Origin: an uncultured Prevotellaceae bacterium
Lineage (GTDB): Bacteria > Bacteroidota > Bacteroidia > Bacteroidales > Muribaculaceae
Assembly (NCBI GenBank): GCA_945921235.1
Contig: CAMEKH010000003.1
Location: 1-51,625 of the forward strand
Direction: 5' to 3'
DNA: 51,625 bases
Below are positions 1 to 51,625 of this stretch, one piece after another. The notes beneath the pieces were generated by a model, which ran no database searches, was not told the DNA's origin, and was given only the letters and a program-made list of their open reading frames with translations. A program made the translations under genes and the position numbers. Every line of letters begins with the position of its first letter. The first letter of the stretch is position 1.

Positions 1-6
1 CAAAGT

Positions 7-94
7 GAGGCTGTGTCGTAATGAACTGCACCCCAAAAGTTAGACGCAAAACTTTTGGGGTGCATTTCATAACCCTTAATTACGACACAGCCTC
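7..94. repeat. Nested inverted repeat (terminator-like, with IS-end-like core)
   Basis: Two perfect palindromes are nested here. The outer arms are 16 bp (7-22 and 79-94, GAGGCTGTGTCGTAAT and its complement). The inner arms are 15 bp (27-41 and 50-64, TGCACCCCAAAAGTT and its complement) around an 8-base loop. A T-rich stretch follows on the plus strand, so the outer stem could terminate a gene lying left of the window. From memory, the CCCCAAAAGTTAGAC core resembles the ends of IS150-group (IS3 family) elements, but no transposase is present. It may be a terminator into which a small palindromic element has inserted. Confidence 0.7.
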
Positions 95-159
95 TTCTTT
101 TAGCATTGTGCAACATTTGCAGAATATTGATGTTGCATCGGCGAGAGGTTTTTAGGAGA

Positions 160-1032
160 TTATTGTATGTAGCGGCTAAAGAAACGCCATACTTCCTCGC
201 CTGTATTGATATATTTCTCAAACCAGCAGTGCGGGGCATTAATTACTTTATAGAGCCACACATCATTGTGAGTGCGCGGATTAGAGAATTCATATTTTAT
301 GATATGGCTGTTAAGGGTAGTGTCGGTCACGGCAATGGTGTCGGAGGAGATGGCGGTGCACTTGTTGGCATCGACAATTCTGCATATAGCGAGTGGCACA
401 GGAACATACTCACCCCAACCGTCTTTATTCTCCATATCGCCGGTCCAGCGTGAGACTTTGTCGTTGGTTCCGTGGATTTCCATAAAAGGCACAGGTCTTC
501 CCACTTTTTTGTTCTCGTAGATAGGATACATCAATTGACCGGCGAGAGATGCAAACGCCTTGAATGTAGTTTGCTTGGAGTGAGCCATGAGGTAGCACAA
601 GTCGCCTCCGTTTGACATTCCGGTGAGGAAAGTGTTTTTCTTGCTGAGGCGGTATTTATTCTGCACAATCGCCGCGAGCTTGCACAGGGCACTTACGTCG
701 TCGACCTTCCAGTCTTTCTGCGTCGGGTATCCCACATTCCAGCTGTGCTTTCCCTTAGAGTCTTTCAGCCCTTGAGCCACACACACTGCAAAGTTGTGCC
801 TCACGGCAGCCTTGTTCATCCACGTCTTTGATTTGCCCGTGTTTCCGTAACCATGGCACACCATTACGAGCGGAGCATCATCAGGCAGATTATCGGGGAT
901 AATCATCTTGTAGCGACGCAATTCGCCATTGATTTTCACAGAATCGTTCACTATTTTTTGGGCGAATGTGGGCAATATGCACATTTGAGTCAATGCGATG
1001 ACAATACCCAAAATTTTCAGTAGTCTTTTCAT
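160..1032 (-). CDS. Secreted PHB-depolymerase/LpqC-like esterase
   Basis: This is a 290-residue secreted alpha/beta hydrolase of the polyhydroxybutyrate depolymerase/feruloyl esterase (LpqC) type. The start is taken at the ATG at 1032, which opens directly on a signal peptide (MKRLLKILGIVIAL, ending in TFAQ). An upstream in-frame start at 1053 would only add a poor extension. The catalytic triad is visible: Ser in GMSNGG, Asp in GTNDK and His in APHCW. An HGYGN oxyanion loop precedes it. Members of this group hydrolyse esters such as acetyl or feruloyl groups on plant polysaccharides as well as polyesters. The polymer attacked here cannot be told from sequence. It stands alone, divergent from tgt, and could assist the nearby glycan locus. 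Confidence 0.8.
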   Translation of the reverse strand: MKRLLKILGIVIALTQMCILPTFAQKIVNDSVKINGELRRYKMIIPDNLPDDAPLVMVCHGYGNTGKSKTWMNKAAVRHNFAVCVAQGLKDSKGKHSWNVGYPTQKDWKVDDVSALCKLAAIVQNKYRLSKKNTFLTGMSNGGDLCYLMAHSKQTTFKAFASLAGQLMYPIYENKKVGRPVPFMEIHGTNDKVSRWTGDMENKDGWGEYVPVPLAICRIVDANKCTAISSDTIAVTDTTLNSHIIKYEFSNPRTHNDVWLYKVINAPHCWFEKYINTGEEVWRFFSRYIQ

Positions 1033-1263
1033 AAAATGTAGTTTAACTATCAATAAAATCTAACGTAAAATTACAGATATAATCCATATTGTGCAAATTT
1101 GTGGCAACAAATGGTGAAAAAATGTGCTAAAAATCCTCTGTATTGTCGGCTGTAATGTGTCGCAATAGCGGTGAGTTGCATTTAGTGAGCCTTAGAGTCG
1201 ACGAAAAACAAGTTGTGCCCTTGTTTTTTTATACTGCCGGTGTAAAAACTCGCGGTTTTTGTG

Positions 1264-1271
1264 TACATTTG
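1264..1271 (+). promoter_or_regulatory. Bacteroidetes -7 box upstream of tgt
   Basis: TACATTTG matches the Bacteroidetes sigma-factor -7 consensus TAnnTTTG and lies 33 bp before the tgt start codon. No convincing -33 TTG is seen at the usual spacing. Confidence 0.5.
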
Positions 1272-1303
1272 CAATTTAAAAAGAAGAAAAGAAAACAATA
1301 TAG

Positions 1304-2434
1304 ATGGATTTTAGTTTATTGGCAACAGATACGGCAAGTAATGCTCGTGCAGGACTGATTTCTACCGCTCATGGAGAGATAGAAACGCCTATATTTATGC
1401 CTGTAGGGACTGTAGGTTCGGTGAAAGGAGTACATTTCAGGGAACTTGAAGAAGATATAAAGGCTCAGATAATATTGGGCAATACGTATCATCTCTATTT
1501 GCGTCCGGGAATGGAAATAATAGGCAAAGCCGGCGGGTTGCATAAATTCAATGGCTGGCAACGCCCGATATTGACAGATAGTGGAGGTTTCCAAGTGTTC
1601 TCGCTATCGGCAAACCGCAAGTTGAAGGAGGAGGGAGCATATTTCCGCAGTCATATAGATGGTTCAAAGCACTTGTTTACGCCCGAGGGAGTAGTCGACA
1701 TACAGAGAATAATAGGAAGCGACATAATGATGGCCCTCGACGAATGTCCGTCGGGAAAATCAGATTACGATTATGCCAAGAAGTCGCTTGCGCTTACTCA
1801 TCGGTGGCTTGAAAGAGGCTGGAAGCGATATAAAGAAACAGAGGGGCATTATGGATATACGCAAGCATATTTCCCGATAGTTCAAGGCTGTGTGTATGCC
1901 GATTTGAGGCGACAGTCGGCTGAATATGTAGCTTCACTTGGTGCCGACGGGAATGCCATAGGCGGGCTTGCAGTAGGCGAGCCGGCTGAGAAGATGTATG
2001 AGATGATAGAGGTGGTGAATGAGATATTGCCTGCTGATAAGCCTCGATACCTAATGGGAGTGGGAACTCCGGCAAATATTCTTGAAGCGATAGAGCGAGG
2101 AGTGGACATGATGGATTGTGTGATGCCTACGCGCAACGGGCGCAATGGAATGTTGTTTACACGTCATGGCATAATGAATATGCGCAACAAGAAATGGGCT
2201 GATGATTTTTCACCAATACAAGAAGATGGGCCTTCATTTGTGGATAGAGCATATAGCAAGGCCTATTTGCGCCATCTTTTTGTGAGTCAGGAGTTGCTTG
2301 CGATGCAAATAGCAAGCATACATAATTTGGCATTTTATTTGTGGCTTGTGAAAGAAGCTCGCAGGCATATTATTGCCGGAGATTTCAAGCAGTGGAAAGA
2401 TGCTATGGTAATCGACGTGACGCGTCGCTTGTAG
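1304..2434 (+). CDS. tgt: Queuine tRNA-ribosyltransferase
   Basis: This 376-residue enzyme exchanges guanine 34 of tRNAs with GUN anticodons for the queuosine precursor preQ1. The family signatures are clear: TPIFMPVGT near the N-terminus, the TDSGGFQ loop with the catalytic-site Asp, and the MMDCVMPTRNGRNG segment with the nucleophilic Asp. Length is normal for bacterial Tgt. The odd point is around residues 300-320. Most bacterial enzymes carry a C-x-C-x2-C zinc site there, but this protein has no cysteine in the segment (PIQEDGPSFVDRAYSK). The later His of the IHNL motif is kept. From memory, Bacteroidetes Tgt proteins commonly lack these cysteines. The gene is followed 31 bp later by an LptG-type permease, a common Bacteroidetes pair. 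Confidence 0.95.
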   Translation: MDFSLLATDTASNARAGLISTAHGEIETPIFMPVGTVGSVKGVHFRELEEDIKAQIILGNTYHLYLRPGMEIIGKAGGLHKFNGWQRPILTDSGGFQVFSLSANRKLKEEGAYFRSHIDGSKHLFTPEGVVDIQRIIGSDIMMALDECPSGKSDYDYAKKSLALTHRWLERGWKRYKETEGHYGYTQAYFPIVQGCVYADLRRQSAEYVASLGADGNAIGGLAVGEPAEKMYEMIEVVNEILPADKPRYLMGVGTPANILEAIERGVDMMDCVMPTRNGRNGMLFTRHGIMNMRNKKWADDFSPIQEDGPSFVDRAYSKAYLRHLFVSQELLAMQIASIHNLAFYLWLVKEARRHIIAGDFKQWKDAMVIDVTRRL

Positions 2435-2465
2435 GTTGTTCAGATAAACAAAATAGATTGAATAG

Positions 2466-3638
2466 ATGAAATTTTTTCGTAAAAAAAATATCAACAAAAG
2501 CATTAATCCGGGAAGCGCTGATGTGGCAGGAAATGATTGTGAGAAAAAGAAGCCTCTAAGAAAGCCTCTCATAAAGACTTTCGATTTGTATATTATACGC
2601 AAATTTCTTGGGTCATACGTTTTCTCAATAATGCTACTGCTTGCAATTGTGGTGATGTTTGATATTAATGAGAAACTTGATGCAATACTGACAGCGCCAC
2701 TGAGTGAAACGGTGTTTGATTATTTTATGAATTATCTGCCGTATTTTGCAAATCAGTTTAGCCCGTTGTTTACATTTATTGCCGTTATTTTCTTTACGTC
2801 GAAACTTGCCGATAATTCCGAGATAATAGCCATATTATCGAGTGGTATCAGCTTTAAGCGCCTGCTTGTGCCGTATCTTGTGTCGGCATCGATAATAGCA
2901 GGATTCTCATTTGTGCTTGCTGCATACGTCATACCGCCGGCAAATGTGAAACGCATAGCATATACCAACAAGTGGGTGAATAATAAAAAGGTGGAGTATG
3001 GCACAAATATTCAGCTTCAAGTGACACCCGGAGTAATAGCATACATGTCGCGCTATGATAATATATCGAAGACCGGATATAAGTTTTCGCTTGAAAAATT
3101 CGATAAGAAAGTTATGAAATCGCGATTGACTGCACAATCGATAAAATATGATACCTTATATAAATGGACAGTGTGTGACTATGTGATACGAGATTTTAAA
3201 GGATTGCGAGAAACCATTACTCGGGGAGCGAAAAAAGATACGATAATAGAAATAGAGCCAAAAGATTTTCTTATAGCCAAAAATGACCATGAAATGCTCA
3301 CTACGCCCCAACTTGCGACGTATATCAGCAGGCAGAAAGAGCGAGGAGTGGCAAATATAAAGAATTTTGAAATAGAATTGGAGAAACGTTACGCTATGAC
3401 CGGCGCAGCATTTATATTGACTGTGATAGGAATGTCGCTTTCATCGCGCAAGGTAAAAGGAGGAATGGGAATAAACATAGGAATAGGACTGTTGCTCAGT
3501 TTCTCATATATATTGTTTTCAACGGTCACATCATCGTTTGCGGTGTCGGGATACACATCGCCTTTTGTGGCAATGTGGATACCAAATGTGATATATACGA
3601 TAATAGCTGTATATTTATATCGCAAGGCATCGATATAG
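2466..3638 (+). CDS. LptF/LptG family permease (LPS export)
   Basis: This 390-residue inner-membrane protein belongs to the YjgP/YjgQ family. With LptB ATPase it forms the ABC transporter that extracts lipopolysaccharide from the inner membrane. After a basic N-terminus (rich in Lys to residue 40) it starts the family motif FDLYIIRKFLGSY, followed by three hydrophobic segments. A periplasmic beta-jellyroll region occupies about residues 160-300, and three C-terminal membrane segments end the protein. It probably shares a transcript with tgt. The partner ATPase lptB lies at 23148. Whether it plays the LptF or the LptG role cannot be decided from sequence alone, although the single gene beside tgt is usually named lptG. 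Confidence 0.85.
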   Translation: MKFFRKKNINKSINPGSADVAGNDCEKKKPLRKPLIKTFDLYIIRKFLGSYVFSIMLLLAIVVMFDINEKLDAILTAPLSETVFDYFMNYLPYFANQFSPLFTFIAVIFFTSKLADNSEIIAILSSGISFKRLLVPYLVSASIIAGFSFVLAAYVIPPANVKRIAYTNKWVNNKKVEYGTNIQLQVTPGVIAYMSRYDNISKTGYKFSLEKFDKKVMKSRLTAQSIKYDTLYKWTVCDYVIRDFKGLRETITRGAKKDTIIEIEPKDFLIAKNDHEMLTTPQLATYISRQKERGVANIKNFEIELEKRYAMTGAAFILTVIGMSLSSRKVKGGMGINIGIGLLLSFSYILFSTVTSSFAVSGYTSPFVAMWIPNVIYTIIAVYLYRKASI

Positions 3639-3740
3639 CGGAGAGAAAATGTGAAGAAAAAATGCGTAAAAGAGGCGTTGGAAGATGATATTTGGCATAA
3701 ATGGAAAGAAATTTATATAATATGACACAATTCTTTTATA

Positions 3741-3768
3741 TTGAGGAAAGTCTTTTTTGATAAATTTG
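3741..3768 (+). promoter_or_regulatory. Predicted promoter of the GH43 gene / PUL start
   Basis: TTG at 3741-3743 is followed after 17 bp by TAAATTTG (3761-3768), matching the Bacteroidetes -33/-7 pattern. It lies 43 bp before the GH43 ATG. The preceding stretch from 3639 holds no recognisable gene. Confidence 0.5.
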
Positions 3769-3811
3769 CTCACATCATTAAGGATTGTTTTATCGATATA
3801 AAAAAAGAAAA

Positions 3812-4942
3812 ATGAAATTTACCAAGAAAATTGTCTTTTTAACTACTGTAGTAGGTTCTTTATTAGCATTTGCATCGTGTGGCGGAAAATCGACGACAGA
3901 GGCAGAGCGTATATCAGAAATCAGTAATCCGTTGCCTATAAAATTCGGCGACCCATTTCTGCTTCATTCGAGTGATGGCAAATATTATATGTATGGCACA
4001 TCGCTGAATGACGGCTTTGAGGCGTACGTATCAAGCGACCTTGTACGCTGGGAGCGGTGCGGACAAGTGTATAAAGGAGGCTCGGAGAAACAATGGAATG
4101 TAGATTGCTTCTGGGCTCCTGAAGTCTATGAGCGCAATGGTAAGTTTTATATGTTCTATAGTGCCAATTATCGCAACAATCCCACCAATGAAGGTGAGAA
4201 TTTCAAGATAGGAGTTGCTGTTGCCGACTCGGCGGCAGGTCCGTTCACTGACTTGTATAATGAACCGATATTTAATCCTGAATATCCGATAATTGATGCC
4301 AATGTATACTTCGATGATGCAGCAGGAAAAGTATATTTGTATTATTCGAGATGTTGCTATAAGCATCCTGTAGAGAGTGAGATAGCGACAAAAGCGAAGT
4401 TAGATGGCGATTTCGACAAGATAGAGGAGAGCTGGGTGTACGGAGTGGAGCTTAAAAAAGATTTTTCGGGAGTCATAGGCGAACCGGTGCTTTTGCTTGC
4501 ACCTCCGACGAAACTCGATGATAAGCAAGCCGAATGGGAGAGTCGTTCGGTGATGCATAAAGAGGAGGGCAGACGATGGACTGAAGGCTCGTATATATTT
4601 AAAGATAAGGATACATATTACATAATGTATAGTGCCAATTCATATCAAGGAGCATATTATGCAGTAGGCTATGCAACATCGAAGAATCCCCTTGGACCGT
4701 TTGTGAAGGCGGATAACAATCCGGTACTTCAAGAGAATATGTCGAAAGGAGGAATGGTGATGGGAACCGGACATAACATGGTGTTGTCTATGCCTGATGG
4801 GCAGCGCTACTGTGTGTATCACGGACGTCTGTCGAATAATCCCGGAGAGCGTGTGGTGATGATTAATAAGCTCAACATCACTGAAACAGGTCGACTTGAG
4901 GTGGAAGGACCCACTACAATAATGCAGAAAATAAAATACTGA
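3812..4942 (+). CDS. GH43 family glycosidase, lipoprotein
   Basis: This is a 376-residue predicted lipoprotein of glycoside hydrolase family 43, a five-bladed propeller that inverts arabinofuranosides, xylosides or related sugars. The ATG at 3812 is preferred over an in-frame TTG at 3785 because it opens on the signal sequence (MKFTKKIVFL) and lipobox (AFASC, Cys23). The three catalytic acids expected for the family are visible, counting from this ATG: base Asp47 in FGDPF, pKa-modulating Asp162 in IIDAN and acid Glu258 in WTEGS. WAPEV and GTGHN motifs also fit. It immediately precedes the hybrid sensor gene and most likely acts on oligosaccharides of this locus. The exact linkage is not assignable by eye. 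Confidence 0.88.
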   Translation: MKFTKKIVFLTTVVGSLLAFASCGGKSTTEAERISEISNPLPIKFGDPFLLHSSDGKYYMYGTSLNDGFEAYVSSDLVRWERCGQVYKGGSEKQWNVDCFWAPEVYERNGKFYMFYSANYRNNPTNEGENFKIGVAVADSAAGPFTDLYNEPIFNPEYPIIDANVYFDDAAGKVYLYYSRCCYKHPVESEIATKAKLDGDFDKIEESWVYGVELKKDFSGVIGEPVLLLAPPTKLDDKQAEWESRSVMHKEEGRRWTEGSYIFKDKDTYYIMYSANSYQGAYYAVGYATSKNPLGPFVKADNNPVLQENMSKGGMVMGTGHNMVLSMPDGQRYCVYHGRLSNNPGERVVMINKLNITETGRLEVEGPTTIMQKIKY

Positions 4943-5003
4943 GATAGAAACAAAAAATAGAAGAAACACAGTGTTTTTTGTATAATAATACACATAATTA
5001 AGC

Positions 5004-8000
5004 GTGAAATTATTACAATCCCTTAAAAAGGCATACGTCGGGAAAACGAAATCAATTTTCGTAGGTGTATGCCTTTGTTTTCTTATGGCGCTATGCTCAT
5101 TTGCCGCCACAGCAGGAGAGTATCGTTATTCTTATTTCAGGAATTTGAGTATTACAGATGGATTGTCGGAAAATAATGTTCGTTGCATTATTCAAGACCA
5201 TAACGGATTTATGTGGTTTGGGACAAAAGACGGACTAAATCGCTATGACGGAGTGAATTTTAAGAAATTTCAAAGTAGGCAAGAAGGTGATTTTGATTTC
5301 AGCTATATAACACATTTGTGTGAGGATAGAGATGGACTTATATGGGTAGGTAGTGATAGTGGAGTAGGGTATTATAATCCTGAAACAGAGCAGGTGAAGG
5401 AACTTGATGCGTTGACAAAAGATAATATAGCCATAAAGGGAGCAGTATCTGAAATAGTTGAAGATGAGAAAGGTTTGCTGTGGCTATTGGTCGATAATCA
5501 AGGAGTTTTCAGTTATGACAAGCATAAAAATGAATTGAAATATTATAATCTGGGGAGTGCTGTGCAGCGTACTAATTTCGTCTCGATTGTATTTGACAGA
5601 AATGGGAAAGTGTGGTTGGCATCGTTTGGCAGCGGATTATGGTATTCCGATGATAATCTTAAGACAATTCATAAATTTACGGATAGCAGCGGGAATGATG
5701 TTTTCGGACATAGAGTAATTAATAAAATGAAAATGGTGCGAGGGTTGCTATATGTTTGTGTTGATAAACTCGGATTGATAGCCATAAATCCTGCCAACAA
5801 TAAGATAATAAGTGTGTTTGGTACACAAGAGCTGAATCCAGTTCCGCTTATTCGTGATTTCCTGTTTGTCTCAGATAATGAGTTGTGGATAGTGGGAGAA
5901 ATGGGGTTGTATATCTATAATTTGAGTACGAAAGAATATCGGCATGAGCGACATCTTGTTTTCGATGAATATTCATTATCGGACAATGCAATTTATTGCA
6001 TAGCGAGCGACCGAGAGGGCGGAATATGGCTCGGGTCGTATTTTGGAGGGGTGGATTATTTGCCGAATCATACGTTGTGCTTTGAGAAATTTTATCAGAC
6101 CGGAGAGCCAAATAGTATAAAAGGGCAGCGAATTCGTGAATTTTGCCAGGATAAAAATGGAAAATTATGGATAGGGACCGAGGACGTAGGGCTGAATAAG
6201 TTTGACCCGGTGACAGCAAAATCGGAATATGTTTCAGCAAGTAGAAACTTCAGCAATGTGCATGGGCTTTGTGCCATTGATGATGAGTTATGGGTAGGTA
6301 CGTTTGGCAATGGTATAAAAGTGCTTGATGTGAATACCGGAAAAATTAAAAGGACATACTATCCTGATGATGGTTCGGGGATAAATAGTAATTTTATATT
6401 TAAGATTTATCGCACATGGTCGGGGGAAATATATATAGGTACAATGTCGGGTGTGCAGCATTTTAATAAGTCGACAGGACAATTTGATACACTTGAAGAG
6501 CTGCAAGGGGTGTTCATCTACGATATAATGGAGGATTCAAGCGGAAATTTATGGATAGGTACATATAGTTGCGGGTTATATGTAGTAGACGTAAAGACCG
6601 ACCGTTGGCGAATGTATAAGAATGTTGAAGGCGATAGGTTGAGCTTGCCAAGCAATCATGTATATTCATTGTTTGAAGATAGTCGGCATGTGGTGTGGAT
6701 TCTCACGCAGAATGGATTATGCTCATTTAATGCGCAAAATAATAGTTTTGTCCAATCGATACACAGTGATAAGTTCCCCCGTCAAGTAGTGTATCGCATG
6801 CTTGAAGATGAGCGAGGCAATTATTGGATATCGTCGAATAATGGATTATATCGAATAAATCAGAGTGGACAGGTTGTAGACCGCTATACAAAAAGTGACG
6901 GGTTGATAACTAACCAGTTCAATTACAATTCAAGTTTCAAGGATAAGAGCGGACGCATGTATTTTGGTTGTATTGATGGGTTCATAGTATTTAATCCTAT
7001 GGATTTCAAGCATGAGGCTCCAATACCAAAGCCAACTATAGTGGATATGTGGATTTTTAATACACATATAGAGCCTGGGAAAGAAGGCTCACCTTTGAAA
7101 AGGAGTATTTCAATGACCGATAAAATCGACCTTGATTATGACCAAAACTCGTTGTCGTTCAATGTAGTTCCATTGAGTTATACTTCGCCGGCAAAGCATA
7201 GGATAAAATATAAGCTTGAAGGGCTTGATGACTCGTGGATATATCTTCCTGCCGAGTATAATCGCATAACGTATCAAAATTTGTCGAGTGGCAATTACAC
7301 ACTTAAAATAGTGTCGTTCAATGAGAATAATGAGAATGAAGAGGCTATTACGGAGTTGGGTATAGTTATACATCCACCCTTCTACTTGACAATATGGGCT
7401 AAAATTCTATATTTTCTCCTTATAATTGCAATAATTTATTACCTTTATTATAAGTTTAAGATGCGCAATGTTCGCAAGACACAGGAGCATATAGAATCTT
7501 ATAAAATAGAGAAAGAGCGAGAGGTCTATGATGCAAAATTCGAGTTTTTTACCAATGTAGCCCATGAAATCCGCACGCCACTATCGCTGATTAAAGCTCC
7601 GCTTGACAGTGTGATGAAGAGTAGGCTTGCAGATGATAAGATGGTAAGAGAGAATCTTGATATTATGAATTTGAATGTCGACAGGCTATTGTTCTTGGCA
7701 AATCAGCTTCTTGACTTCCGCCGCATAGAGAGTAGGAAATTCCAGCTAACTAAGGAAAGATGCAATATAACTAAGATATTGGAGAGTGTGTATTGCAGGT
7801 TTCAGCCAACTATCGATTCGAATAGCATGAAACTAAGAGTCGATGTTCCGAAAGAAGATGTCTATGCGGTGGTCGATAAAGAGGCAGTGACAAAGATATT
7901 AAGCAATTTATTTGTTAATGCTACAAAATATGGAGAAAGCTATATAAATGTAGAAATGCATGAAAATGCCGATAATACATTCAGTGTAATCGTAGCGAAT

Positions 8001-9032
8001 GATGGAGATGTTATTCCGGCTGAAAAGCGCAGCGAGGTTTTCATGGTGTTTTCGCGCTTTAGCAAGAAAGCCAAGTCAGGAGCGGGAATAGGATTGGCAT
8101 ACTCGTTAGGACTTGCTCAGCTCCATAACGGGATATTGAGAATTATTGATTCCGACAAGGAGAACATATTTGAGCTGGTGTTGCCGAAAGACGCTATTCC
8201 CGATAAGGAACAAAAAGAGGAGTCAGAAGCAAACACAATAGAGCAAATTTTGCAGAGGAGCGAGCGTGGTACAAATGTGCTCGTCGTCGAGGACAATGAT
8301 GAGATGCGACATTTCTTAGAGCGACAGCTGATAGCCAATAATTATAATGTGGTGTGCGCCTCAAATGGTGTTGAGGCACTAAATATGCTTGGCAATCACA
8401 TAATAAACGTTATAGTCAGCGATGTGATGATGCCTGAAATGGACGGACTTGAGTTGTGTAGGCGTGTTAAGACGGATATAGCTTATAGTCACATGCCGGT
8501 GATATTGCTAACAGCCAAGACAAATGTGAAAGATAAGATAGAGGGTCTTGAAACAGGAGCCGATGCATATATTGAGAAACCATTCACTATGGATTATCTA
8601 TTTGCTAATATTGAGTCGCTTGTGAAATCGAGGAAACGACTAAGAGAGTTATTCAGTAAGCAAGCACTTGTGCCGGTCGATAGCAGTAATGGATTGACAA
8701 AAGTAGATGAAGAGTTTCTGCGTAAACTCAATGAGATAATTATGGAAAATTATCAAGACAGTGAGTTTAATATGGATAGTATAATAGGTATTATGAATAT
8801 GAGTCGGTCCAGTTTCTATAGGAAGATAAAAGGAATACTTGATTTGTCGCCGAATGATTATATAAGAATTGTAAGGCTAAGTAAGGCTGCCGAATTACTT
8901 AAGAATGGCAATGAATCAATAACAGAAATATGCTATATGGTAGGATTCAGTTCACCATCATATTTTGCCAAGTGCTTCCAGAAACAATATGGAGTATTGC
9001 CAAAGGACTATGTGGCACAGCAACAGGATTAA
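5004..9032 (+). CDS. Hybrid two-component sensor/AraC-type regulator (HTCS)
   Basis: This 1342-residue protein combines a whole two-component system in one chain, the typical PUL regulator. Order: an N-terminal signal-anchor (about residues 18-36), two seven-bladed Reg_prop propellers with repeated GLWIG/LWIGT motifs (about 40-680), a Y_Y_Y domain, a membrane helix (about 795-820), and a HisKA domain with His854 in VAHEIRTPL. An intact HATPase (NATKYG, ANDGD, GAGIGLAY) follows. A receiver domain with Asp1140 in SDVMMPEMDG and a C-terminal AraC-type HTH complete it. It should sense an oligosaccharide in the periplasm and activate the adjacent susC-susD genes. The start is a GTG; the first ATG (5088) would lose most of the signal-anchor. 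Confidence 0.95.
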   Translation: MKLLQSLKKAYVGKTKSIFVGVCLCFLMALCSFAATAGEYRYSYFRNLSITDGLSENNVRCIIQDHNGFMWFGTKDGLNRYDGVNFKKFQSRQEGDFDFSYITHLCEDRDGLIWVGSDSGVGYYNPETEQVKELDALTKDNIAIKGAVSEIVEDEKGLLWLLVDNQGVFSYDKHKNELKYYNLGSAVQRTNFVSIVFDRNGKVWLASFGSGLWYSDDNLKTIHKFTDSSGNDVFGHRVINKMKMVRGLLYVCVDKLGLIAINPANNKIISVFGTQELNPVPLIRDFLFVSDNELWIVGEMGLYIYNLSTKEYRHERHLVFDEYSLSDNAIYCIASDREGGIWLGSYFGGVDYLPNHTLCFEKFYQTGEPNSIKGQRIREFCQDKNGKLWIGTEDVGLNKFDPVTAKSEYVSASRNFSNVHGLCAIDDELWVGTFGNGIKVLDVNTGKIKRTYYPDDGSGINSNFIFKIYRTWSGEIYIGTMSGVQHFNKSTGQFDTLEELQGVFIYDIMEDSSGNLWIGTYSCGLYVVDVKTDRWRMYKNVEGDRLSLPSNHVYSLFEDSRHVVWILTQNGLCSFNAQNNSFVQSIHSDKFPRQVVYRMLEDERGNYWISSNNGLYRINQSGQVVDRYTKSDGLITNQFNYNSSFKDKSGRMYFGCIDGFIVFNPMDFKHEAPIPKPTIVDMWIFNTHIEPGKEGSPLKRSISMTDKIDLDYDQNSLSFNVVPLSYTSPAKHRIKYKLEGLDDSWIYLPAEYNRITYQNLSSGNYTLKIVSFNENNENEEAITELGIVIHPPFYLTIWAKILYFLLIIAIIYYLYYKFKMRNVRKTQEHIESYKIEKEREVYDAKFEFFTNVAHEIRTPLSLIKAPLDSVMKSRLADDKMVRENLDIMNLNVDRLLFLANQLLDFRRIESRKFQLTKERCNITKILESVYCRFQPTIDSNSMKLRVDVPKEDVYAVVDKEAVTKILSNLFVNATKYGESYINVEMHENADNTFSVIVANDGDVIPAEKRSEVFMVFSRFSKKAKSGAGIGLAYSLGLAQLHNGILRIIDSDKENIFELVLPKDAIPDKEQKEESEANTIEQILQRSERGTNVLVVEDNDEMRHFLERQLIANNYNVVCASNGVEALNMLGNHIINVIVSDVMMPEMDGLELCRRVKTDIAYSHMPVILLTAKTNVKDKIEGLETGADAYIEKPFTMDYLFANIESLVKSRKRLRELFSKQALVPVDSSNGLTKVDEEFLRKLNEIIMENYQDSEFNMDSIIGIMNMSRSSFYRKIKGILDLSPNDYIRIVRLSKAAELLKNGNESITEICYMVGFSSPSYFAKCFQKQYGVLPKDYVAQQQD

Positions 9033-9061
9033 ATAGCAAATTGTGTAGAAATATTTTGTAT

Positions 9062-9106
9062 GAGAGTCGAATTTCTTCAATAATAGATAAATTTGGCTCT
9101 CAATTA
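9062..9106 (+). terminator. Intrinsic terminator after the HTCS gene
   Basis: Thirteen-bp arms (9062-9074 and 9089-9101, with two G-U pairs) enclose a 14-base loop and are followed by an AT-rich tail (AATTATTTTG). It lies 30 bp past the HTCS stop. A TAAATTTG promoter-like sequence overlaps the right arm (9088-9095). Confidence 0.65.
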
Positions 9107-9279
9107 TTTTGTTTACGGTGTGGATTAACGTAAAAAATTTTCTCACAATAATATAATAATAGTGTCAATTGGTGTAATGTGCTCAAATACAAGTATTTGC
9201 ATGAATAGTGTAAACGATTTTTGGAGCATTTATTTCATAAATTGAGAGGATTTTTTTATAAATAATAAGGTTAAGCAGG

Positions 9280-9287
9280 TAAATTTG
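9280..9287 (+). promoter_or_regulatory. Probable -7 box for the susCD transcript
   Basis: TAAATTTG matches the Bacteroidetes -7 consensus in the 384-bp gap between the HTCS and SusC genes. A start about 7 bases later would leave a leader of roughly 120 bases before the GTG at 9417. No good TTG sits at the normal distance, as expected for an activator-dependent PUL promoter. Apart from this box and the terminator at 9062 I recognise nothing in the gap; an HTCS binding site probably lies upstream of the box but was not identified. Confidence 0.45.
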
Positions 9288-9416
9288 CGATACAAAAAAA
9301 TAGGTCAGTACATTAAGTCTGAAGCGTAGGAAACAACAGAGGTGTATCCACGAAGTATATATTTTGATAAACTAAAAACTATTTTTTATAAACATAAATT
9401 TAAAAACTTAATTGAC

Positions 9417-12400
9417 GTGAAGAGCTATTCATTATTCAGAAAACTGTTAATGGCATTTCTTGTGCAATTGATGTTCTTGCCCAATGCTTTGGCGCAAGAT
9501 ATAGTTGTCACGGGTACCGTAACAGATGCCACAAGCAATGAGCCGCTAATTGGCGTTAGCGTTGTGGACCAGAGTAAGAAAAGCAATGGCACTGCTACCG
9601 ACTTTGATGGTAAGTTTACTATAAAAGTTGATGCGGGCAGTACATTGAGTTTTTCCTACATCGGTTATTCTATTAAAGAAGAGAAAGTCGGTGGAAGGAC
9701 GGTAATTAACGTTAAGCTGTCGGAAGACCATCAACAACTTGAAGAAGTGGTTGTGATTGGTTATGGCACGCAGAAGAAAGCCGACTTGACAGGTGCGGTA
9801 GCAGTAGTAGATATGAAAGAGGCAAAGAAGATGCCATCGACGAATATCTATGAGATGCTTCAAGGACAAGTAACAGGAGTTTCGGTGTCGACGACAAGCG
9901 ACCCGGGTTCTATGAGCAGCGTTAAGATTCGTGGAATCAGTTCATTCTCTTCGGTTGGACCACTCTATGTGATTGACGGAATGATTGTGAACGACGTGAA
10001 TCATCTCAATCCAAATGAAATTGAGACGATGCAGGTGCTCAAGGACGCATCGGCAGCTGCAATCTATGGTGCGCGAGGAGCTAATGGTGTAATTTTGATT
10101 ACCACCAAAAAAGGTAAAAAAGGCAAGCCCACACTTGAAGTTACTGCCAACTGGAGCTTCCAGGATATGCCTAAGAAAATCGAGATGCGCAATGCAACTG
10201 ATTTTATGTACTATAATGAGCAGGCATATTTGAATGCCAATACTGCATGGCCTGCAGCAGGCATTCAAGCCGGGAAAATGATTCCTAACACTGATTGGCA
10301 GAAAGCAGTGTTCCAAGTAGGTCATACACAGGATTATAACTTGATGTACACGCAAGGAAGTGACAACGTGAATATGGCAGTAGGAGCAGGCTATTTTAAG
10401 CAGACAGGCGTTATTGAAGGTCCGGAGTATGAGCGTTTCACTGCTCGAATCAATAGTGATGCCACTTATGGAATATTCAAAATTGGTGAAAACATCACAT
10501 TCCAGCACACTGATAACTTTACTACCAATTCCGGTTCATTTAGCAATGCATTGTCAATGCCATCGGTAATTCCGGTATATGACCCAAATGAGCCGTCGAA
10601 CAAGGGAGGATTCGGCTATGGAAGTGCAGATTTCCCGACCTATGCCAGCAATCCGGTAGCTAATCAGAAATCAGTGAGAAACAAGCAGATTAACGACCGA
10701 ATAATTGGTAATGTATTTGCGGAGTTAAAATTGTTCGAGCATTTCACTTACAAGTTTAATATCGGAGTAGATGCATGGTTTGGACGCACAAAAACATTCA
10801 ACAACTGCTATACAATGCGTATGGCCTCGGGCGAGCAGCGTTATAACAATGTTCTTAATGATGTTCGCGACCAGCGTGCAACATTGATTATAGAGAATAC
10901 AATTAATTATGCGCAGACCTTCGGGAAGCACAATGTAAGTGCTCTTGTGGGATATACTACCGAACGTGTAAATTGGCATTATCTCTTTGCACAAGGTTAC
11001 GACCAGAAAGTCGAAGGACTTGAGCAGATAGACCTTGTATCGACGCAAAACTCTATGCACGGTTCTGAGCAAGAGCGTCGCATGGTTTCGTATCTCGGAC
11101 GTATTGACTATAACTTCGATAATCGTTATTTGTTGCAATTCAACTTCCGTAGCGATGGTTGCTCGAAGTTCGGACCGAACAGACGTCGTGGTAATTTCCC
11201 GTCGGCATCAATCGGATGGCGAGTTTCGGAGGAGAAATTCTTTGAACCTATAAAGACAGTGGTTAATAACCTTAAATTCCGCGGAAGCTGGGGTAAAATA
11301 GGTGATATGCAAGCACTTGGCAATTATGACTATATCCCCGATATAGACCATACAGGTCCGTATGAAGGTTATTGGGCGGTTTTCGGACCTTCAGGCAATG
11401 AAACTATGCATCAAGGTGCAACGCAGGCATCGCGTGTGAATGTAAACCTCGGATGGGAAACTAAAACGACAACTAATATTGGTATCGATTTCGATTTGTT
11501 CGGCAGTCGTTTGTTTGGTTCGTTTGAGTGGTTCAATTCCAAATCTACAGATCTTCTGTTTAATATCAAGACGGCATGGGCTACCGGAGTTTCATCAATG
11601 TGGACAAACTATGGAGAGATGCGTAACCGCGGTATAGAACTTATGCTTGGTTGGCGCGACAAAGTGGGCGATTTCAGCTACTCGGTATCGGCCAATATTT
11701 CTACAGTTCGTAACAAGGTGCTAAGACTTGGTGATACATATTATGAAGCAGGAGTGAATAATATCAACCGTTCTGAGGTAGGGCGCTCAATAGGTGATTT
11801 CTACATGATTCAGAGCGATGGTATATTCCAAAGCATGGACGAGGTGTTTGCACACACCACTACGCTCGCTGATGGAACAGTGAAACTGATACAGCCTAAT
11901 GCACAGCCGGGTGACGTGAGATATGTTGATGCTAATGGCGACGGACAGATAAACAATGATGACCGTGTGTGGTGCGGAAGTCCGCTACCGAAGTTTGAAT
12001 ATGGCTTGAATTTCTCATGTGAGTGGAAAGGTATCGATTTCAATATGTTCTGGGCAGGAAAACAAGGCAACAAGATTTTCAATGATGTACGCTATGCAAC
12101 ATTAGCATTCACCGTGGATAATTTGCCGGCCGATGTATCGCCATGGACATGGGATAATCCTTCGGACGAATATCCGAGAATGTATGCAAGTTCTACGGAT
12201 AATAACTTGTCGAATGTAGACCGCTTCCTTGAGAATGGTTCATTTCTGCGATTGAAGAATATACAGATAGGTTACACATTCCCCTCGGAGTTGACAAAGA
12301 AATTCTATGTTCAAAAACTCAGAGCATACGTGAGTGGACAGAACTTGTTGACCATAACCAAATATAAGGGATATGACCCTGATATTATTAATGGAGTATG

Positions 12401-12473
12401 GGACCAAGGTAATGATACGGGACAATATCCATCTACTCGTCAAGTCACATTGGGATTACAAGTAACATTCTAA
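9417..12473 (+). CDS. SusC-like TonB-dependent outer-membrane transporter
   Basis: This protein of about 1018 residues imports oligosaccharides across the outer membrane using TonB energy. The GTG at 9417 is preferred because it opens directly on a signal peptide ending in NALAQ. The reading frame is open back to a GTG at 9342, which would give an unlikely 25-residue extension. After the signal peptide come a carboxypeptidase-regulatory-like domain (VVTGTVTDATSNEPLIGVSV), a TonB-box-like EEVVVIGYGT segment, a plug with KIRGISS and AAAIYGARGANGVI motifs, and a long beta-barrel ending in Phe (VTLGLQVTF). It is followed 19 bp later by its SusD partner. Substrate is unknown; an arabinose-containing glycan fits the neighbours. 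Confidence 0.95.
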   Translation: MKSYSLFRKLLMAFLVQLMFLPNALAQDIVVTGTVTDATSNEPLIGVSVVDQSKKSNGTATDFDGKFTIKVDAGSTLSFSYIGYSIKEEKVGGRTVINVKLSEDHQQLEEVVVIGYGTQKKADLTGAVAVVDMKEAKKMPSTNIYEMLQGQVTGVSVSTTSDPGSMSSVKIRGISSFSSVGPLYVIDGMIVNDVNHLNPNEIETMQVLKDASAAAIYGARGANGVILITTKKGKKGKPTLEVTANWSFQDMPKKIEMRNATDFMYYNEQAYLNANTAWPAAGIQAGKMIPNTDWQKAVFQVGHTQDYNLMYTQGSDNVNMAVGAGYFKQTGVIEGPEYERFTARINSDATYGIFKIGENITFQHTDNFTTNSGSFSNALSMPSVIPVYDPNEPSNKGGFGYGSADFPTYASNPVANQKSVRNKQINDRIIGNVFAELKLFEHFTYKFNIGVDAWFGRTKTFNNCYTMRMASGEQRYNNVLNDVRDQRATLIIENTINYAQTFGKHNVSALVGYTTERVNWHYLFAQGYDQKVEGLEQIDLVSTQNSMHGSEQERRMVSYLGRIDYNFDNRYLLQFNFRSDGCSKFGPNRRRGNFPSASIGWRVSEEKFFEPIKTVVNNLKFRGSWGKIGDMQALGNYDYIPDIDHTGPYEGYWAVFGPSGNETMHQGATQASRVNVNLGWETKTTTNIGIDFDLFGSRLFGSFEWFNSKSTDLLFNIKTAWATGVSSMWTNYGEMRNRGIELMLGWRDKVGDFSYSVSANISTVRNKVLRLGDTYYEAGVNNINRSEVGRSIGDFYMIQSDGIFQSMDEVFAHTTTLADGTVKLIQPNAQPGDVRYVDANGDGQINNDDRVWCGSPLPKFEYGLNFSCEWKGIDFNMFWAGKQGNKIFNDVRYATLAFTVDNLPADVSPWTWDNPSDEYPRMYASSTDNNLSNVDRFLENGSFLRLKNIQIGYTFPSELTKKFYVQKLRAYVSGQNLLTITKYKGYDPDIINGVWDQGNDTGQYPSTRQVTLGLQVTF

Positions 12474-12492
12474 ACTAAAGAGAAAAATAACG

Positions 12493-14070
12493 ATGAAAAA
12501 GATTATTATAAATGCAATAGCAGGATTGATGCTGGTAACATCGGCATCGTGCGGCGATAACTGGTTGACCTTATCGGACCCCAACCGTGAATCGACCGAA
12601 ACATTCTGGAAAACGCAGGACCAGTTTGACCAGGGTCTATCGGCAGCCTATGCACAATGGCGTCGTCCCGGTATGTTCAGCCGTTGGTTCCATGTATTGA
12701 TGATACTAAGGAGTGATGAGGGGTGGAGCGAGAGTCCCGACCCAAAGTTCATAGCTTATGCAAATTTCATCATTTCACCATACAATACGGATAACACCGA
12801 AGGTATTGTGGTGCCATGGAGAGAGATTTTCAATCAGATATATTATGTGAATCAGGTAATAGACAATATAAATGACCACGGATATGATTTATTCCCAAAA
12901 GAAGATGCAGATAAGATTCTTGGACAGGCTTATTTCATTCGCGGTATAGCCTATTGGTACTTGGGCGGCAGCTATGGCAAGTGCCCGCGTCAGATTAGTT
13001 CGATAAGCGATGGTGAGATTATAGAGCAAGAGGAAATCTACAAGCAGTCTCTGAGCGACTTGACAAATGCGTCGAAACTTCTTCCTGAAGATTGGCCTTC
13101 GGCAGAAAAAGGACGTCCGACGGTTGGTTCGGCAGTAGGAATGATGGCACGACTGAATATGCAGCTTGCCGGATATTGCAAGCGTCCGACGGTTAATCGT
13201 CAGCAAGAAGCAACAGAATATTGGAAAGCGGCAAAGAAGAATATCGAGGATATTTTTGGAATGAACAGATATTCTCTTGTTGATAATTGGCTTGATAATT
13301 TCACAGAAGCGAATGAGAATAACTCGGAATCGCTGTTTGAAATTAACTTTAAAGATGGCTTGACCAACGGACAGGAAACGGGTATGCATCGTCCGAAATT
13401 CTTTGGTTTGTATATCAGCAGTGGAGAAGGCGCATGGAATGACGGTTCGGCGCGCGATTGGCTACTTGATGAGTTCGACAAGGAGCTTGATAAAGATGGT
13501 AAGCCCGATATGCGTAAATATTACACATTGTTCTATGAGAACCCGGATGATAATATGAAATATTATGGCAAGACCTATGCCGAGTGGAATGCATCGGAGC
13601 ATTTTGCACATAAGTGCTATTGGCGCAAATATACAAGCGTCGACACCGACAATAAGGCAGAGGACTATAGTTCGGGAACTAATTTCCGTGTACTTCGACT
13701 TGCCGATGTATATCTAATGTATGCCGAAGTTCTTAATGAGCTTGATGGTGACCGCACATTGGCAGTAGAATACATTAATAAGGTGCGTCGCCGTGTGAAT
13801 ATGCGCGATTTGAGCGCAGGTCAGTTTGGTGATTATGAGTCACTGAAAGAGCAAATTCGCCATGAGCGTCTTGTGGAGCTTTGCGGTGAGTCGACACGAT
13901 GGTATGACCTCGACCGCTGGGGCGATATTCACACTCAAGAAGGCGTGAATAAACTGGCAGAGCGCGACCCCGACTTCTTGAATTACAAGGTTGGAATCAA
14001 TCATCTGTATATCATTCCAAATCATGAGATATCTCTCTTCCCGGGACTTACTCAGAATAACGGATATTAA
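12493..14070 (+). CDS. SusD/RagB-like outer-membrane glycan-binding lipoprotein
   Basis: This 525-residue lipoprotein forms the lid of the SusC transporter and binds oligosaccharides at the cell surface. The signal sequence ends in a lipobox (TSASC, Cys20). The helical TPR-like body has the family motifs AYFIRGIAYWYLGGSYG and, near the C-terminus, RLADVYLMYAEVLNE, EYINKVRRR and RHERLVELCGESTRWYDLDR. Length is ordinary for the family. It lies 19 bp after susC and 24 bp before a GH43-fold lipoprotein, so these genes should be co-transcribed. Confidence 0.95.
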   Translation: MKKIIINAIAGLMLVTSASCGDNWLTLSDPNRESTETFWKTQDQFDQGLSAAYAQWRRPGMFSRWFHVLMILRSDEGWSESPDPKFIAYANFIISPYNTDNTEGIVVPWREIFNQIYYVNQVIDNINDHGYDLFPKEDADKILGQAYFIRGIAYWYLGGSYGKCPRQISSISDGEIIEQEEIYKQSLSDLTNASKLLPEDWPSAEKGRPTVGSAVGMMARLNMQLAGYCKRPTVNRQQEATEYWKAAKKNIEDIFGMNRYSLVDNWLDNFTEANENNSESLFEINFKDGLTNGQETGMHRPKFFGLYISSGEGAWNDGSARDWLLDEFDKELDKDGKPDMRKYYTLFYENPDDNMKYYGKTYAEWNASEHFAHKCYWRKYTSVDTDNKAEDYSSGTNFRVLRLADVYLMYAEVLNELDGDRTLAVEYINKVRRRVNMRDLSAGQFGDYESLKEQIRHERLVELCGESTRWYDLDRWGDIHTQEGVNKLAERDPDFLNYKVGINHLYIIPNHEISLFPGLTQNNGY

Positions 14071-14094
14071 TAACTGAAAAACTATTAGATAAAG

Positions 14095-15234
14095 ATGAAA
14101 AAGATAATTAATATAATGATTGCTTTTGCCGCAGTGGGAGCACTTATGACCGGTTCCCTCTCGAGTTGCACCGATAATGGCGGCGATGGCGTGGATTCCG
14201 TGCTCTGGGAGGGCAGTAAAAATCCCGAGAATACGAGCTTCCGCAATCCGGTATGGGAGCCATCGCTTGAAGCCGGTACGATTTTTAAGGCTGCGAGCGT
14301 ATATGTGGCAATTTCAAGTGAAACAGAGTGGGCAGCAGGCTTGAAATATTGTTGTCCTGTGCTTACGTCGAATGATTTGATGAAGTGGAATTTCAATGCA
14401 CTTACAGCATTTAATTATCCCGTAGTCAGTGAAGGAGAAGATGAAGAAGAAAATGGAAGCGAAACGACTTCGACTAACGGTTTGCGTCCTTCGTGGACTT
14501 CGGCTCGACTCACTTCGATTTCGGCAGATTTTGCAAAGACTGTGACCGGAGCGAATTATTGGTTGGTATATCAACCTGAGGGCGAAAATTCGATAGGTGC
14601 TGCAAGTTCTACATCAGGACAGGGTCCGTACACAGACCTTGGTGCATTCATTACAGCTGAGCAACTTGGAGTAACAACACTTGAGAATCCGTTCTTTGTG
14701 GTATTCTCTACTAAGTTCTATGTGCTTTATTCAACAGAAAACGGAGCATATGTACAAGAGCTTACACTTCGCCGAGGCAAGGCCCCGACATTGAAAGGCA
14801 CTGCCAAGCAAGTTGCCGGTCCGGAATTTAAGGACGTAGCCCTTTATCGTACTGATGCAAGCCACTACTACTTGTTTGGCGTTGTGGGTGAAGGTGCAAA
14901 TAAAGAGGTTAGATATGCACGTTCGTCGGCAGTTTCAGGTCCGTTTACAGATAAATCGGGAGCTGATTTGCTAAGTGGAAGTACAGGCGAGCTTATTATA
15001 AAGAGTGGAGAAGGAAATGTCAATCCCGAGAATGTGTGCCGTGTATTTGCCGATGTAAACGATGTGCAATTTATTGCATATAATGCAACAGCCGTAGGTC
15101 GTGACTTGATGGCAAGCAATTACAAGCGTCGTCCATTGTTTATAAGTCCGGTAGAACTCGATGAAGAAGGCTGGTTCAAGAACGTAATAGCTCCGACAAC
15201 CGGATGGACAAATCCAAGATTTTCAATACAATAA
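14095..15234 (+). CDS. GH43-fold lipoprotein lacking catalytic residues (putative surface glycan-binding protein)
   Basis: This 379-residue lipoprotein (lipobox LSSC, Cys25) sits in the SusE/SGBP position after susD. Its body follows the order of GH43 arabinanase-type blades: FRNPVWEPSL, PVLTSNDLMKWNF, a GPYTD turn, LENPFF and YYLFG. The catalytic positions seem replaced. The Asp of the usual ADPT is Ala60 (LEAGT). The Asp of IDPF is Asn198 (LENPFF). The acid Glu of FEGP is Lys246 (FKDVA). WAPD is WTSA (134-137). The alignment was made from memory of the family consensus. I infer a binding protein built on a hydrolase fold. An acidic low-complexity insert occurs at 113-123. A catalytically unusual hydrolase remains possible. 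Confidence 0.72.
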   Translation: MKKIINIMIAFAAVGALMTGSLSSCTDNGGDGVDSVLWEGSKNPENTSFRNPVWEPSLEAGTIFKAASVYVAISSETEWAAGLKYCCPVLTSNDLMKWNFNALTAFNYPVVSEGEDEEENGSETTSTNGLRPSWTSARLTSISADFAKTVTGANYWLVYQPEGENSIGAASSTSGQGPYTDLGAFITAEQLGVTTLENPFFVVFSTKFYVLYSTENGAYVQELTLRRGKAPTLKGTAKQVAGPEFKDVALYRTDASHYYLFGVVGEGANKEVRYARSSAVSGPFTDKSGADLLSGSTGELIIKSGEGNVNPENVCRVFADVNDVQFIAYNATAVGRDLMASNYKRRPLFISPVELDEEGWFKNVIAPTTGWTNPRFSIQ

Positions 15235-15294
15235 AACAAATAATATGAGGGGTGGAAACCTCTGCCCCTCTAATAACTAAAAAACATTTTTAAC

Positions 15295-17295
15295 ATGAAA
15301 AAATTATTCTCTCTTTTGCTTGCTGCCGGAATGGTTCCCGGTGTAGCAAATGCTGAAATTCAGTATGTAACTGATGCAACGCACGGATGCGACTTTGCAG
15401 GTGCTGCCGAGCTCGACATTAACAATGATGGTATTCTCGATGTGATTTATGGAGGTCGTGCCAATGGCGATTTGGGACGTATCGTATATGATGCTGATGA
15501 GAATGAAATGCAAGTGGCATTTAATGCGTGGAAAATGATTTGGAATAAGGCTACTAATAGTTATGACATAACAGAGAATAGTCAGAACTTCGGTATCAAG
15601 CCTTATATTATTCCTGCCGATTTCAATGGCGATGGCATTATGGATTATTTTGCTTCGAGTGAAAGCAATGCAGATATCTATGCTGACCGCGGTATGTTTA
15701 TCGGTGATGGAACAGGTAATTTCACCAAGCAAGAACTTACTATTGTTGATGCCGAGGGAAATCCGTATGATTGGCGTCCGCGTGCTATTGATATTGCCGA
15801 TTTTAATCTCGATGGACGTCCCGATATCGTAGGTATAGGATGGTCGAATGTAGATGGAGAAGGCCGAAATAGCAACTGTGCCGTTCTTATAAATGAAGGC
15901 AATAACAAATTTACAGCTCGAGTAACCGACCTAATGGGTAATGGTGACTACAATTTCGAATTTGCACTTTGCAACATCCGTGCGGTAGACTTGAACAACG
16001 ATGGCTATGCAGATATTCTCGTTCAAGGTAACATTGATAATCCCGATGAGCATGGTGTGAAGCCAGTAAAGAATGGAGTAACTATGGGGCGCACATTTGT
16101 GGCTTATTTGAATCTTGGTGTAGAAACTGACCCTGCGGAAGTCGTTGCTTTCTATGACCTTGGGCTTGCCGATGGCGTTTCTCATCACTATGGCAATGGA
16201 AACATTGTATGTGCTGACTTTAACAATGATGGCGTGATGGATATTTTTGTGGGTGGTGAGTCTCCTGAAGATGCTCGCGGTGCCGGACAGTGGGAATATT
16301 GGTGGCAGATGCTTCTCGGTACTAATACACGTGATGGCATTGTTTATAACGATAAGAATCAGCCATATATAACCGGTAAAGACATTCGTCCACTCGGTGT
16401 ATCTAACGTTGGTGTTCGTGCTATTGACTACTATGGCAATGGTAATTACGACCTCATACTTCCGGGATGGTGTACAACGATGCTTGATGGAACAGGTAAC
16501 ACTCAGGCAGGCTGGATTTTCAAGAATGATGGAGCAGGCAGCTTAAGTTCTTTTGAGCGTGTTCCGGGAGCAAGTGAAGAAGGAATATTCTTCCTTGAGA
16601 ATGGTGTGCAGGGTGCACGCAACTATGCTATAGCCGGTGGAATGTGGGACGGTACATATTTCAAAGATGATACAGAGAACCCGACAGGTCGTAACATGGT
16701 ACGCACAGTTAATCCTAACACTAAATCTGCACGTCCTGATGCACCTACATCGCTTTCAGCTACAGTAGATGGAACAAGTGTTAAGCTTACATGGACTCCT
16801 GCAGCTTCATCGAAAGCAAATGTTTCTTATGAGTATTATATCAAGAATACAAGTACCGGTAAGTTCTATAGCAACTGTACTTCGTTCGTTGGTGGAGAAA
16901 ATGATGGTGTTCGCAAGGCTTTGACAATGGGTAATGCCTACATGAATACTACTCTTACTCTCAATAATCTTCCTGAAGGCAATTATGCTTGGGGTGTTCA
17001 GACAATCAACGCCGGTTATGAAGGTTCAACATTTGCCGATGGTGGAACTTTCAAGATTGGTGAAGGTGGTGTAGAAGGCAATATAGCTGATGCCACAATA
17101 AGTATTACCGCTAATGGAGGCGTACTCACTGTAGTAGCAGCTGATGGTGGCGTGGTAGAAGTATATGCAGCCGATGGAGCACTTGTAGAAAAGGTTGATT
17201 TCAACGGCAGTGCCGATATTACACTTGCAACCGGTTATTATATTGTGAAAGTTGCTACGGCAGCAGGAACAAAGGTACAAAAGATTGTTTTATAA
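15295..17295 (+). CDS. FG-GAP/VCBS propeller protein with Fn3 and C-terminal sorting-type domain
   Basis: This 666-residue secreted protein has a signal peptide ending in GVANA. Six D-x-N-x-D-G or similar calcium-loop motifs follow at about residues 41, 109, 169, 232, 308 and 378 (DINNDG, DFNGDG, DFNLDG, DLNNDG, DFNNDG, DYYGNG), as in integrin-alpha-type propellers. A fibronectin type III domain (about 480-590) and a C-terminal module ending in YYIVKVATAAGTKVQKIVL complete it. That tail resembles the type A sorting domains recognised by the type IX secretion system, which would place the protein at the surface. No hydrolase motif is seen. Its place in the SusCD operon suggests a glycan-binding role. 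The final enzyme-like function, if any, is unknown. Confidence 0.8.
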   Translation: MKKLFSLLLAAGMVPGVANAEIQYVTDATHGCDFAGAAELDINNDGILDVIYGGRANGDLGRIVYDADENEMQVAFNAWKMIWNKATNSYDITENSQNFGIKPYIIPADFNGDGIMDYFASSESNADIYADRGMFIGDGTGNFTKQELTIVDAEGNPYDWRPRAIDIADFNLDGRPDIVGIGWSNVDGEGRNSNCAVLINEGNNKFTARVTDLMGNGDYNFEFALCNIRAVDLNNDGYADILVQGNIDNPDEHGVKPVKNGVTMGRTFVAYLNLGVETDPAEVVAFYDLGLADGVSHHYGNGNIVCADFNNDGVMDIFVGGESPEDARGAGQWEYWWQMLLGTNTRDGIVYNDKNQPYITGKDIRPLGVSNVGVRAIDYYGNGNYDLILPGWCTTMLDGTGNTQAGWIFKNDGAGSLSSFERVPGASEEGIFFLENGVQGARNYAIAGGMWDGTYFKDDTENPTGRNMVRTVNPNTKSARPDAPTSLSATVDGTSVKLTWTPAASSKANVSYEYYIKNTSTGKFYSNCTSFVGGENDGVRKALTMGNAYMNTTLTLNNLPEGNYAWGVQTINAGYEGSTFADGGTFKIGEGGVEGNIADATISITANGGVLTVVAADGGVVEVYAADGALVEKVDFNGSADITLATGYYIVKVATAAGTKVQKIVL

Positions 17296-17307
17296 TTGTC
17301 ATTCAAT

Positions 17308-17345
17308 GTACATCGTGGTGAGAATGTAGCCACGATGTACTTTTA
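17308..17345 (+). terminator. Intrinsic terminator after the FG-GAP gene
   Basis: Perfect 11-bp arms (17308-17318 GTACATCGTGG and 17330-17340) enclose an 11-base loop and are followed by TTTTA. It lies 12 bp past the stop at 17295. Confidence 0.8.
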
Positions 17346-17484
17346 TATCCACGCAAAACAGCCAAACAAATAAATAAAACCTCCCAAATAACTATCAAGT
17401 ATTATGAATGGGGTGAACTGACAAAAGTTAAGTATTTGAAAGTTCTAAATTTGCTGACGGAGCACAATTTGAGAATCAAATTTT

Positions 17485-17622
17485 ATGATACATGCTACCG
17501 AAAGAACCCTTGTGGAATCGCGCACAATAAATGGAGCATTTGAAATGAATTTAACACACTGCCGCTACATAGTGAAAGTCACTACAGAAAGCGCAGTGAA
17601 GACAAAGAAGGTTGTTTTGTAA
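17485..17622 (+). pseudogene. Orphan C-terminal sorting-domain tail (gene remnant)
   Basis: A 45-codon reading frame ends in CRYIVKVTTESAVKTKKVVL. This aligns residue by residue with the end of the preceding protein (YYIVKVATAAGTKVQKIVL). The segment before it, LVESRTINGAFEMNL, aligns with LVEKVDFNGSADITL. An in-frame stop at 17470-17472 closes the frame upstream, and there is no signal peptide or protein body. I read it as the 3' end of a lost or recombined gene that carried the same sorting-type domain. The remainder of the 17296-17705 gap holds the terminator at 17308 and nothing else I recognise. Confidence 0.65.
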
Positions 17623-17705
17623 TTTTTACAATATTAATTGGGGTGCATTCTACCGTTGTTTTTTTATGTGCCCCTTTTATTACTTTTAAACAAACAATAA
17701 ATGAT

Positions 17706-18299
17706 ATGCAAAGAATCTTATTTTTGTTACTGTCAGTTGTGGTAGCTTCAGGCTTTATAGTAGCTCAAACACGCATTGAAATGCCGGTTAAGCAAAATCC
17801 GCCTTTCGAAGTTTCAGTAAGTGAGGTGATACTTGATTTCACTGCACCATCTATGACGCTCGGTGGCGATGTTGTGGCAACGGGAGGAAGCGGAAGCTAC
17901 ATATATCGCTGGTATAATGGAGAAAAGGAGATAGGCACCGATGCAACGTTGGTTATAACAGAGCCGGGTGAATATAAACTTGATATAAAAGATGCATGCG
18001 ATTGCCTTAATACAGTTATTTTCAGCGTGAAATCGGCATCGGTGGAGGGCGTGGAAACAGAGGGGTTTGCTCTTTATCCCAATCCGGTTAAAGATAAGTT
18101 GACTATAAAAGCAGGGGAAATCGATTTGCGACAAGTGAACATTGTGTCGGTATCGGGGCGCTTAATGCTTGTAGCAACCGATTTTGACCAAAAAGGCGAG
18201 AATGAAATAGACCTTTCATCTCTTCCGGGAGGTGAATATATTGTAAATTGTGTCGTAGGCGACAATAATGTGATTACAAGAAAGGTAATTAAGCTATGA
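17706..18299 (+). CDS. Small secreted protein with SprB-like repeat and type A sorting domain
   Basis: This 197-residue protein is taken from the ATG at 17706, which opens on a signal peptide (MQRILFLLLSVVVASGFIVAQ). An upstream in-frame start at 17643 gives no signal sequence. Residues about 55-110 (GGSGSYIYRWYNG ... EPGEYKLDIKDACDC) resemble a single SprB/PKD-like beta-sandwich repeat. The rest is a typical type IX secretion type A C-terminal domain: LYPNPVKDKLTIK, VNIVSVSGRLM, IDLSSLPGGEYIV and a final RKVIKL. Its stop overlaps the next ATG (ATGA at 18296), so translation of the two is probably coupled. Function is unknown; it could be an adhesive or scaffold partner of the downstream sialidase-fold protein. 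Confidence 0.75.
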   Translation: MQRILFLLLSVVVASGFIVAQTRIEMPVKQNPPFEVSVSEVILDFTAPSMTLGGDVVATGGSGSYIYRWYNGEKEIGTDATLVITEPGEYKLDIKDACDCLNTVIFSVKSASVEGVETEGFALYPNPVKDKLTIKAGEIDLRQVNIVSVSGRLMLVATDFDQKGENEIDLSSLPGGEYIVNCVVGDNNVITRKVIKL

Positions 18300-20305
18300 A
18301 AAGAATCTTATTGATGATAGCGGCAGTCACGGCATTGCAAAATGCCTATGCCGAAAGAATTGTAACTTACGCTCGAACCAACCAAACAGTTGAGCTTGAT
18401 TTGAAGTGGGATAGTAATAACTATGGCACAGTGCAGTGGCAGAAATCGACTGATAATGGCACAACGTGGACCGATATATCAGGAGCAAACAAGCCGACAT
18501 ATTCATTCAAGATGACAGGCGATGTCCTTTATCGTGCACATATCATCGGCGACAAGGCGTGCCCGCCAATTGATATGGAGCGCGAAATAAAGAATGTGAC
18601 TTTTACCGGGACAATAGTAGGTGTGACGTGTAATTCTGCGGAAATGGAGCTTACTGATGTGAATTTTGCGGGAGCGACAATTGTGGAATATGGCTTTTGT
18701 GCTAATTACAGCGCATTACAGCGTAGTTATAACCTGATGCCTCACTATAAGGTGGGTGATACACCTCCTGCCGGTAGTGAATTTACAATGATATGCAAAG
18801 GACTTAAGCCAAATAAATCGTATTCAATACGCCCGTATTTCAAGACAGCCGATGGAGCTGTGATGTATGGTCCGAGTCGTATGGCAACTACGATAGCCGG
18901 TTTGGACTGGACATCGGAGAACTGGATTATCAAGAAAAAATCTATTATACCGCGCTTTGAGATAGCAGGCTATAATAATGCCGCCAATCCGGACGTGAAA
19001 TTTTTTCTCGGGACGGACCGCAGTAGCCTCAAAGAATACGCAGTAAATAATCTGGGAGGATATAAATATAGTGCAGAAGTAAACGGATTGGAGCCAAATA
19101 CGAGTTACTTGGCAGTGGCAACAGCCACTATAGATGGAGAAGAAGTGGAGATAGAGAAAACAGTGAAGACATTCTCGGATTATTCAACCTTTGAAGTCGA
19201 CAATACCGTGAAACCTGCATCGCATGCCATTGAATGGGATTCAGAGAAAACACTTGTGCAATTGTCGCCCGAAGGTCAGCAAGTGGAATATCCGCGTATG
19301 TGTCGTGTTGATGAAAATAAGATTCTGCTAACTTATCATGGAAGTCGAGGAACGGATTTCTGGACAAACATATATATGCGTCGCAGCTATGATAATGGTG
19401 TGACATGGAGTGAGCCTGTAATTATTTTTGACAAAGAAGCCACTCAATTCGGTGATAACTATTGGAGAATAGTGAATCCTGAAATGACGAAATTGCAAAA
19501 CGGCTGGATAATACTCACATGTGTGGGCAATGGAAAGCCCGAAACAAATAATAATTGCCATGTGATTGCATGCATATCGAAAGATGGGGGCGAAACGTGG
19601 GGCGACCCGATTATCGTAGGGCGAGGACGCACATGGGAGCCGCAAGTGGTTCAATTGCCTAATGGAGAACTTGAGCTTCTTGTGTCGAGCGAAGCTGCGT
19701 GGTATGAAAAGCAATCTACACTCTATCAAGAAATAGTGTGTGCACGGTCGACTGATAATGGAGAAACGTGGACAGAGTTTACTCGCGCATCATATAATCC
19801 TAATTGCCGTGACGGAATGCCTGTGGCTGTGGTACAACAAGGCAATAAGGGAGTTCTCTTTGTAATAGAGTGTGTAAATGGCTCGCCATCTCCTTCTGTT
19901 ATTCATCGCAATCTTGATGACGAGTGGGACCAAGCTGATTGGGACCGTGTGGAAGATTCCGAGCGCTGGGGCACTCCTATTAGCGGAGGAGGCGCACCTT
20001 ATTGCATACAATTGCCTACGGGAGAAATCGTAGTAACTGCACATGCCAATCAAACAGGTAGTGTGTGGCAGACGAGCCGTCCGCGCATTTTTATAGGAGA
20101 TAACACAGGACATAATTTCAAGTATGGAAGGATTCCGCTTACGGGCGATACGCCACTTCCAAGCGGAACGGGTGCCTACTATAATTCATTGTTTCTAAAA
20201 GATAATGATACTGTGTGGCTACTTATTACCAAAGCAAAGTATAGCGGTAGCACTCGCGAAAACAGTGCGATTATGTATCTTGAAGGAAAAATTGTGGCTA
20301 AGTAA
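18296..20305 (+). CDS. Sialidase-fold (BNR/Asp-box) secreted protein
   Basis: This 669-residue protein has a signal peptide (MKRILLMIAAVTALQNAYA), an Ig-like N-terminal region (about 20-100) and Fn3-like segments (about 100-290). A C-terminal six-bladed propeller (about 310-669) carries the Asp-boxes SYDNGVTW, SKDGGETW and STDNGETW. The propeller starts with YPRMCRVDENKILLTYHGSRG. The fold is shared by GH33 sialidases and GH93 exo-arabinanases. I see no sialidase FRIP arginine motif, and the GH43-rich context would favour an arabinan-related activity, but this is inference. It overlaps the upstream small gene by ATGA and ends the PUL. It has no sorting-type tail of its own. Confidence 0.75.
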   Translation: MKRILLMIAAVTALQNAYAERIVTYARTNQTVELDLKWDSNNYGTVQWQKSTDNGTTWTDISGANKPTYSFKMTGDVLYRAHIIGDKACPPIDMEREIKNVTFTGTIVGVTCNSAEMELTDVNFAGATIVEYGFCANYSALQRSYNLMPHYKVGDTPPAGSEFTMICKGLKPNKSYSIRPYFKTADGAVMYGPSRMATTIAGLDWTSENWIIKKKSIIPRFEIAGYNNAANPDVKFFLGTDRSSLKEYAVNNLGGYKYSAEVNGLEPNTSYLAVATATIDGEEVEIEKTVKTFSDYSTFEVDNTVKPASHAIEWDSEKTLVQLSPEGQQVEYPRMCRVDENKILLTYHGSRGTDFWTNIYMRRSYDNGVTWSEPVIIFDKEATQFGDNYWRIVNPEMTKLQNGWIILTCVGNGKPETNNNCHVIACISKDGGETWGDPIIVGRGRTWEPQVVQLPNGELELLVSSEAAWYEKQSTLYQEIVCARSTDNGETWTEFTRASYNPNCRDGMPVAVVQQGNKGVLFVIECVNGSPSPSVIHRNLDDEWDQADWDRVEDSERWGTPISGGGAPYCIQLPTGEIVVTAHANQTGSVWQTSRPRIFIGDNTGHNFKYGRIPLTGDTPLPSGTGAYYNSLFLKDNDTVWLLITKAKYSGSTRENSAIMYLEGKIVAK

Positions 20306-20348
20306 ATCATAACCAATGTAATATAATTCAAAAATTGTATTTTTTTAA

Positions 20349-20388
20349 GTGCGTCGGAGCTGTGATGCTGTGGCGCACAATTTTTTTA
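20349..20388 (+). terminator. Intrinsic terminator ending the PUL
   Basis: Seven-bp arms (20349-20355 GTGCGTC and 20372-20378 GGCGCAC, one G-U pair) are followed by AA and seven T residues. It lies 43 bp past the stop of the sialidase-fold gene. Confidence 0.65.
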
Positions 20389-20493
20389 TGGTAAATCTGC
20401 TTGACTGTGGATAAATAAGCCCCAAATCACGCTTTATTGGGTTAAATTTTGCTAAATGCACTTGTTGTCATAATTTAGGAACGGTGAAAGTGC

Positions 20494-20501
20494 TATATTT
20501 G
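20494..20501 (+). promoter_or_regulatory. -7 box upstream of the OmpA-family gene
   Basis: TATATTTG matches TAnnTTTG. It lies about 96 bp before the ATG at 20598, giving a fairly long leader. Confidence 0.5.
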
Positions 20502-20597
20502 CAAATTAAAGGTGACTTTTATAAAATGTCGGTGTGGCAATAGAAGATAAAAGTTATCGATTAGAGTAAATAAGAATAACTAAAAATGTTTTTTGAT

Positions 20598-21464
20598 ATG
20601 AAAAGTAAATCATTAGCTATTTCAATGCTTGCTGCAATTGTTTTAACAGGATGTGTGAGCAAGAAAGAATTCGAAACATGTCAGCAAAACTTGAAAAATT
20701 GTGTTGACGAGAATAAAAGTGTAACAGCCAATTATCAAACATCGAAAGAGCAACTTGCTGCTGCAAATGCTCGTATAGAGTCACTTGAGGACCAGCTTAC
20801 TACTCAAAAGAACAACTATGCATCGCTCCAGCAGTCGCTTGACCGCAGTTTGACCAATTCGAGCGAGAATAATGTGAATATCAGTAAACTTGTGGACCAA
20901 ATAAATGAGTCGAATCAATATATACGTCATCTTGTGGAAGTGAAGTCGAAATCTGATTCACTGAATATGGTGCTTACAAACAATCTTACTCGTTCGCTCA
21001 GCAAGGAAGAGTTGAAAGAAGTTGACGTGCAGGTTCTAAAGGGGGTTGTTTATATATCATTGGCTGATAATATGCTTTATCGAAGCGGTTCATACGAGAT
21101 TAACGACCGTGCAGAGGAAACCCTTAGCAAAATAGCTAAGATTATTATGGATTATAGTGATTATGATGTACTTATTGAAGGTAATACCGACAATGTTCCT
21201 GTGAATAGTGCTGCGGCATCTATGAAGAATATTCGCAACAATTGGGACCTTTCGTGTCTTCGTGCATCGAGCGTAGTTCAATATCTCCAAAATCACTATG
21301 GTGTTGACCCGAAACGTCTCACAGCAGGAGGACGTGGCGAATATAATCCTCTCGTTTCGAATGACACTGAAACCGGTAAACAGCGCAACCGTCGCACACA
21401 GATTATCATTACGCCCAAGCTCGACCAATTTATGGACTTGATTGATAAGGCTCCGGAAGAGTAA
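20598..21464 (+). CDS. OmpA-family lipoprotein
   Basis: This 288-residue outer-membrane lipoprotein probably tethers the envelope to peptidoglycan. The ATG at 20598 is chosen because it opens on the signal sequence (MKSKSLAISMLAAIVLTGC, lipobox Cys19); an in-frame ATG four codons earlier is also possible. A coiled coil rich in Gln, Asn and Leu spans about residues 25-130. The C-terminal OmpA domain carries the peptidoglycan-binding pattern GNTDNVPVN, LRASSVVQYL, GVDPKRLTAGGRGEYNP and RNRRTQIII. It is transcribed alone, between two clear terminators. Confidence 0.88.
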   Translation: MKSKSLAISMLAAIVLTGCVSKKEFETCQQNLKNCVDENKSVTANYQTSKEQLAAANARIESLEDQLTTQKNNYASLQQSLDRSLTNSSENNVNISKLVDQINESNQYIRHLVEVKSKSDSLNMVLTNNLTRSLSKEELKEVDVQVLKGVVYISLADNMLYRSGSYEINDRAEETLSKIAKIIMDYSDYDVLIEGNTDNVPVNSAAASMKNIRNNWDLSCLRASSVVQYLQNHYGVDPKRLTAGGRGEYNPLVSNDTETGKQRNRRTQIIITPKLDQFMDLIDKAPEE

Positions 21465-21502
21465 GAGCATTCGCAAACAAAGAGTTAATTGAATAAATTT
21501 TC

Positions 21503-21544
21503 ATCGGACAAGCGATAGTGATAATTTGTTTGTCCGATTTTTTG
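21503..21544 (+). terminator. Intrinsic terminator after the OmpA-family gene
   Basis: Nine-bp arms ATCGGACAA (21503-21511) and TTGTCCGAT (21530-21538) are followed directly by a run of six T residues. Confidence 0.85.
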
Positions 21545-21569
21545 TATCATAAAATAGCTGAATAGACTT

Positions 21570-22406
21570 ATGAAAATTACAGTGCAGAATTTTTTGTTTT
21601 TGTTGTTGGTGCTTACGCTACTGCCAATGCGTGCTTATGGAGCGAATAAAAAGAATGAGGTATCGACATATCGAATTAAAACAGATATTTCTTACGTCGA
21701 TAGCAAGTGTGCCGATAGCTATCGCAACGAGCGTTGCAAACTCGATATGTATATTCCCGAGGGGAAACAGGGCTTCGCTACCGTGGTGTTTTTTCATGGC
21801 GGCGGTTTAGAGGGAGGCTCAAAGTTTTTTCCTGAATTGCTCAAGAATCAAGGATTTGCCATAATAGCTCCGAACTATCGACTAAGTCCTCATGCCACGC
21901 ACCCCGCATATATTGATGATGCAGCGGCTTCAGTGGCATGGGTAATGAAGCACATATCAGAGTATGGAGGCGATGCAAAGAAAGTGTATGTGTGCGGACA
22001 TTCGGCAGGAGGATATCTCACGTTGATGCTTGCTTTGGATAAGGATTATCTCGGAAAATATGGCATTGATGCAGATAGCATAGCCGGATATGTGCCTTTT
22101 AGCGGGCAGACCAACACACATTACACCATTCGAAAGGAGCGAGGAATGGATATGCAGATACCTGTCATTGACAAGTATGCACCAATATTCAATTCACGCA
22201 AGATGGGGACAAGAATGATGCTTCTTACAGGTGACAGAGATAAAGAGTTGCTTGCTCGTTACACAGAAAATCAGCATTTGCAAGAGATTCTAAATGCCAA
22301 AGGCAACAATATTGAGCTATATGAGTTGAAAGGCTTCGACCATGGCACAATGCTTGAGCCGGCATGTCTGTTGCTTCGCAACATTGTGCGAAAGGCTGAA
22401 GAATGA
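21570..22406 (+). CDS. Secreted alpha/beta hydrolase (esterase/lipase family)
   Basis: This 278-residue protein has a signal peptide ending in MRAYGA. The alpha/beta hydrolase core shows the HGGG oxyanion hole (FFHGGGLEGG), the nucleophile Ser in CGHSAGG, Asp in LTGDRD and His in GFDHGT. This is the layout of the BD-FAE/carboxylesterase group. Such enzymes remove acetyl or aryl esters. The natural substrate is not evident, though it lies close to the glycan locus. It is probably transcribed alone. Confidence 0.83.
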   Translation: MKITVQNFLFLLLVLTLLPMRAYGANKKNEVSTYRIKTDISYVDSKCADSYRNERCKLDMYIPEGKQGFATVVFFHGGGLEGGSKFFPELLKNQGFAIIAPNYRLSPHATHPAYIDDAAASVAWVMKHISEYGGDAKKVYVCGHSAGGYLTLMLALDKDYLGKYGIDADSIAGYVPFSGQTNTHYTIRKERGMDMQIPVIDKYAPIFNSRKMGTRMMLLTGDRDKELLARYTENQHLQEILNAKGNNIELYELKGFDHGTMLEPACLLLRNIVRKAEE

Positions 22407-22427
22407 TAAAATTAAACATAGTTATCA

Positions 22428-22459
22428 TTTTGTTTTGTGATTGATTTGCTATAAATTTG
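22428..22459 (+). promoter_or_regulatory. Predicted promoter of the uridine kinase gene
   Basis: TTTTG (22428-22432) is followed after 19 bp by TAAATTTG (22452-22459), a close match to the Bacteroidetes -33/-7 promoter. The start codon lies 26 bp downstream. Confidence 0.7.
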
Positions 22460-22485
22460 CATAAATTTATAAAAACGATAAGGAT

Positions 22486-23105
22486 ATGCTTATAATAGGA
22501 ATAGCGGGAGGTACCGGTTCCGGAAAGACAACCGTGGTAAAGAAAATAATGAAGCGTCTTCCTGTAGGGGAGGTTGCGATAATTTCGCAGGATTCTTACT
22601 ACAAGGATTCAAGCCATGTGCCGGTTGAAGACCGGCAGAAATCAATTTCGATGAGCCGGCGGCATTCGATTGGGATTTGCTTATACGCCACTTGAAGGAA
22701 TTGAAGGCAGGAAGAGCAATAGAGATGCCCACATATTCTTATCTCACTTGTACTCGCCAAGAGGAAACGGTGCATGTGGAGTCGAGTGACGTGGTGCTTG
22801 TGGAGGGAATTTTGGTATTTAGCGATCGTAGGGTGCGAGATATGTTTGATATTAAGGTGTTTGTAGATGCCGATGGCGATGACCGCTTGATTCGCGTAAT
22901 AAGTCGAGATTGCATAGAACGCGGACGTACGCCACAGATGGTAATAGAACGCTATGAGAGAGTTCTCAAGCCAATGCACATACAACATATTGAGCCTGCC
23001 AAGCGTTATGCCGATTTGATAGTTCCTCAAGGAGGTCATAATGAGGTTGCAATAAATTTGCTTACCGACTACATTAAGAGTCGCTTGGTATCGGCAAAAA
23101 AATGA
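22486..23105 (+). pseudogene. udk: Uridine kinase gene with a single-base frameshift
   Basis: Uridine kinase phosphorylates uridine and cytidine for nucleotide salvage. The frame starting at 22486 carries the P-loop GGTGSGKTT and the ISQDSYYKD motif, then runs out at 22695. The family sequence resumes in another frame from about 22642 ([18 protein letters not shown]) through VVLVEGILVF and IERGRTPQMVIERY to 23105. Adding one A to the AAA at 22639-22641 (codons for EDRQK then INF) would restore one protein of 206 residues. This is either a genuine one-base deletion or a sequencing error in a short A run. As written, no complete enzyme is made. It sits just upstream of lptB. Confidence 0.9.
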
Positions 23106-23147
23106 CATAAGAACTCAAAAAAAATTACATTAGGAGAGCGAAAAGAT

Positions 23148-23981
23148 ATGAAATTTCCTTGGATATTTAAGAAAGGGAAGAATAAAGAAGCTGAAGCAAA
23201 CGGTGGTGATGTTCAAGATGACATTATAGCCGATGAAGGCGATATGGTGCTACGCACCGATAATCTTGTCAAGAAATATCGCCAGCGCATAGTAGTGAAC
23301 CATGTGTCGATAAATGTGAAGCAGGGTGAAATAGTTGGGCTTCTCGGACCAAATGGTGCGGGAAAAACCACTACATTCTATATGACAACGGGACTTATTA
23401 CACCCAATGAGGGCAGAATTTTTCTTAATGACCACGATATAACAAAATATCCGGTGTATAAGCGTGCGCAGAATGGAATAGGCTATTTGGCTCAAGAGCC
23501 TTCGGTGTTTAGGAAGTTGAGCGTTGAGAATAACATTCGTTGCATTCTTGAGATGACAAAGACATCGGCAGAATATCAGCGTGATAAGTTGGAGAGCCTA
23601 ATTGAAGAGTTCCATTTGCAGAAAGTGAGAAAGAATCTTGGAGACCAACTCTCGGGAGGCGAGCGACGTCGCACAGAGATAGCACGTTGCCTTGCAATAA
23701 ACCCTAAGTTTATTATGCTCGATGAGCCGTTTGCCGGAGTTGACCCGATAGCTGTGGAGGATATTCAAAATATCGTCTATAAATTGAAAGAGAAAAATAT
23801 AGGAATTCTTATCACCGACCATAATGCGCCGGAAACACTGAGTATCACCGACCGTGCATATTTGCTCTTTGAAGGAAAAATACTATTTCAAGGTACAAGT
23901 GAGGAACTTGCTGTTAATCCGGTGGTTAGGGAGAAGTATCTTGGACGCAATTTTGTATTCCACAGGAAGAAATTCGATTGA
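23148..23981 (+). CDS. lptB: LPS export ABC transporter ATPase LptB
   Basis: This 277-residue ATPase powers lipopolysaccharide extraction with LptF/LptG. It has Walker [11 protein letters not shown], the signature [13 protein letters not shown], which is characteristic of LptB, Walker [12 protein letters not shown] and the switch His in ITDHN. Compared with the usual length of about 240, it carries an extra charged N-terminus of about 32 residues before [12 protein letters not shown]. If that Met is the real start, the gene would begin at 23244. The LptF/LptG-type permease lies at 2466. The gene follows the broken udk by 42 bp and could share its promoter. Confidence 0.92.
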
Positions 23982-24063
23982 GAATACGGATGTAAAAAAT
24001 ATAAGCCGCCGGTGTAATTAAGCGCATCGGTGATAGAATTATGGAATAGAAATAACACGACTG

Positions 24064-26040
24064 ATGATATCAATCCAAAATTTATCGGTAGAATTTAATT
24101 GCAATCCATTGTTTGAAAACGTGAATTACGTTATCAACAAAAAGGACCGTATAGCTTTGGTCGGGAAGAACGGAGCCGGAAAATCTACTATGCTGAAGAT
24201 AATTGCAGGCATTCAGAAGCCCACACATGGCAGTGTGGCATTGCCCAAAGACATAGTAGTGGGCTATTTGCCACAGCAGATGAATATAACCGACACAAAG
24301 ACGCTAATAGACGAAACTAAGGAGGCTTTTAATCATATCAAGGTTCTGCACGATGAAATTGATGCAATAAATTTGGAACTTTCGGAGCGTGAAGACTACG
24401 AGAGCGATGAATACCATAAACTTATCGACAAGTTGACCCACTGCAATGAGTTGTTGACAATGTATGGCTCGGAAAATTGTGATGCTGAAGCAGAGAAGAC
24501 ACTTATGGGCTTGGGATTTGTTCGTGAAGATTTCGACCGTCCGACTTCTGAATTCAGCGGAGGGTGGCGAATGCGAGTGGAACTTGCAAAGTTGCTATTG
24601 CGCAAGCCCGATGTGCTATTGCTTGATGAGCCGACAAACCACCTTGATATAGAGTCGATTCAATGGCTTGAGAATTTTTTGAAGACAAAGGCAAATGCGG
24701 TGGTTCTTGTGTCGCACGACCGTGCATTTATCGACAATGTAACAACACGTACCATTGAGATATCGTGTGGCAAGATATATGACTACAATGTCAATTATTC
24801 AAAATTTGTGGAACTGCGTAAGGAGCGTGTGGAGCAGCAGATGCGCGCTTATATGAATCAGCAGAAGCAAATACAGGATACGGAAGATTTTATTGAGCGA
24901 TTCAGATATAAAGCGACGAAATCGGTGCAAGTGCAAAGTCGCATAAAGCAGCTTGAAAAGATAGAGCGCATAGAGGTCGATGAGGTGGATAATTCACACA
25001 TAAATCTTAAATTTCCTCCTGCTCCGCGTTCGGGCGATTATCCGCTCATATTGGAGAATGTCGGCAAGCGCTATGGTGAGCATCAAGTATTCTCAGGAGT
25101 AACATTCACAATAAAGCGCGGAGAGAAAGTGGCATTTGTCGGTAAGAATGGCGAAGGAAAATCTACGCTTGTGAAGTGCATAATGAATGAAATACCATTC
25201 GACGGAATGCTTAAGATTGGTCACAATGTGAAAATTGGCTATTTTGCGCAGAATCAAGCACAGTTGCTCGACACGGAGATAACGGTTTTCGACACGATTG
25301 ACCGTGTGGCAGTGGGTGATATTCGCACCAAGATACGCGACATACTCGGCGCATTTATGTTTGGTGGAGAAGCATCGGATAAGAAAGTAAAAGTGCTTTC
25401 GGGAGGAGAGAAGACTCGCCTGGCTATGATAAAGATGCTTCTTGAGCCGGTGAACTTGCTTATTCTCGATGAGCCGACAAATCATCTGGATATGCGGACA
25501 AAAGATGTGCTTAAAGATGCCATAAAGGACTTCAATGGCACCGTAATAGTAGTGTCGCACGACCGGGAATTTCTTGATGGACTTGTAGAGAAAGTCTATG
25601 AATTTGGTGGCGGGAAAGTACGTGAACATTTGGGTGGAATATATGATTTCCTTGCAACGAAGAAATTGGAATCGCTTCGAGAACTTGAATTGCAAGGTAG
25701 TAATGAACAGGTGAAAACCAAACCTGCCTTATCGAAATCGCCGACGGCAGCAGCGAAATTTGATGACGCACCTAAGCAGGGCAAATTGAGCTATGCCGAG
25801 CAGAAAGCCCGAGAAAAGGTGCTACGGAAAGCACAAAAGAAAGTAGAAGAAAGTGAGAAAGCCATATCAGCTATAGAAAATGAGATAAAAGACTTGGAAT
25901 CCATTCTCTCGAGTGGAGATGTTGTGAATCCGGAGCTGTATAATAAGCATGCTGAATTGCAAAAAAGACTTGAGAACGCAATGAGCGTGTGGGAGTTGGC
26001 TTGTATGGAACTTGAAGAATATAAAGAAGAAAACAAATAA
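24064..26040 (+). CDS. ABC-F family ATPase (ribosome-associated)
   Basis: This 658-residue protein has two ABC ATPase domains and no membrane segments. The first has GKNGAGKST, FSGGWRMRVELAK and LLLDEPTNHLD. The second has GKNGEGKST, LSGGEKTRLAMIK and LILDEPTNHLD. The long linker between them (about 245-330) is rich in Arg, Lys and Gln. A charged C-terminal extension (about 545-655) is predicted to form a coiled coil, as in Uup/YdiF-type members. ABC-F proteins act at the ribosomal E site or in quality control rather than in transport. No specific role can be assigned. It is spaced 17 bp from the M13 peptidase gene. Confidence 0.92.
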   Translation: MISIQNLSVEFNCNPLFENVNYVINKKDRIALVGKNGAGKSTMLKIIAGIQKPTHGSVALPKDIVVGYLPQQMNITDTKTLIDETKEAFNHIKVLHDEIDAINLELSEREDYESDEYHKLIDKLTHCNELLTMYGSENCDAEAEKTLMGLGFVREDFDRPTSEFSGGWRMRVELAKLLLRKPDVLLLDEPTNHLDIESIQWLENFLKTKANAVVLVSHDRAFIDNVTTRTIEISCGKIYDYNVNYSKFVELRKERVEQQMRAYMNQQKQIQDTEDFIERFRYKATKSVQVQSRIKQLEKIERIEVDEVDNSHINLKFPPAPRSGDYPLILENVGKRYGEHQVFSGVTFTIKRGEKVAFVGKNGEGKSTLVKCIMNEIPFDGMLKIGHNVKIGYFAQNQAQLLDTEITVFDTIDRVAVGDIRTKIRDILGAFMFGGEASDKKVKVLSGGEKTRLAMIKMLLEPVNLLILDEPTNHLDMRTKDVLKDAIKDFNGTVIVVSHDREFLDGLVEKVYEFGGGKVREHLGGIYDFLATKKLESLRELELQGSNEQVKTKPALSKSPTAAAKFDDAPKQGKLSYAEQKAREKVLRKAQKKVEESEKAISAIENEIKDLESILSSGDVVNPELYNKHAELQKRLENAMSVWELACMELEEYKEENK

Positions 26041-26057
26041 GGATTTATAGGTATAAT

Positions 26058-28094
26058 ATGAAAACAATTAAGTATTTGATTCCGGCGGTTATAGCAGCGA
26101 TGAGTATAACTGATGCCGGTGCAACAGAGGGTAAAATGAAAGGAGTTGATAAATCAAATTTTGATGAAACCATATCGCCTAAGGACGATTTCTTTCAGTT
26201 TGCGTGTGGCGGTTGGATGAAGGCAAATCCGCTCCCGGCACAGTATTCGCGTTTTGGCACTTTTGATATACTTGCAGAGAACAACAAAACGCAAGTAAAA
26301 GAGCTGATTCAGAATCTTGCTAACACGAGTGAGGCAAAAGAAGCCGGTTCGATAACCCAGAAAGTGAACGATATGTATCAGCTCGGCATGGATAGCGTGC
26401 GCCTTAATGCTGAAAAAGCATCGCCGCTCAAAGCTGACTTGGAAAAAATAACAACGGCAAAGCGAGCCGACTTCATTAATATTATATCGTGGCTTCACAT
26501 GGGCATTGGTGCTCCGTTTTTCGATACAGGCGTAATGTCGGACCTTATGGATTCCAACATTAACATTATGTATGTGTCGCTTGCCGGACTCGGACTTGGT
26601 GACCGCGATTACTACATTGAGAATGATGAAAATTCATTGCGAATAAGAGAGGCATATAAAAAATACATTGAAACGGTGTTTACGCTTGCCGGTTATAAGA
26701 AATCGGCGGTAAAAACAGCGGTGAAGAATGTAATGAAGATAGAAACAGCATTAGCCAAGGTGACTTTTACACGCGAGGAAAGTCGCGATATAGCCAAGCA
26801 ATATAATATACGCACCATAGAGCAGCTGAAAGCTGATTATGCCAATATTGATTGGACGGCATATTTCGCAGGTATAGGATTGCCTGAGGTAGATAAGGTG
26901 TGTGTAGACAATCTTAAGGGACTTGCCGAGGTGAATAGCCTAATGAAGACACTGACAGACAAAGAAATAAAGGATTATTTTGCGTTTGAGTATATAATGT
27001 CGGCATCAAGCTCGTTGAGCGATGATTTCATTGAAGCCAATTTTGAGATGTTCTCTAAGACACTCTCAGGCAAGAAAGAGATGCAACCGCGCTGGAAACG
27101 TGCAATAGGCGTTCCCAATAGCTTGCTTGGAGAAGCCGTAGGTAAGCTCTATGTAGAAAAATATTTTGCAGGCAAGTCGAAAGAAAAGATGATAGAACTC
27201 GTAAATAATTTGAAAATTTCACTTGCAGAGCATATTGCATCACTTGAGTGGATGAGTGATAAGACAAAAGTAAATGCCCTTGTGAAGCTCAACAGCTTTA
27301 AGGTGAAGATAGGATATCCCGATAAGTGGAAAGACTACAGTGGCGTAGTGGTAGATAAGACGCTCTCTTATTGGGAGAATGTGAAAGCTGCAAATCTTTT
27401 CAGGGCTAAAGATTCATATTCAAAGTGGGGAAAACCTGTGGATAAAGAAGAATGGGGCATGACACCACAAACCGTGAATGCCTATTATAATCCTACCACA
27501 AATGAAATATGCTTTCCGGCAGGAATACTCCAGGCACCATATTTCGATGTAAATGCTGATGATGCGTGCAATTATGGCGCAATAGGCGTGGTGATAGGAC
27601 ATGAAATGACACATGGATTTGATGACCAAGGAAGAAATTTCGACCAAAACGGCAATATGATAGATTGGTGGACAGAAGAAGATGCTACAAAATTCAAGCA
27701 GCTTACGGACAAGTTGGTTGAACAATTTAATGAAATTGTAGTGGCCGATGATGTTCATGCCAATGGACGTTTCACGCTTGGAGAGAATATAGCCGACCAC
27801 GGAGGTCTGCGCGTAGCATACACCGCGTTCAAGAAGACACAGCAAGGACAGAATTGTGAAAAGATAGATGGCTTTACGCCAGACCAACGTTTCTATATTT
27901 CCTACGCTAATGTGTGGAAAGGCAATATCACAAAAGAGGAGATATTGCGTCGCACAAAGACCGACCCCCATTCGCTTGGAAAATGGCGTGTGAATGCATC
28001 GTTGCGAAATATTGAGCCGTTCTTCAAGGCATTCGATATAAAAGAAGGCGATGCAATGTATCGCATACCCGCCGATAGAGTGACGATTTGGTGA
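26058..28094 (+). CDS. M13 family zinc endopeptidase (PepO/neprilysin-like)
   Basis: This 678-residue peptidase has a signal peptide (MKTIKYLIPAVIAAMSITDAGA) and the full M13 layout. The N-terminal helical domain begins with the family motif PKDDFFQFACGGWM. The C-terminal metalloprotease domain has NAYYNPTTNEICFPAGILQ, the zinc site HEMTH (VIGHEMTHGFDDQG) and the third ligand Glu in GENIADHGG. It probably cleaves peptides in the periplasm. The usual terminal CxVW is RVTIW here. It is followed by a terminator at 28119. Confidence 0.95.
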   Translation: MKTIKYLIPAVIAAMSITDAGATEGKMKGVDKSNFDETISPKDDFFQFACGGWMKANPLPAQYSRFGTFDILAENNKTQVKELIQNLANTSEAKEAGSITQKVNDMYQLGMDSVRLNAEKASPLKADLEKITTAKRADFINIISWLHMGIGAPFFDTGVMSDLMDSNINIMYVSLAGLGLGDRDYYIENDENSLRIREAYKKYIETVFTLAGYKKSAVKTAVKNVMKIETALAKVTFTREESRDIAKQYNIRTIEQLKADYANIDWTAYFAGIGLPEVDKVCVDNLKGLAEVNSLMKTLTDKEIKDYFAFEYIMSASSSLSDDFIEANFEMFSKTLSGKKEMQPRWKRAIGVPNSLLGEAVGKLYVEKYFAGKSKEKMIELVNNLKISLAEHIASLEWMSDKTKVNALVKLNSFKVKIGYPDKWKDYSGVVVDKTLSYWENVKAANLFRAKDSYSKWGKPVDKEEWGMTPQTVNAYYNPTTNEICFPAGILQAPYFDVNADDACNYGAIGVVIGHEMTHGFDDQGRNFDQNGNMIDWWTEEDATKFKQLTDKLVEQFNEIVVADDVHANGRFTLGENIADHGGLRVAYTAFKKTQQGQNCEKIDGFTPDQRFYISYANVWKGNITKEEILRRTKTDPHSLGKWRVNASLRNIEPFFKAFDIKEGDAMYRIPADRVTIW

Positions 28095-28118
28095 TTTATT
28101 GTAGAAGATAATATTTGA

Positions 28119-28155
28119 AAAAGCGTTGTCATTTAATGATGATAACGCTTTTTTT
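28119..28155 (+). terminator. Intrinsic terminator after the M13 peptidase gene
   Basis: Arms AAGCGTTGTC (28121-28130) and GATAACGCTT (28141-28150, one G-U pair) are followed by a run of T residues. Confidence 0.82.
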
Positions 28156-28188
28156 ATAATAGCAGTAGGATATTAAAGGAAAAATTGT

Positions 28189-28196
28189 TATTTTTG
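28189..28196 (+). promoter_or_regulatory. -7 box upstream of dnaN
   Basis: TATTTTTG matches TAnnTTTG and lies about 70 bp before the dnaN start. No clear -33 element is seen. Confidence 0.45.
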
Positions 28197-28265
28197 TAAG
28201 TTGAAAGGCTCTTAAGCTAAGTCAACAAAAAATAAACAATATAGAAAAATAAAAAATATAAATAT

Positions 28266-29381
28266 ATGAAATTTAATGTATCGAGTAAGGCGTTATTTAC
28301 TCATTTATCGGCTTTAAGTAAAGTAGTAAATTCAAAGAACACAATTTCGATTCTCGACAATTTTCTACTCACTTTGACTGGAGATAGTATTGTAATCACA
28401 GGTAGTGACTCAGAAACCACAATGACCACCACGGTGCAAGTGTTTGAGGCATCGGGCGAAGGCTCATTTGCGGTGAATGTGAAGAATCTGCTTGATTTGT
28501 TGAAAGAGTTGCCCGACCAACCATTGTCGTTTGAAATTGATGATACGAACTATGCAATCAGCATTTTCTATCAAAATGGTAAGTTTAACTTTGTAGGCAT
28601 AGACGGCAATGAATTCCCGAAGAAAGAAGAGACCGATGAGGAGACCACAACTTTTGAGCTATCGGCGGCTGAAGTAAAGAAAGGAATAGAAAAAACTATT
28701 TTCGCAGTAGGTCAAGAAGAGATACGCCGCATAATGATGGGTATTTTATGGGATATCAAGCCCGATATGATAACTTTTGTGGCATCGGATACGCATAAAT
28801 TAGTACGCTATCAAAATAAGAAGCTGGCGTGTGGAATAGAGACATCATTTATACTTCCCGCCAAGCCTGCATCGATATTGAATAGTATCCTTTCGAAAAG
28901 CGAAGGCGATGTGAAAGTGACCATAGATTCAAAGAGTGCCACATTTGAGATAGAGGATTACACGCTGTCATGTCGATTCATTAATGGCAAGTATCCAAAT
29001 TACAATTCGGTGATACCGCAGAATAATCCGTATCAATTGATAGTGGACCGTGCGCTGATGCTGAATGCCGTACGACGAGTAGCGGTGTTTGCCAGTGTCG
29101 GAGGTCTAATTAAGCTCGACTTAAAGGAAAATGAGGTGATGCTCCGGGCTCAAGATGTGGATTTTGCCACATGGGCAGAAGAGGTGTTGCAATGTGATTA
29201 TCAAGGCGAAAACATGGTTATAGGCTTCAATAACACGAAAATAATCGAAATATTAAGCAATATAGATAGCGAAATGGTGAAGATAACGCTATTAGACCCG
29301 TCGCGAGCCGGAGTATTTCTGCCGGAGAATCAGGAAGAGGGCGAAGAATTGCTTATATTGCTGATGCCGATGATGATTTAA
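28266..29381 (+). CDS. dnaN: DNA polymerase III beta sliding clamp
   Basis: This 371-residue protein forms the ring that holds the replicative polymerase on DNA. It shows the three-domain clamp pattern, with MKFNVSSKALFTHLSALSKV at the start, ETDEETTTFELSAAEV between domains one and two, and the C-terminal LLILLMPMMI resembling the family's hydrophobic end. The ring contacts are formed by the repeated clamp domains. It starts a gene group with a DnaQ-like exonuclease, coaBC, a DUF4835 gene and recN, and lies 15 kb from dnaA rather than next to it. Confidence 0.95.
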   Translation: MKFNVSSKALFTHLSALSKVVNSKNTISILDNFLLTLTGDSIVITGSDSETTMTTTVQVFEASGEGSFAVNVKNLLDLLKELPDQPLSFEIDDTNYAISIFYQNGKFNFVGIDGNEFPKKEETDEETTTFELSAAEVKKGIEKTIFAVGQEEIRRIMMGILWDIKPDMITFVASDTHKLVRYQNKKLACGIETSFILPAKPASILNSILSKSEGDVKVTIDSKSATFEIEDYTLSCRFINGKYPNYNSVIPQNNPYQLIVDRALMLNAVRRVAVFASVGGLIKLDLKENEVMLRAQDVDFATWAEEVLQCDYQGENMVIGFNNTKIIEILSNIDSEMVKITLLDPSRAGVFLPENQEEGEELLILLMPMMI

Positions 29382-29402
29382 CCCAAAGAAGAACGCAGAA
29401 CA

Positions 29403-30167
29403 ATGAATTTGATATTAAAGAATCCGCTGATATTTTTCGATTTGGAAACGACCGGTGTTAATTCATCGAAGGATAAAATTGTAGAAATATCATATATAAA
29501 GGTCTATCCCAATGGTACGGAGGAGTCGCGTACGTTGAGGATAAATCCCGGCAGGCATATTCCTGAAGAGGCTACGGCAATACATCACATCACTGATGAA
29601 GATGTGAAGGATTGTCCGCTTTTCAAGGACGTAGCGAAGGAACTTATGCATGTGTTTGAAGGTTGCGATATAGCAGGTTTTAATAGCAATCGATTTGACT
29701 TGCCCCTGCTTGTTGAGGAGTTTCTTAATGCCGGTGTAAATATCGACTTGTCGAAGAGGAAATTTATTGATGTCCAGACTATTTTCCATAAAATGGAGCA
29801 ACGCACACTATCGGCAGCGTATAAATTCTATTGCGGGAAGAATCTTGACGATGCACATTCGGCTGATGCCGACACTCGAGCCACTTACGAAGTGCTCAAG
29901 GCGCAGCTCGACCGCTATCCAACCTTAAAGAACGATGTGGATTATCTATCGGCATTTTCGTGCCAGCAGAAGAATGTAGATTTGGCAGGAAGAATAGTCT
30001 ATGATGATAGAAATGTGGAAGTGTTCAACTTCGGCAAGCATAAAGGGAAATCGGTGGAAGAAGTTTTTCGTCGACTCGACACCGGATATTATGCATGGAT
30101 GATGCAAGGCGATTTTCCGCAGAACACCAAAAATGTAATAACCAATATAAAATTGCGTTGTAAATAA
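29403..30167 (+). CDS. DnaQ-like DEDDh 3'-5' exonuclease
   Basis: This 254-residue protein has the exonuclease motifs of the DNA polymerase III epsilon family. FFDLETTG supplies the DxE pair, GFNSNRFDLP the next Asp, and HSADADTRAT the His-x4-Asp of the DEDDh subclass. The C-terminal 60 residues hold a small NFGKHKGKSV-type module that is common on Bacteroidetes versions. Placed 21 bp after dnaN, it is a candidate proofreading subunit or an accessory exonuclease. Which one cannot be told from sequence. Confidence 0.88.
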   Translation: MNLILKNPLIFFDLETTGVNSSKDKIVEISYIKVYPNGTEESRTLRINPGRHIPEEATAIHHITDEDVKDCPLFKDVAKELMHVFEGCDIAGFNSNRFDLPLLVEEFLNAGVNIDLSKRKFIDVQTIFHKMEQRTLSAAYKFYCGKNLDDAHSADADTRATYEVLKAQLDRYPTLKNDVDYLSAFSCQQKNVDLAGRIVYDDRNVEVFNFGKHKGKSVEEVFRRLDTGYYAWMMQGDFPQNTKNVITNIKLRCK

Positions 30168-30180
30168 AAGCAAAAGCAAA

Positions 30181-31386
30181 ATGATAGAAGGGAAGCATAT
30201 CATATTAGGTATCTGTGGCGGAATAGCCGCTTATAAATCGGTGTATCTTCTTAGACTGCTAATAAAGGCGGGTGCAGAGGTTCAAGTGGTGATTACACCA
30301 TCGGGGAAGGAATTTATAACGCCTGTCACCCTTTCATCGTTGAGTGGAAAGCCTGTAATAAGCGAGTTTTTTACAGCAAACACAGGTAGCTGGAATAGTC
30401 ATGTGGACCTTGGACTATGGGCTGATGCTATGATTATAGCACCTGCTACTGCATCTACCATTGGCAAGATGGCAAATGGTGTAGCTGATAATATGCTTGT
30501 AACCACATATTTATCGGCTAAGTGCCCTGTATTTGTGGCGCCGGCTATGGACCTGGATATGTTTGCTCACCCGAGTACAAAACGCAATTTGGAGTTGCTG
30601 AAAAGTTATGGTAATCATATAATAGAACCGGCAAGTGGAGAATTGGCAAGCCATCTTGTTGGGAAGGGCAGAATGGAGGAGCCTGAGAATATTGTAAAAG
30701 CGATTGAAGAATATTTCAGCACAAGCGATGACTTGAATGGGGTGAGAGTGCTTATAACGGCAGGTCCCACTTATGAGCGAATAGACCCTGTGAGATTCAT
30801 TGGAAATTATTCATCGGGTAAAATGGGTTTTGCACTTGCTGAGGAGTGTGCTCGCCGAGGTGCTAAAGTCACGCTTATAACAGGGCCGGTAGCATTGAAA
30901 TGTAAGAATAAGAATATTTACCGCATTGATGTGGAATCGGCAAAGGAAATGCTTGCTGAGGTTGAAAAGGCGTATGTCGATAGCAAAGTGGCGATAATGT
31001 GTGCCGCAGTGGCAGATTATTGTGTGGAAAACAGAGCAGAGAGCAAAATAAAGCGCGAGGGCAATGATGTTCCGGTAATAAAATTGCAGAAGAATCCTGA
31101 TATTGCAGCTACAATAGGAGCAAAGAAGGAAAAAGGACAAATACTTGTGGGCTTTGCTCTCGAAACAGATAACGAATTGAGCAATGCAAAGGCGAAAATA
31201 CTTAAGAAAAATCTTGATTTCATAGTTCTTAATTCGTTGCGTGACAAAGATGCCGGGTTTGGAACTGATACAAATAAGATAACAATTATTGACTCGGCAG
31301 GGGCTGAAAAAGTGTATGGGCTAAAGTCAAAAGCTGAAGTAGCTAAGGATATTATTGATGAAATAGCTGAAAGAATAGCGAAATGA
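30181..31386 (+). CDS. coaBC: Bifunctional phosphopantothenoylcysteine decarboxylase/synthetase
   Basis: This 401-residue flavoprotein makes 4'-phosphopantetheine for coenzyme A. The N-terminal CoaC half has the flavin-binding GICGGIAAYK, the HVDLGLWADAM motif with its catalytic His and the PAMDLDMF loop. The C-terminal CoaB half starts around residue 185 with ITAGPTYERIDPVRFIGNYSSGKMG. Length is normal. Its last codons overlap the next start (ATGA at 31383). CoaE, the last step of the pathway, lies at 37219. Confidence 0.95.
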   Translation: MIEGKHIILGICGGIAAYKSVYLLRLLIKAGAEVQVVITPSGKEFITPVTLSSLSGKPVISEFFTANTGSWNSHVDLGLWADAMIIAPATASTIGKMANGVADNMLVTTYLSAKCPVFVAPAMDLDMFAHPSTKRNLELLKSYGNHIIEPASGELASHLVGKGRMEEPENIVKAIEEYFSTSDDLNGVRVLITAGPTYERIDPVRFIGNYSSGKMGFALAEECARRGAKVTLITGPVALKCKNKNIYRIDVESAKEMLAEVEKAYVDSKVAIMCAAVADYCVENRAESKIKREGNDVPVIKLQKNPDIAATIGAKKEKGQILVGFALETDNELSNAKAKILKKNLDFIVLNSLRDKDAGFGTDTNKITIIDSAGAEKVYGLKSKAEVAKDIIDEIAERIAK

Positions 31387-32303
31387 GCGAATTACGAAGG
31401 TTTATATTGGTGATATTGTCGGCAGTGATGTCGTGTGGCATTAGCATATATGCGCAAGAGCTGAAATGTGATGTGGAAATAAATAGCGAGCAGATACAGA
31501 ACAGTTCAAAAGAGGTTTTCACGACTTTGAAGCAAGCTATTGCCGACTATATGAACACAAATAAGTGGACCGATGCTCAATTCAGTGCCAATGAGAAAAT
31601 TGAATGTAAAATGTATTTCACAATAAAATCCTATAATGATAATATTATGTCGGGAGATTTGCAAATACAATCAAATCGCCCCGTATATAATAGTTCATAC
31701 ACTACTACAATAATTAATTTTAAAGATACGAAAATAGAATTTACGTATCAAGAGAATGAGCCTCTGGTGTTTTCGGAGGTGACTATGGAAAGCAATCTTA
31801 CCGCTATATTAAATTTCTATGCATATATAATAATAGCGATGGATTTTGATACATTCTCGCTCAATGGTGGTGCCCCTTATTATGAGAAAGCTGCAAATGT
31901 AGTGCGACTTGCACAGAGTAGTGGAGAGAGCGGATGGAAAGCATTTGAGGACACAAAGAACAGAAGTGCCGTGCTTAGTGCATACACAGATGGAGCGACA
32001 TCGGGTATAAGGGAGATTTTATATAATTATCACCGCAAAGGGCTTGATGAGATGGCTCTAAGCGTGGATAAAGGAAGGGCAATGATTACATCGATGATTG
32101 AAATGTTGAAGAAAGTTTATGATGCTGCACCTATGAGTGTGTGCATATCGATGTTTAAAGATGCAAAACTCGATGAGCTTGTAAATATATATTCAAAAGC
32201 AGGACAATCGGAGAAAGACAAAGTGTATGATTTGCTTTATCCAATATATCCCACCGAGCAGAGTAGATTGAAAAAGATAAAGGAGGAGCAAACGAACAAT
32301 TAA
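31383..32303 (+). CDS. DUF4835 family protein (PorD-like)
   Basis: This 306-residue protein has a signal sequence ending in ISIYAQ, followed by LKCDVEINSEQIQNSS and VFTTLKQAIADYMN, which match the Bacteroidetes DUF4835 family. It overlaps coaBC by ATGA and precedes recN by 13 bp, a gene order I know from several Bacteroidetes. From memory, the family has been linked to type IX secretion under the name PorD; I have not checked this. It is periplasmic or outer-membrane associated. If it is a secretion component, it fits the sorting-type tails found on two PUL proteins in this window. Confidence 0.8.
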   Translation: MSELRRFILVILSAVMSCGISIYAQELKCDVEINSEQIQNSSKEVFTTLKQAIADYMNTNKWTDAQFSANEKIECKMYFTIKSYNDNIMSGDLQIQSNRPVYNSSYTTTIINFKDTKIEFTYQENEPLVFSEVTMESNLTAILNFYAYIIIAMDFDTFSLNGGAPYYEKAANVVRLAQSSGESGWKAFEDTKNRSAVLSAYTDGATSGIREILYNYHRKGLDEMALSVDKGRAMITSMIEMLKKVYDAAPMSVCISMFKDAKLDELVNIYSKAGQSEKDKVYDLLYPIYPTEQSRLKKIKEEQTNN

Positions 32304-32316
32304 TAAGCCTGAAGAT

Positions 32317-33972
32317 ATGCTAAAACTGCTAAGGATATCCAATTTTGCAATAATTGACAACCTTGAAATCAATTTTGAAAAAGGATTTTCAATAATTACA
32401 GGTGAAACAGGTGCCGGAAAATCAATTATGATGGGGGCATTGTCGCTGATTCTTGGTGAAAAAGTGGATTTCAAGGCTATAAGGAATGCTGAGAAGAAAT
32501 CGGTGATAGAGGCAGTGTTTAGTATTGGAGAATATGGCTTGGAGAGAGTTTTCGAAGCCAACGATATTGACTATGAAAGCGACGAGTGCATAATGCGCAG
32601 GGAGATATTGCCCAACGGGCGTTCACGCTCGTTTATTAACGATACGCCTGTAACACTTCCGGTGATGCGTAGCATATCAATGCATCTCGTTGATATTCAT
32701 TCACAGCATAGTAATTTGCTATTGTCGCAAAAAAGTTATCAGCTTGGCATACTCGATAGCATAATCGGCGAACGTGGCTTGATAGAGAATTACGATAAAG
32801 AGTATAAAAAATACACTTCTCTTAGAAATCGCTTGGAAGAATTGAAGCGAATTTCAAGCCAACGTAAAGTAGAGGAAGACTATTTAAGGTTTCAATTGGG
32901 GCAGTTGAAAGAATTGTCGCTTACGGAAGATGAAGATGCAGAGCTTGAATCGGAAGAGCGTAAACTGAGCAATATCACTGAGATAAAATCGGCGTTATGG
33001 GATACGGAACAGCTACTCGATGGAGAGATGCAATCGGTGATAGGCGATGTGACTACCGTGAGTCAAAAATTAGGTCAGATAGAGAGCGTGTGTAGTGAGG
33101 CAGCTGAATTAAACGATAGAATTTCATCAATTCTGATAGATTTAAAGGATATATCACGGACAGTTGCCGGGCTACAGAGCAATCTTGTAGACAATCCAGC
33201 CGAACTTGAAAGAATACAAGAACGACTGAATTCAATTTATTCATTAGAAACGAAGCACAAAGTGTCGAGTAGCAATGAATTACTCAAGTTGCAAAACAAA
33301 TTGGAGGCACAATTAGCCGACATTGATAGCACCGAAGAAGAAATCGGAGAACTTGAAGGTGAGGTGGCTTTGCAGCGAGTTGAAACGATGAAATCGGCTG
33401 AATTATTATCGGCGGCAAGGAAAACTGCTGCCGCATCGTTCGCAAGCTCGTTGATAGGAGTAGCGACACCGCTTGGTATGAAGAATCTGCGATTTGAGAT
33501 AGAATTTGAGCAAGTGGATTTGTGCTGTGATGGAATAGATTCGGTTCAATTCTTATTTTCATTCAATAAGCAGCAGGCATTGATGCCTGTAGCATCGTCG
33601 GCATCGGGAGGTGAAATATCAAGATTGATGCTGTGCGTGAAATCAATAATGGCGCGAAGTATGCAGATGCCTACTATAATTTTCGATGAAGTAGATACGG
33701 GCGTTTCGGGCGATATAGCCAATCGTATGGGAGAAATGATGAAAGAAATCAGCAGAACGATTCAGGTTATAACGATAACGCATTTGCCTCAGGTGGCGGT
33801 GAAAGGAGCTGTACATTATAAGGTCTTCAAGCAGGATTCAGCCGATTCTACTTTTACATCAATAAAGCGACTTGATAAAGAAGAACGCGTGAGGGAAATT
33901 GCGCAGATGCTGAGTGGCGAGGCTATAGATGAGGCTGCACTCAATAATGCTAAATCCTTACTCGGATATTGA
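32317..33972 (+). CDS. recN: DNA repair protein RecN
   Basis: This 551-residue SMC-like ATPase acts in double-strand break repair. The Walker A motif GETGAGKS lies in the first 40 residues after LLRISNFAIIDNLEINFE. Coiled-coil arms span about 150-390 and the C-terminal SASGGEISRLMLCVKS signature is followed by the Walker B FDEVDTGVSG. Length is normal. It overlaps no neighbour and precedes an rlmB-like gene by 16 bp. Confidence 0.95.
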   Translation: MLKLLRISNFAIIDNLEINFEKGFSIITGETGAGKSIMMGALSLILGEKVDFKAIRNAEKKSVIEAVFSIGEYGLERVFEANDIDYESDECIMRREILPNGRSRSFINDTPVTLPVMRSISMHLVDIHSQHSNLLLSQKSYQLGILDSIIGERGLIENYDKEYKKYTSLRNRLEELKRISSQRKVEEDYLRFQLGQLKELSLTEDEDAELESEERKLSNITEIKSALWDTEQLLDGEMQSVIGDVTTVSQKLGQIESVCSEAAELNDRISSILIDLKDISRTVAGLQSNLVDNPAELERIQERLNSIYSLETKHKVSSSNELLKLQNKLEAQLADIDSTEEEIGELEGEVALQRVETMKSAELLSAARKTAAASFASSLIGVATPLGMKNLRFEIEFEQVDLCCDGIDSVQFLFSFNKQQALMPVASSASGGEISRLMLCVKSIMARSMQMPTIIFDEVDTGVSGDIANRMGEMMKEISRTIQVITITHLPQVAVKGAVHYKVFKQDSADSTFTSIKRLDKEERVREIAQMLSGEAIDEAALNNAKSLLGY

Positions 33973-33988
33973 AATAAAGAACTACAAA

Positions 33989-34750
33989 ATGAATATGGAA
34001 AAGAATCAATATATATTCGGTATTAGAGCCGTCATCGAAGCAATAGAGGCTGGCAGAGATATAGATAAAATTCTAATAAAAAAGGACCTCTCAGGGGAGC
34101 TTGCGGGCAACTTGTTTGAGTTGATAAGAGAATATGGCATTGTCAATCAGCGAGTGCCGGTGGAGCGAATAAACAGAATAACTCGCAAGAATCATCAAGG
34201 AGTGGTGGCAATGCTATCGGCAGTGACATATAACAAGATAGAAAATGTAGTGCCCCAATTATATGAAGAAGGGAAGTTGCCATTTGTAGTAGTACTCGAT
34301 GGAGTGACTGATGTGAGAAATTTCGGTGCAATAGCTCGTACCTGTGAGTGTGCAGGAGTAGATGCCATAGTGATTCCCGAGAGGAATAGTGTGAGTGTTA
34401 ATGCTGATGCCGTGAAGACTTCGGCAGGAGCGTTACACTATTTGCCGGTATGCAGGGAGCATAATCTTGTTGCGGCAGTAAAATATCTTAAGAATAGTGG
34501 CTTTAAGATTTATGGAGCTACGGAGAAAAGTGACATTAATTACACGAAACCCGATTATACGGAACCAACGGCTATCGTGCTTGGTGCGGAAGATGAGGGA
34601 ATAAGTGGAGAGATTCTTCGCTTGTGCGATACTCATGTGGCAATACCTGAATTTGGGAATATACATTCTCTTAACGTTTCGGTAGCAGGCGGGGTGTTAA
34701 TATATGAAGTGGTACGTCAGCGACTAAATAACGAGTGTGGAGTAGAATAA
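33989..34750 (+). CDS. rlmB: SpoU/TrmH family rRNA 2'-O-methyltransferase (RlmB-like)
   Basis: This 253-residue enzyme methylates ribose in RNA, most likely G2251 of 23S rRNA. It has the N-terminal substrate-binding domain (YIFGIRAVIEAIEAG) and the SPOUT knot motifs NFGAIARTCECAG, LGAEDEGIS and IHSLNVSVAGGVLIYE. The start is taken at the ATG at 33989, just after the recN stop. The frame is open further upstream inside recN, but that would give a non-family extension. An alternative ATG at 33995 differs by two codons. Confidence 0.87.
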   Translation: MNMEKNQYIFGIRAVIEAIEAGRDIDKILIKKDLSGELAGNLFELIREYGIVNQRVPVERINRITRKNHQGVVAMLSAVTYNKIENVVPQLYEEGKLPFVVVLDGVTDVRNFGAIARTCECAGVDAIVIPERNSVSVNADAVKTSAGALHYLPVCREHNLVAAVKYLKNSGFKIYGATEKSDINYTKPDYTEPTAIVLGAEDEGISGEILRLCDTHVAIPEFGNIHSLNVSVAGGVLIYEVVRQRLNNECGVE

Positions 34751-34785
34751 ATAGACAAATATTTTATCGGGTGATTATTTTAAAC

Positions 34786-34793
34786 TAATTTTG
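34786..34793 (+). promoter_or_regulatory. -7 box upstream of nusB
   Basis: TAATTTTG matches TAnnTTTG and lies 20 bp before the start codon. No clear -33 TTG is visible. Confidence 0.5.
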
Positions 34794-34813
34794 CAGAAAA
34801 AATAAGGAAAAAG

Positions 34814-35743
34814 ATGATAAATCGTATTTTAATAAGAATTAAAGTAGTACAGTTGCTATATTCCTATCTTATTTCGGCTAATTCAATGTCGATAAAAGAT
34901 GCAAAGAACGATTTGGAAAAGAGTCTTGATAAGGGATATGAACTATATTATTATCTGTTGCTCTTGATGGTGGAGCTAACGGAATTGCAAGCTAATCGCA
35001 TTGAAGCAGCCAAGAATAAGTATCTGCCGACCGAAGAAGATTTGAATCCCAACACAAAGTTGATTGATAATCTTTTCATCAATAAATTGATAAGTGATGA
35101 GGATTTTAAGGAATATCTTCAAAATAATCCCATTACATGGCGAGAAGATGATATCTTTATGAAACTTGAGCTTGACAGGATTTTGAAATCGGATATATAT
35201 GCCGATTATATAGCGACTGAAGGAAATGAGTATGTAGAGGATTGTCTTTTTTGGTATTCGGTGATGAAAAATATAATACTCACTGATGAAGAATTGATAG
35301 ATACGCTTGAGTCGAAATCAGTGTATTGGAACGATGACCTTTCAACAGTTGGCTCATTTGTACTTAAAACAATAAAGAAATTTGAGCTAAATGAGGAAAC
35401 TCCAATATTACCCAAATATAGGAATTACGAGGATAGTGTGTTTGGAAAGGAATTATTCTCGCATATTATTGAAGATATGAATTATGCCAATTCGTTGATT
35501 AACAAATTTGTTCAGACAGAGCATTGGGACGCTGACCGTATAGCTAAGATGGACCGCTTGATAATGAGTGTGGCAATATCGGAGATATTGCATTATCCGT
35601 CGATTCCCACAAAGGTAACCCTCAATGAGTATATTGAGATAGCAAAGTATTATAGTACGCCTAAGAGTGGACAGTATATAAATGGTATATTAAATTCTGT
35701 TGTGAATTATTTGAAAAAATCGGGAAAAATTAATAAAGAGTAA
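34814..35743 (+). CDS. nusB: Transcription antitermination factor NusB
   Basis: This 309-residue protein has the all-helical NusB domain in its C-terminal half, with the family motif LIMSVAISEILHYPSIPTKV and ending in LNEYIEIAKYYS. NusB binds the boxA RNA of rRNA operons with NusE. The extra N-terminal half starting MINRILIRIKVVQLLYSYL is typical for Bacteroidetes, where NusB is about twice the E. coli length of roughly 140. It is followed by yajC after 84 bp. Confidence 0.93.
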   Translation: MINRILIRIKVVQLLYSYLISANSMSIKDAKNDLEKSLDKGYELYYYLLLLMVELTELQANRIEAAKNKYLPTEEDLNPNTKLIDNLFINKLISDEDFKEYLQNNPITWREDDIFMKLELDRILKSDIYADYIATEGNEYVEDCLFWYSVMKNIILTDEELIDTLESKSVYWNDDLSTVGSFVLKTIKKFELNEETPILPKYRNYEDSVFGKELFSHIIEDMNYANSLINKFVQTEHWDADRIAKMDRLIMSVAISEILHYPSIPTKVTLNEYIEIAKYYSTPKSGQYINGILNSVVNYLKKSGKINKE

Positions 35744-35770
35744 AAATAGCATAGTTAAGTGCCTATATTC

Positions 35771-35801
35771 TTGTGGAATATAGTGTATTTAATTATATTT
35801 G
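35771..35801 (+). promoter_or_regulatory. Predicted promoter of yajC
   Basis: TTG (35771-35773) is followed after 20 bp by TATATTTG (35794-35801). The start codon is 26 bp further. A full consensus match, so yajC may be transcribed separately from nusB. Confidence 0.7.
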
Positions 35802-35827
35802 TAGAATAAAAACAATAACATACGAGT

Positions 35828-36154
35828 ATGATAACAAATTCAATTTTATTGCAGCAAGCTGCAGGAGGCGGCTGGGAGTCGTTGATAATGATAGTAGCTT
35901 TGATAGCTATATTCTATTTTTTCATGATTCGTCCGCAATCGAAAAAGCAAAAGGAGATAAAGAAATTTCGTGAGGGCTTGTCGAAAGGAGATAAAATTAT
36001 CACAGCCGGAGGAATATATGGCACAATTAAAGAAGTGAGAGAGACATCATTCTTAATTGAAATTGCTGATAATGTGAAAATAAGAATAGATAAGAACTCG
36101 GTTTATCCGTCGGCAGAAGATGCTGCGCAGTCATCACTGCAAGATAAGGCATAA
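35828..36154 (+). CDS. yajC: Preprotein translocase accessory subunit YajC
   Basis: This 108-residue single-span inner-membrane protein accompanies SecDF in protein export. One membrane helix (about 17-38, LIMIVALIAIFYFFMI) is followed by the family motif RPQSKKQKEIKKFREGLSKGDKIITAGGIYG and a short soluble tail. Length is ordinary. It lies between nusB and the YbbR-domain gene and is followed by a strong terminator. Confidence 0.95.
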   Translation: MITNSILLQQAAGGGWESLIMIVALIAIFYFFMIRPQSKKQKEIKKFREGLSKGDKIITAGGIYGTIKEVRETSFLIEIADNVKIRIDKNSVYPSAEDAAQSSLQDKA

Positions 36155-36173
36155 ACAAGGCAAACAAACGAGG

Positions 36174-36218
36174 AGCCATTTGTCTTTTAATTAAGATAAA
36201 TGGCTTCTTTCGATTTTT
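36174..36218 (+). terminator. Intrinsic terminator after yajC
   Basis: Thirteen-bp arms (36174-36186 and 36193-36205, one G-U pair) enclose a six-base loop TTAATT. A T-rich stretch (TCTTTCGATTTTT) follows. It separates yajC from the YbbR-domain gene. Confidence 0.78.
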
Positions 36219-36234
36219 AATATAAGGGTACGGT

Positions 36235-37212
36235 ATGGATAGGTTGCAAATAAAGAAAATAAGAAATGCTTGCAAGCAATGGATTGATGCGAAAAGCACA
36301 AGAACGGTGCTGCTTTATCTGTTTTTCCTATTTATCTCATTCGTATTTTGGTTTGTACTAACGTTGAATAATTCGTTTCAGCACGAATATTCAATACCAT
36401 TGCATATAAAATCTATTCCCGATAGTGCAACGATGATTTCAGAAATTCCCCATTCCATAAAAGTGACGGTAAAGGATAAGGGACTATCGATGCTGAAGTA
36501 TGAAATAGGGAATTTGCCTACGTTGACACTTGATTTCAAGGAATATTCTAATGGGAGTGGATTATTCAGAGTGAGTGTAGCCGATTTGCGAAGCGATGTA
36601 AGAGATATTTTCGGTGCGAGTGCAATAATATCGTCGGTTAATCCGGATTCTCTGCGATTTATATATACTAATATTCCCGGCAAGAAAGTACCGATAAATT
36701 TTGATATTGATGTTCAAGCAAATCTTCAATATGTGATAAACGGAGCTGTGAAGAGCAGTGTGGATTCGGTAATTGTATATTCCGATAGTCATACTCTTGC
36801 TGAACTTAATGAAGTGTACACATATCATGTTGAGGAGCATGAGCTTACTGATACTTTAATAAGGGAAGTTGCTATTGCTCCTGTGCGAAATGCTCGCATT
36901 GTTCCTAAGAGCATTATACTCACCATTCCGGTTGAACAGTTGATATATAGAAAGCAGAAAGTTCCTGTAAACGTACTTGGTCAGCCTTCTAATATCAATG
37001 TGTTGACTTTTCCATCGGTGGTAGACGTTTCGTTTCTTGTGCCTCAAAGCATGTATCGCAAGGCAATAACGATAAAGGCGGCAGTAAACTATGATGATGT
37101 GATTGCAACAAAATCCAATCATGTGGCAGTGAAAGTGGTGGAAATCCCGGCTGTGTGTCAGAATGCAGTATTGTCGGTAGATAGTGTGGAATATATCATT
37201 GAAAAATATTAG
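36235..37212 (+). CDS. YbbR/CdaR-like domain protein
   Basis: This 325-residue protein has one N-terminal membrane helix (about 22-43, VLLYLFFLFISFVFWFVLTL) and an extracytoplasmic part made of YbbR-type beta repeats (about 50-320). The segments IPLHIKSIPDSATM, VTVKDKGLSM and VPVNVLGQP mark the repeats. In Firmicutes such proteins regulate a diadenylate cyclase, but no cyclase gene is seen here. It stands 6 bp before coaE, an order seen in Bacteroidetes. The exact role is unknown. Confidence 0.82.
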   Translation: MDRLQIKKIRNACKQWIDAKSTRTVLLYLFFLFISFVFWFVLTLNNSFQHEYSIPLHIKSIPDSATMISEIPHSIKVTVKDKGLSMLKYEIGNLPTLTLDFKEYSNGSGLFRVSVADLRSDVRDIFGASAIISSVNPDSLRFIYTNIPGKKVPINFDIDVQANLQYVINGAVKSSVDSVIVYSDSHTLAELNEVYTYHVEEHELTDTLIREVAIAPVRNARIVPKSIILTIPVEQLIYRKQKVPVNVLGQPSNINVLTFPSVVDVSFLVPQSMYRKAITIKAAVNYDDVIATKSNHVAVKVVEIPAVCQNAVLSVDSVEYIIEKY

Positions 37213-37218
37213 GAATTG

Positions 37219-37791
37219 ATGAATATAATAGCAATTACCGGAGGTATAGGCAGTGGGAAGAGCATTGTGTCGAGAATTCTTTCGGCAATGAATTATGAAG
37301 TATATGATTGCGACAGCAATGCTAAGCGAATTATGGCAACTTCCTGTGAAATAAAGCGAGAATTGGTAGAAGCATTCGGTAATGATGTTATAACTTCAGC
37401 CGGAGAAATAGCGTCGAAAACATTATCGGGAATTGTGTTCGGTGATGAAATAGCGTTAAAACGCTTGAATTCTATAGTGCATCCAAAAGTGAAAGCAGAT
37501 ATTCTTGAATGGGCGCAAATGTGCACAAGGAAATTGGTATTTATAGAAACAGCAATATTGCGAGAAAGTAATCTCACTGATATAATTTCCAAGGAGTGGA
37601 ATGTCTATGCACCGGTTGATGAACGAATTAAGCGAGTAATGCGGCGCAGTAATCTTACAGAGGAGGAGGTGCGCAGGCGAATTACAATGCAAGAAATTTG
37701 TGAATTTGGTATTGAGAATCAAATAATCAACGATGGAAATACTCCGGTTTTGCCTCAAATTATTGAAAAATTACACTTTGAAGAAGATTAG
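37219..37791 (+). CDS. coaE: Dephospho-CoA kinase
   Basis: This 190-residue kinase makes coenzyme A from dephospho-CoA. It has the P-loop GGIGSGKS at residues 8-15, the YDCDSNAKRIM motif with its catalytic Asp, and RMxRSNLTEEEVRRRI near the C-terminus. The ATG at 37219 is preferred to the TTG one codon earlier. It lies 6 bp after the YbbR-domain gene and completes the CoA pathway with coaBC at 30181. Confidence 0.93.
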   Translation: MNIIAITGGIGSGKSIVSRILSAMNYEVYDCDSNAKRIMATSCEIKRELVEAFGNDVITSAGEIASKTLSGIVFGDEIALKRLNSIVHPKVKADILEWAQMCTRKLVFIETAILRESNLTDIISKEWNVYAPVDERIKRVMRRSNLTEEEVRRRITMQEICEFGIENQIINDGNTPVLPQIIEKLHFEED

Positions 37792-37817
37792 CGATAATGT
37801 GAAAGAGTGTAAACTTC

Positions 37818-37848
37818 TTGGTACATACGAAATAAGTTTCTATTTTTG
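37818..37848 (+). promoter_or_regulatory. Predicted promoter of the DUF5606 gene
   Basis: TTG (37818-37820) is followed after 20 bp by TATTTTTG (37841-37848). The start codon follows 56 bp later. Confidence 0.65.
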
Positions 37849-37904
37849 CACATCGAATACAAATTAAATTTATTATAATAACAAGAGATAATTGAATAAA
37901 TACT

Positions 37905-38339
37905 ATGTTGAAGAAAATTTTATCGATTTCAGGAAAACCGGGTCTATATAGGTTGATATCTTATGGTAAGAATATGATTATTGTAGAGAGCTTAGTGGAC
38001 AAAAAGCGTTTCCCTGCGTATTCCAACAATAAGATAATTTCCTTGGGAGATATAGCAATATATACATCGGGAGAAGAAGTTCCCCTTGCTAATGTACTTG
38101 ATAGTATAAGTAAAAAATATGATGGCAAGGCCCTTGTGGCAGCTGATTATAAAACAAATGATGCATTGCAAGGTTTTTTCAGTGAGATATTGCCCGATTA
38201 TGATAGGGAACGAGTATATAATACGGATATAAAGAAAGTTATCTCGTGGTATAATGTACTTGTTGGTGCAGGAATAACAGATTTCATCGATAAATCGGAA
38301 GATACTGAAAAATCTGAGGCTGAAACTGCTGAAAAGTAA
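37905..38339 (+). CDS. DUF5606 domain protein
   Basis: This 144-residue soluble protein starts with LKKILSISGKPGLYRLISYGKN, followed by ESLVDKKRFPAYSN, which I recognise as the Bacteroidetes-conserved DUF5606 family. The first 60 residues form the small family beta-barrel-like region. The C-terminal 20 residues are acidic and probably disordered. No function is established to my knowledge. It has its own promoter and terminator, so it is transcribed alone. Confidence 0.8.
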   Translation: MLKKILSISGKPGLYRLISYGKNMIIVESLVDKKRFPAYSNNKIISLGDIAIYTSGEEVPLANVLDSISKKYDGKALVAADYKTNDALQGFFSEILPDYDRERVYNTDIKKVISWYNVLVGAGITDFIDKSEDTEKSEAETAEK

Positions 38340-38360
38340 GAAAAATTGGTACATAATTAC

Positions 38361-38400
38361 GCAAGGAGTGGAGATGTTTCTTTACTTCTTGCTTTTTTTA
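38361..38400 (+). terminator. Intrinsic terminator after the DUF5606 gene
   Basis: Eight-bp arms GCAAGGAG (38361-38368) and CTTCTTGC (38385-38392, one G-U pair) are followed by seven T residues. Confidence 0.75.
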
Positions 38401-38448
38401 TAATTTTGTGTGGAATTAACAAGCGTAAGGAATTTATATTGAAATGTC

Positions 38449-39009
38449 ATGATGAAAAGAATGTCATTAAATATAACAATGAAACTGACTGCGACCATTA
38501 TGATTGCAGCGGCTATCCTTATGCTTAGTTCGTGCCATTCGCATAAAGACAAAGATAAGAGCAACAAGGATAAATATAGGAATGAATATTCCGATGATAT
38601 ATATCGTAGAGGTTCTTATAATAATAGTGGCGACAGAAAAGAGTCAGCACTCTATCGTGAGGCAATGTCATGGCTCGGAGTACCCTATAAATATGGTGGT
38701 CATTCACGTCGAGGCACAGATTGTTCGGGGCTTGTAATGGAGGTATATAAAACAGTATATAATAAGGCGATAATTCATCACTCGGCTGATATCTACAACA
38801 AGCAATGCAGGCGAATAAAAGAATCGGAGCTTAGAGAGGGCGATTTAGTGTTTTTTACATTTGTGAAATCGGGGAAAATAAGTCATGTGGGGATATATTT
38901 GCGAAAAAGGCAATTTATTCATGCATCGTCATCGCGAGGAGTTATAATAAATAGTCTTGATGAGCCATATTATGCAAAGGGGTTTGTGGCTGCCGGCAGA
39001 TTAAAGTGA
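38449..39009 (+). CDS. NlpC/P60 (C40) family lipoprotein peptidase
   Basis: This 186-residue predicted lipoprotein cleaves peptidoglycan stem peptides. The signal ends in a lipobox (LMLSSC) followed by a very charged His-Lys-Asp linker. The C40 domain (about 65-186) has WLGVPYKYGG, the nucleophile Cys in GTDCSGLV, the first His in ISHVGIYL and the third catalytic position in FIHASS. Starts at 38449 and 38452 differ by one codon. It faces the comEC gene, whose stop lies 20 bp beyond. Confidence 0.9.
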   Translation: MMKRMSLNITMKLTATIMIAAAILMLSSCHSHKDKDKSNKDKYRNEYSDDIYRRGSYNNSGDRKESALYREAMSWLGVPYKYGGHSRRGTDCSGLVMEVYKTVYNKAIIHHSADIYNKQCRRIKESELREGDLVFFTFVKSGKISHVGIYLRKRQFIHASSSRGVIINSLDEPYYAKGFVAAGRLK

Positions 39010-39028
39010 GTGTAGATATACTTGTTAA

Positions 39029-41095
39029 TTATCGAGTAATAACAAGTGCACCATCGGTAGATAAATTATGGATAGATATATTATTCTTGTCGATTGCAGA
39101 ACATTCATCTATAAATTCACTTAAAGTATTGTCATAGATAGCACCTGAAAGGATTATATTGTGAGGGGAGAATAAGTTAAGTAGCTCCGATAATTTTCCA
39201 TAGTATCTTTTGGTAATTATCAAATAATCGATATCAATAGTGTGAGCAGATGTGAGATGTCGGAACCATGTGGAAGAAATTATTGCTATACGCTTGCCTA
39301 AGATTAGTTTAAAAGTATTCTTCATATTATCACAAGAGCTATTGTTGTCGGCAACTATATAAAGGCTATTGATAGCATATTTTGCCAATAGACTTTTATG
39401 CCGTTGAGTGAAGACTTTGGCATAATCAGGAGAATCGGTGCACCATAAATACCCTTCGCCATTTTTAAAGTATAGGCATGGTGTGCAACTATGTTCATTC
39501 AGAATCATAAATCCCTCTTTTGGCGTGCTGATTCTATTGAATGTTGATGCTGATACTACGGCGATTAAAGAGATGAGAGATAATGCCAAGAAGTGAAATT
39601 TATGCTTATAGATGAATGTAATAATAAAGGATAGAGTGGCATAGTAGAAAATCAACATTGGAAGAGTGACATACATATTGTCGATATATGCGCCGGGAAT
39701 ATTTGTGGCAAATTGAGCGGAATTGTTGAATAACGAAGTGAACGAATCGAGAATGAATTTAATTTCAGGTAAATCCATTCCAATCGATAGCGCTAAAATA
39801 TAGAGCAATGAGATGGAAATGAAAAGTGGCAGAATGGGAATAATTATTAGATTGGAAAGTGATGCGATAAGGGGTAATGTGTGAAAATAATATGCCGATA
39901 GCAATGCGCACCCTAAATTAGCTGCGACAGTGGCGATGACATAAGATGTGATTTTGAACATAATTTTGCGTCGAGGCGAAATCGGATTAATGCGTGATGC
40001 AAGCAGAATAATTGTGGTTACGGCGGTGAAGCTCAATTGAAAACCTACATTATAGACTGCATAGGGCGAAATTGAAAGAATGATTATTGCTGCTAAGCAG
40101 ATGGAATTAATTGAAACGCTCTTCCTATGTGTGAGAATTGCTACCATAATGCAGCACGACATAATAGTGGCTCTGATAGCCGAGATTGACATTCCTGTTA
40201 TGAAAAGGAAAAATAAAACGGCAATGGCTGAGATGCAAATTCTCAGAAAACGAATTCCCAGAAAGTCGATAGGTCGTAGTATTAATGATAAGATAGCAAG
40301 AATTATGCCTATATGCAGGCCGCTAATGGCAAGAATGTGGGCAATACCGGCTTTGGAGAATATTTGCCGAGTATCATCGTCAATAAAATTTGCATCGCCA
40401 ATTACCGCCGTGCAAATAAGTTGCTTGGTGTTAGGTTGCAATGAAGAATTCAAGATTAGGTTTATTACTTTGCGTTGCAGGCATCGTGATGTAATGAAAA
40501 TATCCTCGCTGTGGCCTATTACCTTGTAAGCATTCTCTTTGATTGTCTGCGTGTAAAGAATTCCGTTATGCGACATGTAGCTGCTGTAATCGAATTCTTC
40601 GGGATTGCCGAGGTTCTTGATTCTCGCCAAATGCGATTTGAATATTATTATGTCACCCTCTTTGAGCATAAAATTCTTATGGTCGAGATAAATGAGGGCA
40701 TTAATGCTTCTTGTGATATTCAATGAATCAATGTTGCTCCCGCAAAGTTTAACTATAAGTCGGGTCGACAGGTCTTTATCGGTGATTTCTCTGATTTCAC
40801 CTGAAATTATCTTATTTTCAATAACAGAAGTGTCTATTTCAGGAGGGCGGTTTATGGTAGCAGTAGTGATTCCTGTGAAGAAACAAACAAGATAAAGAAA
40901 TAATGTGGGAATATATGCAAATTTTATGGAGAATGATGGTGAGGCTAATATCGTTTTGTGGGCAATAAAAAATAACGCCATAGACGCAAGAGCCATGATT
41001 ACACTGCAGGCAACAGGTATCGTAATTAACGATGTGAAAAAGATACCTGCAACGAGAGGGACTAAAATGTGTAATAAAGGAGTCTTGCTTATCAC
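39029..41095 (-). CDS. comEC: ComEC/Rec2 family DNA-uptake channel protein
   Basis: This 688-residue polytopic membrane protein resembles ComEC, the channel that passes single-stranded DNA into the cytoplasm in natural transformation. A soluble OB-like domain (DUF4131, about 25-200) follows the first membrane helices. The competence core has HILAISGLHIGIIL with the family HLLAISGLH-type motif, then many helices to about residue 520. The C-terminal part is a degraded beta-lactamase-like region without a clear HxHxDH motif. The start is a GTG at 41095. It lies 17 bp after aroE. Presence alone does not prove competence. Confidence 0.88.
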   Translation of the reverse strand: MISKTPLLHILVPLVAGIFFTSLITIPVACSVIMALASMALFFIAHKTILASPSFSIKFAYIPTLFLYLVCFFTGITTATINRPPEIDTSVIENKIISGEIREITDKDLSTRLIVKLCGSNIDSLNITRSINALIYLDHKNFMLKEGDIIIFKSHLARIKNLGNPEEFDYSSYMSHNGILYTQTIKENAYKVIGHSEDIFITSRCLQRKVINLILNSSLQPNTKQLICTAVIGDANFIDDDTRQIFSKAGIAHILAISGLHIGIILAILSLILRPIDFLGIRFLRICISAIAVLFFLFITGMSISAIRATIMSCCIMVAILTHRKSVSINSICLAAIIILSISPYAVYNVGFQLSFTAVTTIILLASRINPISPRRKIMFKITSYVIATVAANLGCALLSAYYFHTLPLIASLSNLIIIPILPLFISISLLYILALSIGMDLPEIKFILDSFTSLFNNSAQFATNIPGAYIDNMYVTLPMLIFYYATLSFIITFIYKHKFHFLALSLISLIAVVSASTFNRISTPKEGFMILNEHSCTPCLYFKNGEGYLWCTDSPDYAKVFTQRHKSLLAKYAINSLYIVADNNSSCDNMKNTFKLILGKRIAIISSTWFRHLTSAHTIDIDYLIITKRYYGKLSELLNLFSPHNIILSGAIYDNTLSEFIDECSAIDKNNISIHNLSTDGALVITR

Positions 41096-41112
41096 TTCAT
41101 GCTAGTGCAAAA

Positions 41113-41865
41113 TCAACTATTCCATATTTCATAGGACTTAAATGCTTGTAAAAGGAGCATTTCAAGACCGTTTTTTGTGGTAGCTCCTTGTCGGAGAGCA
41201 TTTTTCAAAAATAATGTTTCATCGGGATTGTAAATCAAGTCGTAGCAAATATGCTTATCGGTTAAGAAACGATAGGGGATATCAGGACATTCATTGACAT
41301 TGGGATACATACCGAGAGGAGTAGTGTTTACAATAATCTTATGTTCCTGAATTATGGATTTTGTGAGTTCCTCGTAGGTGAAAGTGCTTGAAGATTTACG
41401 CCGTGAAACATATTGCGGTTCTATTCCAAGTTTCATAAGTCCGTGAGTAATGGCTTTGGCTGCACCTCCGGTTCCAAGAACAAGAGCCTTAGAGTGTAAT
41501 TCCGGGTTAATCATACCTATAATAGAATCGCAGAATCCTATTACATCGGAGTTATATCCTTTCAGTTTAATATCATTTCCGGTCTTTAATATTTTTATTA
41601 CATTTACTGCCCCTATTTTAGCCGCATCATCGTCGATTTCATCAAGATACTGCATAACTTGTTCTTTGTAAGGAATCGTAACGTTCAATCCGCTGATTTC
41701 CGGAAATTCGCTTAGCACTTCCATAATTTTGTTGATATCGTCGATTTCAAAGTTGATGTACTCGGCATCGATTCCTTCGGATTTAAACTTTTGATTAAAA
41801 TAGTTTTTAGAGAAAGAATGCGTCAATGGGAACCCCAAAAGCCCATAAATTTTATGATTATTCAT
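41113..41865 (-). CDS. aroE: Shikimate dehydrogenase
   Basis: This 250-residue enzyme reduces 3-dehydroshikimate with NADPH in aromatic amino acid synthesis. It has the shikimate-binding GFPLTHSFSK, the NVTIPYKE motif with its catalytic Lys, the dinucleotide-binding GTGGAAKAI and the family NTTPLGMYP, then YDLIYNP. The ATG at 41865 is preferred over the upstream TTG at 41889. It is followed by comEC in the same direction. Confidence 0.94.
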   Translation of the reverse strand: MNNHKIYGLLGFPLTHSFSKNYFNQKFKSEGIDAEYINFEIDDINKIMEVLSEFPEISGLNVTIPYKEQVMQYLDEIDDDAAKIGAVNVIKILKTGNDIKLKGYNSDVIGFCDSIIGMINPELHSKALVLGTGGAAKAITHGLMKLGIEPQYVSRRKSSSTFTYEELTKSIIQEHKIIVNTTPLGMYPNVNECPDIPYRFLTDKHICYDLIYNPDETLFLKNALRQGATTKNGLEMLLLQAFKSYEIWNS

Positions 41866-41886
41866 AATTGATACCAATTGTTTCTG

Positions 41887-41915
41887 CAAAAATAGTAATT
41901 TGTAGGAGAAAACAA
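41887..41915 (-). promoter_or_regulatory. Predicted promoter of aroE
   Basis: On the minus strand, TTG (41915-41913) is followed after 18 bp by TATTTTTG (41894-41887), 21 bp before the ATG at 41865. This supports the ATG start, because the TTG start at 41889 would lie inside the -7 box. Confidence 0.68.
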
Positions 41916-41998
41916 TTCATTTGGTATATTTATTTGTAAAAAAAATACCAATACAGTTAAAAAAGAGGAATCTATAATTAATATTAATGTTTAATTGT

Positions 41999-42006
41999 TA
42001 ACTTTG
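41999..42006 (+). promoter_or_regulatory. -7 box upstream of the amidase gene
   Basis: TAACTTTG matches TAnnTTTG and lies 29 bp before the start codon. It is divergent from the aroE promoter. Confidence 0.55.
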
Positions 42007-42035
42007 TAAGTTAAATAAAGAAGTATATTCCGCAG

Positions 42036-43139
42036 ATGACCATTAATAAACGAAAAATAGCACTATTGATAGTATTGATGCTTCTACCCGGTGTGATATT
42101 GGCGAAGCATTTCACGCTTGTCGTTGATGCAGGTCATGGCGGAAGGGATAAGGGGGCGTTGGGACGTCATTCCTATGAGAAAGATATCAACCTTGCCGTT
42201 GCGCTTGAGTTTGGCAAGATGGTAGAGCGTGGATTTGATGATGTGGAAGTGGTGTATACACGCGATAAAGATGTATATCTCACCTTGCAAGAGCGCGTGA
42301 ATGTGGCAAATTCTAAAAATGGGAATCTATTTGTGTCGATTCACACAAATTCGCTTCCGCTAAATGCAAAGAATCGAACACAGATAAAAGGAAGTGCTAC
42401 CTACACGCTCGGTCTGCACAAGACTGAGGAGAATCTTGAAGTTGCAAAGCGAGAAAACTCGGTAATTTCGTTGGAAAAGGATTACACTACCACATATCAG
42501 GGGTTTAATCCTAATTCTACTGAATCCTACATTATGTTTGAGCTTTGCCAGAATATGCATGTGGAGCAGAGCGTAGATTTTGCATCATTAGTGCAGAAAG
42601 AGTTTGTGCGTACGGCACAACGTACTGACAAAGGAGTGCGACAAGCAGGTTTTTTGGTCCTGGCCCGCACAAGTATGCCATCAGTGCTTGTGGAACTTGA
42701 TTTTATATGTAATCCTGAGGAGGAGAATTTTCTTGCGTCGAAAAGTGGCTGCAAGAAAATGGCGAAGTCGCTATATAACGCATTTGAGGTATATCTTGGG
42801 GCTAATGATGCAAAATATAGTGGAAATAGTGACAAAGAGCCTCCCTTGAAGTCTGCTGAAGAAAAAGTAATTGAAGAGAACAAGGAGAAAGGAATGCTTG
42901 CCGATGGCGAAATAATATATAAAATACAGTTTCTCACGAGTAAGAAATTGCTTGTGGCGGGTTCTGCCGAATTTATGGGACTTGAAAATGTGAGTTGTTA
43001 TAAAGATAAAGGACTGTATAAGTACACTTATGGAGAGGCAAAAAGTGAAAAAGAAGCATTGAAGATTCTGCAATCAATTCGCAAAAAGTTTAAGCAGGCT
43101 TTCATTGTTTCTTTTAAGAACGGAAAAAGGATAAAATAA
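42036..43139 (+). CDS. N-acetylmuramoyl-L-alanine amidase (Amidase_3)
   Basis: This 367-residue exported zinc amidase cuts the bond between muramic acid and the stem peptide. The signal sequence (KIALLIVLMLLPGVILA) is followed by VVDAGHGGRDKGALG (first His ligand), YEKDINLAVAL with its Glu, SIHTNSLP (second His) and VLVELDFICNPEEE with the catalytic Glu. The C-terminal 100 residues form a separate domain that may be SPOR-like (IIYKIQFLTSKK ... EALKILQSIRKKFKQAFIV), which would guide the enzyme to division-site peptidoglycan. It precedes an MCE gene by 24 bp. Confidence 0.92.
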   Translation: MTINKRKIALLIVLMLLPGVILAKHFTLVVDAGHGGRDKGALGRHSYEKDINLAVALEFGKMVERGFDDVEVVYTRDKDVYLTLQERVNVANSKNGNLFVSIHTNSLPLNAKNRTQIKGSATYTLGLHKTEENLEVAKRENSVISLEKDYTTTYQGFNPNSTESYIMFELCQNMHVEQSVDFASLVQKEFVRTAQRTDKGVRQAGFLVLARTSMPSVLVELDFICNPEEENFLASKSGCKKMAKSLYNAFEVYLGANDAKYSGNSDKEPPLKSAEEKVIEENKEKGMLADGEIIYKIQFLTSKKLLVAGSAEFMGLENVSCYKDKGLYKYTYGEAKSEKEALKILQSIRKKFKQAFIVSFKNGKRIK

Positions 43140-43163
43140 CGATAATAAAAATTAAATTTATAT

Positions 43164-44063
43164 ATGAAGAAATTTTTTAGAAAAGAAGTTAAGATTGCTA
43201 TTGCTGTAATAATAAGTTTGGCATTCTTATTTTGGGGTATTGAATACTTAAAAGGTATAAATTTGTTTAAGCCGGTCAATTTCTATTATGTACATTTCAA
43301 AAATGTAGACGGGTTGACCGATTCGGCACCTGTAACAGTCAATGGTTATCAAGTAGGACAAGTGCGAGAGATTATATATGATTATGATACCGGTAATCTG
43401 CGAGTGCTGTTGAGCATGGATAAGTCCTTGCGAATACCTCTGAAAAGCGAGGCTGTGATTACAAGTGATGTGTTGGGAACGGCACAAATAGAGCTGAATT
43501 TATCAAATAATAAAGAATATTATAAAGTAGGTGATGAACTTGTAGGAACGAGTGAGGCAGGCTTGATGGACAACGTAAGTAATGAATTGCTTCCGAGTGT
43601 TGCTGCGATTATGCCTAAGATTGACAGCTTGCTGACAAATCTTAACAAGGTCGTATCAAACCCTGCGCTTAATAAATCGCTTAACCGCCTTGATAACATT
43701 ACTGCAAATCTTGAGAAAAGTTCGCGTCAACTTTCAGTGGTGATGGGTCACTCGGTTCCCGGTATTTTAGATAATGTAGGTGGAATTACCAAGAATATTG
43801 ATGCAATGACAGATGACTTGAAAGATGTTGCGGCTTCATTGAAGACGTTGCCGCTTGATTCTACAATGAACTATGTGAATAGCACTGCAAGCAATTTGAA
43901 GCAAATCACAGATAAAGTTAATGGCACGGATTCAAGCATCGGGTTGCTTTTGAACGACAAGGGACTATATAATCACATTGACCACACGGTGTTGAGTCTT
44001 GATTCTTTGTTTATGGATTTGAAGAAAAATCCTAAACGCTATGTGACTTTCAAGATTTTCTAA
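43164..44063 (+). CDS. MCE/MlaD family lipid-transport protein
   Basis: This 299-residue protein has one N-terminal helix (about 9-27, VKIAIAVIISLAFLFWGIEYL) and an MCE domain (about 40-120: NVDGLTDSAPVTVNGYQVGQV, ITSDVLGTAQIEL). The C-terminal half is a long amphipathic coiled coil. The family forms hexamers in the periplasm that carry phospholipids between membranes, together with an MlaE permease and MlaF ATPase that are not seen in this window. In Bacteroidetes the partner genes may lie elsewhere. It is followed by a terminator. Confidence 0.88.
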   Translation: MKKFFRKEVKIAIAVIISLAFLFWGIEYLKGINLFKPVNFYYVHFKNVDGLTDSAPVTVNGYQVGQVREIIYDYDTGNLRVLLSMDKSLRIPLKSEAVITSDVLGTAQIELNLSNNKEYYKVGDELVGTSEAGLMDNVSNELLPSVAAIMPKIDSLLTNLNKVVSNPALNKSLNRLDNITANLEKSSRQLSVVMGHSVPGILDNVGGITKNIDAMTDDLKDVAASLKTLPLDSTMNYVNSTASNLKQITDKVNGTDSSIGLLLNDKGLYNHIDHTVLSLDSLFMDLKKNPKRYVTFKIF

Positions 44064-44079
44064 TAAAGAAATAGAGTGG

Positions 44080-44122
44080 TTTTGGCTTATTTGGATTTTG
44101 TCTAAATAAGCCAAAATCTTTC
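44080..44122 (+). terminator. Intrinsic terminator after the MCE gene
   Basis: Perfect 13-bp arms (44080-44092 TTTTGGCTTATTT and 44104-44116) enclose an 11-base loop and are followed by TCTTTCT. Confidence 0.8.
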
Positions 44123-44150
44123 TAAAAACGTAAATCCTTAAAAAACATAG

Positions 44151-44248
44151 GCTATAAAATAGGATATGACAAGTAAGCATTATTAAGGTGCTATGTGAAA
44201 TTGCTATAAATGTATAACATAATTAGCTATAAAACAGTCTGCTATAAG
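44151..44248 (+). repeat. Cluster of GCTATAA direct repeats upstream of dnaA
   Basis: GCTATAAA occurs at 44151-44158, 44203-44210 and 44226-44233, and GCTATAAG at 44241-44248. A weaker GCTATGTG lies at 44190-44197. They sit 164 to 261 bp before dnaA in an AT-rich 348-bp gap. They could be binding sites for a regulator of dnaA. No DnaA box (TTATCCACA) occurs in the gap. Beyond these repeats and the terminator at 44080 I recognise nothing. Confidence 0.5.
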
Positions 44249-44411
44249 CACAAGTTTAAAGTTTATATTTAATAAAATGTTTTGTTCGTGTGCAAATGGC
44301 TGAATTACAGATACTTTAAAGTTCGTTTAGAAAAGCAAATAATTAATGGCTTTTTTATTTGAAAAATTTTCGCAAATTTTGTAATGCGAAAAGAACGCAA
44401 TAACAGACATA

Positions 44412-45809
44412 ATGCAAGAAAATAACGACAAAAGATGGAGTAAATGCCTTGAGATAATCAAGGATAATGTGACTCAAGCCCAGTATGATGCTTGGTTTGA
44501 GCCAATCGTGTATAGGGGTTTTGATGCCAAGAACACGATACTTCTTGAGGTTCCGTCGTTGTATTTTGCAGAAATGCTCGAAGATAAATACGCCAATATT
44601 TTGAAGATGGTGTTTTCAAAGATATTTGGCGGAGCATTCAGGTTGCGTTATTTCTACTCAGTGGCGAGTGAGCCGGAGGCAAATATAGAGGTTCAAGGAT
44701 TAAATAAAAGCACCATTATTACTAATAAGGTGGAAAGAGCCTCACAACAGATGGCAAATCCGTTTGCTAAGGTTGAATATGCCGATATTGACCCTCAGCT
44801 CAATCCGAAGTACACTTTTGAGAACTATTGTGGCAGCATGAGCAATAAGTTGCCTGTAAGTATAGGCAAAGCGATAGCTTCCGACCCAAATTGCAAGACG
44901 TTCAATCCCTTGTTTATATTCGGTCCGACCGGTGTGGGAAAGACACACTTGATTGAGGCAATAGGAATAAAGATAAAGGAGAATAATCCGCATAGTCGAG
45001 TTCTTTATATCACTGCACCTGTCTTTGAGCGGCAATATACCACAGCCGTGAGTCATAACAAGGTGAATGACTTTATGAATTTTTACCAAAGCATTGATGT
45101 GCTGATAGTAGATGATATTCAAGAATTTGCGGGCAAGACAGGAACACAAAATACCTTCTATCATATATTCAATCATTTGCATCAGAATCAAAAGCAGTTG
45201 ATATTATCGAGTGATTGCAGACCTACCGATATGGACGGAATGATGCCTCGATTAATATCACGTTTTAAGTGGGGAATGACCGTAGAGCTATATCCGCCTG
45301 ATTATGATTTGCGACGTGAAGTATTGACGATGAAGGCATATCAAGATGGCTTGTCGATACCTACCGATGTGCTCGATTATATTGCTACCAATGTCACTGA
45401 TAGTGTAAGAGAATTGGAGGGAATAGTGGTGTCGCTGTTAGCTCATGCTACAATGCTAAATCATGAGATAACGATAGATTTGGCGCGTGCGGTTTTGGCA
45501 AATGCAGTGAAAGTGTCGAAGCGACAGATAACCTTTGAACTGATTGCAGAAACCGTCTGCTCGCATTATAACATTGATGTGGATTTGCTTTATGGTAAAT
45601 CGCGGAAAAGAGAAATTTCAGATGCACGTCAGGTGGTAATGTATCTTGCCAAGAAACTTACGCAATTATCATCGACAAACATCGGACTTCGACTTTCGAG
45701 AAATCATGCAACAGTGCTACATGCATGTAAGAATATTGAAGAGCGATTATCTGTAGAGAAAGATTTAAGAGAAGAACTTGAAGCAATAGAAAATGAGTTT
45801 AAGAGCTGA
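44412..45809 (+). CDS. dnaA: Chromosomal replication initiator DnaA
   Basis: This 465-residue AAA+ ATPase opens the replication origin. The N-terminal domain I (1-80) is followed by a short linker, then domain III with FENYCGSMSNKLP, Walker A GPTGVGKTHL and Walker B VDDIQEF. The C-terminal DNA-binding domain IV has the SRNHATVLHACKNIEE signature. Length is normal. Its 3' end lies inside a terminator stem-loop. dnaN is not adjacent, as in other Bacteroidetes. Confidence 0.97.
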   Translation: MQENNDKRWSKCLEIIKDNVTQAQYDAWFEPIVYRGFDAKNTILLEVPSLYFAEMLEDKYANILKMVFSKIFGGAFRLRYFYSVASEPEANIEVQGLNKSTIITNKVERASQQMANPFAKVEYADIDPQLNPKYTFENYCGSMSNKLPVSIGKAIASDPNCKTFNPLFIFGPTGVGKTHLIEAIGIKIKENNPHSRVLYITAPVFERQYTTAVSHNKVNDFMNFYQSIDVLIVDDIQEFAGKTGTQNTFYHIFNHLHQNQKQLILSSDCRPTDMDGMMPRLISRFKWGMTVELYPPDYDLRREVLTMKAYQDGLSIPTDVLDYIATNVTDSVRELEGIVVSLLAHATMLNHEITIDLARAVLANAVKVSKRQITFELIAETVCSHYNIDVDLLYGKSRKREISDARQVVMYLAKKLTQLSSTNIGLRLSRNHATVLHACKNIEERLSVEKDLREELEAIENEFKS

Positions 45810-45832
45810 TGAATGGTCTTAAACTCATTTTT
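45793..45832 (+). terminator. Terminator overlapping the dnaA stop codon
   Basis: Perfect 12-bp arms ATGAGTTTAAGA (45793-45804) and TCTTAAACTCAT (45817-45828) enclose a 12-base loop and are followed by TTTT. The left arm is the coding sequence for the last residues of DnaA, and the TGA stop (45807-45809) lies in the loop. Confidence 0.8.
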
Positions 45833-45861
45833 AGTTTAGAAAGCGTCAAATTTATAGAGTG

Positions 45862-47433
45862 TCAATTATTCGATAAAAATGAGGCTGCCAATGCTTCGGC
45901 ACAACGTTCACCATCAATAGCAGCCGAAACTATACCTCCGGCATACCCGGCACCTTCACCGCAAGGGTATAAATCCTTTATTTCAGTGTGGGTCATCAGT
46001 GAAGGCTCTCGAGGAATTCGAACAGGCGATGAAGTGCGTGTCTCGACACCAATAATAATAGCCTCATTGGTTAAGAAACCTTTAGCGTATCTTCCGAAAA
46101 TCTCAAAGCCTTTGCGTAGACGCATACTTATGAATTGCGGCAACCATTTATCAATGCGTGATAGCCTGATTCCGGGAGCGTATGATGTGCGTGGAAGGTA
46201 GGTAGATGCTCTTCCCATGACGAAATCGAGCATTCTTTGTGCACCGGCTTTTTGGGTACAGTCGGCTTCCTCAAAGCATTTTCTTTCCAAATCTTCCTGA
46301 AAGCGCATTACACACAATGGGTCGTTCATATCATAATCAATTAAATCTTCGGGACGTAGCTCTACCACCATACCGGAATTTGCCCATTTAGTGCCGCGGT
46401 TAGATGGACTCATACCATTGACTACGAGTTGATTATCTCCACTTGCAGCAGGCACGATGAAGCCTCCGGGACACATACAGAAAGAATATACACCCCTTCC
46501 ATCTACTTGTGTTACGAATGAGTATTCGGCGGCAGGTAAATATTTGCCTCGTCCGGCAGGTGAGTGATATTGAATTTGGTCGATAAGTTGCTGTGGGTGC
46601 TCAAGGCGGACTCCTACGGCAATGCCTTTCGGCTCTAATCGCACATTAAGACTTTTAAGCATTCTATATACATCGCGAGCTGAATGCCCTGTAGCAAGAA
46701 TTACAGGCCCATAATAAGAGTTTCCGTTCGCACATTTCACACCGATAGCTTTGCCATTGTCAAAAATAATTTCATTGACACGAGTATTGAAATGTACCTC
46801 ACCGCCACAATTAATGATGGTGTGGCGAATGTTTTCAATAACTTTCGGCAGTTTGTCCGTGCCGATGTGGGGGTGGGCATCAACAAGAATATCCTCTGAT
46901 GCTCCATGTTGGTGTAATATCCCAAGTATTCTATCAACGGAACCGCGTTTTTTGCTCCGGGTATATAGCTTGCCATCGGAATAAGCCCCTGCACCACCTT
47001 CGCCGAAGCAATAATTGGAATCGTTGTCGACAATCCCTTCACGAGATATCCTTGCAAGGTCTTTTCTTCGTTCGGTAACGTCTTTTCCGCGTTCAAGTAA
47101 AATAGGCTTTATTCCCAGCTCTATTAACCGCAGTGCAGCAAACAATCCTCCCGGACCGGCTCCTACCACAATTGCTTGGCTTTCGCTGTCAACAGGGCGA
47201 TAATCAATTGGGGTGATTAGTGATGTATTTTCCGGCGTTTCGCCTATGTAAATGCGCACTTTGAGGTTTACCATTACTTTTCGTTGGCGTGCATCGATTG
47301 AGCGCTTGATTATTTTTACAGATGAGATGCTATCAGCGTTGATGTGTTCTTGTGCAGCGATATAGCTACGAAGAGTATTGTCGGAATAAGCCGTTATGGG
47401 TTCCACTCTAATTTGAAGTTCTTTTATTGCCAT
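45862..47433 (-). CDS. FAD-dependent dehydrogenase (COG2509 type)
   Basis: This 523-residue flavoprotein has an N-terminal ferredoxin-like domain (about 1-85) and the dinucleotide motif VVGAGPGGLFAALRL at about residue 92. YCFGEGGAGAYSDGKLYTR follows, a hallmark of the COG2509 group. A second nucleotide segment (ILATGHSARDVYRML) and the C-terminal CGEGAGYAGGIVSAAIDG FAD signature complete it. The group is widely conserved but its substrate is unknown. It converges with dnaA. Confidence 0.88.
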   Translation of the reverse strand: MAIKELQIRVEPITAYSDNTLRSYIAAQEHINADSISSVKIIKRSIDARQRKVMVNLKVRIYIGETPENTSLITPIDYRPVDSESQAIVVGAGPGGLFAALRLIELGIKPILLERGKDVTERRKDLARISREGIVDNDSNYCFGEGGAGAYSDGKLYTRSKKRGSVDRILGILHQHGASEDILVDAHPHIGTDKLPKVIENIRHTIINCGGEVHFNTRVNEIIFDNGKAIGVKCANGNSYYGPVILATGHSARDVYRMLKSLNVRLEPKGIAVGVRLEHPQQLIDQIQYHSPAGRGKYLPAAEYSFVTQVDGRGVYSFCMCPGGFIVPAASGDNQLVVNGMSPSNRGTKWANSGMVVELRPEDLIDYDMNDPLCVMRFQEDLERKCFEEADCTQKAGAQRMLDFVMGRASTYLPRTSYAPGIRLSRIDKWLPQFISMRLRKGFEIFGRYAKGFLTNEAIIIGVETRTSSPVRIPREPSLMTHTEIKDLYPCGEGAGYAGGIVSAAIDGERCAEALAASFLSNN

Positions 47434-47472
47434 ATTCTGATGTAAATAGGAACTTTAATTCTCTTGAGAGTG

Positions 47473-47502
47473 CAAAGTTATGAAAAATTTGTGCAATGCC
47501 AA
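47473..47502 (-). promoter_or_regulatory. Predicted promoter of the FAD-dependent dehydrogenase gene
   Basis: On the minus strand, TTG (47502-47500) is followed after 19 bp by TAACTTTG (47480-47473), 39 bp before the start codon. A near-perfect consensus match. Confidence 0.7.
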
Positions 47503-47535
47503 TAGCATCACATATCTCGATTTATAAAATTTTGT

Positions 47536-47543
47536 TACCTTTG
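47536..47543 (+). promoter_or_regulatory. -7 box upstream of the HAD phosphatase gene
   Basis: TACCTTTG matches TAnnTTTG and lies 13 bp before the first ATG (47557) or 34 bp before the second (47578). This close spacing slightly favours the second start. Confidence 0.45.
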
Positions 47544-47556
47544 CGGCTGAAATAAG

Positions 47557-48216
47557 ATGAAACACGGAATAATTATGAATAGCAAGAATATTGGAGTTCT
47601 TTTTGACCTTGATGGAGTGATAATAGATTCAGAGGGGGTATATAGCCGTTTTTGGGTGGAAATTGAGAAACGATATCCCACCGGAATCCCTGATTTTGCA
47701 GCAAAAATAAAGGGTACGAACATTACATCTATTATGAGCCATTATACTGATGAAAACATAAAGCGCATGGTTCTTGATGATTTGGCTGAGTTTGAAAAGC
47801 AGATGCGTTATGATGTTTTTCCTGATGCTATGCGTTTTCTTCAAGACCTTAAAGCTGCGGAAATTCCATGTGCTATGGTGACAAGTAGCGGAGAGATGAA
47901 ACTTTTGCGTCTTTTCAAGCAGCACCCTATGCTGAAAGATTATTTTTCAGCAATAGTTTCGGGCGAAATGGTGACACACTCGAAACCTCACCCGGAATGC
48001 TTTCTGAAAGGAGCTGAATTGATTGGGCGCAGAACGTCTGATTGCGTGGTTTTTGAGGACTCGATATTTGGTGTGGAGTCGGGTATTGCTGCGGGCGCAA
48101 AAGTTGTAGCGCTGACAACCACTTTTCCGGAAGCCATAAAAAACACCAAAGCCGACACATTTATTGATTCATTTGCCGACTTCGGTGTAGAAGATATTAT
48201 GCGTTTGCTAAAGTAG
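47557..48216 (+). CDS. HAD superfamily phosphatase (beta-PGM/PGP-like)
   Basis: This 219-residue hydrolase dephosphorylates a small phosphometabolite. It has motif I FDLDGVIIDSE with the nucleophile Asp, motif II VTSSGEMK, the Lys in SKPHPECFLKG and motif IV VVFEDSIFGVESG with Mg-binding acids. A helical cap domain lies between (about 20-90). The pattern is that of the beta-phosphoglucomutase/phosphoglycolate phosphatase subgroup, but the substrate is not certain. The start could also be the ATG at 47578, seven codons later. It ends 14 bp before the convergent nadC stop. Confidence 0.85.
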   Translation: MKHGIIMNSKNIGVLFDLDGVIIDSEGVYSRFWVEIEKRYPTGIPDFAAKIKGTNITSIMSHYTDENIKRMVLDDLAEFEKQMRYDVFPDAMRFLQDLKAAEIPCAMVTSSGEMKLLRLFKQHPMLKDYFSAIVSGEMVTHSKPHPECFLKGAELIGRRTSDCVVFEDSIFGVESGIAAGAKVVALTTTFPEAIKNTKADTFIDSFADFGVEDIMRLLK

Positions 48217-48229
48217 CAAAACGTAATAA

Positions 48230-49078
48230 TCAGCAGGCTTTAAAACTCATATCAAGACCTTTTACGGAGTGGGTGAGTGCTCCCACTGAAATGTAGTCGA
48301 CGCCGCATTCACCATATTGACGAAGGGTGGCGAAAGTGATGCCACCTGATGATTCAGTTTCGAAACGCCCGTTTATCAGGTCGACAGCTTCGCGAGTGAG
48401 GGCAGGAGTGAAGTTGTCGAGCATAATTCTGTCGACGCCACCTATTGCAATCACACGTTTTAATTCGTCGAGATTTCTAACTTCAATCTCAATTTTCAGC
48501 TCCGGATTATGAGTTTTAACATATTCGTTGGCTTTAATGATGGCGTTTTCTATTCCACCGGCAAAATCCACATGATTGTCTTTCAAGAGAATCATATCGA
48601 ATAGTCCTATGCGATGGTTTACTCCACCACCAATCTTTACGGCTTCTTTTTCCAGCATACGCATGCCCGGTGTAGTCTTCCGAGTGTCAAGCACCTTGGT
48701 TTTTAACCCTTTAAGTTCAGCCATGTATTTCGCAGTGACTGTTGCAATGCCACTCATGCGTTGCATAATATTAAGCATCGTACGCTCTGTCTGTAGGAGC
48801 GATTGAACACGACCTTCCACAACAAATGCAATATCACCAGGCTTTACGTGTGCGCCATCGTGAATAAAAATAGTTGGCTTTAATTCGGCGTCGAATTTCT
48901 TGAACACTTTCATCGCTATATCTACACCCGCAAGAATCCCTTCTTCTTTCACAAGAAGTTGAGATTTTCCCATTTCATCGGCAGGTATACAGCATAATGT
49001 AGTGCAATCGCCATCGCCGATATCTTCGGCAAATGCCAAATCGAGCAACTCATCGATAAGTTCGTCTTTTGTCTTCAT
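48230..49078 (-). CDS. nadC: Nicotinate-nucleotide diphosphorylase (carboxylating)
   Basis: This 282-residue enzyme (quinolinate phosphoribosyltransferase) makes nicotinate mononucleotide from quinolinate and PRPP in de novo NAD synthesis. It shows the family start FAEDIGDGDCTT, NIMQRMSGIATVT, then LDTRKTTPGMRMLEK (quinolinate-binding Arg residues) and GGVNHRIGLFDMILLKDNH. DRIMLDNF and SSGGITFATLRQY follow near the C-terminus. Length is normal. nadA and nadB are not in the window. A perfect palindrome lies at the predicted start of its transcript. Confidence 0.95.
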   Translation of the reverse strand: MKTKDELIDELLDLAFAEDIGDGDCTTLCCIPADEMGKSQLLVKEEGILAGVDIAMKVFKKFDAELKPTIFIHDGAHVKPGDIAFVVEGRVQSLLQTERTMLNIMQRMSGIATVTAKYMAELKGLKTKVLDTRKTTPGMRMLEKEAVKIGGGVNHRIGLFDMILLKDNHVDFAGGIENAIIKANEYVKTHNPELKIEIEVRNLDELKRVIAIGGVDRIMLDNFTPALTREAVDLINGRFETESSGGITFATLRQYGECGVDYISVGALTHSVKGLDMSFKAC

Positions 49079-49093
49079 ATATTTGCGTAAATT

Positions 49094-49123
49094 TTGTTAT
49101 TTCTATATTAATACTTAACTTTG
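49094..49123 (+). promoter_or_regulatory. Predicted promoter of rlmH
   Basis: TTG (49094-49096) is followed after 19 bp by TAACTTTG (49116-49123), a strong consensus match. The start codon is 131 bp further, so the leader would be about 125 bases. Confidence 0.6.
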
Positions 49124-49127
49124 TGTA

Positions 49128-49148
49128 TAATGAATTATAAATTCATTA
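49128..49148. promoter_or_regulatory. Perfect 21-bp palindrome between nadC and rlmH (candidate operator)
   Basis: Nine-bp arms TAATGAATT and AATTCATTA flank a central ATA. It lies 5 bases after the rlmH -7 box (49116-49123) and directly next to a minus-strand -7 box TAAATTTG (49156-49149) for nadC. It therefore covers both expected transcription starts, as an operator for a dimeric repressor would. Confidence 0.5.
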
Positions 49149-49156
49149 CAAATTTA
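49149..49156 (-). promoter_or_regulatory. -7 box upstream of nadC
   Basis: The minus strand reads TAAATTTG, matching TAnnTTTG, 70 bp before the nadC start. No clear -33 TTG is seen at the usual distance. Confidence 0.45.
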
Positions 49157-49254
49157 ATGCAAACGGTATCAATAGCAAAATAAATAGTGAAGTTTCTTGT
49201 TTTTGTTTGTTAGATTCTCTTGAATTGCAAAACAATAATAATTTATAATGATTT

Positions 49255-49728
49255 ATGAAAATAGTACTTGCAGTAGTCGGAAGAATAGGAAATTCATTCT
49301 TAAATGAAGGAATAGATGATTACACTCGGCGCTTGTCGCATTATGTGGCATTTGAAATCAAGTATATTAATGATGCTAAAAACACAAAGAATCTATCGGA
49401 AAAGCAGCAAAAACAGGTGGAAGGAACGAATATTCTTGCAACACTTGAAAAGTCGGACTATGTAGTGTTGCTCGATGAACATGGCAAGGAATACACTTCA
49501 ATGGATTTTTCCCGTTACATAGAGAAGAAGATGCTGAGCGTTGCCCGGCGTCTTGTATTTGTTGTTGGGGGACCATACGGGTTCTCCGATGATGTGTATG
49601 CAAGAGCCAATGAAATGTTGTCGTTATCTAAAATGACTTTTTCTCATGAAATGATAAGACTCATATTTACCGAACAGTTGTATCGTGCTATGACGATTAT
49701 GAACAATGAACCATATCATCATGAGTGA
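49255..49728 (+). CDS. rlmH: 23S rRNA pseudouridine-1915 N3-methyltransferase
   Basis: This 157-residue SPOUT methyltransferase modifies helix 69 of 23S rRNA. It has VVLLDEHGKEYTSMDFSRYI, the SAM-binding VFVVGGPYGFSDDV and the C-terminal LFTEQLYRAMTIMNNEPYHH (the first residues read RLI), all family hallmarks. Length matches the family (about 155). It converges with hemW, whose stop lies 16 bp away. Confidence 0.96.
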   Translation: MKIVLAVVGRIGNSFLNEGIDDYTRRLSHYVAFEIKYINDAKNTKNLSEKQQKQVEGTNILATLEKSDYVVLLDEHGKEYTSMDFSRYIEKKMLSVARRLVFVVGGPYGFSDDVYARANEMLSLSKMTFSHEMIRLIFTEQLYRAMTIMNNEPYHHE

Positions 49729-49744
49729 TTTTCATACGAAGAAA

Positions 49745-50872
49745 TCAGCCGAACATAAGGTCGCGAATTATCATGTCTGATACCATAATGCCTCTCTCAG
49801 TGAGTCTATAATTCGTGCCATTTAATAGCATAAGTTCGTTTTTGATGAATTTATCGACTGAAGTAACAAAATGTCGGTGAAATCTGTCTTCAAAAAGGCG
49901 TTGTAATTCATTCAAATCAACGCCCCATGTTGTGCGAAGACGAATCATAATATATTCATTGTATCGCTCATATTCACTGAGATTTTCATATTCGCATGCA
50001 AGCTCCGAAGATGAGATTCTGTCGATATACTGCTTGGCATTAGCAATGTTGTAGCTCCTCGATTTCCCGTCGTAGCTATGTGCGGCTGCTCCGAGTCCAA
50101 GATAAATTTCACCATTCCAATAGTTGGAATTATGAACAGAATATTTTTTATTTTTGGCAAAATTTGATACCTCATAATGCTCATATCCATAATTGCGAAG
50201 TTCCTTAACCATTACTTCATACATAGATATGTAATCATCTTCACTACATTCATTTATCAATCCTCGTTCTCTCAAGGAATATAACCTTGTCCCCTCTTCA
50301 TAAGAAAGGCTGTAGCATGAAATGTGAGGAACATCGAGAGCTATTGCTTTCGATAAGGAATAGAGCCAAGAATCGAGAGATTGCCCCGGTAGTCCGTATA
50401 TCAAATCTATACTTATATTGTCGATGCCGGCATTCTTTATGTAGTCGACGGCACTTATCGCTTGTAAGGAGTTGTGGCGGCGGTTAATAGTGGTAAGTTC
50501 ACTATCGACAAAGCTCTGTATTCCCATGCTGACGCGGTTAATGCCCAATTCTTTGATAGAGGAAATATATTCTTGAGTCACATCATCTGGGTTAACTTCT
50601 ATGGTGAACTCAATCAACGATTTAAGGCTAAAGATTGAACGTATTCCTTTAACTATTTTACCTATTTGTTCCGGAGAAAGAAGAGATGGCGTGCCACCCC
50701 CAATATAGATTGTTTTTAGCGGTGAGTTGCGTAATTCATTCCGGCGAAGGCTACATTCCTTAATAACAGCATCGATATAGGCATCTTCAAGTCCATTAGT
50801 GCCGATTGAATAAAAATCACAATAAATGCATTTTTTTCTGCAAAATGGTATGTGAATATAGATGCCTGCCAT
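49745..50872 (-). CDS. hemW: Radical SAM heme chaperone HemW
   Basis: This 375-residue protein belongs to the coproporphyrinogen III oxidase-like radical SAM family. It starts with IYIHIPFCRKKCIYCDFYS, which holds the CxxxCxxC iron-sulfur motif, followed by IYIGGGTPSLL and the SAM-site segment EVNPDDVT. GVNRVSMG-type (GINRVSMGIQSF) and IDLIYGLPGQ motifs come next, and a HemN C-terminal domain ends it. Members deliver heme rather than oxidise coproporphyrinogen. It starts 15 bp after the stop of the HD-domain gene. Confidence 0.92.
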   Translation of the reverse strand: MAGIYIHIPFCRKKCIYCDFYSIGTNGLEDAYIDAVIKECSLRRNELRNSPLKTIYIGGGTPSLLSPEQIGKIVKGIRSIFSLKSLIEFTIEVNPDDVTQEYISSIKELGINRVSMGIQSFVDSELTTINRRHNSLQAISAVDYIKNAGIDNISIDLIYGLPGQSLDSWLYSLSKAIALDVPHISCYSLSYEEGTRLYSLRERGLINECSEDDYISMYEVMVKELRNYGYEHYEVSNFAKNKKYSVHNSNYWNGEIYLGLGAAAHSYDGKSRSYNIANAKQYIDRISSSELACEYENLSEYERYNEYIMIRLRTTWGVDLNELQRLFEDRFHRHFVTSVDKFIKNELMLLNGTNYRLTERGIMVSDMIIRDLMFG

Positions 50873-50887
50873 TAGCTGTGAGTGATA

Positions 50888-51511
50888 TTAAATATTTTTG
50901 AAAATAGTTTCAATTTCATTGATAATCTCAGGAGATAATTTCATTCGGATATCGTTTTCTTCTATATGAGTGCTGATAGCTTCAATAAAATGATTCCATT
51001 CATTCTGATAAACGTATTTCATTCTGCGTCCATTTTCGCTATTTGCAGAGCAGCTATAGCTGATATTGGCAAATCGGTCGCATAATTTCACGAAAGGAGC
51101 GTAGGGAGTTTGTCTTATGCCATTGTAGTATTTGTCGCCTGCTCGTTCCTCGCGAGTTCTGCCTTTATCGTTGGTAAGAGCGTAAACAATCTCAACGGCA
51201 ATATTCGCCTGTCGGGAATCAAAGAATTTCAGTGCGAATCTCGATAAATCGTTATATGTGATTCGAGCATCTTCTATGCTATCGTGAAAAAACGCTCCAA
51301 AAATCAAGGGTAAAATATCATCGACATCGGCTATAACTTCATATCCGTATTTCATAACAAAATCAGCTACCATTGACAAGTGATATCCGTAGGGTAGAGA
51401 GCCATCGTAGGTTTGATTTACACTTTCATGTAGCTTCCAAGCCGCATTGCGAATTACATTGATTGTTTCGGTATTATCCGTAACAAAAGAATAGAATAAC
51501 GATTTGTCCAT
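50888..51511 (-). CDS. HD-domain phosphohydrolase (RelA/SpoT-hydrolase-like)
   Basis: This 207-residue protein has the metal-binding pattern of the HD superfamily: His in PYGYHLSMVADF, the HD pair in FFHDSIEDARIT and an Asp in VKLCDRFANISYS. The HDxxED form and the final VKLxDRxxN segment resemble the hydrolase domain of SpoT-type or Mesh1-type (p)ppGpp hydrolases. No synthetase or TGS domain follows, so it would be a stand-alone hydrolase. The actual substrate is inferred only from these motifs. It shares a transcript with hemW. Confidence 0.8.
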   Translation of the reverse strand: MDKSLFYSFVTDNTETINVIRNAAWKLHESVNQTYDGSLPYGYHLSMVADFVMKYGYEVIADVDDILPLIFGAFFHDSIEDARITYNDLSRFALKFFDSRQANIAVEIVYALTNDKGRTREERAGDKYYNGIRQTPYAPFVKLCDRFANISYSCSANSENGRRMKYVYQNEWNHFIEAISTHIEENDIRMKLSPEIINEIETIFKNI

Positions 51512-51539
51512 TGTGAAAAGTGTGACGTTTTCGAATGTG

Positions 51540-51547
51540 CAAAAATA
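51540..51547 (-). promoter_or_regulatory. -7 box upstream of the HD-domain gene
   Basis: The minus strand reads TATTTTTG, matching TAnnTTTG, 28 bp before the start codon at 51511. Confidence 0.5.
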
Positions 51548-51625
51548 GCGAAAATAATTATAAATGCATTGTTTTAAGTGCCAATATTTGGTTCGTATAT
51601 AAGTGGGATAGAAAATTAATGAGGA

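Follow-up and report, generated by a model that had tools for sequence, protein, structure and literature searches.

What does a lipoprotein of glycoside hydrolase family 43 (GH43) do in the slot directly after SusC and SusD once its catalytic acids are gone? The window analysed here, a stretch of 51,625 nucleotides from an uncultured Prevotellaceae bacterium, raises this question at positions 14095 to 15234, where the original prediction, made from the DNA letters, saw a hydrolase fold reused as a surface glycan-binding protein (SGBP). The features of the locus on which the argument depends are as follows.

3785..4942, + strand: second GH43 lipoprotein, catalytic D/D/E intact (PF04616, 4e-52; alignment row L001)
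5004..9032, + strand: hybrid two-component system regulator, HTCS (Pfam domains)
9342..12473, + strand: SusC-like TonB-dependent transporter (TIGR04056, 4e-280)
12493..14070, + strand: SusD-like lipoprotein (PF07980, 1.3e-38), adjoining the pseudo-GH43 in 24/24 loci
14095..15234, + strand: pseudo-GH43 lipoprotein without catalytic acids, 379 aa (ORF; PF04616, 1e-10; model and fold match)
14167..14169, + strand: lipobox Cys25 (LSSC), followed by the acidic stretch CTDNGGDGVD (sequence; invariant in 23/23 family members)
14272..14274, + strand: Ala60, at the catalytic base Asp position, Arb43A D38 (alignments)
14686..14688, + strand: Asn198, at the pKa-modulating Asp position, Arb43A D158 (alignments)
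14830..14832, + strand: Lys246, at the general acid Glu position, Arb43A E221 (alignments)
15031..15033, + strand: Asn313, where active GH43s carry the His of GPGHN (alignment)
15082..15084, + strand: Asn330, where active GH43s carry the His of YHG (alignment)
15295..17295, + strand: FG-GAP/fn3 protein with T9SS sorting tail, kept in active-slot operons too
17643..18299, + strand: small secreted protein with T9SS sorting tail
18296..20305, + strand: BNR (sialidase-superfamily) protein, with an ortholog alongside the pseudo-GH43 and not alongside the active-slot GH43

A GH43 propeller encoded next to SusC and SusD

The pseudo-GH43 gene lies 24 bases from the susD-like gene and 60 bases from the next one, and its coordinates, its reading frame and the residue numbers of Ala60, Asn198 and Lys246 were exact in the original prediction. 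Its N-terminus carries a signal peptide and the Cys25 lipobox and SusD precedes it at every locus, window included, in agreement with the proposed lipoprotein directly after SusD; the acidic residues that follow the lipid-anchor cysteine in pseudo-GH43 sequences are, for surface exposure, suggestive only. As a predicted lipoprotein encoded next to SusC–SusD, the protein fits an SGBP by genomic position.

The PF04616 (GH43) profile is matched over its full length (positions 1-288 of 288, E 1e-10, 41.9 bits, with a curated cut-off of 32.2), far more weakly than by the intact GH43 at 3785-4942, and a profile built from 12 relatives finds endo-arabinanases as its top PDB matches (3e-10). An AlphaFold model built on a 33-sequence alignment (mean pLDDT 88.7, pTM 0.86) superseded an earlier 12-sequence model in which the first blade was poor (pLDDT 72). 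It matches the GH43 structure 4qqs with a VIA Z of 29.8 over 279 residues at 2.6 Å and the Cellvibrio arabinanase 1gyd with a VIA Z of 29.0 over 269 residues at 2.4 Å; GH43 structures reach Z 27-30 against it, the listed matches covering model residues 23-355 and thus the whole propeller, and Foldseek concurs. By sequence and by the five-bladed propeller of the model, the protein is a member of GH43. The structure prediction first proposed as a check yields a model whose entire propeller matches GH43 enzymes of known structure, endo-arabinanases among the nearest, in line with the assignment to an arabinanase-type GH43. Among plasmid records, matches to the protein are merely 20-30 % identical and mostly annotated as GH43.

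Replacement of the catalytic acids and the pocket

The central claim, that all three catalytic positions are replaced, was borne out by alignments that agree with one another. The catalytic residues of Arb43A are D38, D158 and E221 (numbered as chain index plus 32). In a MAFFT alignment with ten active, D/D/E-bearing GH43s, A60, N198 and K246 fall at the catalytic columns, and the register is unchanged in a profile–profile comparison with hhalign (probability 99.8 %, E 1e-28). A bridging chain leads to the same result: the sister protein L073 aligns to the window protein around NPLFEPDLADPT against NPVWEPSLEAGT, and L073 in turn aligns to Arb43A (E 8e-29), its D, D and E pairing with D38, D158 and E221. 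In these alignments, Ala60, Asn198 and Lys246 stand where a functional GH43 carries the base Asp, the pKa-modulating Asp and the general-acid Glu. Because all three are replaced, inactivity is expected, and as an inverting GH43 hydrolase the protein would almost certainly be unable to work.

Across the family (n=23), the base column holds Gly in 13 members, Ala in 8 and Ser in 2, with Asp in 0/23 as against 10/10 active controls, and the middle column holds Asn (8), Asp (7), Tyr (4), Ala (2), Gln (1) and His (1). The acid column, an invariant Glu in the active controls, is among the most variable columns of the family (99th percentile), with ten residue types, one gap and a single Glu, in L012. 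The base and acid columns together speak against a chance replacement. Loss of all three acids thus holds for the window protein and not family-wide, given the 7/23 members that keep the middle Asp and the Glu of L012; none of the 23 keeps more than one.

The pocket around these positions has changed as well. The His of GPGHN and the His of YHG, each present in 10/10 active controls, are Asn in 20/23 and 23/23 family members, respectively, and the WAPD tryptophan is also altered beside the three acids and both histidines in the alignment. Because the pocket is remodelled at the tryptophan and both histidines, the old arabinan subsites are not safely assumed to be kept. In the N-terminal part, residues such as R50, W54, W79 and C87 are invariant in the family and absent from the ten active controls (R50 occurs in one).

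A single clade in a constant operon

Among 397 genomes of the window's family, strong relatives numbered ten, at 47-78 % identity, and there was one more remote, fragmentary match. The GTDB species genomes, when scanned, yielded 23 loci in assemblies labelled Muribaculaceae, Porphyromonadaceae, Bacteroidaceae and Prevotella, largely gut and rumen MAGs, and in Hoylesella saccharolytica; several of these loci are the same contigs as in the 397-genome search. The family comprises at least 23 proteins of Muribaculaceae/Prevotella type and is monophyletic; Pfam matches GH43 (PF04616), and nothing else, in all 23 aligned members. In the tree it forms one clade, and a single change explains the loss of the base. 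Synonymous sites are saturated between the window and its nearest congeners, making dN/dS unusable there, so closer pairs were taken; in these, dN is 0.02-0.08 and dS 0.19-0.56, and the gene is therefore under purifying selection. The most divergent member, L017 (L068), has a charged insertion past alignment residue 150, about 37 residues long (KVTVVTEKPVLDEDGEP...). In Hoylesella saccharolytica JCM 17484 the gene (L069:9965-11066) is split between frames near 10333, which may reflect a draft error or a broken gene.

SusC lies upstream in every locus whose contig extends far enough; in four loci the pseudo-GH43 gene is masked in the ORF list by a longer antisense ORF, and tblastn places it there. 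The loci were retrieved via the pseudo-GH43 gene, so the counts describe how constant its context is and not how frequent. The usual order is HTCS, SusC, SusD, pseudo-GH43, FG-GAP protein (T9SS tail), small T9SS protein and BNR protein. Often an intact GH43 precedes this series, and a GH2 or an unannotated protein of about 670 aa follows it. C-terminal T9SS sorting domains on the products of 15295-17295 and 17643-18299 mean that lipoprotein and type IX routes are mixed in the locus. Searched against the PDB, the BNR protein gave weak, sialidase-like matches only, and no GH family could be assigned to it; a second BNR copy (63-72 % identity) is found in a congener (L047:19324-21129) and also in the genome that the window comes from, there divided into two pieces (G000 contigs C174/C102).

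The downstream protein of about 665-670 aa, for which Pfam gave no match and the PDB no relative, occurs at L054:13762-15756, L053:15871-17859 and L065:15792-17846, and also in L073 and L108. It is conserved in 13 pseudo-GH43 loci and also in loci of the active-slot type or related to it; L108 shares 59-60 % identity with its counterparts in L054 and L073. The protein is a candidate uncharacterised enzyme family of the PUL.

Sister proteins that keep the catalytic residues

Three other Bacteroidales families carry a matching SusC–SusD–GH43–FG-GAP operon with an orthologous, catalytically intact GH43 in the slot, and this is what is new here. An order-wide search returned G560, which has HTCS, SusC (split in reading), SusD, a GH43 lipoprotein and the FG-GAP protein in matching order, and whose GH43 motifs (LADPT, NSIDPFF, AFEASYI, GPGHN) include all catalytic residues. 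G712 and G617, from the two further families, have the same SusC–SusD–GH43–FG-GAP arrangement with intact catalytic residues, G712 with an additional second GH43 (56 %) and a GH2 (62 %). In G655, an intact relative stands near a SusC–SusD pair in a different arrangement. The best match of the active-slot GH43s is the Cellvibrio arabinanase Arb43A.

The pseudo-family and these four intact relatives share a short insert (ENQW/ENTW-G vs ETQW-G; ATEDDW in G655) and an RRPL motif, neither of which occurs in the remaining active GH43s that were aligned. A maximum-likelihood tree separates them together from 15 other GH43s with branch support of 100/100, the stem branch of the pseudo-family being long (2.15 changes per column). 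The tree gives no root, so the direction of change is read from synteny and from the catalytic residues, which are ancestral to GH43 as a whole. Given intact sisters in the same slot, joined to the family at 100/100, it seems that an active, arabinanase-like enzyme of the surface turned into a pseudo-enzyme in situ. In eight genomes besides the window's, a full-length BNR ortholog is present in 4/4 with the pseudo-GH43 and in 0/4 with the active-slot GH43, small numbers in both groups; G560 has just remote BNR matches of 28-32 % elsewhere.

A probable non-catalytic role at the transporter

The cutting residues are lost, yet the gene is kept in a transport operon, and the protein therefore probably holds or presents sugar. 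We consider it probable, on the whole, that a descendant of an endo-arabinanase-like GH43 has lost its acids and now captures or presents glycan at the surface without cutting. The ancestor would have been a surface lipoprotein encoded right after SusC–SusD; in one Bacteroidales clade it would have lost the catalytic base, the general acid and, in many members, the remaining acid as well, while retaining fold, lipid anchor and operon position. The protein would now sit beside SusCD on the outer membrane as an SGBP for the glycan of the PUL, leaving the cutting to other enzymes of the PUL, for example the second, intact GH43 (3785-4942). We infer the surface location, the lack of activity, the glycan binding and an arabinose-containing ligand. 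Arabinan is a putative ligand: arabinanases are the protein's closest active relatives and another GH43 is encoded in the PUL, but the BNR, GH2 and unannotated proteins allow other targets. Xylan binding by the inactive GH10 lipoprotein BACOVA_03431 is a precedent in favour (PMC4491172). Several points count against an SGBP: the inactive GH18 BT1284 showed no measurable binding (PMC11180146), the FG-GAP protein with its T9SS tail is another candidate binding protein of the operon, and the old arabinan subsites may have gone with the remodelled pocket.

That same remodelling, together with the strictly conserved slot and the family-specific invariant residues of the N-terminal part, would also fit a docking or structural subunit that kept its ancestor's place on SusCD, lost glycan binding and serves to stabilise or gate SusCD, placed much as BtuG is on BtuB. 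This is the main rival, since a surface GH32 touches SusC loops in the levan utilisome (PMC7618045) and a propeller lipoprotein, BtuG, sits on the TonB-dependent transporter BtuB (PMC10404256); BT1284, an inactive GH18 without measured binding, is a further precedent (PMC11180146). Such a complex is proposed here by analogy, and BACOVA_03431 is an inactive PUL hydrolase that can bind glycan (PMC4491172); we regard docking as unlikely on balance. It is a doubtful proposition, too, that an endo-arabinanase turned in place into a non-catalytic transporter subunit whose main role is docking or gating SusCD and not glycan binding, with the BNR and small T9SS proteins gained at the same transition and assuming part of its work.

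Residual hydrolysis, by acids displaced by one residue or by another mechanism, is very improbable. Glu59 and Asp247 do adjoin Ala60 and Lys246 in the window protein, but an acid is found at 59 in 11/23 members and at 247 in 17/23, members such as L009 have none at either position, adjacent strand residues point opposite ways and the acid column is among the most variable (99th percentile); because the flanking acids are not conserved, we rejected shifted machinery as unlikely. That the gene is a decaying enzyme, a pseudogene in the making, is scarcely credible: the long stem branch and the broken Hoylesella copy would suit it, but dN/dS well under 1 in close pairs, many invariant columns, intact frames in the 23 members and full operon synteny refute it as a general explanation.

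A glycan-binding lipoprotein thus remains the preferred reading. With intact sisters in the same slot, it can be asked what the SusCD machine gains when a surface enzyme stops cutting, and the change is directly testable. Because all 23 members are assigned to GH43 by Pfam, PUL annotation that counts the pseudo-GH43 as an enzyme would overstate enzyme content.

Comparison with known systems

To our knowledge, few cases are known of inactive glycosidases serving as surface binding proteins. The pseudo-GH43 shares the five-bladed fold of Cellvibrio Arb43A and other GH43 endo-α-1,5-L-arabinanases (Z 28-29), and differs from Arb43A in having A60, N198 and K246 for D38, D158 and E221 and in its replaced pocket histidines. 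In the open-licence literature we found no GH43-like or inactive GH43 surface binding protein described, an absence that is not proof. An inactive glycosidase in a PUL is already known in kind.

BtuG is likewise a propeller lipoprotein encoded with a TonB-dependent transporter and captures its ligand, but it has seven blades and binds vitamin B12, and no sequence relation is claimed (PMC10404256). BT1284 of a Bacteroides PUL and its B. faecium GH18-like counterpart are, similarly, inactive PUL glycosidases conserved across Bacteroidales with both catalytic acids replaced; unlike the pseudo-GH43, BT1284 has a GH18 fold, its PUL encodes an active endoglycosidase of the same family, and it showed no measurable binding to the expected glycans (PMC11180146).

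BACOVA_03431 of Bacteroides ovatus, an inactive GH10 at the cell surface, is a PUL lipoprotein too, with a glycosidase fold and a lost catalytic residue, and it has been shown to bind xylan, the glycan of its PUL (PMC4491172). It is GH10-like where our protein is GH43, and the text consulted describes no intact same-slot sister (PMC4491172). The original claim of an uncommon type of SGBP stands: inactive glycosidases in that role are rare, with BACOVA_03431 as a precedent (PMC4491172).
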